64,000 nt of DNA from Candidatus Liminaster caballi (GTDB taxonomy: Bacteria; Bacteroidota; Bacteroidia; Bacteroidales; UBA3663), in contig JAGHUA010000005.1 of NCBI GenBank assembly GCA_018065085.1, positions 57,837-121,836 of the forward strand, in the 5' to 3' direction. Within the stretch, counting starts at the first letter, position 1. Every line of letters starts with the position of its first letter. Positions 1 to 64,000 of this stretch are shown here, one piece after another. The position numbers and the translations under genes are program-made. The notes under the pieces are model-generated. The model was not told the DNA's origin, ran no database searches, and saw nothing but the letters and a program-made list of their open reading frames with translations.

Positions 1-528
1 ATGCACGTACTTATAGGAGCCATGCTCAGCGGATCCGGTCTTGGCATCGTCTTTGCCCATAACGGTTCGACAGGCGGCACCGATATCATCGTAGCCCTGG
101 TCAACAAATTCTCTCGCATGAGCCTTGGACGCGTCATGCAGTTCATCGATATCTCGATCATCTGCACCAGCTACATCCTCTTCCAGAGCTTCGAACTCAT
201 CGTCTATGGCGTGGTCTTCACCATCATTGCCAGCATCATGGTCGATTATGTGTTCAACGGTTCACGACAGACCGTACAGTTCATGATCATCTCAAAGAAT
301 TTCGAGACCATTGCCGACGCTATGAACAACAGTCTGAACCGAGGAGTGACCATACTCCACGGACAGGGATGGTACTCGAAGCAGGACGTACAGGTGGTCA
401 TGGTCCTCTGCCGCAAGTACGAGAGCCAGTACGTCTTCAACCTCATCAAGGCCATCGACCCGAATGCCATGGTCAGCCAGACATTCTGCCACGGTGTCTT
501 CGGCGAGGGATTCGACAAGATTAAGTAA
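1..528 (+). CDS. YitT family membrane protein (DUF2179 C-terminal domain), 5'-truncated by window edge
   Basis: ORF open from base 1; hydrophobic N-part then C-terminal FMIISKNFETIADAMNN...GVTILHGQGWYSKQDVQVVMVLCRKYE typical of YitT/DUF2179. Confidence 0.85.
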   Translation: MHVLIGAMLSGSGLGIVFAHNGSTGGTDIIVALVNKFSRMSLGRVMQFIDISIICTSYILFQSFELIVYGVVFTIIASIMVDYVFNGSRQTVQFMIISKNFETIADAMNNSLNRGVTILHGQGWYSKQDVQVVMVLCRKYESQYVFNLIKAIDPNAMVSQTFCHGVFGEGFDKIK

Positions 529-594
529 TTTGGATTTACGATTTATCGGTTTGCAAATTACTATTTACGATTTACATATTTACGATTTACAAAA

Positions 595-1311
595 ATGAAC
601 ATCGCACTAATCATCGCCGGCGGTTCTGGCAACAGAATGGGTCAGGACATTCCAAAGCAGTTTATGCATGTTGACGGATGTCCTATTATCATCCACACAA
701 TGCTCTGCTTCCAGAGTCACCCTGACATCGACGCAATAGCAGTGGTTTGTCTCAACGGATGGGACACCGTGTTGCAGGCCTATGCCAACCAGTTCAACGT
801 CACCAAGCTGAAGCACATCTTCCCTGGCGGCGAGACAGGCATGGAGTCTATCCACAATGGCATCTACGGACTTCGCGAGGCTGGCTATAACGACGATGAT
901 CTTGTGCTGATACACGACTCCGTGCGCCCTCTGCTCAGCCAGGACATCATCTCGTCCAACATCGCCATCTGCAAGGCGTTCGGCTATGCCATCACAGGCA
1001 TCAAGTGCCGTGAGGCAATCCTGGAGAGCGAGGACGGATTCTCATCGACCACCAGCATTCCACGCGACCGTCTCATCCGCACACAGACCCCACAGACATT
1101 CCGTCTCGGCAACATCATCTCCCTCCATGAGGAGGCCAAGCGCATGGGCATTACCAACAGCGTGGCTTCGTGTACACTGACTGCCGAGGTCGGCGGACGA
1201 GAGATGCACATCGTGCCAGGTTCAGAGAAGAACATAAAGATCACCACCGTCGAGGACCTTGAGATTCTGAAGGCCCTGATGCACGTGGGGAAGGAAGGAT
1301 GGCTGAAATGA
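595..1311 (+). CDS. IspD/TarI-family cytidylyltransferase (probably an alditol-phosphate cytidylyltransferase from context)
   Basis: N-terminal ALIIAGGSGNRMGQDIPKQF nucleotidyltransferase motif, HDSVRPL motif; followed by SDR and CDP-glycerol transferase-like genes. Confidence 0.85.
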   Translation: MNIALIIAGGSGNRMGQDIPKQFMHVDGCPIIIHTMLCFQSHPDIDAIAVVCLNGWDTVLQAYANQFNVTKLKHIFPGGETGMESIHNGIYGLREAGYNDDDLVLIHDSVRPLLSQDIISSNIAICKAFGYAITGIKCREAILESEDGFSSTTSIPRDRLIRTQTPQTFRLGNIISLHEEAKRMGITNSVASCTLTAEVGGREMHIVPGSEKNIKITTVEDLEILKALMHVGKEGWLK

Positions 1312-2327
1312 CATCCTACAGCGAAGACATCAGAAGGGCCGCAGCAGCAGCCTTGCCTTGGGAACGGCTCTCTGGGTGCAACATTCTCGTGACAGGAGCC
1401 ACCGGCCTCATCGGCGGTTGTCTTGTGGAGGTGCTGATGGCTCATGCCGACAGCACATGCCACGTCTATGCAAGCGGACGCAACGAGGCTTCTGCCATGA
1501 AGCGCTTTGCCGGTTATGCCGATGACCCACGGTTCCATTTCGTGCGCTACGATGTGCTCGAACCGCTTCAGAGCGATGTTAATTTCCATTATATCATCCA
1601 TGCCGCCAGCAACGCATCGCCTAATTTCTTTGCCCAATCGCCTGTCGAAATCATCAAGGCCAACGTAATAGGCACATGCAACCTTATCGAATATGGCATG
1701 AGCCACGGTATGCGCAGGATGCTCTATGTGTCGTCGGGCGAGGTGTATGGCGAAGGTGACGGAAGGACTTTCGATGAGGCATACAGCGGCTATGTTGACT
1801 GCTCACAGCCCCGTTCATGCTACCCTTCGTCAAAGCGTGCTGCCGAGACACTCTGTGCCTCCTACGTGTCTGAATACGGAGCCGACATTGTCATGGCCCG
1901 GCCGTCACACACCTACGGTCCGCATTTCACATCGGCAGACAACCGTGTCTATGCCCAGTTCATACGCAACGTGCTCAATGGCGAGGACATCGTCATGAAG
2001 AGCACAGGCTCACAGTACCGTTCGTGGTGTTATGTGGTTGACTGCGCCCTTGCCATGCTCTGTATCCTGCTCAAAGGCGAGTGCGGAAAGCCTTACAACA
2101 TCGCCGATGCGACATCCAACATCACCATACGCGAACTGGCAGAGATGATTGCCTCGATCGGCAACAGGAAGGTGGTCATCGATCTGCCGTCAGACGTCGA
2201 GCGTCGCGGCTTCAACCCCGTCACACGTTCGCTCTTCTCCACCGAACGACTCCAGTCGCTTGGCTGGGAGCCGTTGGAAGGCACGATGACCGATAAGATG
2301 CGCCACACCATCGAGGCTCTGGCTTAA
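1299..2327 (+). CDS. NAD-dependent epimerase/dehydratase (extended SDR)
   Basis: NILVTGATGLIGGCLVE Rossmann motif; YPSSKRAAE (YxxxK) catalytic motif. Confidence 0.88.
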   Translation: MAEMTSYSEDIRRAAAAALPWERLSGCNILVTGATGLIGGCLVEVLMAHADSTCHVYASGRNEASAMKRFAGYADDPRFHFVRYDVLEPLQSDVNFHYIIHAASNASPNFFAQSPVEIIKANVIGTCNLIEYGMSHGMRRMLYVSSGEVYGEGDGRTFDEAYSGYVDCSQPRSCYPSSKRAAETLCASYVSEYGADIVMARPSHTYGPHFTSADNRVYAQFIRNVLNGEDIVMKSTGSQYRSWCYVVDCALAMLCILLKGECGKPYNIADATSNITIRELAEMIASIGNRKVVIDLPSDVERRGFNPVTRSLFSTERLQSLGWEPLEGTMTDKMRHTIEALA

Positions 2328-2368
2328 GACGCCGTCCGAATGATCCAGGCACAAACAACCGACACACA

Positions 2369-3448
2369 ATGAAACGCTATCTGCTCTTTATCTCACATTC
2401 CTACAGCTACACCATGCTCCGCCCCATCGAGGATGAGGTGCGTCGCCGTGGTGACGACTGTGCATGGTTTATCGAGGAGGAAACCTGTCCTGACCTTCTG
2501 CGTCCCGATGAGAAGCGGCTGCTCACAGTCGAACAGGTCATCGACTATAATCCCATCGCCTGCATTGCTCCGGGCAACTGGGTCTATGATTTCTTCCCTG
2601 GCGTGAAGGTTCACACGTTCCATGGCTATCCCGTACAGAAGCGTTTCGAGAAGGTCGATGACCATTTTGAGGTACGCGAGTGGTTTGACATCTACTGCAC
2701 TGCGGGTCCAAGCTGTACGCCTACGTTCAAGGAACTCGAAAATAAGCACGGCTACTTCCGTGTCTATGAGACAGGCGGTCCGAAGATCGATCATTTCTTC
2801 TCGCCCGGCCTTTCTGCCGAACCAGAGCGTCAGCGTCCATGCATTCTCTATGCACCGACGTTCACACGTTCCGTGACATCGGCTCCATCCATGCTCAGTG
2901 CCATCGACCGCATGGCAGGAGAATGTCCGTGGGACTGGCACATCCTCCTTCACCCCAAGCTTCCGCCTCAGATCTTCGATGCCTATCGCGACCTTGCCAG
3001 CCGTCATGACAATGTGCAGTTCCTTGAGGTGAACGAGGGCGTAGAGACCTATCGCAAGACCGATGCCATGCTGGCCGACAGTTCGAGCATCATCCTTGAA
3101 TACATGCTGCTCGACAAGCCTGTCGTGACGTTCAACAACTCCCACCCTGGTCCTCACCTTATCAACGTGACCGACCCAGACCTCGTGGCCGATGCTATTG
3201 CCAGGGCCCTGACCCGTCCGGCCGATCTGATGGATGAGGTGCACAAATACGGACTATGGCACGAAGCACACCGCGACGGACGCAACTCTGCCCGCGTGCT
3301 CGATGCCATAGATGACTTCATAGCAAACTATCAGGGAAAGATCAGGCGCAAGCCTCTCAACCTCATACGCAAGATCAAGCTTCGCTGGCGACTGAGGAAA
3401 CGCTACAGCTTCACGTTCCTGTTCACGAGTTTGTTCTTCCACTCGTAA
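2369..3448 (+). CDS. CDP-glycerol glycerophosphotransferase-like protein
   Basis: HTFHGYPVQKRF, CILYAPTFTRS, LADSSSIILEYMLLDKPVV motifs of the TagB/TagF family. Confidence 0.8.
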   Translation: MKRYLLFISHSYSYTMLRPIEDEVRRRGDDCAWFIEEETCPDLLRPDEKRLLTVEQVIDYNPIACIAPGNWVYDFFPGVKVHTFHGYPVQKRFEKVDDHFEVREWFDIYCTAGPSCTPTFKELENKHGYFRVYETGGPKIDHFFSPGLSAEPERQRPCILYAPTFTRSVTSAPSMLSAIDRMAGECPWDWHILLHPKLPPQIFDAYRDLASRHDNVQFLEVNEGVETYRKTDAMLADSSSIILEYMLLDKPVVTFNNSHPGPHLINVTDPDLVADAIARALTRPADLMDEVHKYGLWHEAHRDGRNSARVLDAIDDFIANYQGKIRRKPLNLIRKIKLRWRLRKRYSFTFLFTSLFFHS

Positions 3449-4431
3449 TACTTGCGCACCACGAGATAGCGCAACAGGTTGACAGGGTGTCCGCTCGACC
3501 GGCATGGGCTGATCGTCACCTCCTGCTTTGGCCGTTTGGCATCAAGGCTGTCACACAGGCGCGCCACATACTCGAACATATTATATTTATCAAGGCAGAG
3601 ATCCTTGCATTCGTGCAACAGGGCTCTGCTCTTTTCATACCGTTCGCTGGCAATGGCCTCGTCTATGATGCGTATAGCCTCGTCTGGGCGGGCAATGTCG
3701 ATGGGTGTGTATGAGCCTTCGGGGAAATAATCGCCGAGGTTGGTACAGCCATAATAGAGCGGATAGGTCTCAGCGAGGAAACAGTCACTGAGTTTCTCGG
3801 TCCAGTAGTAGTTCTGCGATGAGTTCTCGATGACGATGTGATATTTGTAGTCGGCCAGCACGTCCCACTTGTCGCCAAACGGATTGTATCCGCGTCCGAA
3901 GATGTCGAGCTGGTCGCCAAAATGCTGCTTGAGCTTATCGACGAAACGGATACGGTCGATGTGACCCTGAGTGAAAGCCTTGTTGCTGGTGATGACCGAG
4001 ATGAGTTTTTTCTTCTCCGGACGCATGGCCTTCAGCGCATCATAGTCGAGCGTGACCTTTATCGGACCCTCGCGGCGGTCATCATAGCCCACGAACCACG
4101 GCAGTATGGCAGGGCCGAGATGCACGTTGCGGTGACGCGTACGTTCCTGGCATGTACACACCATGCCGAACTGGCGCAGGTATTTGTCAGGATAGATCAG
4201 CACCGATCGCGGTTCTGTGGTCAGGACGATGGTGTTCTCCGGAGCCACGCGGCACGTCTCGTTGCGTCTGAGGCCCTTGCCCTGCACAACCCAGAAGTCG
4301 GCCTCCTTCACGTCATCGCCCATCACGAAGCGGTAACGCCCGTCCTGCGACAGCATCTCATGCCCTCGCGTCTGTCGGTCGAATATTGTTCCGAGTCTCT
4401 CTCTATATGGTGTCAGTTTTATCGTCAGCAC
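3403..4431 (-). CDS. Glycosyltransferase family 10 (alpha-1,3/4-fucosyltransferase-like)
   Basis: C-terminal YHIVIENSSQNYYWTEKLSDCFLAETYPLYYGCTNLGDYFPEGSYTPID matches the GT10 fucosyltransferase signature. Confidence 0.8.
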   Translation of the reverse strand: MLTIKLTPYRERLGTIFDRQTRGHEMLSQDGRYRFVMGDDVKEADFWVVQGKGLRRNETCRVAPENTIVLTTEPRSVLIYPDKYLRQFGMVCTCQERTRHRNVHLGPAILPWFVGYDDRREGPIKVTLDYDALKAMRPEKKKLISVITSNKAFTQGHIDRIRFVDKLKQHFGDQLDIFGRGYNPFGDKWDVLADYKYHIVIENSSQNYYWTEKLSDCFLAETYPLYYGCTNLGDYFPEGSYTPIDIARPDEAIRIIDEAIASERYEKSRALLHECKDLCLDKYNMFEYVARLCDSLDAKRPKQEVTISPCRSSGHPVNLLRYLVVRKYYEWKNKLVNRNVKL

Positions 4432-5225
4432 TGTTTCAGTCTTTTAATAGCCTTTTTGGGGTGAGTAATCATCTTCCTGATCCTCCATCTTCGGTCATGG
4501 CGCAGTTTCACGGCCCTGGCCTCTTTCTCGAAGGCATCGGCGTCCCACCCCCTTGCCTCGGCATAATGACGCGACACGAAGGCATGCAGCGCCATATTGC
4601 CCGTGAAGAGAGTCAGGTTCTCCATGCAGTCGGCCTTTGGCACAGGCTTTCTGACCGCCTCTCCGTCAGCCTTGCCGTCGGTCATGAAGTCCATGCGGTT
4701 GATGTCGATAAGCTGGAAGCGGTAAGTGCCGTCGGGCTGCTGACGGTAGAGCACGTTGCCCGAGTTCAGGTCATAGTGGAGCACACCCGACTCATGCAGG
4801 CGGGCCACGAACTCAGCAAAGGCAGCGGCGAGGTCATGGTCGAAATCGGCCGTCAGATTGAAGCGGCTGCGCACCTCCTCATAGTCGGTGTAGGCACACG
4901 CATAGAACGTGTCGGCAACCAGACCCAGGCGGCGCTGCTCAATATAGGCAATAGGCAGCGGAGTGTCGATGCCACGCTCCAGAAGGCGTTCGGCATTGCG
5001 ATACGAACGCTCGGCCTTGCTCTTGCGGAAGAATGTGTAGATTATGCCCTTCAGCACATCGAGGCGCTTGAACCGCTTCACCACCAATGCCTCGCCATCG
5101 GCCTCAAACCGGCGCAACACATTGCGACCCGAGTAGATCAGATCGCCACCCTGACGGAAAAGGTCGGGCAGCTGCGTCAGCCATTGACGCATGTGCTGGT
5201 ATGATGTGTTGACTACGAGTTTCAC
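4425..5225 (-). CDS. Lipopolysaccharide core kinase-like (Kdo/WaaP family)
   Basis: VVKRFKR..., HESGVLHYDLNSGNVLYR...LIDINRMDF kinase catalytic motifs. Confidence 0.8.
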   Translation of the reverse strand: MKLVVNTSYQHMRQWLTQLPDLFRQGGDLIYSGRNVLRRFEADGEALVVKRFKRLDVLKGIIYTFFRKSKAERSYRNAERLLERGIDTPLPIAYIEQRRLGLVADTFYACAYTDYEEVRSRFNLTADFDHDLAAAFAEFVARLHESGVLHYDLNSGNVLYRQQPDGTYRFQLIDINRMDFMTDGKADGEAVRKPVPKADCMENLTLFTGNMALHAFVSRHYAEARGWDADAFEKEARAVKLRHDRRWRIRKMITHPKKAIKRLKQC

Positions 5226-5240
5226 AGTTCAGCCGGTCGG

Positions 5241-6263
5241 TCAGTCATTAAGAAGAGTTAGCGAACGCGAGAATGCGTCGTTGAAATAATATCCCGTTGC
5301 AAGGCGCTGGCGTACGGTCTGCACCCTCTCCACCATCTGAGCATATTCCTCGTCCGTGAGCTTCTGCAGGCGCTCATCGAGCTCACGCAGCGAACCGACG
5401 GTGATGCCCACACCCTCGCGCTCGACGAACGATGCCAAGGCTGCCTCTCTCCAGATGATGACCGGCTTGCCGCTACGCAGGTAGAACGATGTCTTGTGCG
5501 GATTATTGACCTTCAGATACACACCCCAGTCTCCCGCACATTCATCGATCGACGAGCCGTCCCACACAAGGCCGAAATGGCCTATCGACTGGCGCACGAA
5601 ATCGTCAGAGTTGATAAATCCGCGCGACTTGATATGGGTCCAAGCCGAAGCCTTGGTCTCGTCGAGGCCGCGTCCGTGGATGTGGAGCGTCCAGCAGCAG
5701 TCGGCAGGCAATGCCTCATCCAGCACATAGAGGAAACGGTTCTTGCGTTCAGCCAGGCCTCCGGCATACACCACATCCCACGCCTTGCCCGTCTCATGAT
5801 GCGGCACGCCGAGCGGTTCGGCAGGTGCAGTATAGTCAAAGATTCCGAGAGTCAGCATCGGACGCTTATAGCCGTGGTCGCGCAGGAACCTCTCCATCGA
5901 TTCATTGTGTACGATCAGCACATCCGTACGGCTCAGCTTCCTCACCTCGCCTTCCACGGTCAGTTTCTTGCGGCGGAAACAGCCGAGGTCATGGATCAGC
6001 GTGACGGTCTTTGCGCCCCTCATGCGGGCGATGCGGCAGAGCGAGGGGTAATATTTCTTGAACGGATACTGAATGAGCAGCACATCGCCCCTGTGGATGC
6101 GGAACACGAGCATCACTACGCTCAGCAGTTTGGCGAAGAAACGGGGCACAGTGCCCTTCCATGCCGAACCAACGGCCACGTTGCGGAAACCACGTGCCTC
6201 CATCAGGTCGTCAATATCGTTTTTAGCCTTGTTGTTGAACGGAAGTCTGAGATACAGATTCAT
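5241..6263 (-). CDS. Glycosyltransferase (beta-1,6-galactofuranosyltransferase-like)
   Basis: MNLYLRLPFNNKAKNDID... with VLLIQYPFKKYYPSLCRIARMRGAKTVTLIHDLGCFR; start moved to internal ATG at 6263 (ORF track begins at 6326). Confidence 0.65.
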   Translation of the reverse strand: MNLYLRLPFNNKAKNDIDDLMEARGFRNVAVGSAWKGTVPRFFAKLLSVVMLVFRIHRGDVLLIQYPFKKYYPSLCRIARMRGAKTVTLIHDLGCFRRKKLTVEGEVRKLSRTDVLIVHNESMERFLRDHGYKRPMLTLGIFDYTAPAEPLGVPHHETGKAWDVVYAGGLAERKNRFLYVLDEALPADCCWTLHIHGRGLDETKASAWTHIKSRGFINSDDFVRQSIGHFGLVWDGSSIDECAGDWGVYLKVNNPHKTSFYLRSGKPVIIWREAALASFVEREGVGITVGSLRELDERLQKLTDEEYAQMVERVQTVRQRLATGYYFNDAFSRSLTLLND

Positions 6264-6465
6264 TGCAATTATAGTCTGTTTTGCGCGCAAAGGTAATGTT
6301 TTTTTTGCAATCGGCAATAAAAACACGTAATAATCAGTGTTTTTTTTATGTTTTGTACTGTTTATGCGTGCTTATTCAGTTTTTTTACATATCTTTGCGC
6401 GTCAAATTATCATCATTCGACAAACACAAAATAAACAGTCATCGAACCAAACAACACCCACATAC

Positions 6466-7503
6466 ATGGTTTACTTAGATCGCAACGAATTCAATTTCGA
6501 ACCATCGCAGAAGGTCATCGACGCAGTGCGCAGCTTTGACCCTGCAACACTTTGTTTCTATACCCGCATCTACGACGAAGGCAAGAAGAGCGTTGTCACC
6601 GTGCGCCTCTCAGAAATGTACAACGTGCCGGAGGAACGTGTGCTGATGACCTATGGCGGCGAGGAAGTGCTCAAGTCTGCCATCCACTACTATCTGACCA
6701 AGGGCAACAACAAGACCATCCTCATTCCACAGTTCTCATGGTGGTACTACAACCGCGTTGCCTCTGAGGTGGAGGGCATCACCGAGATGTATCCGCTCTA
6801 TGAGGAGACCGACACCTTCAGCTATCATGTTGACGAGGTCATCGAATATACCAACCGCATCCATCCGCGTATGCTGCTCCTTGCCTCGCCTAACAATCCG
6901 ACAGGCAACAGCCTCACCCCTGCCGAGGTGAGCCGCATCATGGAGTCTATCCCATCTGACACCATGGTTCTCATCGACGAGGCCTACGCTTCGTTCATCA
7001 GCTGCGACATCGACTATATTGCCCCGTTGGTCAACAGATACAACAACCTTATCATCGCCCGCACACTCTCCAAGTTCTACGGTCTGCCAGGCCTCCGCGT
7101 GGGCTTCGGCTTCATCGGCGAGGGTCAGGAGGCATATCTCAAGTTTGCCAACAAATACCTTGGCTACAACCGGTTCAGCGAGGCAGTGGCTCTGGCAGCC
7201 CTCGAAAGTGAGGAGCACTACCGCCACGTTGCCGATCAGATGGAGTGGGACCGCCAGCTCTTCCAGAAGGAGCTCGGTCAGCTGCCAGGCTTCAAGGTCT
7301 ATAAGTCGGTGGCCAACTTCATCCTCATCAAGTATCCGACAGCCATCAAGGCAGCCCTTCAGCAGGCAATGGCCGAGCACGACTACAAGATCAAGTTCAT
7401 GGGCGATCCCGGTCTTGAGGACACACTCCGCATCACCCTTGGCCGACCTGAGCAGATCCAGGTTGTGGTCGATACCATCAAGCGCGTAGCAACAGCCAAA
7501 TAA
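6466..7503 (+). CDS. Class I/II aminotransferase (histidinol-phosphate aminotransferase-like)
   Basis: LASPNNPTGNSLTPAEV, ARTLSKFYGLPGLRVGF PLP-binding motifs; likely start MVYLDRNEF at 6466 downstream of a TATCTTTG promoter-like box. Confidence 0.8.
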   Translation: MVYLDRNEFNFEPSQKVIDAVRSFDPATLCFYTRIYDEGKKSVVTVRLSEMYNVPEERVLMTYGGEEVLKSAIHYYLTKGNNKTILIPQFSWWYYNRVASEVEGITEMYPLYEETDTFSYHVDEVIEYTNRIHPRMLLLASPNNPTGNSLTPAEVSRIMESIPSDTMVLIDEAYASFISCDIDYIAPLVNRYNNLIIARTLSKFYGLPGLRVGFGFIGEGQEAYLKFANKYLGYNRFSEAVALAALESEEHYRHVADQMEWDRQLFQKELGQLPGFKVYKSVANFILIKYPTAIKAALQQAMAEHDYKIKFMGDPGLEDTLRITLGRPEQIQVVVDTIKRVATAK

Positions 7504-7504
7504 A

Positions 7505-8239
7505 ATGAAAGCCGTAATCCTTGCCGCCGGAATGGCATCACGCCTCCGTCCGCTCACACTCCACACACCCAAGTGCCTGCTCAAGGTAGGCGACCGCTGT
7601 CTGTTGCAGCGCAGTATCGATGCCCTTGTCAGCAATGGCATACATGAGTTCGTCATCGTCACAGGCTATCTGCACGAGCAGATCGAGCAGTTCGTCGTCT
7701 CGCACTATGGAGAAAGCATCAGCGTGCGTTTCATCCACAACGACGTGTTCGATTCGACCAACAATATCTATTCCCTGTGGCTTGCCCGACCGGAGGCCGA
7801 CGGTGAGGAGATTCTCCTGCTCGACAGCGACCTGCTCTACGATCCGCAGATCATCACCCGTGTGCTCAGTTCCGATGCCGACAACGTCCTGACCCTCATC
7901 TGCCATCCTCTCGGCGAGGAAGAGATGAAGGTAGTGATTGGCCCGGATGGCAAGATTACCGAGATCAGCAAGACGTGCGACCCACGCTCTGCCGCCGGCG
8001 AAAGTCTGGGCATCGAACGCATGGGACGCTCTTACACCGCCGCCCTGTTCCGCACTCTTGAGCCAATGATGCTCAACGAAGGGCTGCAAAATGTCTTCTA
8101 TGAGAAGGCCTTTGAACGTCTCATTACCCAGGGACACACCTATCATGTCCTGAATGTAAGCGATCTCTTCTCATGCGAGCTCGACACCGTTGAGGACTTT
8201 GAAACTGCAAAGCAGAAAATTCCTGCCGAACTATATTAA
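7505..8239 (+). CDS. Sugar/choline-phosphate nucleotidyltransferase (LicC-like NTP transferase)
   Basis: MKAVILAAGMASRLRPLTLHTPKCLLKVGD; NSTNNIYSLWLA-like motif of LicC-type cytidylyltransferases. Confidence 0.8.
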   Translation: MKAVILAAGMASRLRPLTLHTPKCLLKVGDRCLLQRSIDALVSNGIHEFVIVTGYLHEQIEQFVVSHYGESISVRFIHNDVFDSTNNIYSLWLARPEADGEEILLLDSDLLYDPQIITRVLSSDADNVLTLICHPLGEEEMKVVIGPDGKITEISKTCDPRSAAGESLGIERMGRSYTAALFRTLEPMMLNEGLQNVFYEKAFERLITQGHTYHVLNVSDLFSCELDTVEDFETAKQKIPAELY

Positions 8240-8337
8240 ATCTTGGATATAAGATACTTGCAAGTTATAAATTCGCGGTAATACACACTGTTTGGCAGTA
8301 ACTTCACGAAATTAAACACACGTCATATTGGCGTCAC

Positions 8338-8493
8338 AGCGTCACAATAACAGCGTCACAATAGTTGGACGTGAATGTAGGTGAAATATGGTCTATATAT
8401 TTATATTTATTTAAATATATAGAGTTTGATTTACGACTTTTTCCAGTGGGCAAAGTATGGGCACACTTTTTGTGACGCTGTTATTGTGACGCT
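8338..8493. repeat. Perfect 24-bp inverted repeat (AGCGTCACAATAACAGCGTCACAA / TTGTGACGCTGTTATTGTGACGCT) flanking an AT-rich spacer
   Basis: Arms read directly at 8338-8361 and 8470-8493; 108-bp spacer including tatatatttatatttatttaaatatata. Confidence 0.9.
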
Positions 8494-8642
8494 CACTAAT
8501 GAGAAGTCAGGTTTGTTGTGTGCGTGTGTAAAATGCACACTAATGATATTTTTCAGAAAAAAGTTGCAAAAATCTAAATTTTCGACCCTTCGCCGGGTAT
8601 AAGGAAGTGTAGGGCGGATATAAACCTTCTGATTGAGCTCTT

Positions 8643-8970
8643 CAAACCTTGATAATTCCAAACTAAAATTCGCCAGCACTTCCGAACTCCTGGGAAGTCC
8701 AAACGAAAGTTTCTCCAGCATTTCCCAACTCCTGGGAAGTCCAAACGAAAGTTTCTCCAGCATTTCCTAACTCCTGGGATGTCCAAACGAAAGTTTCTCC
8801 AGCATTTCCTAACTCCTGGGAAGTCCAAATGAAAATTTCTCCAGCATTTCCTAACTCCTGGGAAGTCCAAACGAAAGTTTCTCCAGCATTTCCTAACTCC
8901 TGGGAAGTCCAAATGAAAGTTTCTCCAGCACTTTCGAACTCCTGGGAAGCCCAAACGAAAGTTTTTTGAA
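8643..8970 (-). repeat. 42-bp tandem repeat array (about 8 units, first degenerate)
   Basis: aactcctgggaagtcc recurs at 8685, 8727, 8769, 8811, 8853, 8895, 8937 (exact 42-bp period); unit on minus strand GGACTTCCCAGGAGTTAGGAAATGCTGGAGAAACTTTCGTTT. Confidence 0.92.
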
Positions 8971-9146
8971 CAACCTCAAATAATCACAAATGAGCCACGA
9001 ATTATTCTATCGCGAGTGAACTCCATCAAAGGAAATCAGAGAAAATCAAACAATAGCCAAAAAGTTGATTTCTTTTGAATTCCTATGATGGAGAACAAAA
9101 AACTCGAATGATGGAGAACTAAAAAACTCGAATAATAAAAAGATTA

Positions 9147-12053
9147 TCAATAGCCGAAGACGTCTTCGAGAGTCAGCTTGTTGACCTTACCGAGCGACTG
9201 GAAGAACTTGAGATCGACCTGCTTAGGATCGCTCACGAGGACGATGGAATACTGGCGGTCACGCACATACTGTTGCTGGAACGCAACGACATCGGCGAGG
9301 GTGAGCGACTGAGTCTTGAGGAAAATAGCCTTGTCGGGATCCTCAGAGAGACCGAGGTCCTGAGCATTGATGTAAGACCAGAGATAGGCGGAGCGAGTGG
9401 TGCGCTGCGTGCGCATACGGCTCTGGAGGCCGGAGAGCGCATTCTGGAAGGCTGGCTCGGACTCAGGCATCTGATTGATGATCTCGTCGAAATGGGTGTA
9501 TGCCTCAGGGAGCTTATCGTTCTGTGTGGTGATCATAGCAGCGAGGCTATAGGACTTACCGGGGAGATTTGGCGAAGAGAGCCATGCATTGGCACTGTAG
9601 GCAAGACCGCGTGTCTCACGCATCTCCTGGAAGACGATCGAGTTCATGCTGCCGCCAAAGTACTCGTTATAGAGCGAGAGGACAGGCTCGATGGCAGGCT
9701 CGTAGGTCATCTGGAGATTGGTGAACTTGAACATCATGCTGTTATTGGCTGTATATGGCACGAAGTTCGTGGCGGTCTCAGCTGTGGCGAGCATAGGGAA
9801 GTCGCGATTCTGAGGCGCATCGACGAGCACGTCGGCGGTCTGATGATGCTGATCGACGAGAGCAGCGACCTCAGCCATCGGACGAGGGCCATAGTACATC
9901 ACGCGATGACGGAGCGAGGCAAGTCCGTGGAGGCAGTCGGTGAGCTGACTGGCTGGCATGGCGCGAAGCTGGGCATCTGTGAGGTTATGTGCCTTGACAT
10001 ACTCAGGACCATAGACGGTGTATGAGCGGAGGGCATTGAACACCGATCCCTGGGAGAGCTTGCGGTTGGCACGAGCCTTCTGGATCTGATCGAGATAGAC
10101 GGAATAGACCTGCTCGTCGGGCTGGGCATCGTTGAGCACCTTGTCGAGAAGGGCGAGAGCAGCAGGGAGGTTCTCATCGAGGCCTGAGAGGGTCACATAG
10201 AAACGACGTGCTCCGCACGAGATATTGGCCGAGCAGCCGAGACGATAGAGCTCCTTCTGGAGCTGTTCGGGTGTGAGATCTGAGGTGCCGAGATAGTCAG
10301 TATATTCGCTGACGAGAGGCAGTGTCGGATCGGCATCGGCTCCCATCTCATAGAGATATTCGAGCTCGAAGGTCTGGTTGGTCTCGTTCTGACGATAGAG
10401 CATCTGCTGGCCATGGGCGAGCGTGGTCTTGGCTATATCGGCATCAAAATCGACAAAGACAGGCTCGATTGGAGCCACTTCGGTCTGGGCAATGTCCTGG
10501 ACGAACTGGCTGACAGCATCGCGGTTGGCAACGACCGGGGTGATGACAGGCTTGTCGATGCGACGGATGTTGGGATCCTCAGCCTGACGCTTATAGACAC
10601 AGACGTAATTGTCGTCGCGGAGATACTGATTGGCGAAGTCGATGATGTCCTGCTTGGTGATGCGCTCAAGACGTGACATGGACGATACGAAATGCTGCCA
10701 CGACTCGCCATTGATGAAGGCATTGACGAACATATTGGCACGCGAGCCGTTGTCTTCGAGCTGCTTCTGCTCAGAGAGCTTATAGTCGGTGAGGACGGAA
10801 GAGAGGAGCTCATTGTCGAACTCGCCGGCACGGAGCTTGGCAAGCTCAGAGAGGATGAGCTGGCGCACATCATCGAGCGACTGGCCAGGGAGTGGCATGC
10901 CATAGGTCATGAAGGCAGAATAGTCGGAACGATCATAGACGAACGACTGGGCTGCCATGACGCGCTGGGCCTGGTTGAGGTCGAGATCGAAGAGACCTGC
11001 CTTGCCGTTGAAGATGAGGGCTGAGACGAAATTGAGCATCTCGGCCTGATCGGTGGCTGCACCCTCGAAACGCCAAGCCATCATTACGTTCTCGGCCTCC
11101 TGACCAAGGACATCGCGATACTGAGGTGCGGTAATAGGAGCCTCTGCCTCGAACGCACGCGGCGTGAGGTCGGTGCCCGGCTGCCATGAGCCGAAATGAC
11201 GACGGATGACATCGATCATCTGATCAGGATCGAAATCGCCCGAGAGGCAGATGGCTACGTTGTTAGGCACATACCACTTGTTGAAGTAGTTGCGGATATT
11301 GATGATCGATGGATTCTTGAGATGCTCCTGAGTGCCGATGGCGGTCTGCTGACCGTAGGCGTGATGAGGATAGAGCATCTGGTCGAGAGCCTCGAACTCC
11401 TTGCGCTGGTCGCGTACCATGGACATGTTCTTCTCCTCATAGACGGCCTCAAGCTCGGTGTGGAAGAGACGGAACACAGGGTTCTGGAAGCGGTCGGCCT
11501 GGATGCGCGCCCAGTTCTCGACCTGATTGCTCGGGATGTTCTCGACATAGCAGGTGACGTCCTCTGAGGTATAGGCATTGGTGCCGGATGCGCCGATGAT
11601 GGACATGAGCTTGTCATACTCATTAGGGATGGCGTACTGGGCAGCGACGCCTGAGATTGAGTCGATGACATGATAGAGAGCACGGCGCTCAGCCTCGTCG
11701 GTGAGGGTGCGATAGTGCTCGAAGAGTGTGGTGATGGAATCGAGCAACGGACGCTCGGCCTCATAGTCCTGGGTGCCGAAATGTGTGGTGCCCTTGAACA
11801 TAAGGTGTTCGAGATAATGGGCAAGACCTGTGGTCTCGGCAGGATCGTTCTTGCTGCCTGTGCGGACAGCGATATAGGTCTGGATACGCGGTTCTTCGCG
11901 ATTGACGGTCATATAGACCTTTAAGCCGTTGGGAAGGGTGTAGATGCGAGCATTGAGCGGATCGCCGGCTACGGTCTCATATTCGCCTGTGCCTGTGCAT
12001 GAGAAGAGAAGGCAGAGGAGAGAGAGGAGTGTGAGAAAGCGGGACATAAGCAA
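9147..12053 (-). CDS. M16 family zinc metallopeptidase (pitrilysin/insulinase), lipoprotein
   Basis: HYLEHLMFKGT (HxxEH) zinc motif; signal peptide with LLFSC lipobox. Confidence 0.93.
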   Translation of the reverse strand: MLMSRFLTLLSLLCLLFSCTGTGEYETVAGDPLNARIYTLPNGLKVYMTVNREEPRIQTYIAVRTGSKNDPAETTGLAHYLEHLMFKGTTHFGTQDYEAERPLLDSITTLFEHYRTLTDEAERRALYHVIDSISGVAAQYAIPNEYDKLMSIIGASGTNAYTSEDVTCYVENIPSNQVENWARIQADRFQNPVFRLFHTELEAVYEEKNMSMVRDQRKEFEALDQMLYPHHAYGQQTAIGTQEHLKNPSIINIRNYFNKWYVPNNVAICLSGDFDPDQMIDVIRRHFGSWQPGTDLTPRAFEAEAPITAPQYRDVLGQEAENVMMAWRFEGAATDQAEMLNFVSALIFNGKAGLFDLDLNQAQRVMAAQSFVYDRSDYSAFMTYGMPLPGQSLDDVRQLILSELAKLRAGEFDNELLSSVLTDYKLSEQKQLEDNGSRANMFVNAFINGESWQHFVSSMSRLERITKQDIIDFANQYLRDDNYVCVYKRQAEDPNIRRIDKPVITPVVANRDAVSQFVQDIAQTEVAPIEPVFVDFDADIAKTTLAHGQQMLYRQNETNQTFELEYLYEMGADADPTLPLVSEYTDYLGTSDLTPEQLQKELYRLGCSANISCGARRFYVTLSGLDENLPAALALLDKVLNDAQPDEQVYSVYLDQIQKARANRKLSQGSVFNALRSYTVYGPEYVKAHNLTDAQLRAMPASQLTDCLHGLASLRHRVMYYGPRPMAEVAALVDQHHQTADVLVDAPQNRDFPMLATAETATNFVPYTANNSMMFKFTNLQMTYEPAIEPVLSLYNEYFGGSMNSIVFQEMRETRGLAYSANAWLSSPNLPGKSYSLAAMITTQNDKLPEAYTHFDEIINQMPESEPAFQNALSGLQSRMRTQRTTRSAYLWSYINAQDLGLSEDPDKAIFLKTQSLTLADVVAFQQQYVRDRQYSIVLVSDPKQVDLKFFQSLGKVNKLTLEDVFGY

Positions 12054-12055
12054 AA

Positions 12056-12568
12056 TCAGTTTTTAGAAGTGAGGAGAGAGAGGACGTCATCGTAGATGTT
12101 GATGACATGGGTAGGCGAAGCATAGAGAAGAGCATCGCTGCCGGAGTCGAGGACATAGATGAGGCCCTTCTCTTCGCTGACCTGACGGATGGCATCGTTG
12201 ACACGGGCACGGAGCGGCTCGGTGAGTGCGTCCTGCTTCTTGGCAAGGTCGGCAGCGGCCTCACGGCGCATGGCCTGGATGCGGAGCTGGAGCTGATCGA
12301 TCTCCTGGATGCGGGCATCCTGGATGTTCTGTGGCAGACGGTCACGGTCGGTGAGATAGTTTGAGACCTTGCTCTGATATTCGTCCTCAAGCTTTGAAAG
12401 CTCGGTCTGGTAGGCTCCCTGAAGGAAGTCGATCTGGGTCTGGATCTGTACGGACTCAGGCAGAGCGCGGAACACAGACTTGATATCGAGAATGCCTACG
12501 TTTAAATCCTGAGCCATGGCCCACACCGAAGTGAGGACCATGACAAGTGTGAGAGATATGCGGTGCAT
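12056..12568 (-). CDS. OmpH/Skp family periplasmic chaperone
   Basis: Signal peptide MHRISLTLVMVLTSVWAMAQ, coiled coil, VNDAIRQVSEEKGLIYVLDSG; start placed at 12568. Confidence 0.85.
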   Translation of the reverse strand: MHRISLTLVMVLTSVWAMAQDLNVGILDIKSVFRALPESVQIQTQIDFLQGAYQTELSKLEDEYQSKVSNYLTDRDRLPQNIQDARIQEIDQLQLRIQAMRREAAADLAKKQDALTEPLRARVNDAIRQVSEEKGLIYVLDSGSDALLYASPTHVINIYDDVLSLLTSKN

Positions 12569-12587
12569 TGTGATGATCAGAGGGGGA

Positions 12588-13103
12588 TTACTTGATACCA
12601 AGCTCTTTCTTTACGAGAGGAGCGACATCGACTGTGGTCTTAGGGTCGAAGTAGGCGATGCCATTGGCTGCCATCTGGAAGATGTAGGTGAAGCCCTCGC
12701 GCTCGCCTACGGTCTGAATGGCCTTGGCAATCTTCTCCATGATTGGAGCAATCTTGGCCTGCTGCTGCTGCTGATAGTCGCGCTGTGCCATCTGCTGGAA
12801 GTTCTGGATGCGATCCTGGAGCTGCTGTACCTCCTGATAGCGTGCCTCGACGATGGCCTGTGGGAGTGAGTCGGCCTGAGCCTGGAGTTCGGCATACTTC
12901 TTCTGGAACTCCTCGCCCATAGTGGCAATCTGTGACTCGTACTTGCTCTGGAGGTCTTCGAGTTCCTTCTGTGCCTGTTTGGTCTCTGGAAGTTCGAAGA
13001 GGATCTCCTGAGAGTCAACGTTTCCGAACTTGAATGTGGTCTGGGCATCGATGTTGGTGAGACCCATGATAGCAACGACAGCTGCGATAATGATCTTTTT
13101 CAT
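12588..13103 (-). CDS. OmpH/Skp family periplasmic chaperone
   Basis: Signal peptide, FGNVDSQEILFELPETKQAQKEL..., C-terminal Skp-like segment. Confidence 0.9.
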   Translation of the reverse strand: MKKIIIAAVVAIMGLTNIDAQTTFKFGNVDSQEILFELPETKQAQKELEDLQSKYESQIATMGEEFQKKYAELQAQADSLPQAIVEARYQEVQQLQDRIQNFQQMAQRDYQQQQQAKIAPIMEKIAKAIQTVGEREGFTYIFQMAANGIAYFDPKTTVDVAPLVKKELGIK

Positions 13104-13117
13104 AAATTATTGTTTTT

Positions 13118-13190
13118 TTGATTATTGGACTTATTGGACTAATTAGGCTTATTCGGCTTATTAGGCTTATTAGGCTAATTCGGCTAATTA
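13118..13190. repeat. Degenerate 9-bp tandem repeat (ttattggac/ttattaggc/taattcggc)
   Basis: About 8 consecutive 9-mers in the ompH-ompH spacer. Confidence 0.8.
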
Positions 13191-13217
13191 AAAAAAATGA
13201 AGAATCAGAGTGGGGGC

Positions 13218-13727
13218 TTAATAGCCGAGTTTGCTGAGAACCTCCTTGGAGATGTCGATCTTTGGAGAGGCGAAAATGATGGACTCGGCCGAAGAGCGGT
13301 CGATGACCATGGAGTAGTTGTTGCGCTCGGCAATCTCCTTGACAGCATTGTAGATGTCGTCCTGGATATGGCTGACGAGAGCGTTGCGCTTCTGATAGAG
13401 TTCGCCCTCAGGACCGAAATACTTGACGCGAAGATCCTGGACCTGCTTCTCCTTGGCAACGATGGCGTTCTCGCGATCGGTCTTCTGCTCGGCTGTGAGG
13501 AACACCATATCGGCCTGATACTGCTTATACATGCTCTCGGCCTCGCTGGCAAGGGCCTCGACCTCGCTCTGCCAACGCTTGGAGATCTGTTCGAGCTGTT
13601 CGTTGGCCATCTCGTACTGTGGAATCTTCTTGAGTATATAGTCCATATCGATGAGGGCATACTTCTGAGCAAAGGCAGACAGGCTGCAACCGATGGCCAT
13701 GAGGCAAATCAAAACGAGCTTTTTCAT
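13218..13727 (-). CDS. OmpH/Skp family periplasmic chaperone
   Basis: Signal peptide MKKLVLICLMAIGCSLSAFA; YALIDMDYILKKIPQYEMANEQLEQ; Skp-like C-terminus. Confidence 0.9.
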   Translation of the reverse strand: MKKLVLICLMAIGCSLSAFAQKYALIDMDYILKKIPQYEMANEQLEQISKRWQSEVEALASEAESMYKQYQADMVFLTAEQKTDRENAIVAKEKQVQDLRVKYFGPEGELYQKRNALVSHIQDDIYNAVKEIAERNNYSMVIDRSSAESIIFASPKIDISKEVLSKLGY

Positions 13728-13799
13728 AACTGTGATGTTTATTGGTTTTCGCTATTATGACTCATATATATATAATAGGTTTAATCCGCGCGCGTCAGA

Positions 13800-16463
13800 T
13801 CAGAACTCCTGACCGATGACGAAGTGGAAGTTGGCACCGCTGTCGCGCTTCGAACCGAAGGTCTTGTCGAAGCCATAGCCCCAGTCGATGCCGAGCATGC
13901 CGATCATAGGAAGGAAGATGCGGACACCGGCGCCGGCAGAACGTTTGAGAGCAAATGGATTGAAGTACTTGAAGTCGGTCCAGGCATTACCAGCCTCAAC
14001 GAAGGCAAGGCCGTAGATGGTGCTGGAAGACTCGAGCATGAATGGGAAGCGGAGCTCGGCCACGAATCGGGCGTAGCAGGTGGCAACATCGCCATAGGAC
14101 TGAGTGAGCGAGCCGTTCTCATAGCCACGCAGCGGGATGTACTCGGTGATGTAGGACGATGAGTAGTAGGAGTTGCCGTCGCCACCCATATAGTAGCTGT
14201 CGAACGGAGATACCTTGTTAGGATTGTAGTGACCGAGGAAGCCCATGTCGGAACGGGTGTGGAACACGAGGGTGTGCTGACCCGATGTGAGCGGAGTGAA
14301 GGTCTTGGTAGAGAACTTGATCTTATAGAACTCAAGCCACTTCATCTTGTCCTTGGAATACTTCTCCTGGGCAGCGAGCTTGTCGGCATCCTGGAAGAGT
14401 GAGTAAGGTGGCGCCATCTCGACATCGAGAGTGAAGGTCGAGCCCGAACGGGTGTAGTACGGATTGTCGATAGAGTTGCGCGAGAGGATGGCCTCAAGCG
14501 AAAGGGAGTTGGACGTACCGTTCTGAACAGGGAAATACTGCCAGTCCTTGAGGATATAGACATGGTAGTTGAGCATGGTCTGGAGAGTGAAGTAGTCATC
14601 AGGCCAGCTGAGACGCTTGCCGAAACCAAGCGATGCACCAATCATCTGAATGGACTTGTCAGGGTCGATGGCATAGTCGTACATGTTGGAGCCTCCGTAA
14701 CCGCCATAGCCGTAACCATAGCCATAACCGTAGCCGTAGCCATAGCCGCCGTAGTAGTTGCTATACTGGTTGTTATAGTAGTTGGAGTTGATATCGGACT
14801 GACGAGAGTAATAGACCGACATGCTGAGCGAGTTAGGACGCTTGCCGCCGAACCATGGGTTGACATACTGCATTGAGTATGACTGATAATACTTGGCATT
14901 GGTCTGGGCTGCGATGGTGAAGGTCTCGCCCTCGCCACTCGGATAGATGCCGTGATAGCGCTCAGGATGGAAGAGGTCCTTCATTGAGATATTGGTGAGC
15001 TTGAGCGAGATACGGCCGATGAGACCGGTGGCGCCCCAACCGAGAGAGAACTCAACCTGGTCGTTGGCCTTGGACTCAAGATCATAGACGATATCGACGG
15101 TGCCGTCCTCGACATTAGGCACAGGGCGCGGATTCATCTTCTCAGGATCGAAGTGACCGGTCTGGGCAAGCTCGCGTACGGAACGGATGAGGTCGGACTT
15201 GGAGAAGAGTTCGCCAGGACGGGTGCGGAGCTCACGGCGCACGACATGCTCGTAGAGACGGTCGTTGCCATTGATCACTACCTTGTTGATATGGGCCTGA
15301 GGACCCTCGGTGACACGCAATTCAAGATCGACCGAATCGCCCTCGATATTGACCTCAATAGGCTCCATGCGGAAGAAGAGATAGCCCTGATCCATATAGA
15401 GAGTGCCGATGCCGTCCTCGTCGGTGTTGATGCGCTTATCGAGCTTGACCTGATTATAGACATCACCCTTCTTCATCTGAAGGAATGCCATGATGCGCTC
15501 GGTAGGCTCAACAGAGTTGCCCACCACAGAGATGTCGCGGACATAATAGCGCTGACCCTCCTCAAGATGGATGCTGATATCGACATGCTTATCGTCGAAG
15601 CGTGACACGGTGTCGCTGATGATGCGCACATCGCGATAGCCCAGCTCATGATACTTCTCGATGAGAGCCTTCTTGTCGGCCTTATAGAGATCGTCGGTGA
15701 ACTTCTTGGCACGGAACATATTATACCACTTATGACGTGCATTGGTCTTCTTCATGGCGCGGTTGGCACCACGGTAGGTCATGTAAGGCTTCTTGACCAC
15801 AGGCCACATCTTCGTGCCCACTGAGTCCCAATGGGCAAGACCGTCGATGGCAAGCTCATGGATCTTGACCTTCTCGTGCTTATCGACATAGACGGTGAGG
15901 GTGACCATGTTCTCGCCAAGATCAGAGTCGTTCTGATAGATCTCGACATCGGCATTCTTATAGCCCTTGTCGTCGTAATAGCGCTTGATGACCTTTTTGG
16001 CACGGTCGATGATGTTAGGCGTGACCTGGCTGCCCTTGGCCATGCCGATCTGGATGTCGAGATCCTCTCGCTCGGACTTCTTGACACCATCGTACTCGAT
16101 GTCGGCAATGCGCGGACGCTGGGTCAGGGCAATCTTGATCCAGCAGTCTTCGCCACGGACCTTCTCAAGAGTGATGCGCACATCGCTGAAGAGTCCCTGA
16201 CGCCAGAAACGCTTGATGGCCTGGGTGACCTCATCGCCCGGCACGGAGATCTTCTGACCGACAGAGAGACCTGAGAATCCGATTAGGACATAGTCCTCAT
16301 AGTTGTCGGCACCAGTGACCTCGATGCCCTGGATTGTATATTTCTTGGCTACCTGGCTGGTATGGTTGACGGTGGGATTGAACACCGTGTCATTGGCGGC
16401 TTCCTGTGCCAGCAGACTGGTGGCAGTGAAGATCGAAAGAATCAGCAGACTTAACTTTCTCAT
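13800..16463 (-). CDS. bamA: Outer membrane protein assembly factor BamA (Omp85)
   Basis: Multiple POTRA domains and C-terminal 16-stranded barrel ending ...NFHFVIGQEF; linked to ompH and uppS as usual in Bacteroidales. Confidence 0.95.
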   Translation of the reverse strand: MRKLSLLILSIFTATSLLAQEAANDTVFNPTVNHTSQVAKKYTIQGIEVTGADNYEDYVLIGFSGLSVGQKISVPGDEVTQAIKRFWRQGLFSDVRITLEKVRGEDCWIKIALTQRPRIADIEYDGVKKSEREDLDIQIGMAKGSQVTPNIIDRAKKVIKRYYDDKGYKNADVEIYQNDSDLGENMVTLTVYVDKHEKVKIHELAIDGLAHWDSVGTKMWPVVKKPYMTYRGANRAMKKTNARHKWYNMFRAKKFTDDLYKADKKALIEKYHELGYRDVRIISDTVSRFDDKHVDISIHLEEGQRYYVRDISVVGNSVEPTERIMAFLQMKKGDVYNQVKLDKRINTDEDGIGTLYMDQGYLFFRMEPIEVNIEGDSVDLELRVTEGPQAHINKVVINGNDRLYEHVVRRELRTRPGELFSKSDLIRSVRELAQTGHFDPEKMNPRPVPNVEDGTVDIVYDLESKANDQVEFSLGWGATGLIGRISLKLTNISMKDLFHPERYHGIYPSGEGETFTIAAQTNAKYYQSYSMQYVNPWFGGKRPNSLSMSVYYSRQSDINSNYYNNQYSNYYGGYGYGYGYGYGYGYGGYGGSNMYDYAIDPDKSIQMIGASLGFGKRLSWPDDYFTLQTMLNYHVYILKDWQYFPVQNGTSNSLSLEAILSRNSIDNPYYTRSGSTFTLDVEMAPPYSLFQDADKLAAQEKYSKDKMKWLEFYKIKFSTKTFTPLTSGQHTLVFHTRSDMGFLGHYNPNKVSPFDSYYMGGDGNSYYSSSYITEYIPLRGYENGSLTQSYGDVATCYARFVAELRFPFMLESSSTIYGLAFVEAGNAWTDFKYFNPFALKRSAGAGVRIFLPMIGMLGIDWGYGFDKTFGSKRDSGANFHFVIGQEF

Positions 16464-16493
16464 TATATATATTTAGTAGTGGCGTGTGTGTGG

Positions 16494-17246
16494 TTACTTG
16501 TTTTCGGCCTGAACCTGTGCGGAGGTCTTGCCAAAGCGGCGTTCGCGGCTCTGATAATCGACAATGGCATCGAACAGCTCAGCCTCGCCAAAATCGGGCC
16601 AGTAGATGTCTGTGAAATAGAGCTCGCTATAGGCGATCTGCCACAGGAGATAGTTGGAGATGCGCTGCTCTCCACCGGTGCGGATGAGGAGCTCGGGATC
16701 AGGGATGCCATCGGTGCAGAGACGCTGTGAGACAGCCTGCTCATCGACCTGATCAGGGGTGATACGACCGGCAGCAACGTCGTGAGCAAGGCGTTGTGCC
16801 ATACGTGTGATCTCCCAGCGGCTGGAATAGCTGATGGCAAGGATGAGCGAACCGTATTTGCAATGCGCTGTCTTGGCAATACAGTCATCGAGCGCCTGGC
16901 GAGCACTGGCAGGCAGACGATCCATGTCGCCAATGACCTTGAGGCTGATGTCGTGGTCGAGGAGGTTCTGGGTCTCGCGCTGGACAGCAAAACCGATGAG
17001 ATACATGAGGGCATCAATCTCCTTCTGCGGACGGTTCCAGTTCTCAGTGGAGAAGGTGTAACATGTCACATAGCGGATGCCGAGCTTGTTGGCGGCTTCG
17101 AGCATGGTGTGAAGAGCATCGACGCCGGCACGATGGCCCTCGCTGCGGTCACGGCCCTGAGCCTTGGCCCAGCGTCCGTTGCCGTCCATGATGATTGCCA
17201 CATGACGAGGCACTCGGTTCATATCAATCTGATCAATTGTTGCCAT
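16494..17246 (-). CDS. uppS: Isoprenyl transferase (undecaprenyl diphosphate synthase)
   Basis: VPRHVAIIMDGNGRWAKAQGRDRSEGHRAG and RTGGEQRISNYLLWQIAYSELYFTD signatures. Confidence 0.97.
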   Translation of the reverse strand: MATIDQIDMNRVPRHVAIIMDGNGRWAKAQGRDRSEGHRAGVDALHTMLEAANKLGIRYVTCYTFSTENWNRPQKEIDALMYLIGFAVQRETQNLLDHDISLKVIGDMDRLPASARQALDDCIAKTAHCKYGSLILAISYSSRWEITRMAQRLAHDVAAGRITPDQVDEQAVSQRLCTDGIPDPELLIRTGGEQRISNYLLWQIAYSELYFTDIYWPDFGEAELFDAIVDYQSRERRFGKTSAQVQAENK

Positions 17247-17304
17247 ATAGTCGTTGATGATACGGTATTGTTAGTGATACGGTATGTTGTTAATACGTTG
17301 TTGA

Positions 17305-17967
17305 CTAGAAACTGTTCTGGTTGTGACACTCGACGCATCGCTCCTTGAAGTCGAAGGTGAGACTCAATGTGAGCGATCCGATCCAGTCGGTGTTCATCGG
17401 CATCGTGGTGCCCATGCCATAGGGATCGTCAATGCGGTCGGTAGCATCGTTCATCACCTTGGTGAAAAGGCAGGTGAGCTGTGCGTTCCATCGCGGTGAC
17501 ATCTTCCATTTCATGCCCAAGCCCATAGGAATGGTGAGCGAGGCATTGCGAGCCATGCCGAAACCCACGCCCATGGTGAGGAAGGGTGCCAGACGATGCT
17601 TCTCGCGGTAGTCACTGCCAAAACCGTAGTTCCAGAACGTGATCTCGGGACGGAAAGCCAGTTGCCACAGACGGCTGTCGAACGTGAGATGCTGACCGTC
17701 GGGAAAGGCGTTGTCGAAATCGTGACTGTCGCCCTGGAGCTTGCTGGCCGAGACATCGAGCGCCAAGGCCCAGCGCAGGTTGAGATTGTAGCGCCAGATG
17801 AGATCGAACGCCAATCCCGGATTATAGACCGCACTGCTGCGGTTGATATCGCCATAAGCCCAACTCGTGCCCACTCCCCCACCGATCTCATAGAGATACT
17901 CCTTGTCCTGAGCCTTGAGGCAAGGCACAAGAAAAAGAAGCAGGAGAAAGAGGACTAGAGGCTTCAT
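17305..17967 (-). CDS. DUF6089-like outer membrane beta-barrel protein
   Basis: Signal peptide; EIGGGVGTSWAYGDINRS...; position immediately upstream of uppS in the same orientation. Confidence 0.75.
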   Translation of the reverse strand: MKPLVLFLLLLFLVPCLKAQDKEYLYEIGGGVGTSWAYGDINRSSAVYNPGLAFDLIWRYNLNLRWALALDVSASKLQGDSHDFDNAFPDGQHLTFDSRLWQLAFRPEITFWNYGFGSDYREKHRLAPFLTMGVGFGMARNASLTIPMGLGMKWKMSPRWNAQLTCLFTKVMNDATDRIDDPYGMGTTMPMNTDWIGSLTLSLTFDFKERCVECHNQNSF

Positions 17968-18039
17968 GATTTTAATTTGACGATTTGACTATTTGCGATT
18001 GGAGGATGAATGACTGTCAACTAATAGCTCTTGCCAAAG

Positions 18040-19593
18040 TCAGTATCCTTTGGAGAACGTCAGATCTGGGAGGACGCCGCTATGGATGTCAGTGAGCTGG
18101 AGGCCGTCGGCATCCTGTCCGCCAAGGAAGAAGATGCGGTAGTTCTTTGGTGAGAAAAACGCTGAGGCACAGGCCTTGGCATTGAGCACAGAGGTGTCGG
18201 AATACCTGGAGAGCTCACGGCTCATCTTCTTCCACGTCACGCCAGAATTGTCACTGAAATAGAGCATTGAGGTGACACTGCCATCGGCCATCACACCAGG
18301 ATGGAGAATCCAGAACGCACCCGGATGAGCCGTATCGCGTGTGTAGGTCACGATGCTGGCGCCCTGCATGGCTGGAAGGATGAGCTGCTCGAACTCGGCC
18401 CATGACGAACCGTCGAACGACCATGTGCTGGCAGTCAGAACACCATCGGCACGAACACCGCCAACGATGTAGAGACGCGACGTGGTGTTGCCGGCTGTGT
18501 AACGGGCAGCGACGGAAAGCGGACGGGTGAAGCCTGTGACAGGGAACGATTCGGGAACGACGCTCGTGCCATCGATATTGACATTGTCGAGCTGCCAAGA
18601 GAGCCCATCGGACGAGCAGGCAAAACGGTATGTGCCGCCATCATTGACCACGGCGCAGAGACGGGCAACGGCATTGAGCGTATCATCGGCCTTGACATTC
18701 CATCTTGGCAACTGAACGCCCAAGAGACTCACGAACTGGAAATCGGACGAGGCGACTGTCCAGGTCTGGGCATCGGACGAAGAAAGAAGATCGCCAGAAG
18801 CGCCGACGGCATAGAGTGTATTGTCCCAGTTATAAAGCGTAGCGAGATCGATGACCGAAGGCGAGGCAACAGTGAGCGGATCGCTCCAGACAGTGGCATC
18901 GCCATTGATATCGGCCGTGCGGAGAAGCTGCGAGTCATCGTCCATGGTGACGAACCAGCAGAGACGGTCGGCAAGGGTATCGACACGCTGCGAACTGATG
19001 CCAGCAGCATCGAACGCCGACTCGGTGAGCGTCTGCCACACGATGGTGTCGGTCTCACACTGATGGACATTGACTTTGACAAGATAGTTCTTGGCAGTAT
19101 AGCCATCACGGGCTATGATCTCAAGACGGGTGACTGCATAATCATCAAACCAAACGACCTGAGTGTCAGCAAAATTGACCACCTTGAGAAGGGTATGCTC
19201 GGCATCATAATGATAGAACCTAACCGACGACGGAGCACTGTATGACATGGAGATCTTGATGGAGTCGGCAATACTACCCTTGGGGAGGGAGTCACAGTTG
19301 AAGATAAGACCGGTGGGGAGAATGGACAGCGAGTCCTTGCGGGCGAAACACTCGTCAGACCACTCGCTGACAAGGTCGGGATCAGACTGACCGTAGTTGT
19401 CGATAGTGAACTTATAGCTGCTCAGCGACCTGCAGACGTTGGAATTGTCTGACATGGAGAGGCTCTTGACACTGGCATTGTTCATATTGGTCACGACGGT
19501 CTCTGAATCATTGCCGTCGATACAACCGGTCAGGGACACAGCAACCACGGACAGACACACTGCAGACAATATTCTTTGGAGTATTCTTTTCAT
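18040..19593 (-). CDS. DUF6242-like lipoprotein
   Basis: Lipobox VSLTGCIDG; internal repeats with kelch-like segments (LYIVGGVRADG, IFFLGGQDADG). Confidence 0.7.
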   Translation of the reverse strand: MKRILQRILSAVCLSVVAVSLTGCIDGNDSETVVTNMNNASVKSLSMSDNSNVCRSLSSYKFTIDNYGQSDPDLVSEWSDECFARKDSLSILPTGLIFNCDSLPKGSIADSIKISMSYSAPSSVRFYHYDAEHTLLKVVNFADTQVVWFDDYAVTRLEIIARDGYTAKNYLVKVNVHQCETDTIVWQTLTESAFDAAGISSQRVDTLADRLCWFVTMDDDSQLLRTADINGDATVWSDPLTVASPSVIDLATLYNWDNTLYAVGASGDLLSSSDAQTWTVASSDFQFVSLLGVQLPRWNVKADDTLNAVARLCAVVNDGGTYRFACSSDGLSWQLDNVNIDGTSVVPESFPVTGFTRPLSVAARYTAGNTTSRLYIVGGVRADGVLTASTWSFDGSSWAEFEQLILPAMQGASIVTYTRDTAHPGAFWILHPGVMADGSVTSMLYFSDNSGVTWKKMSRELSRYSDTSVLNAKACASAFFSPKNYRIFFLGGQDADGLQLTDIHSGVLPDLTFSKGY

Positions 19594-19764
19594 ATAGACT
19601 ATAAATTTGCGGGTGCGAAGATAGCGATTTTCTCTGAATTTTCCTATATTTAAATAGGTATATTTGCATTATTTAAGTGTTTTTTGTGTTCTTTATGCCA
19701 TTTTTTTGTTTATTTTAAGGTAATATTAATCCTTTTTTGCTATCTTCGCGCCAAAATTATCGAC

Positions 19765-20811
19765 ATGCAGACTGCTATTTCCACTCTTCGCAATGCCCTC
19801 TGTCCTCTCTATGACGCAAGGGAGGTGAAGGCAATCACACGCCTTATCCTGGAGGACGTGTGCGGACTGACCTACACTGACATCGTGATGCGGGCAGACA
19901 GCCTCGTTCTGCCCGACGAACAGGCATCGGTGATCAATGCCTATGCCAAGCGTCTGGCAAATGGTGAACCCGTGCAGCACGTCATGGGCTATGCGTGGTT
20001 CTGTGGACGGAAATTCACCGTGAACAGTACGGTGCTGATTCCCCGTCCAGAGACCGAGGAACTTATCAACTGGATTGTTGACAACACAGTGAATAACTCT
20101 GTTGACAACAATGCTGGCAACGTGGTGGATAAGTCGGTTGATAACATTGTTGACAACACTGGTGTGATCACAGTGGACAACCCTGTTAACAAATACGTTG
20201 ATAACCCTGTTTATAACATTGTGGATATCGGTACAGGAAGCGGCTGTATCGCCATCAGTCTGGCTAAAGATATCAACAATTCACGAGTATTAGCAATAGA
20301 CTTATCAACAGAGGCGTTGAAAACTGCCGAAAGCAATGCTAACGCGCTGAATGCAAACAATGTTACGTTCTTGCATACTGACATTCTCAAATGGGAAAGC
20401 GAAGAATTTTCAACAAAGTTATCAACAGTGGCAGGTGGGAAAGACAAGAGAGGGAAAGGATACAAGGAAAGCAGAGAAGAAAGCAGAGACAAGAAGGCAT
20501 TTGATATCATTGTCAGTAACCCTCCGTATGTGTGCGATCGCGAGAAAGTGAATATGTCGGACAATGTGCTGAATCATGAACCGCATCTCGCTCTGTTTGT
20601 ACCCGACTCTGACCCTCTGCTCTTCTATCGCACAATAGCCCAGTTTGCACAGAACCACCTGCGCTCGGGCGGCAGTCTTTATTTTGAGATCAATGCCGCC
20701 TATGGACCACAGACCTGCCAGATGCTTAAAGATATGGGATTTGACAACGTCGAACTGCGACAGGATGTGACGGGAAGAGATAGGATGGTAAGAGGCGAAT
20801 GGAAGAATTGA
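19765..20811 (+). CDS. prmC: Peptide chain release factor N5-glutamine methyltransferase PrmC, with inserted low-complexity repeats
   Basis: RPETEELINW, VDIGTGSGCIAISLAKD, DIIVSNPPYV motifs; start placed at MQTAISTLRN. Confidence 0.93.
   Translation: MQTAISTLRNALCPLYDAREVKAITRLILEDVCGLTYTDIVMRADSLVLPDEQASVINAYAKRLANGEPVQHVMGYAWFCGRKFTVNSTVLIPRPETEELINWIVDNTVNNSVDNNAGNVVDKSVDNIVDNTGVITVDNPVNKYVDNPVYNIVDIGTGSGCIAISLAKDINNSRVLAIDLSTEALKTAESNANALNANNVTFLHTDILKWESEEFSTKLSTVAGGKDKRGKGYKESREESRDKKAFDIIVSNPPYVCDREKVNMSDNVLNHEPHLALFVPDSDPLLFYRTIAQFAQNHLRSGGSLYFEINAAYGPQTCQMLKDMGFDNVELRQDVTGRDRMVRGEWKN
20076..20222 (+). repeat. 12-nt (VDNx) tandem repeat expansion inside prmC
   Basis: gttgacaacaca gtgaataactct gttgacaacaat gctggcaacgtg gtggataagtcg gttgataacatt gttgacaacact ... 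gtggatatc. Confidence 0.9.
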
Positions 20812-20861
20812 CGGTTGATTATTAATGGTTGATGATTATTGGTTGATAATTGATAGCAACA

Positions 20862-21323
20862 ATGACTAAGGAACAAGCCCTGAACAAAGCGGCAGCATAC
20901 TGCGCTCATGCTGAGAGAGCCCCAAAGGACGTGGAACAGAAACTGCGTGACTGGGGCATGGATGACGATGATATGGATGATGTGATGAAACGTCTGCGCG
21001 ATGACCATTTCGTGGACGAGGAAAGATATGCACATGCGTTCATAAACGATAAGTTTGAATATGAACACTGGGGGCGTATTAAAATCGCCTTTGCCTTGCG
21101 ACAGAAAGGCATCAGCCAATCTCTGATCAACAACACCATGGACGATGTCATCGACCCTGAGAAATATGAAAACATCTTGCAAGACCTGCTGAAATCGAGA
21201 ATGAAAGGCATGGCACTACCTCTGGCTCAGAACGACCGCGCCAGACTCTTCCGCTTTGCCCAACAGAGAGGATTTGAATATGACATGATTATTGAGGCGG
21301 TAGGAAGAGTGAGTAAAATGTAA
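20862..21323 (+). CDS. recX: RecX family regulatory protein
   Basis: Start placed at MTKEQALNKAAAYCAHAERAPKDVEQKLRDWG; helical repeats YAHAFINDKFEYEHWGRIKIAFALRQKGI. Confidence 0.9.
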   Translation: MTKEQALNKAAAYCAHAERAPKDVEQKLRDWGMDDDDMDDVMKRLRDDHFVDEERYAHAFINDKFEYEHWGRIKIAFALRQKGISQSLINNTMDDVIDPEKYENILQDLLKSRMKGMALPLAQNDRARLFRFAQQRGFEYDMIIEAVGRVSKM

Positions 21324-21371
21324 TGAGGAATGAGGAAAGAGGAAAGAATAAAGAATAAAGAGCAAAGAGTA

Positions 21372-22040
21372 ATGAGGAAAGTGATCACGACGAACTTGCA
21401 TTGTGCAGTATGCAGGAAAGAGCTCGTAGAGGGCGAGGATGGAATCTGCGTGTATTGTTATATGTCGATGCCGAGAACGCATGCCGCAGAGCCTCAGAAT
21501 GCACTCTGGAGCCGTCTGTGCGGACAGGTCAGCTTCGAGCATGCTACAGCCTTGTTCTATTATCAGAGGAACAGTCCTTTTTCGCGTGCAGTAGCATCGG
21601 CAAAATATGATGACAGACCATGGTGTAATGAAGTGCTGACCGATCTGTTGGTCAAGGAACTGGACGGCAGCGGATGGCCGTTCGATATAGACGTGATTGT
21701 GCCCGTTCCGCTGCATCTGTTGCGTCTCATCGGACGTGGATACAACCAAGTGCAACCTATAGCCAATACACTCGGAAAGAGATGGCACCTACCCGTGGTC
21801 AGGAATGTGCTGATAAAGAAAAAATATGTGAGATCGCAGGTAGGACGCGGACAGAACGAACGCACAGAAGCCGAACGGGGAGCTTTCGCCACACTGTTCG
21901 GATCAAGACTTAAGGGAAAACACGTACTGCTGGTCGATGACGTATGCACCACCGGTTCAACATTGGTATCATGCGCAGATGAACTGCTCAAGATACCAGG
22001 AACCAGGGTATCGGTGCTGACGCTGGCAGTAACAATCTAA
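21372..22040 (+). CDS. ComF family phosphoribosyltransferase-like protein
   Basis: N-terminal CxxC...CxxC zinc-like motif, GRGYNQVQPIA, KHVLLVDDVCTTGSTLVSCA PRPP loop. Confidence 0.92.
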   Translation: MRKVITTNLHCAVCRKELVEGEDGICVYCYMSMPRTHAAEPQNALWSRLCGQVSFEHATALFYYQRNSPFSRAVASAKYDDRPWCNEVLTDLLVKELDGSGWPFDIDVIVPVPLHLLRLIGRGYNQVQPIANTLGKRWHLPVVRNVLIKKKYVRSQVGRGQNERTEAERGAFATLFGSRLKGKHVLLVDDVCTTGSTLVSCADELLKIPGTRVSVLTLAVTI

Positions 22041-22062
22041 ACTGCAAATGCAGAGCTAATAG

Positions 22063-22680
22063 TTAGGCTGGCAATTCTTTCAGGTAGCTGACAAGTTCTC
22101 CAACCGCAAGAGCACGGTGAGACATAGTATTCTTCTGATCGAGGCTCATCTCAGCAAAGGTCTCGGTGTGACCCTGAGGACGGAAGATCGGATCGTAGCC
22201 AAATCCGCCATCGCCATGACGCTCGGCAGTGATTTCGCCACGGCAGACGCCCTCAAACTCGACCGTATTGCCATCGAGCATGAGGACGATGACAGTGCGG
22301 AACTGGGCAGAACGGTCGCTTGTGATATGCGACATGCGACGGAGCAGTTTGTCCATATTGGCAGCCGAGTCGTGGTCATATCCCTCATCGTTGGCATATC
22401 GGGCAGAATAGACTCCCGGCTCCATGCCAAGGGCACGCACCTCAAGTCCGCTGTCGTCGGCGAAACAGTCATAGCCATAGTGAACCTTGACATACTCGGC
22501 CTTCTGCAAGGCATTGCCGGCAAACGTAGAAGCAGTCTCGGGGATATCGTCATGACAACCGATATCTGACAACGAAAGAATCTCGAACCGCGATGCAATT
22601 TCCTCTCCAAACGAACGAAGCACATTGCGCACTTCCTCAATCTTATGCCTATTGTTGGTGGCAAATACTAATTTTTTCAT
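22063..22680 (-). CDS. rdgB: RdgB/HAM1 XTP/dITP diphosphatase
   Basis: [50 protein letters not shown] motifs; start placed at 22680. Confidence 0.96.
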
Positions 22681-22807
22681 GTGTGCAAAGGTAGTGCTTT
22701 TTTCGCAAATTGACAAAAAAATCACCAGTGTTTTCAAAAAATTATACGCATTTTCTTGCATATTCAACTAAAATGACCTATCTTTGCAGTTGTAATACAT
22801 TAGTCAT

Positions 22808-25800
22808 ATGCTAAAAATCACCAAAGCATCGGCTGGATCAGGAAAAACACACCTTCTCGCCGGATTCTACATCGAACTGCTGTTCCGCAACGAACTGACT
22901 CCCTCGCTCGAAGGAAGAGATCTCCAATTTGACGAGATTCTGGCCGTAACATTCACCAACAAGGCCACAGCCGAGATGAAAAAGCGCATCGTGGAAGACA
23001 TCTATACACTGAGTCAGAATCCAACAGAATCGCCATACTACAAGCAACTGAAGGCGGCAGGTGAGAACGGCAAGGCGCCATCGGACGAGACCATCAAAAA
23101 ACGCGCTCACGGCATCCTGACGCAAATGCTCAATGACTATTCGGACCTTCATATATCCACGATCGACAGTTTCTTCCAGCGTGTGCTGAAAAGCTTCGCC
23201 CATGAACTGAGCGTGCAGGGTAACTACGAGCTCGAACTCGATTCAGACTCGGTGCTCGACCATGCCGTGAGTGATTTCATGCTGGGCCTGGATACGGACA
23301 ATTCAGGCACATTCGGCTGGATGCTTGAGTTCAATAAATACATTCTGAAGGACGGCAAGAAATGGTCGCTCCACAATGAACTCAAGAGACTGGCTAAGGT
23401 TCTTACCAGCGAGGACTACCAGAAGAACTACGAGCGAATCAAGGCATTCACCTCTGACAAAAAGGCAATGGACGACTACATCAAATTGGTGAACGAGACC
23501 ATCAGCCAATGGAGAAGAGACTTCAAGGCCATCGGCAGGGAAGGAACGAAAGCCCTTATGGAATGGGACAACGGCAGCCTTGACAAATTCAACGGGAAAA
23601 GCAGATGCCCATTTGCACATTTTGCCAAGTGGGAAAAAGGACAGACCACTGATGTAAAAAAGGACAACATCACGAAATGGGCCGAAGACTCGGAAGCATG
23701 GTTCAGCGCGGGAAAGAACAGCAAGAAGGGTGCTGCGACCTCATCGATGCCAGAGGAGTTGAAAGACCGTCTGCAGAAAGCCCTGAATGACGGCATCAGT
23801 CATCAGACCGGAGATGCCCACCGCGACTATCTGTCGGCACTGGCAATCAAAAAGAATTTCTATCAGCTTTGCCTTCTGATTAAACTGGAGGAGGCTGCCG
23901 AGGCATACTGCGAACGTCAAGGTGTGCGCCTGCTATCTAACACAACACAGCTGCTCAACGCCCTTATCGGCAAAGAAAAGGCTCCGTTTGTCTATGAGAA
24001 AACAGGCACAAGCATTGTGAGCTATATGATAGATGAGTTTCAGGACACGTCGGAGATGCAGTGGAACAATTTCCGTCCTCTGCTGGCCGACTCGCTGGAC
24101 AATGGCAACAGGAACCTCATCGTGGGCGATGTGAAACAGAGCATCTATCGCTGGCGCAACGGAAACTGGGAACTGCTGAACCATAAGGTAGAGGAATATT
24201 TCAGAGCCCATCTGCTCGAAGGCAAGACACACACGCTGGATGAGAACTGGCGCTCGGATCATGCCATTATAGATTTCAACAATGCATTCTTTAAGTTTGC
24301 CACCGAGGAAATCGACGGCGATGCCAGCGGGCTGGATATGAGTCTCGTCAGCGGGATTTACAGTGACGTGGAGCAGAAAGTATCGGATGCGCGATCATCA
24401 ATAAAACAGGGAAATGTCTATTACATGCCACTCGGCAGTGGCAACGAGAAGAAGGCCGAAATGATCGACATCGCCATGAAGAACCTGCCGATGGTGGTCA
24501 TTGGCATGCAGAAGAAAGGATACCAGGCAAAAGACATACTCATCCTCTGCCGCCAAAAGGATGAATGCCAGAGATGCGCCGAGTCGCTGCTCGCATATCA
24601 CAATGAACATCCAGACACAAAGTGGAACTTCGACATCATCACTGGAGAGGCTCTGAAACTGGGCAGCAGGAATTCAGTAATGGCAATCATCAACATGATG
24701 TATTCACTTAAGGAACCGAAATCGGAATATCGCCGCTGCGTGGCTGCATGTTCGTTGTTGGCTCTCCGTGGCATGGATATGGGCGATGCCATTGCCCTGT
24801 ATACCGCACAGCCAGAATGCATGACCGACATATCAGGATTGGCAAGTCTGCCGCTTTATGAGATAGCCGAACGCCTGGAACGGCTCCTTCCTGATGAGGT
24901 GAGGACCAGCGATCGCTGTTTCCTGCTTGCCTTGCGCGACATGGTACTCGATTTCTGCAAAAAACAGGGTCCATCGCTCGTCGATTTCCTGGCCTGGTGG
25001 GAACAGCGCGGATGCACAAAGAGCGTGACTACGCCTGAGGGACACAATGCCATCCGTATCATGACCATACACCAGAGTAAGGGCCTAGGTGAAAAGGTAG
25101 TGATTCTGCCTTTCATCGAAGGCTCGCTCGGCATCGATGCATACCACAGCCCTTTGCTGTGGTGCGTACCAAGGGATGGCAAACTCAAAAGCGAAGGTCT
25201 TGTTCTGCCTATACTCGCCACATCCGACCTGAAGGACACAATCTTCCATGATGACTACCAGGAGGAATACCGGCGTAATGTGACCGACAATCTGAACGTA
25301 GTCTATGTGGCATTCACCCGCGCCAAGAACGAGATGATAATCATGTCGCCAAAGGTAAAGCCAGACAAAGGCCAGGGTACGATAGAAAAATATATCGAGG
25401 ACTTTGCATCGAACAATAATTACAAACATCTGGTCAAAGAACTCAAACTCGATGATATTGAGAATGATGAGGCCAAAAATGACGCGAAAGGCGGAGCCGA
25501 TGACAAAGCGAAGGATGACAGCAATGGAAAGGCTGGCAGCAAAAGCAAAAACTGGCCAAAACCGAAGACATTAGCCACACGACAGGAGGATCTTTTCGAG
25601 AACGTGGAATGCGCTCCTGTACTCATGGTAAAAGAAAGCGACTACGCGCCCATATCAGGACCTGTAGCGCGCGGAAACACATTGCATGATGCATTGTCCG
25701 CCATCGTCAGTTTGGACAGCATAGAAGAGCCCGTACGCCAACTGTTCACCTCGGGACGAAGCGAGCTCCATGGCATGACTTTGGATGAAGTACTGCAGAC

Positions 25801-26098
25801 TGTCAGACAACTGCTGAACCGAAAAGAGGTAGGCGAATGGTTCAGCCCGGAGAACACAGTGCTCAACGAACGCAACATTGTAACAGTCTCGACCCACACA
25901 CAGCGTCCTGACCGCATCGTCATCACACCGGATAACCGCGCCATCGTCATCGACTATAAGACTGGAGCCGAGCACGAAAGCAAGCATAAGAAACAGGTTG
26001 CATACTACATGAAACTGCTCAGCCAGATGGGATTCGGCAATGTGGAGGGATATCTACTGTATCTCGAACCGTTCAAGATTGAGCAGGTAACGCAGTGA
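22808..26098 (+). CDS. UvrD/AddA-like helicase-nuclease (RecB-like exonuclease/helicase)
   Basis: KASAGSGKTHLLAGFY Walker A, IDEFQDTSEMQWNNF, VKQSIYRWRNG, TIHQSKGLGEKVVILP, VAFTRAKNEMII, C-terminal VIDYKTGAEHESKHKKQVAYY nuclease motif. Confidence 0.95.
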   Translation: MLKITKASAGSGKTHLLAGFYIELLFRNELTPSLEGRDLQFDEILAVTFTNKATAEMKKRIVEDIYTLSQNPTESPYYKQLKAAGENGKAPSDETIKKRAHGILTQMLNDYSDLHISTIDSFFQRVLKSFAHELSVQGNYELELDSDSVLDHAVSDFMLGLDTDNSGTFGWMLEFNKYILKDGKKWSLHNELKRLAKVLTSEDYQKNYERIKAFTSDKKAMDDYIKLVNETISQWRRDFKAIGREGTKALMEWDNGSLDKFNGKSRCPFAHFAKWEKGQTTDVKKDNITKWAEDSEAWFSAGKNSKKGAATSSMPEELKDRLQKALNDGISHQTGDAHRDYLSALAIKKNFYQLCLLIKLEEAAEAYCERQGVRLLSNTTQLLNALIGKEKAPFVYEKTGTSIVSYMIDEFQDTSEMQWNNFRPLLADSLDNGNRNLIVGDVKQSIYRWRNGNWELLNHKVEEYFRAHLLEGKTHTLDENWRSDHAIIDFNNAFFKFATEEIDGDASGLDMSLVSGIYSDVEQKVSDARSSIKQGNVYYMPLGSGNEKKAEMIDIAMKNLPMVVIGMQKKGYQAKDILILCRQKDECQRCAESLLAYHNEHPDTKWNFDIITGEALKLGSRNSVMAIINMMYSLKEPKSEYRRCVAACSLLALRGMDMGDAIALYTAQPECMTDISGLASLPLYEIAERLERLLPDEVRTSDRCFLLALRDMVLDFCKKQGPSLVDFLAWWEQRGCTKSVTTPEGHNAIRIMTIHQSKGLGEKVVILPFIEGSLGIDAYHSPLLWCVPRDGKLKSEGLVLPILATSDLKDTIFHDDYQEEYRRNVTDNLNVVYVAFTRAKNEMIIMSPKVKPDKGQGTIEKYIEDFASNNNYKHLVKELKLDDIENDEAKNDAKGGADDKAKDDSNGKAGSKSKNWPKPKTLATRQEDLFENVECAPVLMVKESDYAPISGPVARGNTLHDALSAIVSLDSIEEPVRQLFTSGRSELHGMTLDEVLQTVRQLLNRKEVGEWFSPENTVLNERNIVTVSTHTQRPDRIVITPDNRAIVIDYKTGAEHESKHKKQVAYYMKLLSQMGFGNVEGYLLYLEPFKIEQVTQ

Positions 26099-26158
26099 CC
26101 CACTCGCTGACCGATCGGTCATTCCGGCCATATAACCGGACTTGATGCTGACCGTAAC

Positions 26159-26212
26159 GTGCATTTCAGGTACTTTTAAAAGAAAAATTGCCTGGAATGC
26201 ACATATTTTTTC
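26159..26212 (+). terminator. Rho-independent terminator-like hairpin
   Basis: GTGCATTTCAGG ... CCTGGAATGCAC 12-bp stem (one G-U) followed by a T-rich tract. Confidence 0.75.
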
Positions 26213-26319
26213 CTTTTTTGTACCATATCATAGATAATTTTATTATCTTTGCCCGCGTAATATGCGTTTTACTATTGCGCAACACAACAAAACAATATAA
26301 TCAACAATCATATAAAACT

Positions 26320-27969
26320 ATGGCAACCGTAGAATTCAAGTATGCTCCGATGTTCCAGCTTGGAAAGGACGAGACAGAGTATTACCTTCTGACCAAGGAA
26401 GGCGTAAGCGTGAGCGAGTTTGAAGGAACTCCAATCCTCAAGGTTACACCAGAGGCTTTGACCCGCATGACCAATCAGGCATTCCGTGATGTGAGCTTCC
26501 TGCTCCGTCGCAGCCACAACGAACAGGTGGCCAAGATCCTGCGCGATCCAGAGGCTTCGGACAATGACAAGTACGTGGCTCTGACCTTCCTGCGCAATGC
26601 AGAAATCGCTGCCAAAGGCAAGCTGCCTCTCTGTCAGGACACAGGCACAGCCATCGTTCACGGCGAGAAGGGACAGCAGGTATGGACAGGTTTTGAGGAC
26701 GAAGAGGCTATTGCCAAGGGCGTCTTCAAGACTTACACCGAGGAAAACCTCCGCTACTCACAGAATGCACCTCTCAACATGTACGACGAGGTCAACACCA
26801 AGTGCAATCTCCCAGCTCAGATCGACATCGAGGCTACACACGGCATGGAATACCGTTTCCTTATGGTCACAAAGGGCGGCGGTTCGGCCAACAAGACATA
26901 TCTCTATCAAGAAACAAAGGCCCGTATCCAAAACCCAGGCACCCTCATCCCATTTCTCGTTGAGAAGATGAAGAGCCTCGGCACCGCTGCCTGCCCTCCT
27001 TACCATATTGCCATCGTTATCGGCGGCACATCGGCTGAGAAGAACCTTCTCACCGTCAAGCTGGCATCGACACACTACTATGACTCACTGCCGACCACAG
27101 GCGATGAGACCGGACGTGCATTCCGCGACGTCGCCCTTGAGGAACAGCTCCTGCAGGAGGCCTATAAGATCGGTCTCGGCGCACAGTTCGGCGGCAAATA
27201 TATGGCACATGACGTACGCGTAATACGTCTGCCTCGCCACGGTGCTTCTTGTCCTATCGGTCTCGGCGTTTCATGCTCGGCCGACCGCAACATCAAGTGT
27301 AAGATCAATAAGGACGGTATCTGGATTGAGAAGATGGACGACAAACCATACGAACTCATCCCAGAGGAACTGCGCAATGCAGGTGAGGGCGATGCAGTGA
27401 AGATCGACCTCAACCAGCCAATGGCCGATGTCTGCAAGATCCTGACCAAGTATCCTATCGGCACTCGCCTTTCGCTCAACGGCACCATCATCGTTGGTCG
27501 CGACATAGCCCATGCCAAGCTCAAGGCCCGTCTCGACGCCGGTGAGGGTATGCCTCAGTATATGAAGGATCACCCTGTTTATTACGCCGGTCCTGCCAAG
27601 ACTCCTGCCGGCATGGCCTGCGGTTCAATGGGTCCAACCACTGCCGGTCGTATGGATCCATACGTTTATGAGTTCCAGGACAACGGCGGTTCTATGATTA
27701 TGCTTGCCAAAGGCAACCGCAGCATCGATGTTACTAACGCGTGCAAGGATCACGGCGGCTTCTATCTCGGTTCTATCGGCGGTCCTGCCGCCATCCTGGC
27801 CCAGAACAACATTAAGTCTATCGAGTGCGTCGAGTATCCAGAACTCGGCATGGAAGCCATCTGGAAGATCGAGGTTGAGAACTTCCCTGCCTTCATCCTC
27901 GTCGATGACAAGGGCAATGACTTCTTCAAACAGCTCAAGCCAAATCCTAACTGCACAATACTGAAGTAA
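26320..27969 (+). CDS. fumA: Class I fumarate hydratase (Fe-S)
   Basis: Start [60 protein letters not shown] motifs. Confidence 0.95.
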
Positions 27970-28631
27970 TGAAGATCGACAACGGACTACACGTAACACT
28001 GCAATACACCCTCACCGGCTGGGAACAGCCGGAAGAGGGTATGCAGCCAGAGATTGAAGATATTGAGAAGACAACCGACGAGCGCCCATTCCGCTTTATC
28101 TATGGCGTGGGTATGCTCATCCCTGCTTTCGAGGCCCAGATTGCCGGCAAGGAACCTGGAGACACTTTTGACTTCGTGCTCGAACCTAAGGATGCTTACG
28201 GCGAGTATGATGAGAAAGCACTGCAGCAGGTCAAGATTCCTATGAAGGAACTGCGCGATGGCGGTTTTCCAATGGAGTTTGTCAAGGTTGGCAGTTCATT
28301 GCCTCTTCAGAACAACAACGGTGAGATCATGCAGAGCGAGATTACAGCCGTAGGTAAGGACGAGGTGACCTGTCAGATCGACTTCAACGCTCCTCTGGCT
28401 GGGATGTATCTCCATTTTGTCGGTTCCATTCAGGACGTACATGTTCCTACCGAGGACGATAAGAAAGAGTACATGAAGCAGATGACCGGCGAGGCACAAT
28501 GTCACTGCGGTGGCGGTTGCGGAGGCGGAAACTGCGGAGGCAACTGTGGCGACTGCGGCAAGGAATGCGGCAAAGACTGCGATGGCGAACATCACGGTCA
28601 TGGCGGCGGTTGTGGACATTGCCACCACTGA
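27969..28631 (+). CDS. slyD: FKBP-type peptidyl-prolyl isomerase, SlyD-like, with His/Cys-rich metal-binding tail
   Basis: [37 protein letters not shown]; tail [42 protein letters not shown]; start overlaps fumarase stop (TAATG). Confidence 0.93.
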
Positions 28632-28666
28632 TAACGATTCACTCTTCACACATTCATCCCAACGCA

Positions 28667-29746
28667 TTGAATACATTCGGAAAACTATACACACTGACCA
28701 CCTTCGGCGAGAGCCATGGCGTGGCTGTAGGAGGCATCATCGACGGAATGCCAGCCGGCATCGAAGTTGACGAGACTTTCCTGCAGAACGAGATGGCACG
28801 CCGCCGTCCGGGTCAGTCAGCCCTTACCACAGGTCGACAGGAACAGGATCATGTGGAGATTCTAAGCGGTGTGTTCGAAGGACGCACCACAGGTACTCCA
28901 ATAGGATTTGAGGTACGCAACAGCAATCAGCATTCGCAGGACTACGAGAACATGCGCAATGTCTATCGTCCGTCACATGCCGACTTTACATACCAGATGA
29001 AATACGGCATACGCGACCATCGTGGCGGCGGACGCAGCAGCGCACGCGAGACTCTTAGCCGTGTCGTGGGCGGAGCCTTTGCCAAGATGGCTTTACGCAA
29101 GTGGGGCATTCAGGTGACAGCCTATACATCACAGGTGGGCGATATCCGTCTGGATGATGACTATACGCACTATGACCTCAGCCTTACCGAACAGAACGCC
29201 GTCCGTTGCCCTGACCCGGTCAAAGCACAGCAGATGGCCGAACTCATTGCTCAGGTCAAAGCTGATGGCGATACCATCGGAGGAGTTATCTCTTGCGTCA
29301 TAACCGGTGTACCATGCGGATTGGGCGAACCGTGCTTCGACAAACTCCATGCCCAGCTCGGTGCCGCAATGCTCGGCATCAACGCCTGCAAGGGATTTGA
29401 CTATGGTATGGGCTTTGCTGACTGCGGACGCCGTGGCAGCGAGATGATCGACCTTTTCGCAACAGACAGTGACAACCAGCAGGTAAGCACACTCACCAAC
29501 CATTCAGGAGGCATTCAGGGCGGTATCAGCAATGGTATGCCGATCTGCTTCCGTTGTGCATTCAAACCTGTAGCCACCCTGCTGCAACCCGTCCCAACCA
29601 TCAACCGTGACCTCGAACCTACCACACTGGAGGTACGAGGACGTCATGACCCATGCGTATTGCCACGTGCAGTACCTATCGTCGAGGCTATGGCAGCGAT
29701 GGTCATTCTCGACAATCTTATCATCAGCGGCAAATGCAACAGATAA
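28667..29746 (+). CDS. aroC: Chorismate synthase, probable TTG start
   Basis: [30 protein letters not shown] and [12 protein letters not shown]; the codon before NTFGK is TTG at 28667-28669; nearest in-frame ATGs lie inside slyD. Confidence 0.92.
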
Positions 29747-30969
29747 AGATCCATTCGGCATTCATTGCCATTATCATAGCGCTCACACTTCTATGTGCCT
29801 GCCATGACAGGCACAGTGGACCGACATTCGTCTCGAAGTCTGCCCATACATTACTTATATATATAGAAGGAGACAACTCTCTGTCGCACTATGCTGATAT
29901 CAACATACGCAGCTGCATGGATGGTCTGCTCAAGAGCGACAACCCACTCAATCTTGTTGTATATAAGGACAACAACTCCGGCAAGCCTGCACTGTTCCAG
30001 CTCAAGAGGTCATCGCACAACGCTTCGAAGATCGATACTGTTTATATCCAGCGCTGGACAGATGATATTGACTCGTCATCGCCTGAAGTCATCTCCGAGG
30101 TTATAAACATGGCTTTCAGCAAGTTCGATGCCGATGTGAGGGGCATTGACTTCTGGAGCCACGGCATGTCATGGATTCCATCCGATTCCTATAAGCCATC
30201 ACGCATGAAGACCTATTTTGGTCAGGATGGCAATAACTACACCGAACTGTGGGATCTGCGCCGTGCTCTCGAACAGGTGTCCTACCCTGTTGACTATCTA
30301 ATGTTCGATGCCTGTCACATGGCAACGGCCGAGGTGCTCTACGAATTGCGCAACACATGCCAGTACATCCTTGCCAGTCCCACAGAGATTATGGGCGATG
30401 GCTTTCCCTACGCAGACATGCTTTCAGCCCTGAGTGACGCACAGACTCCCGACCAGCTTCTGCCAAGTCTGCAAAACGCGTATGAGTGGTTTGCATCAGC
30501 ATACAGCGACAACGGCACGTTCTCACTTCTCTCAACTGATGGAGCAGAGGAACTCTATGATGCCTGTCGCGACATCTACCGCAATGCCGACGTCACGGCT
30601 AAAGCCGAAGATGCACAGTATGTATCAGAGTCGATCCAACGTTACGGTCGCAAGCGCACGTATGCGCTCTATTATTTCCACGATGCACTCGATTGGGGCA
30701 ATAACTATAATCCAAGACAGAGCGAAGACGACATAGCCCGGGCCACAGCCCTGCGCAATGCCATTGAGCGTTGTGTGTTACGCAGCTACTACAGTCGCAG
30801 GTTCACCGATGGCAAGGAGTCGCTGACCATCATCAATTGTTGCGGTCTGGCCCTCAGCGTACCTGAGATCTGGCCTCTTACAGAGACTCTCACCAATAAC
30901 AAAGGTGAAATAGTCAAGACGGCAGCCGAGCTCAACGATGCCTACACCCACCTGCAGTGGCAGCTTTGA
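29734..30969 (+). CDS. Clostripain (C11) family peptidase, lipoprotein
   Basis: Lipobox [18 protein letters not shown] and [20 protein letters not shown] (catalytic H and C). Confidence 0.88.
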
Positions 30970-31030
30970 GCAAAAAAAAGATACTTGGAAAAGAAACCAA
31001 ATATCCAACCGACTGTTTAAAACGAAAAAA

Positions 31031-31125
31031 GGGTAAGCTCTCCATATCGCGCCGCTACAACCTCACGCCCTTGCTACGGTCAAGTCCTGGGGGATTAGAA
31101 GGAGCATGCCGTATGGCACTTACCC
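31031..31125 (+). ncRNA. ffs: Probable small-type signal recognition particle RNA (4.5S)
   Basis: Outer stem gggtaag...cttaccc; SRP domain IV-like GGTCAAGTCC...GGAGCATGCC with flanking TACGG/CCGTA stem. Confidence 0.7.
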
Positions 31126-31227
31126 GACCGCAAAAGTAGTGACTTTTTGCGACACTGCCAAAAAAAAGTCCGAAAAAGTGACTCACGGCAGCATTTTAGG
31201 CAAAAATTGTAATACAGGCATATAAAT

Positions 31228-31830
31228 TTGGCAATGAACAACAACGAAAATAACGGATTTGACAATTTAAGAGAACTGGCTCGCATGGTGACACAGTACC
31301 TTATGAGAGCCGGCATGATACTCGGCATGTGGTTTGTGGTTGAATATCTGGTTTTCGTCCAGTCGCAGAGCCATATTATCTTCAGCCTCCTTCATGCTCC
31401 GATGATGCTCGTAACCCCTGTATTACTTTTCATCCTAATAAAAAAGATGAGGAATGTCTTCTTCCAGACGCGCGGCTTTCGTTTCTCGCAAGTGGTAATC
31501 TACAGCAGTCAACTGATGTTTTTCGCAGGTCTTATTGAAGCGATCTTTATCTATGCCTACAACCAATGGCTTTATCCAGGCAATCTTTTGGAGATGCGCG
31601 ATGCGCTGATTGCCCAGTATGACAGCCTATCGCAGACCATCACACAGATGGGCAGTACATTGCCCCCGTCATTAGTCAATACGTTCAACGAAGCCCGTCA
31701 GATCCTTGCCGAATCAGATATCAACCGCCCGATAGAAGTAGCCATCAATGCCCTGTCAAACGATGTCTTTTATGGACTTATCTGGGCAATCCCATTCGGG
31801 CTCATTCTGAAAAGAAGGACATCAGAATAA
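31228..31830 (+). CDS. DUF4199-like membrane protein
   Basis: Four hydrophobic segments; ends DVFYGLIWAIPFGLILKR; followed by a GT2 gene. Confidence 0.75.
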   Translation: MAMNNNENNGFDNLRELARMVTQYLMRAGMILGMWFVVEYLVFVQSQSHIIFSLLHAPMMLVTPVLLFILIKKMRNVFFQTRGFRFSQVVIYSSQLMFFAGLIEAIFIYAYNQWLYPGNLLEMRDALIAQYDSLSQTITQMGSTLPPSLVNTFNEARQILAESDINRPIEVAINALSNDVFYGLIWAIPFGLILKRRTSE

Positions 31831-31898
31831 TATGATAATCGCGATTATCAAAGAAAAGAAACAGAAGGAAACAAACAGAAACTCAAAAACCACCCAAT

Positions 31899-32849
31899 AT
31901 GAATATAAGCGTTATTGTCCCATTATACAACGAAGCCGAATCGCTTCCTGAACTTGCCGCATGGATTGACCGCGTCATGAAAGCCAACGGCTTTACCTAC
32001 GAGGTTATTTTCTGCAATGACGGTTCGACTGACGAGTCTTGGCAGGTTATCTGTCAACTACATGACAAATATCCCGACATGCACGGCTTCTCGTTCCGCA
32101 CCAATCATGGCAAGTCGCCAGCCCTTCATGTAGGTTTCGGCATGGCCAAGGGCGATGTGGTAATCACGATGGACGCCGATCTGCAAGACTCGCCCGACGA
32201 GATTCCAGAACTCTACCGCATGATCACGGAGGAAGGCTATGACCTCGTATCCGGTTGGAAGAAAAAGCGTTTCGACCCATTGTCCAAGACCATTCCTACC
32301 AAACTCTTCAATGCCACCGTACGTAAGGCATCTGGCATCAAGAACCTTCATGATTTCAATTGCGGACTTAAGGCCTATCGTGGCGATGTGGTGAAGCATA
32401 TTGAACTCTATGGCGATATGCACCGCTACATTCCATGGCTTGCCAAGAATGCAGGGTTCAAGAAGATTGGCGAAAAGGTAGTGCAACATCAGGCACGCAA
32501 GTACGGCACCACGAAGTTCGGACTTGACCGATTCGTGAACGGTTATCTTGACCTCATCACACTGTGGTTCCTCAACCGGTTCGGCCAGAAACCTATGCTT
32601 ATCTTCGGTCTGTGGGGCTCGCTTATCTTCATCATCGGACTGATGGCTGTGCTCTTCATCGTGGCTTATAAGGCATATATTCTCTGCACAGCAGGACATG
32701 GCACACTCATCACCGACATGCCAGCGTTCTATATCGCCCTGACCAGCATTCTCCTTGGCTGTCAGCTATTCCTTGCCGGCTTCATCGGCGAACTGATTTC
32801 GCGCACGGCACATGGACGCAACAGTTATGATATCTCGGCAAACGTGTAA
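31899..32849 (+). CDS. Glycosyltransferase family 2 (DPM1/GtrB-like) with C-terminal TM helices
   Basis: MNISVIVPLYNEAESLPELAAW, FCNDGSTDESW, ITMDADLQDSPDEIPELY. Confidence 0.93.
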   Translation: MNISVIVPLYNEAESLPELAAWIDRVMKANGFTYEVIFCNDGSTDESWQVICQLHDKYPDMHGFSFRTNHGKSPALHVGFGMAKGDVVITMDADLQDSPDEIPELYRMITEEGYDLVSGWKKKRFDPLSKTIPTKLFNATVRKASGIKNLHDFNCGLKAYRGDVVKHIELYGDMHRYIPWLAKNAGFKKIGEKVVQHQARKYGTTKFGLDRFVNGYLDLITLWFLNRFGQKPMLIFGLWGSLIFIIGLMAVLFIVAYKAYILCTAGHGTLITDMPAFYIALTSILLGCQLFLAGFIGELISRTAHGRNSYDISANV

Positions 32850-32862
32850 CGAACAAAGTCAA

Positions 32863-33354
32863 ATGCACATCACGACAAAGCATATCCAACACCTACTCGT
32901 CCTTGCCTCTTTGGTCATGACGTTTGCCCTATCCTCATGTGGCAACAACGGCTGTGAAGAGACACGCGAGACGTTCCTCTATACTGTCATCCGTCCGACA
33001 GGAGGATTAAGCATCACCTCGGTCAATGCCTGGGGTTTGACCCAGAAGTCCGACTCGCTGATGCTTACCTTGGGCTCACCAAAGGAACTTGAATTCATCC
33101 TCAGGCCCGACAGCACAGCCACCGACATCCGCCTGCAGATGATGGTAAGCGACAATGGCGATATGTATCAGTTTGACGACACCCTGCATGTCACCTACCA
33201 CACTAATCCATATTTCATCGACATGGAATGCGGCTGTTCGATGTTCTTCACCATTGATGATGTCACAGTCACCAACCATCTTTTCAAGAATGTCGTACTG
33301 CAAAACAAAGAGATAACCAATGAAGAGAGAGTCAACATTGTCCTCGAATATTAA
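32863..33354 (+). CDS. DUF6452-like lipoprotein
   Basis: Start MHITTKHIQHLLVLASLVMTFALSSCGNNGCEET; size and neighbour (DUF6048-like) fit. Confidence 0.65.
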   Translation: MHITTKHIQHLLVLASLVMTFALSSCGNNGCEETRETFLYTVIRPTGGLSITSVNAWGLTQKSDSLMLTLGSPKELEFILRPDSTATDIRLQMMVSDNGDMYQFDDTLHVTYHTNPYFIDMECGCSMFFTIDDVTVTNHLFKNVVLQNKEITNEERVNIVLEY

Positions 33355-34060
33355 GTGGGCTTTCTGCCGCATCAATTGGGCTGCCTATCGCGCGTCGATG
33401 ATGATCTGTCTGATACTGCTGATATGCCCTGCCGTCATGCGAGCCCAGGACGGGACATTACCCGAGGGTCAGCGTTACCGCCATCCGCTGTTCAATGGTT
33501 TGTCCGTATCGTTTAATGCCTTCCCGCCGGCCCTGACACTGTTCGGCAAAGGCTATGCCAGCTTTGAGGGCATGGCCACGGTCGATCTTCATCACCGTTT
33601 CTTCCCTCAGTTCTCGGCAGGTGTGGGCTATTGCGATCACGAGAGCGCCAATGAAGTGCGTTATCAAACCGACCCTGCACCTTTCTTCAAGGCAGGCATG
33701 GCCTATAATTTCAAATACAATGATGAGAACGGAGATGATTTCTATGGAGCATTCCTGCGTGTGGGCTATGCTCACAGTGAGTCCGAGGTCAGCAATCTCT
33801 ATTACACCGACGGTTATTGGGAGCCGCAGGGTCCCATCTCGATTGACGATATGAAGTCCAACTCATGCTGGCTGGAACTTGGAGGGTTCATCAAGGTCAA
33901 GGTAGCCTCTCACCTTTCGCTTGGATGGGATGCCTCGTTCCGACCGTTCCTTCACAAAGGTTCCACACCCAGCGGACATCCTTACTTCGTTCCAGGATAT
34001 GGACCTACGACCACATCATTCGGTTTCGCCTTCCACATCTATTATGATCTGAAAGATTAA
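33320..34060 (+). CDS. DUF6048-like outer membrane beta-barrel protein
   Basis: RHPLFNGLSVSFNAFPPALTLFGKGYASFEGMATVDLHHRFFP; overlaps upstream gene by 35 nt. Confidence 0.7.
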   Translation: MKRESTLSSNIKWAFCRINWAAYRASMMICLILLICPAVMRAQDGTLPEGQRYRHPLFNGLSVSFNAFPPALTLFGKGYASFEGMATVDLHHRFFPQFSAGVGYCDHESANEVRYQTDPAPFFKAGMAYNFKYNDENGDDFYGAFLRVGYAHSESEVSNLYYTDGYWEPQGPISIDDMKSNSCWLELGGFIKVKVASHLSLGWDASFRPFLHKGSTPSGHPYFVPGYGPTTTSFGFAFHIYYDLKD

Positions 34061-34110
34061 ACCGAAATCACTAATTATTAGGTCCTATAAGCCTAATTTT
34101 CATTCATCGC

Positions 34111-35136
34111 ATGACAAAGAAAATAATCCTGTTATTGAGCCTGGTGGCGACCATCATACTGTGTCGCCAATGTCTGACGCCAAAATCCATTGCCCCCTGG
34201 CAACGCAATCAGGGCGAGGTCTTCCACACGTTCTATCATATCACATATCAGGCCGACAGCGATTATCGGCCACAGATCACCCAGTTGTTTCGCGAGTTCG
34301 ACGGCTCACTGTCTATGTTCAATGACACATCGCTCATCACACGTTTCAACCGCAACGACACCACCGCCCGCGCCAATGACTATTTCATCACCGTTTTCCG
34401 CAAGGGTCAGTATGTCTCAGAACGTACAGGCGGTGCTTTCGATATGACCGTCGCGCCATTGGTCAATCTTTGGGGATTCGGTTTTAAGAACTCTGACCGA
34501 GTGAGTCAGCAAGCAGTCGATAGCATACTCCAGTTCGTAGGTTTCCAGACCATTACGCTCGATGACTCGGGTCGCATCCACAAGCAGGACCCACGCACCA
34601 TACTCGATGCCTCAAGTATTGCAAAGGGGTACATGAGCGATGTAGTGGCAGAATTTCTTGAAGGCAAGGGTGTAGAGAACTATATGGTGGAGATTGGCGG
34701 CGAGATTGCCCTTCATGGCACCAATCCCAAGGGTAATCCATGGACTGTAGGCATCAGCAGGCCTGTCGCCGACAGCCTTCAGGTGGATGGAGATTATCAG
34801 GGTTTCATCCAGCTCACATCTGGCGGTGTCGCCACATCCGGCAACTACCGCAACTTCTATGTCAGTGGCGGACGACGCTATGCCCACACTATCAATCCAC
34901 ACAACGGTTACCCTATCCAGACCGATGTGCTTTCAGCCACAGTCATCGCCCCCGATTGCATGACTGCCGATGCCTTTGCCACATCATTCATGGTTCTTGG
35001 CAAAGACAGTGCCCTCAGTGTACTCCACTCCGAGCCTGATGTCGAGGGCTATCTGATTATCCCATCACCGACAGACAGCACCCAGCTCGAAGTCATCTAC
35101 TCGCCCGGCTTTGCACGTTTTCTCAAATCGGAATAA
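34111..35136 (+). CDS. apbE: FAD:protein FMN transferase
   Basis: RTGGAFDMTVAPLVNLWGFG, DASSIAKGYMSDVVAEFLEGKGVENYMVEIGGEI, YAHTINPHNGYPIQTD. Confidence 0.95.
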   Translation: MTKKIILLLSLVATIILCRQCLTPKSIAPWQRNQGEVFHTFYHITYQADSDYRPQITQLFREFDGSLSMFNDTSLITRFNRNDTTARANDYFITVFRKGQYVSERTGGAFDMTVAPLVNLWGFGFKNSDRVSQQAVDSILQFVGFQTITLDDSGRIHKQDPRTILDASSIAKGYMSDVVAEFLEGKGVENYMVEIGGEIALHGTNPKGNPWTVGISRPVADSLQVDGDYQGFIQLTSGGVATSGNYRNFYVSGGRRYAHTINPHNGYPIQTDVLSATVIAPDCMTADAFATSFMVLGKDSALSVLHSEPDVEGYLIIPSPTDSTQLEVIYSPGFARFLKSE

Positions 35137-35180
35137 TAACTTCTCTGCGTATCCTCATTCAGCATCATTTATATTATTAT

Positions 35181-36827
35181 ATGCGTAAGTTTATCTCTTT
35201 CCTTATTTTCTCAATGGCCGTTATCTGTCAGGCCATAACTCTCAACCACAGCAAGTGGTGCATGCACAGCGGTCAGACCCTTCATCTGCAGGCTTTCAAT
35301 CAGAACCAGTATGTCGATGCCGGCACATGGCAGAGCAGCAATCCTGAGGTTGCTACAGTCAACAGCGACGGTGTCGTCACCAGCGTTGGCGAAGGCAAGG
35401 CTGTTATCACTGTCACCGTGGGCGCTACGTCGGCCACAACCGAAGTCACCGTCACCGACGAGGCTGCGTTCGACATCAATATCACCGACGTCACCAACAC
35501 CCATTGCAGTTATTCCGTAGTGCCTGCCGACCCTTCGGTACACTACTACTATCAGATGCGACTCTCACATGGCGATGAGTACAGCATCGACAGCATGGAC
35601 GATCATGGCAGCATCGAGGAGAACCTGTTCTATTTCACTTACGACTGGTTTGACTTCTGTGCCAGCCTCTACGGTAATATGACATGGAATGACGTAATGC
35701 AGCCGTTGCTCGATCATGGCACCGTGACTGGCGACAATACCGACTTCTACAGCATCCTCACTCCTGGCACAGACTATACGATCTACGCCATGGGTTTCGA
35801 TACCGACGGTAACCTCGTCACACCTGTCGAGATGGAGACGTTCACCACCACAGCACCTTCTGCATCTGACATTACCTTCCGATTCAGCATTGGTCAGTGC
35901 ACCTCGTCCGATGCCGAGTTTACTGTCATCCCAAGCAATAACGACCCGTATCTTGTGTGCGTTCAGAGGTCGAGCTATGTGGACTGGTACGTCGAACGCG
36001 ACCGTATCAACGATATGGCTCAGCCTCTTGCCGAGTCATACGCCAACGATGCACGCTATCCTGCTATCCAGTCGGGCTCAGCCACGCTCCACGCCTCTGA
36101 CTTTGTCAATGTGCGTTCGAACACCGACTATTACATCATCGTCTTCGGCTATGATGACGGCGTTACAAGTCCTGTCACAATCAAATATTTCCGCACTGAA
36201 TACGGATGGACCGATGGCGAAGACTCGGGTTCAGGCGAAGTAACTCCTCCAGCAGGAGCCTCCGCACAGACCTGTATGTTCAATGCCTTCGACATCTATC
36301 TCGATGAAAACGATGAGACCGTCACCGCTCCTATTGAGACAATGTATGGCACATTCAGCATCGACGGAAGCGATGTCTATCTTCTCGGCACTGTCGGTGC
36401 AATGTCTGACAAGTGGGTCAAGGGCACATACAATGCTGCTGAAAACACTATCTGCATCCCATCTTCTCAGCCGCTCGGCTCGAAGGATCTCTTCGGCACA
36501 GGCAAGACTCCTCTCTATCTCCTTGGTGGCGACATGACCACGGGCAATATCTGTGACCTGCTTTTCCACTTTGATGCCAGCACACTCAGTTTCGTGCTCG
36601 ATGAAGACCAGTATTTCCTGATCAATGGCAAGCCTAACAGCTTTGAAATCTATATGATGCTTTGGAAATACAGCATCACCCTTTCGTCGCCACTCTCCCT
36701 TCCTGCCATCGAGTCAACTGCTTCTGGCCAGCCATCACAGCAGGTGTTCAACACTGCCGGTCAGCGTGTCGATGCCAATTCGAAGGGCCTAATCATCAGC
36801 AATGGAAAGAAGCTGATGGTTAGATAA
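35181..36827 (+). CDS. Secreted protein with bacterial Ig-like (Big_2) domain and putative sorting-type C-terminus
   Basis: Signal peptide; LHSGQT...SSNPEVATVNSDGVVTSVGEGKAVITVT Big_2; C-terminus VFNTAGQRVDANSKGLIISNGKKLMVR. Confidence 0.8.
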   Translation: MRKFISFLIFSMAVICQAITLNHSKWCMHSGQTLHLQAFNQNQYVDAGTWQSSNPEVATVNSDGVVTSVGEGKAVITVTVGATSATTEVTVTDEAAFDINITDVTNTHCSYSVVPADPSVHYYYQMRLSHGDEYSIDSMDDHGSIEENLFYFTYDWFDFCASLYGNMTWNDVMQPLLDHGTVTGDNTDFYSILTPGTDYTIYAMGFDTDGNLVTPVEMETFTTTAPSASDITFRFSIGQCTSSDAEFTVIPSNNDPYLVCVQRSSYVDWYVERDRINDMAQPLAESYANDARYPAIQSGSATLHASDFVNVRSNTDYYIIVFGYDDGVTSPVTIKYFRTEYGWTDGEDSGSGEVTPPAGASAQTCMFNAFDIYLDENDETVTAPIETMYGTFSIDGSDVYLLGTVGAMSDKWVKGTYNAAENTICIPSSQPLGSKDLFGTGKTPLYLLGGDMTTGNICDLLFHFDASTLSFVLDEDQYFLINGKPNSFEIYMMLWKYSITLSSPLSLPAIESTASGQPSQQVFNTAGQRVDANSKGLIISNGKKLMVR

Positions 36828-36859
36828 AACCTTGAAACAGCTGAAAAAGTTTCTCTGGG

Positions 36860-37165
36860 ACTTCCAAAGTATTGGCAAATACCGAAAAATCTATTCCCAG
36901 CATTTCCAGGTTTCTGGAAATGCTGGGAACAATGTTCTGACGACTTCCTAACTCTTAGGAAATGCCGGGAACAATGTTCCGGGGACTTCCAGGTTTCTGG
37001 AAATGCTAAAAATAATGTTCTGGGGACTTCCCAAGTCTTTGGAAATGCCGGGAACAATGTTCTGGCGACTTCCAGGTTTCTGGAAATGCTAAAAATAATG
37101 TTCTGGGGACTTCCCAAGTCTTAGGAAATGCCCAGAACACATTTTTAAGTCTTCCCAAGTCTTGG
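36860..37165 (+). repeat. 41/42-bp tandem repeat array (about 6-7 units), homologous to the 8643-8970 array in opposite orientation
   Basis: acttcc-start positions 36860, (36902), 36943, 36985, 37026, 37068, 37109; unit GGACTTCCCAAGTCTTAGGAAATGCCGGGAACAATGTTCTGG. Confidence 0.88.
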
Positions 37166-37228
37166 GAAGTGTTTTTGCTTATATCTTGATGGGAAAAGAC
37201 CGCCCGGAACAGCCCCTGTCCCCCTGTC

Positions 37229-40200
37229 CTATCTTATGTCAATGACCTGACCCTCAGTATGAGCCACAAACTGAGGAGCAAGCTGGCTCTGGATGGTGGC
37301 AATGCCAACGCTGAACAGGCCGGAGTTGGTCACGTAACATTCATACTCCACCTCATGACGCCCCTCGCTGAGACGGTTGAAATAGAGCACCGTGGAGGCA
37401 TCCTTGACATCGAGATAATGACTCGAACTGCCCTGCCAGCGATAGCCAGAGGTCTGGTCGAGAGGTTCGAGGAACGACGGACGTTCGTCGGTAAGGGTGA
37501 GATATTCGAGATCCTTGGTCAGACGGATGATAAGACGCACACGCACCTTGTCGCCCACATGCAACACTCCGTCGGCACGCGCAGCAGAGTCGGAAGCCGT
37601 GATGAGTTCGATGTGCTTCTCGATATGGAGTTCGTCAACGCCGGCAGGACGCACATCACGCATAGGCTGGACGTACTGGCGGAACAAGGCACCCCATGCA
37701 GGATTCTGGAGAGGGGAAGGCTGACGTTCGATGCGCACGTTCTGAGTGCCGGAAGGCAGTTCCTGACGCACATAGCCCAGACTGCTGTCGGCAGGCACGA
37801 TGTCAAGCGGCTGTCCATCGACCAGGATACGTGGCATAGGCGCAGCACCCTCATCGCGATGCAGCCAGTCGGTGCCGGTATTGAGCAGGGAATAGATGGC
37901 ATCGACAGCCATGCTCGACGAACCCCAATCTGACGTCTGCTTCTCAAGGAGCATCCACTGACGTATGCGGTCAATCTCCTCACGGCGATAATCGACCTCG
38001 GCAAAGGCATTGAGCAAAGCCGATGTGCAAGCCACAGGCAATGTCCACGAGTCGCGGTCGATGGCTTCCCAATACATGCCGCGCATCGGTGTGGTGATGG
38101 CAAACTGGCGAAGGCTCTCGATGATGCGGCGGGCAGGCCGGCTCTTGCCCTCACGATGGAGAAGCACGGAGCTGTAGGCCTTATCGGTGAATGGGAGTGT
38201 GCCCCACTGACGCGAAAGCTCGGAAAGCGTGTTCTTGCGAATCGTGGCAATGGTGCGACGTGTGGCATTGTCGATGTAAGGCACAGCCGAATGCTGATGA
38301 CGCACGTAGAGATACTGACGATAGTGCATGTAGGACGGCTTGCCGCCATACTTCTTGCAGCGGGCAAGCATCCCGGCATAGTCGCTCACCTCATAGGCAT
38401 CAAGATACTGCACGCAGCGCTCGATGAACGCTGGCATACGCTCGTCGGAGAAGCGTCCGCCCAAATGCAGCACATCGCCTATGAGCTCCATGACCGTGAC
38501 TGTGGCCCAGAACGAGGCGTCGGAGCGCACTCCTGAATTGCGGCCATAGTCAATCCACACAAGACCGCCGTCAGGATGCTGCATGGCTATGAGACGGTCT
38601 ATGACCGACGCAGCCGCATCGGTGGAACGCGTGGAGTCAATGAGCTGTGCCACCATGATGGCAAACAGATTATGGGCAAGGCCGACGCTGGTGATGGCGG
38701 TGGAATCTATGACCGACGGCAAGGCCTGCAGACAGTACCACGTCGGATTGTTGCAATATTCGAGCGTGAGATGCGAATCTGGCACTGGAGAGAGAGGCAC
38801 CTCAAGCTGCGCTGACCGACAGTCAGGATGTATGTAGAACGGTTTTGCCTCGGTGACTGGGCTGCTGCTTGGCAAGACAGCAAGCATTTGCTGTTCACCA
38901 TCGCCACTGCCATCCTCCGAGACAGCACGCAGACGGTAGCCGATGTAGGGCATGGAATACGGCACACGGCAGCGCAGGGAGACAATGTGTGTCTGGCTGC
39001 CACGAAGAACGAACACCACGGTGTCGGCCTGCATGACCACATTGGTGCGAGGGTCGAACAGCTCGGCAACGGCTGTGACCGAAAGGCTGTCAGCCGAAGA
39101 ATTGAGCACGCTACCCTTCAGACAGACCTCATCGCCCATGCGGACAAAACGTGGCAGCGACGGTTGAACCATCAGACGACGGCGCACAAGAACCTCAGCA
39201 TTGTACACATCAGAGGCCAGCGTACGGCTATAGGCCAATGCCTGCAGTGACCACGTGGTGTTGAAGTTAGGCACATCAAACTCTATGTGGAAGACTCCGT
39301 CATCGCCCGAGGTGAGCGACGGTTGCCACAGTGCCACCTTGACCTCGCCATCTCGCATCGGCACGGACTCTATGGCCCTGAGCGTCTGTGAGCCCATGGC
39401 CACCTCAGGCACCGGAGCTGCGGCAGCAAGGCTTGAACACTCTTCGGCAATCACCATACCCTCATCCTCGAGGCCTCCGATGATGCCGTCGGCATCGGTC
39501 AGGCGCTCACAGACATCGGGTAAGGCAGCATTACTGTAGAGAGCAGTCTTAAAGAATCGGTAAATGTTGCGGAAGAAACCATGGCCATAGAGATTGAAAC
39601 CGACATTGCAAATCATGTCCATAGGACTTGGCTGCCAGACATACTGCGTATAGTAATATGGTGAATAGGTGTGGCGGCGGTAACTATCGACGAATGTGGA
39701 GAGCACATTGCGACTCCGATAGCCGGCATAAAGATTCCATGAGTTCGGACGGAGGTCGGCCAAAGCCTTGTTATACATCTCAAGCATCATGCGCCCCTGC
39801 ACAGGATGACGGTCGGCATCGGTCAGAGAGAGCGTCCAATGTTCGTGAGACATTGGTTCAAGACGGTTGCGGAACGAGACGACGCCAATCCTAACCGCAT
39901 CGCAACGCGGAGACATCACACGCACGTGCTGCTCGGTGAGTTCGCCCTCATGACAGCAGATCATGGTCACCTCGGCATACTCATCGACCCCCTGAGGCAT
40001 CGGCACTTCCAGCCAATGCATGCCGGGAGCATATTCCTTCCAGCCATCGGCCAGGTGATGAGCCCTGCCCTGCACAGAGTAATAGAAACAGCAGCCGGTG
40101 GAAGAGCCGATAAGTATCTGTGCCGTGCGAAGGTCTGGCGACACGCGTTTGCCTTCACTGCCGGCTATCCACAACGGTCGTTCGACAGGCGGCATTCGGT

Positions 40201-42619
40201 CATCGAGACGATAAAGAGCCACCTCAACAGGCTGGGTATGCTGCGATGGACTGTCAGCAAGCCATACGCTCAGATCGTACTGTCCGGAAGGCACCTGACT
40301 CCAATCGACATCAGAGGTGAGCACACCGAACGAGCCCTCCCACCGTCTGCCATCGTTGCGGCCGACCAGCAGATAGCGGCACGGAAGGTCAGTGTGCATA
40401 TCTTCGGGATCGGTGGTTTGAAGTGACACATCGAGGTGCACAAGTCTGCCTGGCTGGATGCAGACACGGTCAATCGGAGCGAGTTCGATGCCTCGGTTAT
40501 GACCCAGATGGAAGGTGGCAGAGCCCTGATGAGACTCGCCGGCCTGGTTGGTGCAATCGACCGTGACATTGTATGTATAGAACTGGCGCCAGCCATGATG
40601 TGTCAGGGTGTCGGACATGGTCCATTCGGCAGGACAGACATACACGAAGCGTCCCTGACTGTCGGTCTCGGTCTCAAACAGACAGTCCTCGTCGGCATAT
40701 TGGCCTGCTATCCATGTCCACCATGAATATCTGTTGAGCGAACCCGTCACACGGCATCCGGCAACAGGGACATCAGAATATGTGAGCACACGACCACGTA
40801 TCACGGCACGTCCGTCCTCCTCCTGCACGGCTTTGGTATCAGAGAGATCGACGTAGAAGGTTGGAGTCTTGTATTCGCTGACCGAAACGGCATGTGTGGT
40901 GCTGGCATGTGTCCTGCCATTGAGTTCGGCATGGATGCGGAAAGTGCCATTGACCAGCCCCATAGGGATATGGAACGTGTCAGTGGCCTGGCCGAAAGCA
41001 TCGGTGATGACGGTATGGGTGGCTAACTGACTGTGCTTCGCATCAGACAGTGTAATGGTCAGAGTGGTGTCAGCCAGCAGACGGCGACGATCGGCACTGG
41101 TGCTGTAGGCTATGGCCGACAGCTGGATGACCTCGCCCGGACGGTAGATTGAAAGGTCGGTAAAGAGCGAAAGACCTGCGACCTCTTCTGGCTCGGCATT
41201 GATCATTGCATTGTTCCAGATGTTCTGAGTCGGCAGGTATCGGTCACGTCCGCGGGTGACGGTGAATGACTCTGAACGGCTTCCATTTTTATAAGCTGCA
41301 CGTCGGATCTCGGCATCACTGACCTCACGGCCTGTGCGGCTATCGACCACAATGATCTGATAGCTGTCATCACGTTCGAGATGCTGCACACCGAACGCAC
41401 GCAGGTCGGAAACCGAAAGCGGACGGTTCTGGACATCGTAGCAGGACAGCTCCGTTGGGCCGCGACGACCTTCAGGCGTGTCGAACACAGGCAAGATCAG
41501 ATAGCGGCCATAGGCCTGCGGAGGGAACGCGAACGACACCGTGTCGTCGGCAGCAAAAGGAATCTGCCTATCGACTCGGATCACTGCGCTATCGACCAGC
41601 ACAAGATCTGAGACGCGTATGCCGACGCCTTCCTTCAGATGGCGCTCAATGTCGATGCTGTCTGGCACACTATAGAGACTCAAAGTGCACTCGGGCACAT
41701 TATTTATATATACACGCGCACGTATGCTGTCGGTGCTCTGTAACAGCGATGGATATGACACACTGGCCATCTTGCGCTCAAGCATGTAGCGGGCATTGGT
41801 GACAGCCTTGGCCATCGCTGACTGTGGATGTCGCACAAGATAGTCGCACAGCGCAGCGTAGTCTTCGAGTTCGGGACTTCCGATGAGCAGGAGGAACGCC
41901 GACTCGGGATGCTCGCGGTATTGCAAATAGAGCTCGCGATGACGGGCATGGGACTCGCCGTATGAATCAATGAACATACACGCCATGATGTCAGCGTCGG
42001 ACTCATGTACGGCACGCCAATGCGCCCTGACACTGTCGCTCAACGCCTCGTCATGGGCGAGATAGGGCAACGCCTTGAGCACAATGAAGTCATAGAGATA
42101 TGGGATGTAGCGCATGGTGCTGTCACCCTCTATCTCAATGACGTCGGAATAATCGCCAAGCGGCCGGAAGAGCGATCGGTCATCAGCCCGACCCGTTGGA
42201 CACAGCGCCTGAAGCGCCAGACTTTCGAGCATGACCTGCTGCTGTTCGCCGACATCATCGCCCCACCAGAGGGCATCGTATGGAGCACGCTCAATCATCT
42301 GTGCCTCGACAAGGCGAAGCAAAGACACATAGTCAGGAGAGAGACGACCAGTATCCACCACCGAGTCGTAACGCTGTACAAGGTCAAGGACACTGTGGCG
42401 TGTGACCGAAGTCTCGGCCAACGCTATTCGGATCATGGCACTGAGTGCCTTGCTGCCGTCGCGCTTTGACAATGCGCGACGAAGGTCTTGTTCGGCTTGA
42501 GCCGACACATCGGCGGGAAAACGAAAATCCGGTGCTGAACCAATGCCGGCTGTTGCCTTGGCAAAAAGTGTCAGCACCAGAATTGTCAACACCGCCATTA
42601 GGCGTGTGTATCTGGTCAT
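37229..42619 (-). CDS. Alpha-2-macroglobulin family protein (MG domains), 1796 aa
   Basis: DLSIYRPGEVIQLSAIAY..., FDVPNFNTTWSLQALAYS, LEYCNNPTWYCLQALPSV, GGLVWIDYGRNSGVRSDASFWATVTVMELI; no CxEQ thioester seen. Confidence 0.9.
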   Translation of the reverse strand: MTRYTRLMAVLTILVLTLFAKATAGIGSAPDFRFPADVSAQAEQDLRRALSKRDGSKALSAMIRIALAETSVTRHSVLDLVQRYDSVVDTGRLSPDYVSLLRLVEAQMIERAPYDALWWGDDVGEQQQVMLESLALQALCPTGRADDRSLFRPLGDYSDVIEIEGDSTMRYIPYLYDFIVLKALPYLAHDEALSDSVRAHWRAVHESDADIMACMFIDSYGESHARHRELYLQYREHPESAFLLLIGSPELEDYAALCDYLVRHPQSAMAKAVTNARYMLERKMASVSYPSLLQSTDSIRARVYINNVPECTLSLYSVPDSIDIERHLKEGVGIRVSDLVLVDSAVIRVDRQIPFAADDTVSFAFPPQAYGRYLILPVFDTPEGRRGPTELSCYDVQNRPLSVSDLRAFGVQHLERDDSYQIIVVDSRTGREVSDAEIRRAAYKNGSRSESFTVTRGRDRYLPTQNIWNNAMINAEPEEVAGLSLFTDLSIYRPGEVIQLSAIAYSTSADRRRLLADTTLTITLSDAKHSQLATHTVITDAFGQATDTFHIPMGLVNGTFRIHAELNGRTHASTTHAVSVSEYKTPTFYVDLSDTKAVQEEDGRAVIRGRVLTYSDVPVAGCRVTGSLNRYSWWTWIAGQYADEDCLFETETDSQGRFVYVCPAEWTMSDTLTHHGWRQFYTYNVTVDCTNQAGESHQGSATFHLGHNRGIELAPIDRVCIQPGRLVHLDVSLQTTDPEDMHTDLPCRYLLVGRNDGRRWEGSFGVLTSDVDWSQVPSGQYDLSVWLADSPSQHTQPVEVALYRLDDRMPPVERPLWIAGSEGKRVSPDLRTAQILIGSSTGCCFYYSVQGRAHHLADGWKEYAPGMHWLEVPMPQGVDEYAEVTMICCHEGELTEQHVRVMSPRCDAVRIGVVSFRNRLEPMSHEHWTLSLTDADRHPVQGRMMLEMYNKALADLRPNSWNLYAGYRSRNVLSTFVDSYRRHTYSPYYYTQYVWQPSPMDMICNVGFNLYGHGFFRNIYRFFKTALYSNAALPDVCERLTDADGIIGGLEDEGMVIAEECSSLAAAAPVPEVAMGSQTLRAIESVPMRDGEVKVALWQPSLTSGDDGVFHIEFDVPNFNTTWSLQALAYSRTLASDVYNAEVLVRRRLMVQPSLPRFVRMGDEVCLKGSVLNSSADSLSVTAVAELFDPRTNVVMQADTVVFVLRGSQTHIVSLRCRVPYSMPYIGYRLRAVSEDGSGDGEQQMLAVLPSSSPVTEAKPFYIHPDCRSAQLEVPLSPVPDSHLTLEYCNNPTWYCLQALPSVIDSTAITSVGLAHNLFAIMVAQLIDSTRSTDAAASVIDRLIAMQHPDGGLVWIDYGRNSGVRSDASFWATVTVMELIGDVLHLGGRFSDERMPAFIERCVQYLDAYEVSDYAGMLARCKKYGGKPSYMHYRQYLYVRHQHSAVPYIDNATRRTIATIRKNTLSELSRQWGTLPFTDKAYSSVLLHREGKSRPARRIIESLRQFAITTPMRGMYWEAIDRDSWTLPVACTSALLNAFAEVDYRREEIDRIRQWMLLEKQTSDWGSSSMAVDAIYSLLNTGTDWLHRDEGAAPMPRILVDGQPLDIVPADSSLGYVRQELPSGTQNVRIERQPSPLQNPAWGALFRQYVQPMRDVRPAGVDELHIEKHIELITASDSAARADGVLHVGDKVRVRLIIRLTKDLEYLTLTDERPSFLEPLDQTSGYRWQGSSSHYLDVKDASTVLYFNRLSEGRHEVEYECYVTNSGLFSVGIATIQSQLAPQFVAHTEGQVIDIR

Positions 42620-42629
42620 CTGGATTTAT

Positions 42630-44411
42630 TTATCGCTTCAGAACTTTTGTTACTTCTGTCTGGCCATTGGCAAAGATGATGCGACGCACTGAGATGCCTT
42701 CCTGAGGCTCGGCAATGCGCTTGCCATCGAGAGTGTAGTATTCGATAGCCTTTACAGATGGACCAAGGATGTTCTGCTGGGCAATGCCGAGTGGCTGCTG
42801 AGCAGGATAATACTCATCGACAGGAGTAAGGGCATCGGCATTCTGTGCCTTTGAAATATGCTCGACGATACCGTTGAGATAAACCTCTACGTTGGTGTAC
42901 CAGCCCTTCTCCGTATCAAGAGTGTAGGCGTTGGCATCGCTCGCATCGTTAGGGTTGAGACCGTTGAGTGTCTCCCACTCATCAGGCATACCATCCTGGT
43001 CGGTGTCATAGCCAGCAGGACGTGTGACATTACTCAAGACAGGGAAGTTAGGCTGAGTCTCGACTGTTGTGCCGTCCTCTGCAATCTTATCGACAATACC
43101 CTTGCGCTTTGTCACCTCGCCGGTGTATGTGGTGGTACCTGTGCGGGTCTCCTCCATGTAACGGGCATCTACGTCGTCACGTGTGTATGAAGCACCGCAA
43201 TAGAGCAGCACCTTCTCATAGGCAGTCTCAGCATCGTGAGTGGTAACCTCAGCGCTATAGATTGGCTCATCGAGACGCAGACGTACGCAGTCGAGACCGG
43301 CAGAGTTCTTAACATACTCTACACCTTCGCCATAATAGTGCAATGTGTCTGGTATGTACTTCTCGCCGTTGATGGTTGACAGGCCGCCGTCATAGGCCAC
43401 GCCCTTCCAGTCATAGTTGGCTGCGTCAGCACCACCGGCAGTAACGTAGTTGCCATTGATATAATAGCGGCTGAAATAGCCCCAGTATGCAGGATTGTCC
43501 TTTGATGTGGTCTTGTTGGCTACGGAACATGTGGTGACACGGTTTTTGGTCGATGTGCCAGGACCTGCCTTGTAGTAGTTATTGATCATATTGATATAAC
43601 CACCGCCAGGACCGCCGTAGCAACCGCCTGAGCCCCAGTTGTACATCACGCAGTTGCGGAAGTCAACGCGCTCGGCCTGGATTGGATTGGCATACTCTTC
43701 ATTGTTGCCGCCTTTCCACTCGTAACGGGCACCGTTGAAACGTGGCACACGATTCTGCATGTGGCAGAGGAAATTGTGGTGGAACGAAGCGCCCTTGCCG
43801 CCCCAGATGCCGCCGTACGAGTGCTCGCCCTTTGAGTGACCTGGGTTGGCCAGAGCCTCACCAAGTGTGCACCACTGCATGGTGAAGTCCTTGTTGTCGT
43901 AGAACGAGGCAATCTCGTCGATGCTCCATGAGAACGAGCAGTGGTCGAGAATGATGTTCTTATGGTTACGTCCCCATGTTGCATCAGCACCGTCGTTGAT
44001 ATCCTTGATCTGGCTGCGGCGGAAACGGATGTATCGGCAGATGACATTGTCACAGCCTGTGAACTTGACTGTGTAATAGCGCAAGGTAATACCTTCGCCC
44101 GGAGCTGTCTGTCCGGCAATGGTTGTGTTGGAAGTGATGTTCAGATCGCTCTTGAGGTCGATGTAGCCACTTACGTCAAAGACGATGATCTTGGCACTTG
44201 AGCCCGACAATGCGTCGCGCAATGAGCCGGCTCCGGAATCGTTAAGGTTAGTCACATGGCGCACAACACCGCCACGTCCACCCTTTGTGGTGTAACGGGC
44301 AAAACCTTCAGCTGTTGGGAATGCCGGAGCATTGTCCTGAGCTGAGATCTGTGAACCAAACGCACTCACTGCAATGATTGCAGTTAGAATAAGGTTTTGT
44401 TTCAGATTCAT
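42630..44411 (-). CDS. Pectate lyase-like right-handed beta-helix protein (PL1-like) with sorting-type C-terminus
   Basis: AFPTAEGFARYTTKGGRGGVVRHVTNLNDSGAGSLRDAL; TIAGQTAPGEGI; ILDHCSFSWSIDE; C-terminal EYYTLDGKRIAEPQEGISVRRIIFANGQ. Confidence 0.88.
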   Translation of the reverse strand: MNLKQNLILTAIIAVSAFGSQISAQDNAPAFPTAEGFARYTTKGGRGGVVRHVTNLNDSGAGSLRDALSGSSAKIIVFDVSGYIDLKSDLNITSNTTIAGQTAPGEGITLRYYTVKFTGCDNVICRYIRFRRSQIKDINDGADATWGRNHKNIILDHCSFSWSIDEIASFYDNKDFTMQWCTLGEALANPGHSKGEHSYGGIWGGKGASFHHNFLCHMQNRVPRFNGARYEWKGGNNEEYANPIQAERVDFRNCVMYNWGSGGCYGGPGGGYINMINNYYKAGPGTSTKNRVTTCSVANKTTSKDNPAYWGYFSRYYINGNYVTAGGADAANYDWKGVAYDGGLSTINGEKYIPDTLHYYGEGVEYVKNSAGLDCVRLRLDEPIYSAEVTTHDAETAYEKVLLYCGASYTRDDVDARYMEETRTGTTTYTGEVTKRKGIVDKIAEDGTTVETQPNFPVLSNVTRPAGYDTDQDGMPDEWETLNGLNPNDASDANAYTLDTEKGWYTNVEVYLNGIVEHISKAQNADALTPVDEYYPAQQPLGIAQQNILGPSVKAIEYYTLDGKRIAEPQEGISVRRIIFANGQTEVTKVLKR

Positions 44412-44505
44412 GAGTATAAGTGTTTTGATGATATAAATATAGTTTTTTTAATTGTAAAGCAAAAGAAAGCAAAGGTTCTGGCAGCTGATCACACATCCCC
44501 TTGGC

Positions 44506-45138
44506 CTATTTCTTGCCATGAACTCTGTCTGAGTTTCTGGCAATAAACTCGTTCCACGACTTGCTGCCTCCGCTCGATGTCGGAATCTTCACTCCGCCAG
44601 TACCGCCATGACTGCGCAGGGCATCGGGTTTGATGGTGGTGAAGTGGTGAGTCAGCGCTATCGCCACTGCGTCCGAGGCATCGAATTTTTTAGACATATC
44701 TTCGTCCGAGAGGTGAAGCGTCTGTTTCACCATTGCTGCCACCTGTTCCTTCGATGCTGCTCCGTTGCCTACTATCTGTATCTTAACCTTGGCCGGCGGA
44801 TATTCAAAGATTGGAATGTCGCGCTCCACGGCTGCTGCCATTGCCACTCCCTGAGCTCGGCAAAGCTTGATCATCGACGATGGGTTGATGCCCACAAACG
44901 GCGACTCGATGGCAAGTTCGTCAGGCAGATACTGCTCAATGAGACCCAGCACACGTTCGTGTATGCGTTTGAGTCGGAGATAATGGCTGTCGAGCTTATT
45001 AAGCTGAAGCACACCCATGACGACGAGATGCGGTTTCTTTGCGATCACTTCGAGCACCGCATATCCCATCACGTTGGTGCCAGGGTCAATCCCCAGGATT
45101 ACCTTCTCCGCCTTCGTCGAAATAGTCGTATCCGCCAT
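44506..45138 (-). CDS. ruvC: Crossover junction endodeoxyribonuclease RuvC
   Basis: VILGIDPGTNVMGYAVLEV, LAIESPFVGINPSSMIKL, DASDAVAIALTHH. Confidence 0.96.
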   Translation of the reverse strand: MADTTISTKAEKVILGIDPGTNVMGYAVLEVIAKKPHLVVMGVLQLNKLDSHYLRLKRIHERVLGLIEQYLPDELAIESPFVGINPSSMIKLCRAQGVAMAAAVERDIPIFEYPPAKVKIQIVGNGAASKEQVAAMVKQTLHLSDEDMSKKFDASDAVAIALTHHFTTIKPDALRSHGGTGGVKIPTSSGGSKSWNEFIARNSDRVHGKK

Positions 45139-45829
45139 TAGCCTCTAACTCCTTCAGATATTCGAAATGACGCTTTATCAGCTCACTGTTCTTGACATAA
45201 TCGCTGTATGGGGCAATCATCTCCTCAAGCTCGGCTTCCGAACCTGCCTGTGCTGTTATGGCATTGATGCAGAAGACGCCAATCAGATTGTCCGTATTGG
45301 CCATATAGACCGAGTCAACGATGACTGTCACCAAATCGCTATACTTGCCATAGATTGCCATGATGGTATCAGGAGTGAGCGCATCAGCCGAACTCATCTC
45401 CACCGCAGTCACCTCGTCGCGCAGATCAGATTCCAGGCCAGCCACACGATCCATCATCTCGGTGATCTGTGTGTTCATCTCCGTGCCGGTCACAGATACC
45501 TGCATCGAGATTACTGCCTGCATGGTGCCTGGCTCAACGACGAACATACCTGCGGCATAATCGTTAACAAGATATGCGAAATATGGCTTATCGGCATCGA
45601 CCAAACCGGTGAACGTAAATTTCTCGTTCTCGATCAAGGCTGAGTCAAGAACCTCGCCATTGAGATCGAGGATATAGACATAACCCTCTATAGGACCGCG
45701 TTCGATGGCTGTATCGCCGAATTCAAGAATTTCGGGAATGTCGAAACTGCCCTCGATGGTATAGGTCTTCTCACTCGAACAGGCTGCAATGACCAGCGCT
45801 GCCACCAATGCATAGAATAGTTTTTTCAT
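45086..45829 (-). CDS. DUF4369-like lipoprotein
   Basis: Lipobox ALVIAACSSE; YTIEGSFDIPE...GYVYILDLNGEVLDSALIENEKFTFTGLVD. Confidence 0.8.
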   Translation of the reverse strand: MKKLFYALVAALVIAACSSEKTYTIEGSFDIPEILEFGDTAIERGPIEGYVYILDLNGEVLDSALIENEKFTFTGLVDADKPYFAYLVNDYAAGMFVVEPGTMQAVISMQVSVTGTEMNTQITEMMDRVAGLESDLRDEVTAVEMSSADALTPDTIMAIYGKYSDLVTVIVDSVYMANTDNLIGVFCINAITAQAGSEAELEEMIAPYSDYVKNSELIKRHFEYLKELEANGGYDYFDEGGEGNPGD

Positions 45830-46410
45830 ATCTTCAGTTTTGTTAATGCGTTATAGAGACGCTGAACCGGCAGTCCCATCACATTGAAATAGCTGCCTTC
45901 CAACCGTTCGACACCCACATATCCGATCCATTCCTGAATGCCGTAAGCCCCAGCTTTGTCAAACGGACGATAGTGATCGACGTAATATTCGATCTGCTCG
46001 GCAGTGAGTTGGGCAAAGGTTACATCCGTGCCACACACAAAGCTCTGTTCGTCGCAGTTCGACTTCAGACAGACTCCCGTATAGACCTGATGTGTACGTC
46101 CGCTGAGTTTGCCCAGCATGCGGATGGCATCTGCCCTATCCTTGGGTTTGCCCATCTCCTCGCCGTCACACCAGACGATGGTGTCGGCTGTGACCAAGAC
46201 CTCTCCATCGGCCAATGCCATATCGTAGGCCGACATCTTGAGCCTTGCGATATGCAGTGGGATATCTCCACCCTTGAGGTCCTTTGGATGCGTCTCGTCT
46301 ATATCCTTCAGCCTTACGACCTCCATCGGGATGTCAAGGCCGCCAAGCAGTTCACGTCTGCGCGGACTGTTTGATGCAAGCAGCAGTTTCATCGCACGTT
46401 GTCTATCCAT
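45826..46410 (-). CDS. Maf-like nucleoside triphosphate pyrophosphatase
   Basis: MKLLLASNSPRRRELLGG, VLVTADTIVWCDGEEMGKPKDRADAIRML. Confidence 0.95.
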   Translation of the reverse strand: MDRQRAMKLLLASNSPRRRELLGGLDIPMEVVRLKDIDETHPKDLKGGDIPLHIARLKMSAYDMALADGEVLVTADTIVWCDGEEMGKPKDRADAIRMLGKLSGRTHQVYTGVCLKSNCDEQSFVCGTDVTFAQLTAEQIEYYVDHYRPFDKAGAYGIQEWIGYVGVERLEGSYFNVMGLPVQRLYNALTKLKI

Positions 46411-46420
46411 GACGCTTATA

Positions 46421-46939
46421 TTACCATCCGAACGCCACACGGTCTGACATCCATAGGCCCTTGGCTTTCATCACCTGCTCAATGACATCGCGCGCACAGC
46501 CGTTGCCTCCGGTAAACGGCGACACGTACTTTGAGATTGCCTTAATCTCCTGACAGGCATCTGCCGGACATACAGGCAAGCCCACGCGCTGCATGAGTTC
46601 ATAATCCGGGATATCGTCGCCCATATAGAGGATCTCGTCGCGGGTAACGCCGGTTTTCTGCATCAGATCGTCAAGATCGGCTGTCTTGACATGCGATGCC
46701 AGATAGATGTGCTTCACTCCGAGATACTCATATCGGCGGCGCACCTGCTCGCCCTTGCCACCTGAGATGATGGCAAAGACAAGTCCCATCTTGACGGCGA
46801 GCTGTATGGCATAGCCGTCCTTGATGTTGAGCGTGCGCAATGGCTGTCCGTCGTCGTCCATGGCTATCGTACCAGCTGAGAGCACGCCATCGACATCGAA
46901 AACCAGTGCCTTGATTTTGGTCAGATCGTAATCTATCAT
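46421..46939 (-). CDS. kdsC: HAD hydrolase, KdsC-like (KDO-8-phosphate phosphatase)
   Basis: ALVFDVDGVLSAGTI, GLVFAIISGGKGEQVRRR, ILYMGDDIPDYELMQRVGLPVCPADA. Confidence 0.9.
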   Translation of the reverse strand: MIDYDLTKIKALVFDVDGVLSAGTIAMDDDGQPLRTLNIKDGYAIQLAVKMGLVFAIISGGKGEQVRRRYEYLGVKHIYLASHVKTADLDDLMQKTGVTRDEILYMGDDIPDYELMQRVGLPVCPADACQEIKAISKYVSPFTGGNGCARDVIEQVMKAKGLWMSDRVAFGW

Positions 46940-46961
46940 TACTCTCGTTACTCTTTATTCT

Positions 46962-47984
46962 TTATTCAATCACAGTCACCCAGCCGTGCTTGTCTTCGAG
47001 GTCACCGTACTGGATGGCACGGAGTGTCTCGTAGAACTTTGTGCATACAGGACCTGCCTCGGTGCTTGGCAGAATCTGATATACCTTGTTCTCGTCAAGA
47101 TCGTCAATGCGGTGGATTGGCGAGATCACTGCAGCGGTGCCACACATTGCTGCCTCATCGAGATATGCAAGCTCCTCGACTGGCATAGGACGGACCTCCA
47201 CCTTATAGCCAAGGTCGCGGGCCACCTGCTGGATTGACATGTTGGTGATCGAAGGAAGGATTGACTCAGAGTCAGGTGTGACGTACGAATTGCCCTTGAT
47301 GCCAAAGAAGTTGGCAGGGCCGCATTCGTCGATGAACTTCTTGCTGCGTGCATCGAGATAGATGACTGCAGAATAGCCCTTCTCATGAGCAAGCACACCG
47401 CTGGTGAGCGATGCGGCATAGTTGCCACCCACCTTCACACGGCCGGTACCGAGCGGAGCTGCACGGTCAAAGCCGCGCATGATGCAGCAAGGAGTAGCCT
47501 TGAAACCATCCTTGAAATATGGACCGACAGGCATTACGAACACGATGAACTCATACTCATTTGAAGGATGTACGCCTACCTGGGCACCTGTGCCAAACAG
47601 CACCGGACGGATATACATCGAGCAGCCGGTCTCGTATGGAGGAACAAGATCCTCGTTGAGCTTCACAACCTTCTTGATAGCCTCCTCAAAGAGTCCGTCA
47701 GGAAGCGGCTGCATCAAAATTGTACGACATGTATTCTGCAAACGCTTAGCGTTCTCGTCCATACGGAACACACGGATTTTACCATCCTTGCCACGGAAAG
47801 CCTTCAGACCCTCAAAACCAGCCTGACCATAATGCAGCACGGTTGCTGCCATGTGCATAGTCACTTCTTCGCTCTCGCTGACGCGGAGCTCACCCCATGC
47901 ACCGTCTTTGTAGGTGCAACGCACATTATAAGGAGCCTTGCTGTAACCAAAGCCGAGCTTGCTCCAATCAATTTGTTCTGCCAT
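46962..47984 (-). CDS. ilvE: Branched-chain amino acid aminotransferase
   Basis: Start MAEQIDWSKLGFGY; ATVLHYGQAGFEGLKAFRGKDG, YLDARSKKFIDECGPANFFG, GTAAVISPI. Confidence 0.95.
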   Translation of the reverse strand: MAEQIDWSKLGFGYSKAPYNVRCTYKDGAWGELRVSESEEVTMHMAATVLHYGQAGFEGLKAFRGKDGKIRVFRMDENAKRLQNTCRTILMQPLPDGLFEEAIKKVVKLNEDLVPPYETGCSMYIRPVLFGTGAQVGVHPSNEYEFIVFVMPVGPYFKDGFKATPCCIMRGFDRAAPLGTGRVKVGGNYAASLTSGVLAHEKGYSAVIYLDARSKKFIDECGPANFFGIKGNSYVTPDSESILPSITNMSIQQVARDLGYKVEVRPMPVEELAYLDEAAMCGTAAVISPIHRIDDLDENKVYQILPSTEAGPVCTKFYETLRAIQYGDLEDKHGWVTVIE

Positions 47985-48122
47985 AATATAATATATGTGT
48001 ATTAATAATCTTTTTTTCGGGTGCAAATATAATAAAATAGTCAATACATTCGCCATTTTGCACGTCAAAAACTTTATTTTTAAATGATTTTATGTAATAA
48101 TTGATAAAAAATATACGAAAAA

Positions 48123-48154
48123 TTTGGTCGTTTTGCAAAAAAACAGTACCTTTG
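48123..48154 (+). promoter_or_regulatory. Bacteroidetes-type promoter for rplY (TTTG-N20-TAccTTTG)
   Basis: TTTG at 48123-48126 and TACCTTTG at 48147-48154. Confidence 0.65.
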
Positions 48155-48240
48155 CGGCGCTTTTTAGTTTTAAGCCAGTGCGATGGTAGTTGCAAAACTG
48201 TAAAAAAGCAATTAGAGTAACACATTAAAAACAAACTACA

Positions 48241-48801
48241 ATGAAAGAGTATTCTCTCTCTGGCACCAAGCGTGCCGAAGCTGGCAAGAAGGCTGCTAAG
48301 CAGCTTCGCGCCCAGGGCCTCATTCCTTGCAACCTCATTGGCAAGGATGGCGCTCAGTCGTTCACAGTCAAGCTGACTGATCTCCGTAACCTCCTCTACA
48401 CCTCACAGGTTTATGCTGTAAACCTCTCTATCGACGGTGTTGAGTGCAAGGCTATCCTCAAGGAGGCTCAGTTCGGTCCTATCAACGAAGAGGTTCTCCA
48501 CCTCGACTTCCTCAAGTTCAACGCTGATGAGCCAATCTCAGTTGCCATCCCAGTTAAGCTCGAAGGCTTCGCTGAAGGTGTTAAGGCTGGTGGTAAGCTC
48601 GTTAAGCAGGTACGCAGCCTCACCGTTAAGGGTCTCTACACACAGATTCCTGAGCGTTTGATCGTTGACGTAACTCCTATCGGAATCGGCAAGACTTTGA
48701 ACGTTGCTTCTCTCAAGTATGAGAATCTTGAGATCCTCAACGCTCCTAGCGTAATCGTTGCCGGCGTTAAGGCTACTCGCGCTTCACGTCAGAACAACTA
48801 A
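48241..48801 (+). CDS. rplY: 50S ribosomal protein L25/general stress protein Ctc
   Basis: GKKAAKQLRAQGLIPCNLIGKDG; two-domain CTC length. Confidence 0.93.
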   Translation: MKEYSLSGTKRAEAGKKAAKQLRAQGLIPCNLIGKDGAQSFTVKLTDLRNLLYTSQVYAVNLSIDGVECKAILKEAQFGPINEEVLHLDFLKFNADEPISVAIPVKLEGFAEGVKAGGKLVKQVRSLTVKGLYTQIPERLIVDVTPIGIGKTLNVASLKYENLEILNAPSVIVAGVKATRASRQNN

Positions 48802-48901
48802 TTCGACGGCTCATCTCCGAGCCATTGAAAATTAGAACGTAGGAATTGGGAATTGGGACTCTATCCTGATTCTTGATTCCTATTTTTTTATTATTATCAC
48901 T

Positions 48902-49465
48902 ATGAAATTCTTAATCGTAGGTCTTGGCAATATAGGCGAAGAGTATTGGGGCACACGTCACAATATCGGTTTCCGTGTGGTCAATGCCCTGGCAGAGGCT
49001 CACGCAGCCCAGTTTGAAGAGAACCGCCTGGGAGCCACATGCGAGTTCCGCATCAAAAACCAGCAGCTCCTTCTGCTCAAGCCTAACACATACATGAACC
49101 TTAGCGGCAACGCCGTCCGCTATTGGATGCAGCAGGAGAAGATCACCATCGACCACGTCCTTATCATCTGCGACGACATTGCATTGCCGTTCGGCACCCT
49201 GCGTATGCGTCCGAAGGGTTCGGCTGGCGGACACAACGGACTGAAGGACATTGCAGCCAAGTGCGGTGGCGAAGGATTTGCCCGCCTGCGTTTCGGTGTT
49301 GGCGGCGATTTCCCAAAGGGCGCTCAGGTCAATTGGGTACTCGGCCATTTCCCACAGGAGGAAGAGGACAAGATGCCCGAACGTCTTGACGTCGCTACAA
49401 AATTCATCGAGTCGTTCTGCCTCGAAGGTCCATCATTAGCAATGAACAAGTACAATGGCAAATGA
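48902..49465 (+). CDS. pth: Aminoacyl-tRNA hydrolase
   Basis: [50 protein letters not shown]. Confidence 0.97.
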
Positions 49466-49916
49466 AGTAAGAATTGACAAATGGCTATGGGCAGTGCGTA
49501 TCTTCAAGACTCGCACCATAGCCAGCGATGCCATCAAGATGGGTCGCGTCACCATCGGCGGACAGAAGATCAAAGCCTCGCGCATGGTGAAGGTCGGCGA
49601 AGTGATCGATGTCAAGAAACCGCCCATCACCTATTCGTTCAAGGTGCTGGCCTTGGCTGAGAACCGCATGGGTGCCAAGCTCGTGCCTGGCTTCATGGAG
49701 AATGTCACACGCCAGGAACAGCTCGACCTCCTGCAGATGAATCGCATCTCAGGCTTCATCGACCGCGCGAAAGGTCTTGGCCGTCCGACCAAGAAGGATC
49801 GCCGAGACATCGACGACTTCACTACTCCTGAATATATTGATGAATTTGACTTCTCGCTCGAGGATCTTGACGACCCGGATGTTTGGCAAGAAGTGACAGA
49901 TATCACAACTATATAA
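49455..49916 (+). CDS. S4-domain RNA-binding protein (HSP15-like)
   Basis: [45 protein letters not shown]. Confidence 0.92.
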
Positions 49917-50051
49917 AAAAAGAAGGCCTGTTTCACAACAGACCATCTTCACTAACCTTAAATCTTATACCATGAAAAACACGATGCAAAGATAAGGACT
50001 TTTTCTGTCAATGCAACCTTTTTATGAAAAAAAATACAACATTTAGGCAAA

Positions 50052-51497
50052 ATGATAAGAAAACTGACCCGTCAGCAACTGATTTGTCACATAAATCTGC
50101 CAATTTTCAGCATTATTAGCGAAGAGGCAGACCTTCTCGGCAGGGAATGCTACGTGGTTGGCGGGTTCGTTCGCGACATCTTTCTCGACCGTCCGTCAAA
50201 GGATATTGACTGCGTCACCGTGGGCAGCGGCATTGAACTGGCCGAGCGCGTAGCAAAACGCCTGGGACGTGGTGCGCATCTGAGCGTGTTCCGCAATTTC
50301 GGCACAGCCCAGGTCAAGTATCGCGGCATGGAGGTGGAGTTTGTCGGCGCCCGAAAAGAAAGCTACAGCCACGACTCCCGTAAGCCTGTGGTCGAAGACG
50401 GCACACTCGAAGACGATCAGAACCGCCGCGACCTTACCATCAACGATATGGCCATCTGCCTCAACCGTGACCGATTCGGCGAACTTGTCGATCCGTATCA
50501 CGGCATGGACGATCTGGAGGCAGGACTCATCCGCACACCACTCGACCCTGACATCACATTCAGCGACGATCCGTTGCGCATGTTGCGAGCCATCAGGTTT
50601 GCATGCCGATTCGGTTTCAAGATTGTGCCTGAGACCTTCGAGTCGATAGCACGCAACCGCGAACGCATCAAGATCATTTCGGGCGAACGCATCATCGATG
50701 AGCTCAATAAGATCCAGCTCTGCGAACGTCCGTCGGTCGGCTGGATACTGCTGCAGCGTTGCGGCCTGCTTCAGATCATCTTCCCCGAACTGCAGGCATT
50801 GTCGGGCATCGAGACAAAGGAAGGCCGCGGACATAAGGACAACTTTGTGCACACTGTCACCGTGCTCGACAATGTGTGTCGCGCCGAACGCGAGGCCGGA
50901 CGCGAACCTAATCTCTGGCTCCACTGGGCAGCCGTGATGCACGACCTCGGAAAGGCTCGCGCCAAGGCTTGGGACGAGAAGATCGGATGGACATTCCATA
51001 ATCACGACTATCTCGGCTCGCGCATGATACTTCCGATATTCCGCCGTATGAAACTGCCGCTTGGCGCCGAACAGAAATATGTCGAGAAGCTCGTGTTGCT
51101 CCACATGCGACCGATCAATCTTGCCGACGAAGGCATCACCGACTCGGCCATCCGTCGCGTGCTTTTCGATGCTGGCGATGACATAGACGATCTCATGACC
51201 CTTTGCGAGGCCGACATTACGTCAAAGATCGCCGAGAAGGTGCGCCGTTTCCTCGACAATTTCAAAATCGTGCGTCAGAAGATGGTCGAGATCGAGGAGA
51301 AAGACCGTATCCGCAACTGGCAGCCGCCTGTCGATGGCATTGAGATCATGCAGCGCTACAATCTCTCGCCTTCGCGTGAGGTAGGCATTCTCAAGGATTC
51401 GCTCAAAGACGCCATACTCGACGGACTCTGTGCCAACGATCGCGACGAGGCTCTCGCTTTCCTCGATGCCAAGTGGAAGGAGATAAGCAATGGATAA
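50052..51497 (+). CDS. cca: CCA tRNA nucleotidyltransferase with HD domain
   Basis: YVVGGFVRDIFLDRPSKDIDCVTVG; RRDLTINDMAI; DDPLRMLRAIRFACRFGFKI; AVMHDLGKA HD motif. Confidence 0.95.
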   Translation: MIRKLTRQQLICHINLPIFSIISEEADLLGRECYVVGGFVRDIFLDRPSKDIDCVTVGSGIELAERVAKRLGRGAHLSVFRNFGTAQVKYRGMEVEFVGARKESYSHDSRKPVVEDGTLEDDQNRRDLTINDMAICLNRDRFGELVDPYHGMDDLEAGLIRTPLDPDITFSDDPLRMLRAIRFACRFGFKIVPETFESIARNRERIKIISGERIIDELNKIQLCERPSVGWILLQRCGLLQIIFPELQALSGIETKEGRGHKDNFVHTVTVLDNVCRAEREAGREPNLWLHWAAVMHDLGKARAKAWDEKIGWTFHNHDYLGSRMILPIFRRMKLPLGAEQKYVEKLVLLHMRPINLADEGITDSAIRRVLFDAGDDIDDLMTLCEADITSKIAEKVRRFLDNFKIVRQKMVEIEEKDRIRNWQPPVDGIEIMQRYNLSPSREVGILKDSLKDAILDGLCANDRDEALAFLDAKWKEISNG

Positions 51498-51861
51498 GGA
51501 CTACCAGCTCGGCATCGACGGCGAGAAACAGGCTGCCGAATATCTGCGGACGCTTGGCTACGAGATCCTTGACGAACGCTGGCATCTCCACCATCTCGAA
51601 ATAGACATTGTGGCACTCGACCCCGATTCGCACGAATTGGCTTTTGTCGAAGTCAAGACTCGCTCGACTACCGAATTCGGAGCACCGGAAGACGCTGTGG
51701 ATTATAAGAAAATCATGCGTTTGGTGCGCGCTGCCGATGCCTACATCAAGCAGAAATTCCGTACTGAGGAGTGGCGTTTCGACATTATATCCATCGTAGC
51801 AAAGTCCGGTCAGTACCACATCGACCACATCAAGGACGCTTTCTATCCTCCCCTTGGCTGA
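51490..51861 (+). CDS. YraN/UPF0102 family protein
   Basis: GIDGEKQAAEYLRTLGYEILDERWHLHHLEIDIVALD...LAFVEVKTRS. Confidence 0.93.
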   Translation: MDKDYQLGIDGEKQAAEYLRTLGYEILDERWHLHHLEIDIVALDPDSHELAFVEVKTRSTTEFGAPEDAVDYKKIMRLVRAADAYIKQKFRTEEWRFDIISIVAKSGQYHIDHIKDAFYPPLG

Positions 51862-51935
51862 AGTCGCAGCTTACCCGACTGGCACAAGAACAATTCGTCA
51901 CACCCACATATTCACCCACACAAAGAAAAACCTCT

Positions 51936-52529
51936 ATGATCGAATATCTCAACGGCATGGTCACCGAACTTGACCCGACACAGGCCATCGTCGAATGCAG
52001 CGGCGTGGGCTATTGCTGCAACATCTCTGTCTATACCTACGACAAGCTCCGCCGTGGCGAGGTTCAGAAAATCTATATTGCCGAGTCTATCCGCGAGGAC
52101 GCTCACGTACTCTATGGCTTTGTCTCGAAGCAGGAACGCGCCCTGTTCAATCTGCTCATCTCCGTTTCGGGTGTCGGTCCTGGCACAGCTCGCTGTATCC
52201 TTTCGTCGCTCTCGCCCGACGAACTCGTCGCTCTCGTCGCCTCGGGCAATGACCGTCAGTTGCGCAATGTCAAAGGCCTTGGTCCGAAAACCGCACAGCG
52301 CATCATCGTCGATCTCAAGGACAAGGTAGGTTCGCTCGGCATCACTGCCGCCACTGCCGGCAACAGCCCGATCATGGCCAGCAATCAGAATGCCGATGAG
52401 GCAATCCAGGCTCTTGTGGCTCTCGGCTATCCTGCCGCCAATGCCAACAAAGCCATCACTCAGCTGCTCAGCAAAGATCCTTCCATGTCTGTGCAGGCTC
52501 TCATCAAGGCAGGCCTTCACATGATGTGA
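51936..52529 (+). CDS. ruvA: Holliday junction branch migration protein RuvA
   Basis: Start MIEYLNGMVTELDPTQAIVECSGVGYCCNIS; FNLLISVSGVGPGTARCILSSLSP; KGLGPKTAQRIIVDLKDK. Confidence 0.96.
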   Translation: MIEYLNGMVTELDPTQAIVECSGVGYCCNISVYTYDKLRRGEVQKIYIAESIREDAHVLYGFVSKQERALFNLLISVSGVGPGTARCILSSLSPDELVALVASGNDRQLRNVKGLGPKTAQRIIVDLKDKVGSLGITAATAGNSPIMASNQNADEAIQALVALGYPAANANKAITQLLSKDPSMSVQALIKAGLHMM

Positions 52530-52600
52530 TCCCTATGCCTGGCCTGATCAAGACAGGCAAGTACCAGAATACATATCGTCACCGCGCACATATATAAAAC

Positions 52601-52632
52601 AAAGAGGACTGAATCATCGTTCAGCCCTCTTT
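52601..52632. terminator. Bidirectional hairpin terminator between ruvA and the convergent DUF3089 gene
   Basis: AAAGAGGaCTGAAtcatcgTTCAGcCCTCTTT; overlaps the DUF3089 stop codon at 52614. Confidence 0.8.
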
Positions 52633-53600
52633 ATTATATTGTCATGTATCTTTTGCGTGTAGAACATCAGATCCCATCGGTGCAGGCAATCGGCAGGCAC
52701 ATCGGCAAGACGGTAGGCAGGATTGGAATTCATGAATTCGTGATACGGAGTCTTGTCAGGCACATCGACAATGAGAAGATGCGTCGCTGTATCGAGTCTT
52801 ACCGTGAGCGAGTCGTTGATGAAGACGAGCCGTGCAGGTTCCGGACCGGTGCCCCAGCTGACAGGATTGATGGCCGTCACAGCGTTGTTATACACCCTGT
52901 CCCACACTCCGTCAAGGCTCATCACCGAATTGAATGAGACCGTATGACCAAATCCCGTCTCGCCCGTGGCAGGGATGATATTCTCATGGCTGATGTCGCA
53001 ACTGTCAAGGCCAAAACCCAGAACATAGGCACCGACCATATTGCCAAGACGGTCGCCTGGCAACTGTTTCAGCACATCCACAATAAGCATCGCGCCCTGG
53101 CTGAATCCCACAAGGGCAAACTTCCTGCCGCCGTTGATGCTGTCAAGATAGTAGGTGATGATGCCCGTCATCTCCTGACGTACGTCATCATAGACCTTCT
53201 GATACTCCTCGGCAGGCAGCAGCATCGACTCGAACGTGAACTGATGGTAATATGGCGCAAGGAAGTTGAAGTCGCCCTTGCTGTAGTATCTCTTGGCGTA
53301 TGCCATCTCTCCATCGATATACTTCCGGTCGGCGTCGCATAGCGTTGAACGATAGACGGTGTCTCCTTTCTCATCCCTGGCTGCTATGACCTCGGTCGAT
53401 ACGAGGTAGATAAGGTCAATCTTGTCCTGATCGAGCGCCTTGGCATCGATGGTTCCATCCTCGCGCACCGCATCTCCCCCGGCATACCACACAGGGACAT
53501 CTGCCGCCAATCGGCTTTCATTGCCGCCACACGAACAAAGCATAGCCAGCACCACACACACCGCTGCCGCCAGCACCGAACTGTATTGTTTTACTCCCAT
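52614..53600 (-). CDS. DUF3089 (alpha/beta-hydrolase-like) lipoprotein
   Basis: Lipobox LAMLCSCGGN; DLIYLVSTEV, FALVGFSQGAMLIVDVLKQL. Confidence 0.88.
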   Translation of the reverse strand: MGVKQYSSVLAAAVCVVLAMLCSCGGNESRLAADVPVWYAGGDAVREDGTIDAKALDQDKIDLIYLVSTEVIAARDEKGDTVYRSTLCDADRKYIDGEMAYAKRYYSKGDFNFLAPYYHQFTFESMLLPAEEYQKVYDDVRQEMTGIITYYLDSINGGRKFALVGFSQGAMLIVDVLKQLPGDRLGNMVGAYVLGFGLDSCDISHENIIPATGETGFGHTVSFNSVMSLDGVWDRVYNNAVTAINPVSWGTGPEPARLVFINDSLTVRLDTATHLLIVDVPDKTPYHEFMNSNPAYRLADVPADCLHRWDLMFYTQKIHDNIIKRAER

Positions 53601-53868
53601 AGTCATTACTATACATATTATATATATAAATAAGAACTCCATCTTTCCCTTTTTATTGCAAATAGGCAGAATATTTTTACAATGCAAGAATAATGGCCGT
53701 TTTTATGGCAAATTGCAACGACCGCATGCCTCTTTATATCTTTGTGCTCTACTTTGCGACTTTGATATTGAAAATTTCTCAATGTTTAATGTTTTTCGTC
53801 AATTTTTGCTGCATATTTGACAAAAACGATAGAAAATTGCTGCAAAAATTAAAATAATCGTAAAAATA

Positions 53869-53900
53869 TTTGGAGCATATTTGAAAACTCGCTATCTTTG
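53869..53900 (+). promoter_or_regulatory. Bacteroidetes-type promoter for glnN (TTTG-N20-TAtcTTTG)
   Basis: TTTG 53869-53872; TATCTTTG 53893-53900. Confidence 0.65.
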
Positions 53901-53935
53901 CACCCATAAAACAACAAATTTAAGGTAAAACTGTT

Positions 53936-56122
53936 ATGAACAATCTCCGTTTTGATGCTATTGAAGAGGCTTTCAAGAAGCATGCAGTAGAGGTGGACGC
54001 TCCAAAAGGACGTCCTTCAGAGTATTTTGGCGAATTGGTATTCAACCGCGAGAAGATGCAGAAGTATCTTGATGCAAAGACACTCCATGCTCTCCTTGAC
54101 TGTATTGACAATGGACATCACCTCGACCGTAAGGTTGCCGATGGTGTGGCTGCAGGCATGAAGCAGTGGGCCATGGAACATGGCGTAACCCATTGCTGCC
54201 ACTGGTTCCAGCCATTGACCGAGACAACTGCCGAGAAGCACGACTCATTCATGGAGTACGACTGGAAGGGCGGCATGATCGAGGAGTTTGAAGGCAAGAG
54301 CCTTGTTCAGCAGGAACCTGACGCCTCGTCATTCCCATCGGGCGGCATCCGCGCAACTTTCGAGGCTCGCGGCTACACAGCCTGGGATCCAACATCGCCT
54401 GTGTTCATCATGGACGACTGCCTTTGCATCCCTACCGTATTCATCTCATACACAGGTGAGGCTCTCGACTACAAGGCTCCATTGAAGAAGGCTCTCAAGG
54501 CTGTCAATGACGCTGCTGTGCCAGTGTGCCAGTTGTTCGATCCAAACGTATCTCATGTAATCTCAAACCTCGGCTGGGAGCAGGAATATTTCCTTGTTGA
54601 CGACAATCTCTATGCCGCACGTCCTGACCTCCGCGCCACAGGCCGTACACTGATGGGTCACGCATCGAGCAAGAACCAGCAGATGGACGACCACTACTTC
54701 GGTCAGATCCCTACCCGCGTACAGGCATTCATGAAGGATCTTGAGATCATGGGCCATCGTCTTGGCATCCCTATGAAGACACGCCACAACGAGGTTGCAC
54801 CTAACCAGTTTGAGTTCGCACCAATCTTCGGCGAGACCAACCTTGCTGTCGATCAGAATATGCTCATCATGGGCGTAATGAAGAAGATTGCACGTAAGCA
54901 CGGATTCCGCGTACTCCTTCATGAGAAGCCATTCGAGGGCATCAACGGTTCGGGCAAGCACAACAACTGGTCACTCTCTACCAACACCGGCACCATCCTC
55001 TATGCTCCTGGCAAGGATCCGATGTCAAACCTCCAGTTCGTGACCTTCTTTGTCAACACACTTGAGGCTCTGCGCCGTCACGGTGCTCTGCTCAAGGCTT
55101 CGATTGCCAGCGCCACCAACGCACACCGTCTTGGCGCTAATGAGGCACCTCCGGCAATCATCTCTGCCTTCCTTGGCAAGGCCATGACCGAGGTTCTCCG
55201 CAAGCTCATGACCGTTCCTGACGACACCGACATCGTCATTGCAGGCAAGCAGGCCTACGATCTCGGACTCGTCGAGATTCCTGAGATCTTCATCGACAAT
55301 ACCGATCGTAACCGCACATCACCATTCGCCTTCACCGGCAACCGTTTCGAGTTCCGTGCTGTAGGTTCAAAGGCTAACTGCTCTGCAGCCATGACCACCC
55401 TCAACACCATGGTGGCCGAACAGCTCACCATCTTCAAGGCCGACGTCGATAAGGAGATGGCCGCAGGCGCTGACGTTAAGGTTGCCGTAATGCGCACTCT
55501 CAAGCCAATCATCGCACGCATCATCGACACTGTCTGCTTCGATGGCAACGGCTACTCAGCTGAATGGCAGAAGGAGGCACAGAAGCGCGGTCTCGACGTA
55601 GAGCGCTGCGTACCTAAGATGTTCCTTGAGAACGTTAAGCCAGAGGCAGTTGAGATGTTCGAGAAGATGGGTGTATTCACACAGGCCGAGCTCCATGCCC
55701 GCAACGAGGTTAAGTTCGAGACCTACATCAAGCTCATCCAGATCGAGGCACGTGTTCTTGGCGATCTTGCCATCAACCACATCATGCCAGCTGCCACTGC
55801 CTACCAGTCAACACTGCTCAAGAACGTGGCAATGATGAAGTCACTCTTCCCAACCGAGTGGGAAAGTCTCTCGGCTCCTGAGGTCGATCTGATCAAGAAG
55901 ATTGCTGCCTATAACTCTGACATCAAGATGAAAGTCGATGCCATGGTTGAGAAGCGCAAGGTGGCTAACCGCATCGAGGATATCTACGAGAAGGCAATGG
56001 CCTACTACGAGATCGCCGAGTCGCTCACAGCCATCCGCAAGCCTATCGACAAGCTCGAGGAAATCGTTGATGACAACATCTGGCCTATGCCTAAGTATCG
56101 CGAACTCCTCTGGATCCGATAA
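53936..56122 (+). CDS. glnN: Glutamine synthetase type III
   Basis: 728 aa; HWFQPLTETTAEKHDSF, NLGWEQEYFLVDDNLYAARPDL, KTRHNEVAPNQFEFAPIF, GINGSGKHNNWSLSTNTG. Confidence 0.97.
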   Translation: MNNLRFDAIEEAFKKHAVEVDAPKGRPSEYFGELVFNREKMQKYLDAKTLHALLDCIDNGHHLDRKVADGVAAGMKQWAMEHGVTHCCHWFQPLTETTAEKHDSFMEYDWKGGMIEEFEGKSLVQQEPDASSFPSGGIRATFEARGYTAWDPTSPVFIMDDCLCIPTVFISYTGEALDYKAPLKKALKAVNDAAVPVCQLFDPNVSHVISNLGWEQEYFLVDDNLYAARPDLRATGRTLMGHASSKNQQMDDHYFGQIPTRVQAFMKDLEIMGHRLGIPMKTRHNEVAPNQFEFAPIFGETNLAVDQNMLIMGVMKKIARKHGFRVLLHEKPFEGINGSGKHNNWSLSTNTGTILYAPGKDPMSNLQFVTFFVNTLEALRRHGALLKASIASATNAHRLGANEAPPAIISAFLGKAMTEVLRKLMTVPDDTDIVIAGKQAYDLGLVEIPEIFIDNTDRNRTSPFAFTGNRFEFRAVGSKANCSAAMTTLNTMVAEQLTIFKADVDKEMAAGADVKVAVMRTLKPIIARIIDTVCFDGNGYSAEWQKEAQKRGLDVERCVPKMFLENVKPEAVEMFEKMGVFTQAELHARNEVKFETYIKLIQIEARVLGDLAINHIMPAATAYQSTLLKNVAMMKSLFPTEWESLSAPEVDLIKKIAAYNSDIKMKVDAMVEKRKVANRIEDIYEKAMAYYEIAESLTAIRKPIDKLEEIVDDNIWPMPKYRELLWIR

Positions 56123-56151
56123 TAAGTCTGAAAGAACAAATACTATACACA

Positions 56152-56193
56152 CAGCCACCCCGCCATACGGTTGGGTGGCTGTGTTTTGCTATG
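56152..56193 (+). terminator. Rho-independent terminator of glnN, copy 1 of a duplicated element
   Basis: CAGCCACCCcgccatacggttGGGTGGCTGtgtttt. Confidence 0.88.
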
Positions 56194-56242
56194 CAGATGG
56201 TGAAAATGCATAAAAAAATATACTATTACAGTTAAAAAACGC

Positions 56243-56326
56243 GAAAAAGTGTAATTTTACAATACGGATATCAAAGAAAAAGTGTAATTTTGCAAGCGTA
56301 AAAACTAAGAAAAAGTGTAATTTTGC
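56243..56326 (+). promoter_or_regulatory. Three copies of GAAAAAGTGTAATTTT(A/G)C at exact 33-bp spacing, containing TAnnTTTG-like -7 boxes
   Basis: Copies start at 56243, 56276 and 56309; TAATTTTG at 56285 and 56318. Confidence 0.7.
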
Positions 56327-56327
56327 T

Positions 56328-56588
56328 ATGCTTTACAGAAAAATCAGCTCAGATATTGAGGCACATCGAATGACAGTCTTGCCCATTGAGGTGAAATCAG
56401 GCAAGGACTTCACTTCGCATAAGGCGCTTGACAAATTCCTGGCTGATAAAGAGTACAATATCCCATCTGGCATTGTACTTGATAATGAACGTGAAGTATA
56501 TACAAAAGACAATGTTACCTACATGCCCATTTATTACATAATGTGCATAGAGCGAGCTGAAATCCCAGAAGGTGACTGCACCTTCTGA
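56328..56588 (+). pseudogene. C-terminal remnant of a DUF4143-type AAA ATPase
   Basis: VLPIEVKSGKDFTSHKALDKFLADKEYNIPSGIVLDNEREVYTKDNVTYMPIYYI is the C-terminal nuclease-like part only; no P-loop upstream. Confidence 0.7.
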
Positions 56589-56614
56589 TCCAACTGAAAC
56601 ATATTATTTTTTTT

Positions 56615-56656
56615 CAGCCACCCAGCCATACGGTTGGGTGGCTGTGTTTTGCTATG
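56615..56656 (+). repeat. Copy 2 of the glnN terminator element (41/42 identical to 56152-56193)
   Basis: cagccacccagccatacggttgggtggctgtgttttgctatg. Confidence 0.9.
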
Positions 56657-56806
56657 TCTCTTGTTATTTTGGCATTTTTAGATTTCATTCTGATGATAAT
56701 CGAACTATCTTTGTAGAAAAAAAGAAAGGTTATAAATTGCCGTTTTCGATCATTACTTGCCTTCTGTCGGTCATAGTTGTAAGTGTCAGTGCCGATAATC
56801 TCCAGA

Positions 56807-56869
56807 TTCTTAAATTCCTTCCACTCACACCGAGCATTCTCTTGTGGGTACTCGCGGAGCAGATATTGT
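56807..56869. repeat. Direct repeat copy A flanking the intact AlbA_2 gene
   Basis: ttcttaaattccttccactcacaccgagcattctcttgtgggtactcgcg(g)agcag(a)tattgt, near-identical to 58541-58603. Confidence 0.9.
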
Positions 56870-56897
56870 TGTAGTTCGAGTTCGAACATATAGCCAA

Positions 56898-58481
56898 TCA
56901 TTTTATTATCTCCCAGTGTCCACCAAAATTACCACCTTCTCGTTTGATGACTCCAAGCTCTTTCATGCGTTTCAGGTCTCTCTTGATAGACTTTGTTGAT
57001 ACAGATAACTTGCTTGCGAGCGACTCCACCGTTTCCACAGCAAAATCAGAGCCATCATCTGGGACATTGTTGGGGACATTGTTGGGGACATTCAATTTAA
57101 TAATACCATATATAACTCTTTGACGTTCAGTTAATTTGTCCAGGACATTGTTAGGGACATTTTCTAGGACATTTTCAGCTTCCACATCCCTTTCCTTACC
57201 TATTTTCTTCAGGTATGCATCTTCGTTGATGAATGCTTCGTGTATCTTGATTGTGGCGAGAAAATACTGATTATGCTCGTCTGTATCGAACTCTGGCAAA
57301 GGGGAGTCATTGTTCTTCAACGCCCGATAAATCTTTGGGAAGCCCGTAGAGCGTCCCTCTGTGATGTGCAATTCCTTCAGGAAATCGCCAATACGCCTGT
57401 TCCTGTACGAACGATTAATGACCTTCTCCTTCTGCAAATCAGCATTCGTGATAGGAGGAGTAGGTCCAGCCAGATTGTAAACCTCTATGCTGTCCTTGTT
57501 AATGCGAATCTCAATAGGGTTTCGGTCATCCCACGACTTGTGGAATATGGCATTCGCCACCACTTCTTCCAAGGCTTGATACGGATAGTTCCATACACGT
57601 ACAGCTTCCGACTCGCCCTTCACTTTCATCACTTTCTCCACGAGCATCTCGTTGAGGTAACGCATAGCCTCCTCGTACTGCAAATGTATGGGACCATGCA
57701 GCACCTTTTCGTCAAAGTGATCGCCCACTTCGTCATGGAAGTGTACTATCTCGATCCTTGCGTATGGAATGTACTCCTCTGCTTTTCGCGAGAAGAACAG
57801 CAAACCAACATTCTTTGGCTTAAAGAACTCTGTTGAACCGCTGGCGATGTGCATTGAACGGCAGATCTCTTCCATCGACATGCGTTCAAGGTCGCTCTCC
57901 GTAATGCTACTGCCAACACGATTCAGGTAGTCGCCAATCAGCAACTTGCTCATATCCGTAATGGATGCTTGATGGCAGATGCGGTCATCAAACGGAACCT
58001 TGGCCGCAAGCGAAATGAGCTGTTGTTCTTCCACTTCATTCGCCTGACGAGTCACCGATGTCTGACGCACATAATACACCTTTCCCCTTTGCTCTTCCGA
58101 CTTACCGAGGTGAATCGGACATTTATAAGGGCGCGTGTCACCACCAGGAACATAAATCACCAGAATCATCTTGCCCATGTACTCCACGGGTTCGGATACA
58201 ATGGTCACATACGGTTCCACCTTGAACGTGAGTTTCACCAGATCCTTCTGTATATCATCAAGCACATGCAGATTCACCCCTACAGGTGGCAGCACAGGAA
58301 CACCATCTTGTTCCTTTACCCCAACCACAATGTAACCACCGCCCCAGTTGTGTATGTCGTTGGCAAAGGCGCACATAGAGTGTATCACGTCCTCTGGATT
58401 CCATCCTTCTTTGAAGTCCAGACGTTCCCATTCCACGATGTTGCCTTCCAGCAGCTGTTTTATGCTTATTGGTAATGCCAT
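56898..58481 (-). CDS. AlbA_2 domain ATP-binding / putative transcriptional regulator (Schlafen-like AlbA_2, HATPase_c_4-like, wHTH)
   Basis: N-term EGNIVEWERLDFKEGWNPEDVIHSMCAFANDIHNWGGGYIVVGVKEQ; EEVVANAIFHKSWDDRNPIEIRINKDSIEVYNLAGP; C-term wHTH SLASKLSVSTKSIKRDLKRMKELGVIKREG. Confidence 0.9.
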   Translation of the reverse strand: MALPISIKQLLEGNIVEWERLDFKEGWNPEDVIHSMCAFANDIHNWGGGYIVVGVKEQDGVPVLPPVGVNLHVLDDIQKDLVKLTFKVEPYVTIVSEPVEYMGKMILVIYVPGGDTRPYKCPIHLGKSEEQRGKVYYVRQTSVTRQANEVEEQQLISLAAKVPFDDRICHQASITDMSKLLIGDYLNRVGSSITESDLERMSMEEICRSMHIASGSTEFFKPKNVGLLFFSRKAEEYIPYARIEIVHFHDEVGDHFDEKVLHGPIHLQYEEAMRYLNEMLVEKVMKVKGESEAVRVWNYPYQALEEVVANAIFHKSWDDRNPIEIRINKDSIEVYNLAGPTPPITNADLQKEKVINRSYRNRRIGDFLKELHITEGRSTGFPKIYRALKNNDSPLPEFDTDEHNQYFLATIKIHEAFINEDAYLKKIGKERDVEAENVLENVPNNVLDKLTERQRVIYGIIKLNVPNNVPNNVPDDGSDFAVETVESLASKLSVSTKSIKRDLKRMKELGVIKREGGNFGGHWEIIK

Positions 58482-58540
58482 AATTCTTATTCTTTATTAT
58501 TTTGACTGCAAGTTACCTCACAAGTTTAAGTTCTTCAGCT

Positions 58541-58603
58541 TCTTAAATTCCTTCCACTCACACCGAGCATTCTCTTGTGGGTACTCGCGTAGCAGGTATT
58601 GTG
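58541..58603. repeat. Direct repeat copy B; minus strand encodes TQYLLREYPQENARCEWKEFKKLKN
   Basis: Near-identical to 56807-56869. Confidence 0.9.
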
Positions 58604-58622
58604 TAGTTTGAGCATCTTCAAA

Positions 58623-59308
58623 TCATTTGAGAAATTCCCAATAACCCCCATTGTCAGGACCATTTCTTCTGACAATACCCTTTTCTTGCAAATCTTTTAT
58701 TCTCGTTGCAATCGTTTGGCGAGATTTTCCTATCTGTTCAGCCATCTTTGTAGTTGTGACGAATTTATCAGACTCTATTAACTCAACAATTTTTCTGCCT
58801 GTATCTGTAAGATTTCTGTAAAGTTTCTGTAAAGTTTCTGTAAAGTCACCTTTCTGACCACCTTTCTGACCACCCTGTACATTAATCTCTTCAACATCAT
58901 CACCATTACTTACATAGACGCCTTCGATACCATCCACATTGAACTTGGGCAATGTCAAGACAAAACTATCCCATGGGGTTGAGAAAGTAGGATCTAGGCC
59001 ATCCTTGTAGCCTTCATGTTCTTTATAGGCAGAAAAAATCTTCTTAAAACCAGAACCTCTACGTTCCATGTACTTCAAGCGATTGAATACATCAGCCAAA
59101 ACTGGATTTCTACGACGAGAGGCCATGTTCATCACATCCATATCCTTGATAGAACCGCCATCCATGAGACCACCAGGAGAGTATATCTCAAGCCGGTCGT
59201 CATACATGTCAATATGCACCAGCTCTTCGGCTTCTTTACCTCCAGAGCCTGCTTCTTATCGTATTCTGTTGCTTCGCCTATCAGTTGGCGTATATCATCT
59301 TCGTTCAT
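58623..59308 (-). pseudogene. AlbA_2-type ATP-binding regulator with internal deletion/frameshift
   Basis: ATG at 59308 encodes MNEDDIRQLIGEATEYDKKQALEVKKPKSW, then the sequence switches frame into HIDMYDDRLEIYSPGGLMDG...GGYWEFLK (ORF 58623..59219). Confidence 0.7.
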
Positions 59309-59429
59309 AATTATTTCATTTTTTTAGTTTTGCTAACGAGCCCATTTTTAGGGAATATGAACAATCCGTTTAAAAGTATGATTTCCATGATTTCCTCGTC
59401 AACATACAATAGTTTTATTTCTTGTATAA

Positions 59430-62400
59430 TTAGCAAGAAAGTACAACGTCATTAATTTTTCGATTACCTCCTACATATATTTGTTCTTCGAATAAATTTA
59501 ATAAACGATTAATACTTTCAAAATCTTCATCCTCTTTCAAACATTTGTATATCATAAGCAAAATTTCTGTTATTTCTTCATCGACAAAATGTGGAATCTC
59601 GCTATCATCATAATTTTGTGATTGTATGAAATTCAGACATTCTTGCGGATAAATAATGATACATTCTTTGATGTATTTCAATTCGTCAGAAACATCTCGG
59701 AACCTATTTGCCTTGAAGCAAGAATATATCTCAACAAAAAAGTCAAAAGCATCTACGGGAAGTTCTTTTGCGTGCCAGCAATATGCATGTATGACATTTT
59801 CACGTCCATCATTAGAAAACCTTCTAAGGTATTTTTCGCATAGGTGCGTATATTCTTTATGCTTATAATTCTTTAGACATACTTTTACTATGTCAGCTAT
59901 AACCTCTTCTTCATTTAAACTAAGAAGTCTTTCAAATCGTCCTTTGCATTCATCAGTTCTATTAGGAACCGTAAGCCCATAGAAATATATTTCTGCAAGA
60001 ATCTTATGAGCATGCGTGTCAAGTTCAATTTGATTAACAAATCCCGTTACTATTTCAGGGTAGTGATACCAATAATACTGAATGGCATGAACACAGAGGA
60101 ATAATGCCTCAGAAGATAAGTTCTTAATATACGTAAAAAAGGTTTGTTTTGTCAGTTCTTTGTCATAGTACCTATTGTCAAAGATATAGTGCACAACCAA
60201 AAGACGTGTGTCTTCTGTGATTAATGGTTCCATTTCATTTAGCAATTTGTACCCAAAACTTTTACGTTGTTCTATCCCACACAATTTAATAAGCATTTCA
60301 ATAGACCTTCCCTGGTAGCTATTCATGGCTTTTGTAAGTTTGCCATTCACTCGCTTTTCTAGTTCATCAGAACCAACCATAGGGGTATATCCATTGCTAA
60401 CTTCTTCTGGGAGGATTGCAACTGACTTCAAAAAAGGAACTATCTCATCAATAATTTTGTTATCATGTATAAAGTAATGCCGCATAATATCTGTAAAGTC
60501 ATGAGGATTGTTCTTTACAAACTTCACATCTAAGAATTGTTTAACAAAAGGCCAAACTATGCTAGGTTCCATGCCTCCTTCAAGAAGCCCTTTTGCCCCT
60601 TCAATCTTATACATCATTTTGATAGAGTCAGTTACAAACAATTCAGAAATAAAGGATAAGTATCTTCTTGGATTCTTACTAACACATTCCTTAAACATCC
60701 TTGCATTTACGCGTATGTCAATGGGGGGTCTGTTGTGATACCAATGATTATCATTCACAGCAAACAAGTCAAGCCATCTCGAAAATGACAAGTTTGTGTA
60801 CTGTTCTTCTCGTAAAGAACCTCCACATATTTCTGCCATATGTACATTGTGATCAGGTTTTTCTAACACATATGGAGTATTATAGTATCGTCGATTTAAT
60901 TCTTGGCGACACCTTTTTAGCTTTGCACCATCTACTTTCTCTGGGAGGGTAACAGAAACTAACTTCCATTTATTGTACCACATAAAAGGATACAGAATTC
61001 TGTCAAATTCTCTATGTTTGTTTGGGAGATTATCTTTTTTGCTTTGAAAATTTAGAATTAAATCCTCATACCAAGTTCTTTGTATGGAGTCTTGAACAAG
61101 ATACCAATTTCTTAGTAGAACCAAGAAGTAGTATTCAATGTCCCAAGACAGATAAGAATCCATTTTTTCAGAATCTCTTAATATGCATAGGATTTCATCA
61201 TTATACATCAAAGGATTTAAAGACATTATTTCAAAGGCCAAACATACTGCGCACTCATCGTTAGTCATATAGAGATCCTTGACCATCGCTTTTATCATGT
61301 CCTTATGAGATGAATACCGAACAAGCAATTCCTTATATATATCGAATAGTTTCCTATCATAGTCTGCTATGTTATGCCCAAAAACTTCGTTCAAAGTAAA
61401 TTCATCCAGATAATATGGCTTACTTTTCTTGACAACAACGGTCAGAAATACACGATGAAACATGATTAGATATTCCATTGAGCATTCTTCTACCAACTTC
61501 TTGCACAAATCCTCGACTAAAACATATGAATCATGTTTGTTGCCTTGATCATCATTTCTCAAAAGATAATCCAGTATTAACCTCTCTGATTCAGAGAATA
61601 CGAATTCCTTGTTTGTTTGCAATGCATCAATCAGAGCATGAATATAGAAATGAAAATCAAGATTGGAAGACGATAACGCTTCTCTTACAAACGTCCTACG
61701 ATAATCATTATGTCCCCTTAATACAAAATTCAAGAAATACGAACGAACAGCCTCGTCATCATTCTTATTGATAATCTCAAACACTTCTTTTGCATATTTA
61801 AAAGAAGCGACAGACAGATAATTTGCGACAGGATATAGCAATTCCGTTTTTTGGTTAACAGAACCTACCAAAGACAACACAATAGGTTTTAAGGTAATAA
61901 ACCATTTATCATTACGAACGCCACGCAAGAAAAAAGATAGACACTTCATATCCTTATTGCATGCATCGTAAACAATTTCGCGTTCACATGTAGAAATGTC
62001 TTCTGACATTGCGATAAGCGAAAGCGTCAAAAACTTAATGTGTTCTCTTATTTTTGATGAAATGAGTATCAACCGTAAATCGTTGGAATACTTGTCAAGA
62101 TCATGCTCTTTATCAAATTCTAGAACAGCTTTAACGGTTGAGCGTATTTCTAATCCTTGGAAGTCTTTTTGAATTTGGTCAAAGAAGCTACCTTCCTTAC
62201 TTGTAAACAATCGTGCAAGAGTATAATCATAGAATGCCTGGTGGAAAAACGAGCAACTCATATTTTGCAGCAAGACAACATGATTACTAGCCAAATAATT
62301 CAATACAATTCTTTCTTTGTCATCACTTGAGATAATCGGAGACAAAGTTTTTTGGTTAAGTGCCGAATCTGCAATCTTGAATAGAGCTTTTTCTATACTA

Positions 62401-63692
62401 CCTGGGGTTATTGCTTCTGGAGCATTATCAACAAGTATTTTCCACAACTCATCGTATAACTGATGAGCATTTCTATAATTTATTTTTAGGCTTTTTTTGC
62501 GATGGACTAAACAGAATAGGTTCAATAGATGTGCCGTCTGTAATAGCTTTATTGTTTGAACATCAAGTTTGTCAAATATACCATTGCACAGCATATCAAC
62601 TATACTTTTGACCTCTTCTTTAGATATATTTCCAAGTTCTATTAGTTTTGCATTATCAGATAAGGAATGCAATTTGCTGTCATATTCAAGATCATATTTC
62701 CGACAAGATACAACGATCCTAATGTCATTATATTCTCTTAACTTTGATAGCAAAGTAATAAACAAATTGATTTTGCCTCTGTCATTTGTGAGATATTGAG
62801 AAAGAGCGTCTATTTGATCGATTACAACCACAAGCAATCGTTGATCAGCCTTGACATACTGGATAAGGCTAATCAATTTATCTAACTTCATGTCTTCACT
62901 CATCAAATTAAGGCAATCTGCTTTAATACACATGGTTTTGACATTCCGTTTATCGAGTTCTTCTATTAAATCCTTAATGACTACCGATTTGCCAACGCCT
63001 GCATGTCCTTGTAAAACACAAAGATTTGCTTGATTATCAACTAATGGCTCATTAGTCCAATCGAGCAACTCTTCAACTTCACGTCTTCTAATATGCGATT
63101 CTGGAAGACCATAAAACAAAGGATTAATAATTGCAAAAGGGACTCTATTTGTCTCTATAAACTGTTCAGACAAATACTTCTCATCTTTGAATGAAAGCAT
63201 TTTGTCGTCAAAGATTTTCTTCCATAAAGCCAAAGTCTGTGACAGACATTCTTTGTCACATTTCTCTGATTGAGTAAAATGGTATCTTTGACTTTGCTGA
63301 CATTCATTTGGTAGATTAATAAAATCTTGTATTGCATTTGAATCTATATATCTCCTATAGAACGTTTCATTATCAGTATCACATGCTACAAATATAACTA
63401 CCTCACCTCTGTTTAAATTTGCGTAAGCAAACACCTCGTTTGGGATATCATAATATGCATCAGATTCTGTTGAATGATATGTCATATGCTTAACTTGAAC
63501 TGTTATTTTTGCTTCCATAACATCGTCATTATTTAACAGTTCAAGGTAACCATCAATCATAGGCAGATTGCCTCCTCTTTCTAATCTCTCCTTCACTCCA
63601 TGTTTGAAGAAAAGATTTTGTAACAGGAGAATGCTGCCATAATCTAATTCATCAGATTTATAGGTTGACTTTTTTAATACTAACTTGGCCAT
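59430..63692 (-). CDS. 1420-aa P-loop NTPase with possible nuclease-like N-terminus and long helical C-terminus (STAND/Avs-like candidate)
   Basis: Walker A LQGHAGVGKSVVIKDL; Walker B LLVVVIDQIDALSQYL; RIVVSCRKYDLEYD; STAND-like SFFHQAFYDYTLARLF; N-term DGYLELL...KITVQVKHMTY. Confidence 0.75.
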   Translation of the reverse strand: MAKLVLKKSTYKSDELDYGSILLLQNLFFKHGVKERLERGGNLPMIDGYLELLNNDDVMEAKITVQVKHMTYHSTESDAYYDIPNEVFAYANLNRGEVVIFVACDTDNETFYRRYIDSNAIQDFINLPNECQQSQRYHFTQSEKCDKECLSQTLALWKKIFDDKMLSFKDEKYLSEQFIETNRVPFAIINPLFYGLPESHIRRREVEELLDWTNEPLVDNQANLCVLQGHAGVGKSVVIKDLIEELDKRNVKTMCIKADCLNLMSEDMKLDKLISLIQYVKADQRLLVVVIDQIDALSQYLTNDRGKINLFITLLSKLREYNDIRIVVSCRKYDLEYDSKLHSLSDNAKLIELGNISKEEVKSIVDMLCNGIFDKLDVQTIKLLQTAHLLNLFCLVHRKKSLKINYRNAHQLYDELWKILVDNAPEAITPGSIEKALFKIADSALNQKTLSPIISSDDKERIVLNYLASNHVVLLQNMSCSFFHQAFYDYTLARLFTSKEGSFFDQIQKDFQGLEIRSTVKAVLEFDKEHDLDKYSNDLRLILISSKIREHIKFLTLSLIAMSEDISTCEREIVYDACNKDMKCLSFFLRGVRNDKWFITLKPIVLSLVGSVNQKTELLYPVANYLSVASFKYAKEVFEIINKNDDEAVRSYFLNFVLRGHNDYRRTFVREALSSSNLDFHFYIHALIDALQTNKEFVFSESERLILDYLLRNDDQGNKHDSYVLVEDLCKKLVEECSMEYLIMFHRVFLTVVVKKSKPYYLDEFTLNEVFGHNIADYDRKLFDIYKELLVRYSSHKDMIKAMVKDLYMTNDECAVCLAFEIMSLNPLMYNDEILCILRDSEKMDSYLSWDIEYYFLVLLRNWYLVQDSIQRTWYEDLILNFQSKKDNLPNKHREFDRILYPFMWYNKWKLVSVTLPEKVDGAKLKRCRQELNRRYYNTPYVLEKPDHNVHMAEICGGSLREEQYTNLSFSRWLDLFAVNDNHWYHNRPPIDIRVNARMFKECVSKNPRRYLSFISELFVTDSIKMMYKIEGAKGLLEGGMEPSIVWPFVKQFLDVKFVKNNPHDFTDIMRHYFIHDNKIIDEIVPFLKSVAILPEEVSNGYTPMVGSDELEKRVNGKLTKAMNSYQGRSIEMLIKLCGIEQRKSFGYKLLNEMEPLITEDTRLLVVHYIFDNRYYDKELTKQTFFTYIKNLSSEALFLCVHAIQYYWYHYPEIVTGFVNQIELDTHAHKILAEIYFYGLTVPNRTDECKGRFERLLSLNEEEVIADIVKVCLKNYKHKEYTHLCEKYLRRFSNDGRENVIHAYCWHAKELPVDAFDFFVEIYSCFKANRFRDVSDELKYIKECIIIYPQECLNFIQSQNYDDSEIPHFVDEEITEILLMIYKCLKEDEDFESINRLLNLFEEQIYVGGNRKINDVVLSC

Positions 63693-63878
63693 ATTTTATT
63701 TAATCCCAATACCCGATCTTATAGTGAATATTCAATAATCCTCCTAACCATCACCCTCAGTTCATCTATATTTGGAAGGAACTTTTCTATATTCTTGTTG
63801 TTCATATTCATCAAGTCTTCTTTCTCTTAGATGGAGAATTCTGCTGAAAGTTTTGAGATAAGATTTGAAATATAGAGA

Positions 63879-64000
63879 CTATTCAAATTTATATTGTAAA
63901 ACATCATATTTAGGTTGATACATAATATTGTATTCGTCTTCTTCGAATGATGGTGCTGTTATCTCAAAACCATTTAATGCACAATGATGTCTATAATCAG
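63879..64000 (-). CDS. C-terminus of an unidentified minus-strand protein running off the window
   Basis: Reverse-complement reading ends DYRHHCALNGFEITAPSFEEDEYNIMYQPKYDVLQYKFE*; stop at 63879-63881. Confidence 0.5.
   Translation of the reverse strand, partial: DYRHHCALNGFEITAPSFEEDEYNIMYQPKYDVLQYKFE

Follow-up and report, generated by a model that had tools for sequence, protein, structure and literature searches.

Does the long, AT-rich gene of a gut bacterium, located at one end of the window (the whole stretch of 64,000 nucleotides analyzed here), encode an immune receptor of the antiviral STAND (Avs) type, as the initial annotation had suggested on the basis of its motifs, and if so, what would the N-terminal part of the product do? 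The features on which our answer rests are collected in Table 1.

Table 1. Features of the P0001 gene and neighboring genes (positions refer to the window)
Feature	Residues	Position	Strand	Basis or remark
DREN-STAND protein P0001	1420 aa	59430..63692	minus	orthologs L016-L021, purifying selection
Predicted N-terminal DUF4365/DREN PD-(D/E)XK nuclease effector	1-140	63273..63692	minus	profile, AF2, Foldseek, hhalign
Predicted catalytic metal ligand D47	47	63552..63554	minus	invariant in 8/8 homologs; equivalent to NbaDREN D41
Predicted catalytic Q66-V-K68	66-68	63489..63497	minus	invariant in 8/8 homologs; equivalent to NbaDREN Q60/K62 and TmuRE Q62/K64
Long helix/linker, effector to NTPase	141-198	63099..63272	minus	AF2 helix 150-182
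STAND NTPase with winged-helix region	199-620	61833..63098	minus	nSTAND1; conserved in relatives with other effectors
Walker A, GHAGVGKS	229-236	62985..63008	minus	motif
Walker B, VVVIDQIDAL	288-297	62802..62831	minus	motif
Sensor-1-type strand, RIVVSCRKYDLEYD	325-338	62679..62720	minus	ortholog alignment; R331 invariant
Winged-helix signature, SFFHQAFYDYTLARLF	481-496	62205..62252	minus	aligned to PDB chain 9n00_A
Putative C-terminal helical-repeat sensor	621-1420	59433..61832	minus	AF2 all-helical; Avs4-portal and NLRP9 matches
HATPase_c_4 + HTH gene (RecG C-terminal-like), downstream		58623..59219	minus	neighbor, domain scan; start falls inside domain
Schlafen AlbA_2 + HATPase_c_4 + HTH gene, downstream		56898..58481	minus	neighbor, domain scan

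An intact gene under purifying selection

The claimed minus-strand open reading frame was found intact, with an ATG start, and its length exceeds that of any open stretch obtained by shuffling this DNA 300 times, the longest of which had 173 codons. The orthologs are under purifying selection (dN/dS of 0.23 for L017 versus L021 and 0.12 for L018 versus L021). All of the motifs quoted in the initial annotation, including the N-terminal D...QVK, could be located, and the AT richness ascribed to the locus was borne out by a G+C content of 33.8% for the gene, versus 52.1% for positions 1 to 56200 of the window. A promoter scan yielded no more sites than did shuffled sequences; separately, six terminator-like sites (shuffle mean, 1.7) were observed, all of them within the gene itself.

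A predicted DREN nuclease at the N terminus

Judging from profile comparisons and structural modeling, residues 1 to 140 are predicted to form a PD-(D/E)XK nuclease domain belonging to the DUF4365 family, known as DREN when serving as effector in SPARDA short-Argonaute systems. The DUF4365 profile (PF14280) matched six of eight homologs and surpassed its cut-off in L016 (27.4 bits; gathering score, 24.3), which is 80% identical to P0001 over the domain; the other orthologs scored 17 to 21 bits, and the N terminus of P0001 itself fell below the reporting limit for DUF4365. Aligning the nuclease domain to an independently collected DUF4365 set with hhalign gave an E value of 5.5e-9 (0/100 shuffles), and L016 additionally matched the PADLOC model for Argonaute-associated REases (E = 3.8e-5). 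When the AF2 model of the domain (pLDDT, 77; pTM, 0.74) was submitted to Foldseek, PDB ranks 1 to 14 were all occupied by SPARDA DREN, and a phage DUF4365 protein was also recovered.

The signature D47-x18-Q66-x-K68, invariant in all eight homologs, has the same spacing as D41/Q60/K62 of the Nba-SPARDA DREN (NbaDREN), which are proven catalytic residues (PMC12205087), and as Q62/K64 of TmuRE. Just three columns were invariant in the independent DUF4365 set, all matching the D...Q-x-K of P0001, a pattern that arose in only 2 of 20000 column shuffles. The proposal of a nuclease-fold N terminus thus stands up to AF2, Foldseek, hhalign and the invariant D...Q-x-K; as for its likeness to "DUF4365/DUF4297", the former half was supported by both profile and hhalign, while a DUF4297/Cap4 identity, for which no match was obtained, was rejected in favor of DUF4365.

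A STAND NTPase coupled to a helical sensor

The Walker A and Walker B motifs, the sensor arginine and the winged-helix signature are all intact, and the key residues are invariant in 7/7 aligned orthologs. P0001 passed the nSTAND1 model (31.8 bits; cut-off, 27.1) but not the NACHT Pfam model (21.7 bits; gathering score, 26.7), and the matches to nSTAND3 and nSTAND5 were below threshold. Grouping with a non-STAND housekeeping family would have spoken against the initial annotation. A housekeeping AAA+ ATPase was considered and dismissed, with NCBIfam DnaA/Orc-type matches all below cut-off and both the STAND models and the Avs and NLR folds prevailing. The nearest solved sequence is PDB entry 9n00, for which a literature search found no accompanying paper.

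An AF2 model of the NTPase and sensor, spanning residues 196 to 1395 (pTM, 0.43), was compared with the PDB. Portal-bound Avs4 (8dgf) took ranks 1 and 2, with E values of 1e-11 to 1e-10 and a TM-score of 0.35; NLRP9 came next, and NLRC4 and NLRP3 were among the top 30. One chain therefore unites effector, STAND NTPase and helical sensor in a tripartite arrangement.

Distribution and genomic neighborhood

Six relatives (L016 to L021), 36 to 61% identical to P0001, were found in other Bacteroidales. The gene is rare and accessory: of 15 genus genomes, one carries it. Looking for the DREN version across 295 genomes belonging to the class recovered its own genome alone, and a DUF4365 family search in 41 genomes (its own and 40 relatives) gave a single weak match, to an ortholog already known. 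Since the same NTPase-sensor chassis recurs with other N termini, effectors are swapped: L026, which aligns up to residue 1407 (E = 1.7e-56), has a different N terminus, that of L033 and L035 is likewise not as in P0001, and relatives of the NTPase are annotated with SEFIR or caspase. Carriage as prophage cargo was considered and discarded, as no relative was present among 50,697 phage records, no copy could be confirmed in the viral contigs searched and a tRNA search of the window found none.

The "ATPase-gene debris" reported beside the gene was only partly right, the flank being made up rather of genes of the Schlafen/AlbA_2 and RecG-C-terminal (HATPase_c_4) types. The nearer of the two is, as far as shown, a neighbor and not a part of the system. 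The upstream neighbor is out of view because the contig, and with it the window, ends 308 bp from the gene start. The loci of the relatives are defense islands, in keeping with the defense locus originally proposed: L016 lies with RloAB and a type III restriction-modification (R-M) system, the Mod gene of which ends 37 bp upstream; L019 has an MjaI R-M system upstream; L021 is accompanied by GmrSD; and in L023, a TIR gene lies next to a remnant.

Proposed mode of action and alternatives

We consider it likely that P0001 constitutes a one-gene immune system of the Avs-like STAND kind, forming a ligand-triggered oligomer and defending against phage through nucleic acid destruction by its DREN domain. 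An immune role is supported by the modular effectors and the defense-island neighbors; we infer that the protein oligomerizes, responds to a ligand, has collateral nuclease activity and protects against phage. The C-terminal helical repeats would detect a signal of infection, for which a conserved phage protein is the likeliest candidate, and binding of this ligand would relieve autoinhibition; upon ATP binding, the STAND domain would oligomerize, probably into a tetramer, and bring together the N-terminal DREN (DUF4365) nucleases, which, once assembled, would cut DNA, and possibly RNA, irrespective of sequence, so that the infected cell dies or ceases to grow before phage are released. The tetramerization step is borrowed from SPARDA, where DREN requires tetramerization and is monomeric and inactive when isolated (PMC12205087).

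Three other readings deserve consideration. P0001 might be a restriction-like enzyme in which the NTPase and helical C terminus recognize foreign DNA (e.g., unmodified or plasmid DNA) and DUF4365 cuts it, with neither phage-protein sensing nor cell killing. While DUF4365 has a restriction endonuclease fold and R-M genes adjoin L016 and L019, we find this unlikely: the R-M neighbors differ by locus, consistent with a general defense island, the winged-helix STAND NTPase has its nearest folds in Avs4 and NLRs rather than in helicase or McrB motors, and the non-nuclease SEFIR and caspase effectors on related NTPases are ill suited to a DNA-recognizing restriction enzyme. Some STAND proteins, those of the MalT type, are regulators, and the sub-limit DUF4365 score of P0001 might be taken to mean that its domain is degenerate and only binds nucleic acids, in the service of the transcription or stress physiology of the host. 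Such a role seems highly improbable for a rare, accessory, defense-associated gene of foreign composition, the three catalytic residues of which are all invariant across divergent orthologs.

We likewise attach very little weight to a partnership with HipBA, in which the STAND protein of some hosts would be coexpressed with hipB and hipA as a guard or addiction partner and would monitor or amplify the response of HipBA rather than sensing a phage protein. The gene order is indeed hipB-STAND-hipA in L017 and L021 and hipB-hipA-STAND in L022, but the stretches read around L016, L018, L019 and L020 contained no recognizable hipBA genes. Moreover, within the hipBA operons of L017 and L021, the STAND gene is flanked by direct repeats of 79 to 80 bp and looks like an insertion into an otherwise ordinary operon, for which reason we prefer to explain the linkage by an insertion site or a shared island.

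Returning to the Avs-like immune protein, its general type would already be known, and what appears new is the pairing of a DREN nuclease with an NLR-like switch and sensor. Two separately studied defense systems would thereby be linked by one common effector, the SPARDA nuclease, hitherto described with Argonautes, occurring also in an NLR-like receptor; if true, any scaffold that gathers DREN domains would suffice to unleash the nuclease. The family would provide Bacteroidales receptors with a conserved sensor, the phage ligand of which is open to search. It is conceivable, albeit somewhat doubtful, that DREN-STAND proteins as a class use oligomerization to couple an NLR-like, protein-sensing chassis to the collateral DNase/RNase of SPARDA, destroying both DNA and RNA, and that the gene is, in addition, a discrete cassette capable of moving, e.g., into hipBA operons, with hipA being regenerated.

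Comparison with known systems

P0001 shares with Avs1 to Avs4 (AVAST) an N-terminal nuclease, a STAND NTPase and a large helical C-terminal sensor, with portal-bound Avs4 as the top structural match of the latter two, but its effector is DUF4365/DREN. No PADLOC model for Avs1 to Avs5 matched P0001 at an E value of ≤1, and the Avs2 model matched two orthologs weakly (E = 3e-4 and 6e-4), around the NTPase. The designation "Avs-like" consequently holds for architecture and fold and fails for the Avs1-to-Avs5 sequence models; by sequence comparison, P0001 is not a member of these families. With the DREN-APAZ proteins of SPARDA, it has in common the nuclease domain, down to an identical D-x18-Q-x-K; the nuclease of P0001 is, however, wired to a STAND NTPase and helical-repeat sensor rather than to RNA-guided DNA recognition. 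Domain scans reported no APAZ domain in P0001, nor was a short Argonaute or APAZ gene seen among the scanned neighbors in the relatives and in the window, the upstream side of which is cut by the contig end.

The anti-phage proteins bNACHT25 and bNACHT32, clade 6 bacterial NLR-related proteins with a PD-(D/E)XK DNase (PMC12169576), likewise combine an N-terminal nuclease of this fold with a NACHT/STAND NTPase and a helical C terminus; at the level of domain models and layout, P0001 is set apart from them by its passing nSTAND1 and not NACHT and by its large C-terminal sensor. Finally, the model of the PADLOC phage defense candidate PDC-M54A, while not matching P0001 itself and, in the orthologs, covering the NTPase only in part, did match this region in L018 and L020 (E = 2.2e-8 for the latter) and, strongly, in L026 (E = 4e-13).

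A DUF4365 nuclease joined to a STAND ATPase

The open reading frame of P0001 is intact (the longest open run in shuffled DNA of equal composition was 173 codons) and contains all the motifs cited in the initial annotation, which had proposed an Avs-like protein with a STAND ATPase and a nuclease-type N terminus. Residues 1 to 140 are a member of the DUF4365 family, whose nuclease is named DREN as the effector of SPARDA short-Argonaute systems. PF14280 was matched by six of the eight homologs; the one at locus L016, 80% identical to P0001 over this region, exceeded the curated cutoff (27.4 versus 24.3 bits) and also matched the PADLOC model of an Argonaute-associated REase (E 3.8e-5). The AlphaFold2 model of this region, a check that the initial annotation had called for, has the order helix-strand-strand-strand-helix-strand (pTM 0.74), and its PDB fold matches at ranks 1 to 14 were all SPARDA complexes, with DREN as the matched subunit judging by target length. 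The next match was homing endonuclease I-Ssp6803I, likewise named as a relative of DREN by the SPARDA authors (PMC12205087), and the top match among viral models was a phage protein named DUF4365.

D47, Q66, and K68 are invariant in all eight homologs and have the same 19+2 spacing as the catalytic residues D41, Q60, and K62 of NbaDREN (PMC12205087); in TmuRE, Q62/K64 are the predicted catalytic residues (PMC10810196). Among eight independently collected DUF4365 proteins of other Bacteroidota, D, Q, and K were the sole invariant columns, with spacing equal to that in P0001. Profile-profile comparison of the two sets gave an E value of 5.5e-9 and a score of 59, against 21 for the best of 100 column shuffles and <12 for seven slices of the C-terminal region. 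Together, the DUF4365 and SPARDA fold matches, the invariant residues, and the profile comparison make the nuclease assignment a strong one, in line with the initial proposal.

NTPase switch and C-terminal sensor

The STAND ATPase was confirmed as well: nSTAND1 scored above its cutoff in P0001 (31.8 versus 27.1 bits), and NACHT, nSTAND3, and nSTAND5 each scored below their own. The sole notable PDB sequence match was a 1,523-residue "AAA family ATPase" (9n00; residues 224 to 600; E 1e-6). Beyond the NTPase and winged-helix region, the predicted model of residues 196 to 1395 is all helical; its best PDB matches were Avs4 with bound phage portal (E 1.1e-11 and 1.3e-10), followed by bovine NLRP9; NLRC4 and the NACHT domain of NLRP3 were within the top 30 as well, and the remaining ranks were mostly generic helical-repeat proteins. 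Since the quality of this model is modest (pTM 0.43; TM-score to Avs4, 0.35), the Avs4 and NLR matches support a fold class, not detailed geometry.

A constant chassis with exchanged effectors is typical of STAND immune proteins, and profile comparison found the NTPase and sensor of P0001 jointly in proteins with other N termini (L026, L033, and L035 in the table). NTPase relatives on plasmids include annotated SEFIR and caspase proteins. On reading the sequence, the N terminus at L026 has a nuclease-like GRD...QCK pattern. The NTPase relative on a Segatella copri plasmid (NZ_CP085933.1), an annotated NACHT protein, is preceded by a DUF2971 gene and lies near an AAA ATPase and UvrD pair resembling Gabija. 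DUF4365-type domains were also read in long open frames encoding a Roc GTPase/COR-like region (L042, L044, and L055), so that DREN-like nucleases may also be wired to ROCO proteins, and, N-terminally, ahead of TPR- or HEAT-like repeats (L049, L052, and L054), with no P-loop in the stretches read.

Each module of P0001 is already known. The literature searched yielded no case of DUF4365/DREN paired with a STAND NTPase, although priority is not proven, preprints and most subscription papers lying outside that search; by title and abstract, none of the papers in it that mention DUF4365 concerned STAND proteins, and PADLOC has no model for the pairing. A defining feature of each of Avs1-5, SPARDA, and bNACHT was tested for and not found, and P0001 is therefore not to be filed under any of them. 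The "Avs-like" label holds for the nearest NTPase-sensor fold, portal-bound Avs4, but not for membership in Avs1-5.

Proposed mechanism

Avs3 and Avs4 form tetramers. In Avs systems, binding of phage proteins by the C-terminal sensor leads to ATP-dependent STAND oligomerization, and the nuclease effectors are lethal to the cell (PMC12931631, PMC12724215). In SPARDA, the DREN domain alone is an inactive monomer, and tetramerization switches on collateral cleavage (PMC12205087). The simplest synthesis, with parts that P0001 was shown to have and steps that we infer, is that sensor binding would oligomerize the STAND domain, thereby assembling DREN, with nonspecific destruction of nucleic acids and abortive infection as the outcome.

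Distribution and genomic context

A single scan of 84,980 species genomes yielded eight related loci, all in Bacteroidales judging by their record titles. The gene was present in 1 of 15 genomes of the genus, solely the window's own, and its full-length form in only 2 of 393 genomes of the order, which marks it as rare and accessory. Orthologs are under purifying selection (dN/dS of 0.23 for L017/L021 and 0.12 for L018/L021), and the P0001 gene is thus probably functional. The neighbors at L016, L018, L019, L021, and L023 are classic defense-island company.

Coordinates and surroundings of the P0001 gene and related loci
Feature	Coordinates	Relation to P0001	Surroundings
P0001 gene	window 59430-63692 (-)	1,420 aa	contig and window end 308 bp upstream of start codon
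Two adjacent Schlafen AlbA_2/HATPase_c_4-type genes	window 56898-59219		downstream of P0001 gene
ATPase-like fragment	window 56328-56588		
L016		61% identical, full length	downstream of type III R-M operon and RloAB
L017	9563-15376	36-38% identical, full length	exactly between hipB and hipA
L018		36-38% identical, full length	followed by phage-type integrase
L019		40% identical, C terminus cut near contig end	downstream of MjaI-type R-M pair
L020		36-38% identical, full length	
L021	9563-15364	36-38% identical, full length	exactly between hipB and hipA; adjoins two GmrSD genes
L022		P0001-type first 200 residues, at contig end	after hipA
L023		remnant of first 52 residues	followed by TIR gene
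L026		1,518 aa, aligned through P0001 residue 1407 (E 1.7e-56)	
L028		common part limited to residues 193-648	
L033		NTPase and sensor in common (E 5e-40)	
L034	8069-12292	related STAND gene with in-frame TAA, apparently a decayed copy	
L035		only ~50 residues ahead of NTPase (E 3.8e-50)	

At L017 and L021, the insert is flanked by two 79- to 80-bp direct repeats, copies of the hipB/hipA junction that are 89 to 91% identical, so that hipA, including its start, is intact; the junction is empty in close hipBA operons lacking the insert (L022, L058, L059, and L060). The two loci, from different genera, have a 6.3-kb hipBA-STAND block in common (91% identity). Third-position identity between them is near 100% over residues 41 to 400 and about 60 to 95% in the sensor (601 to 1420), with synonymous divergence almost nil in effector and NTPase and high in the sensor. 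This unevenness points to recombination within the gene, which, judging from these two sequences, suggests an exchange of sensors or effectors.

In the window, the P0001 gene has a G+C content of 33.8%, versus 52.1% for positions 1 to 56200. The P0001-proximal gene of the downstream Schlafen-type pair begins within its HATPase_c_4 domain and is apparently truncated; a HATPase_c_4 gene was found in the L016 island too. Beyond the pair, the small fragment in the table resembles, by eye, the C-terminal region of AAA ATPases of the archaeal type and is probably the "ATPase debris" of the initial annotation.
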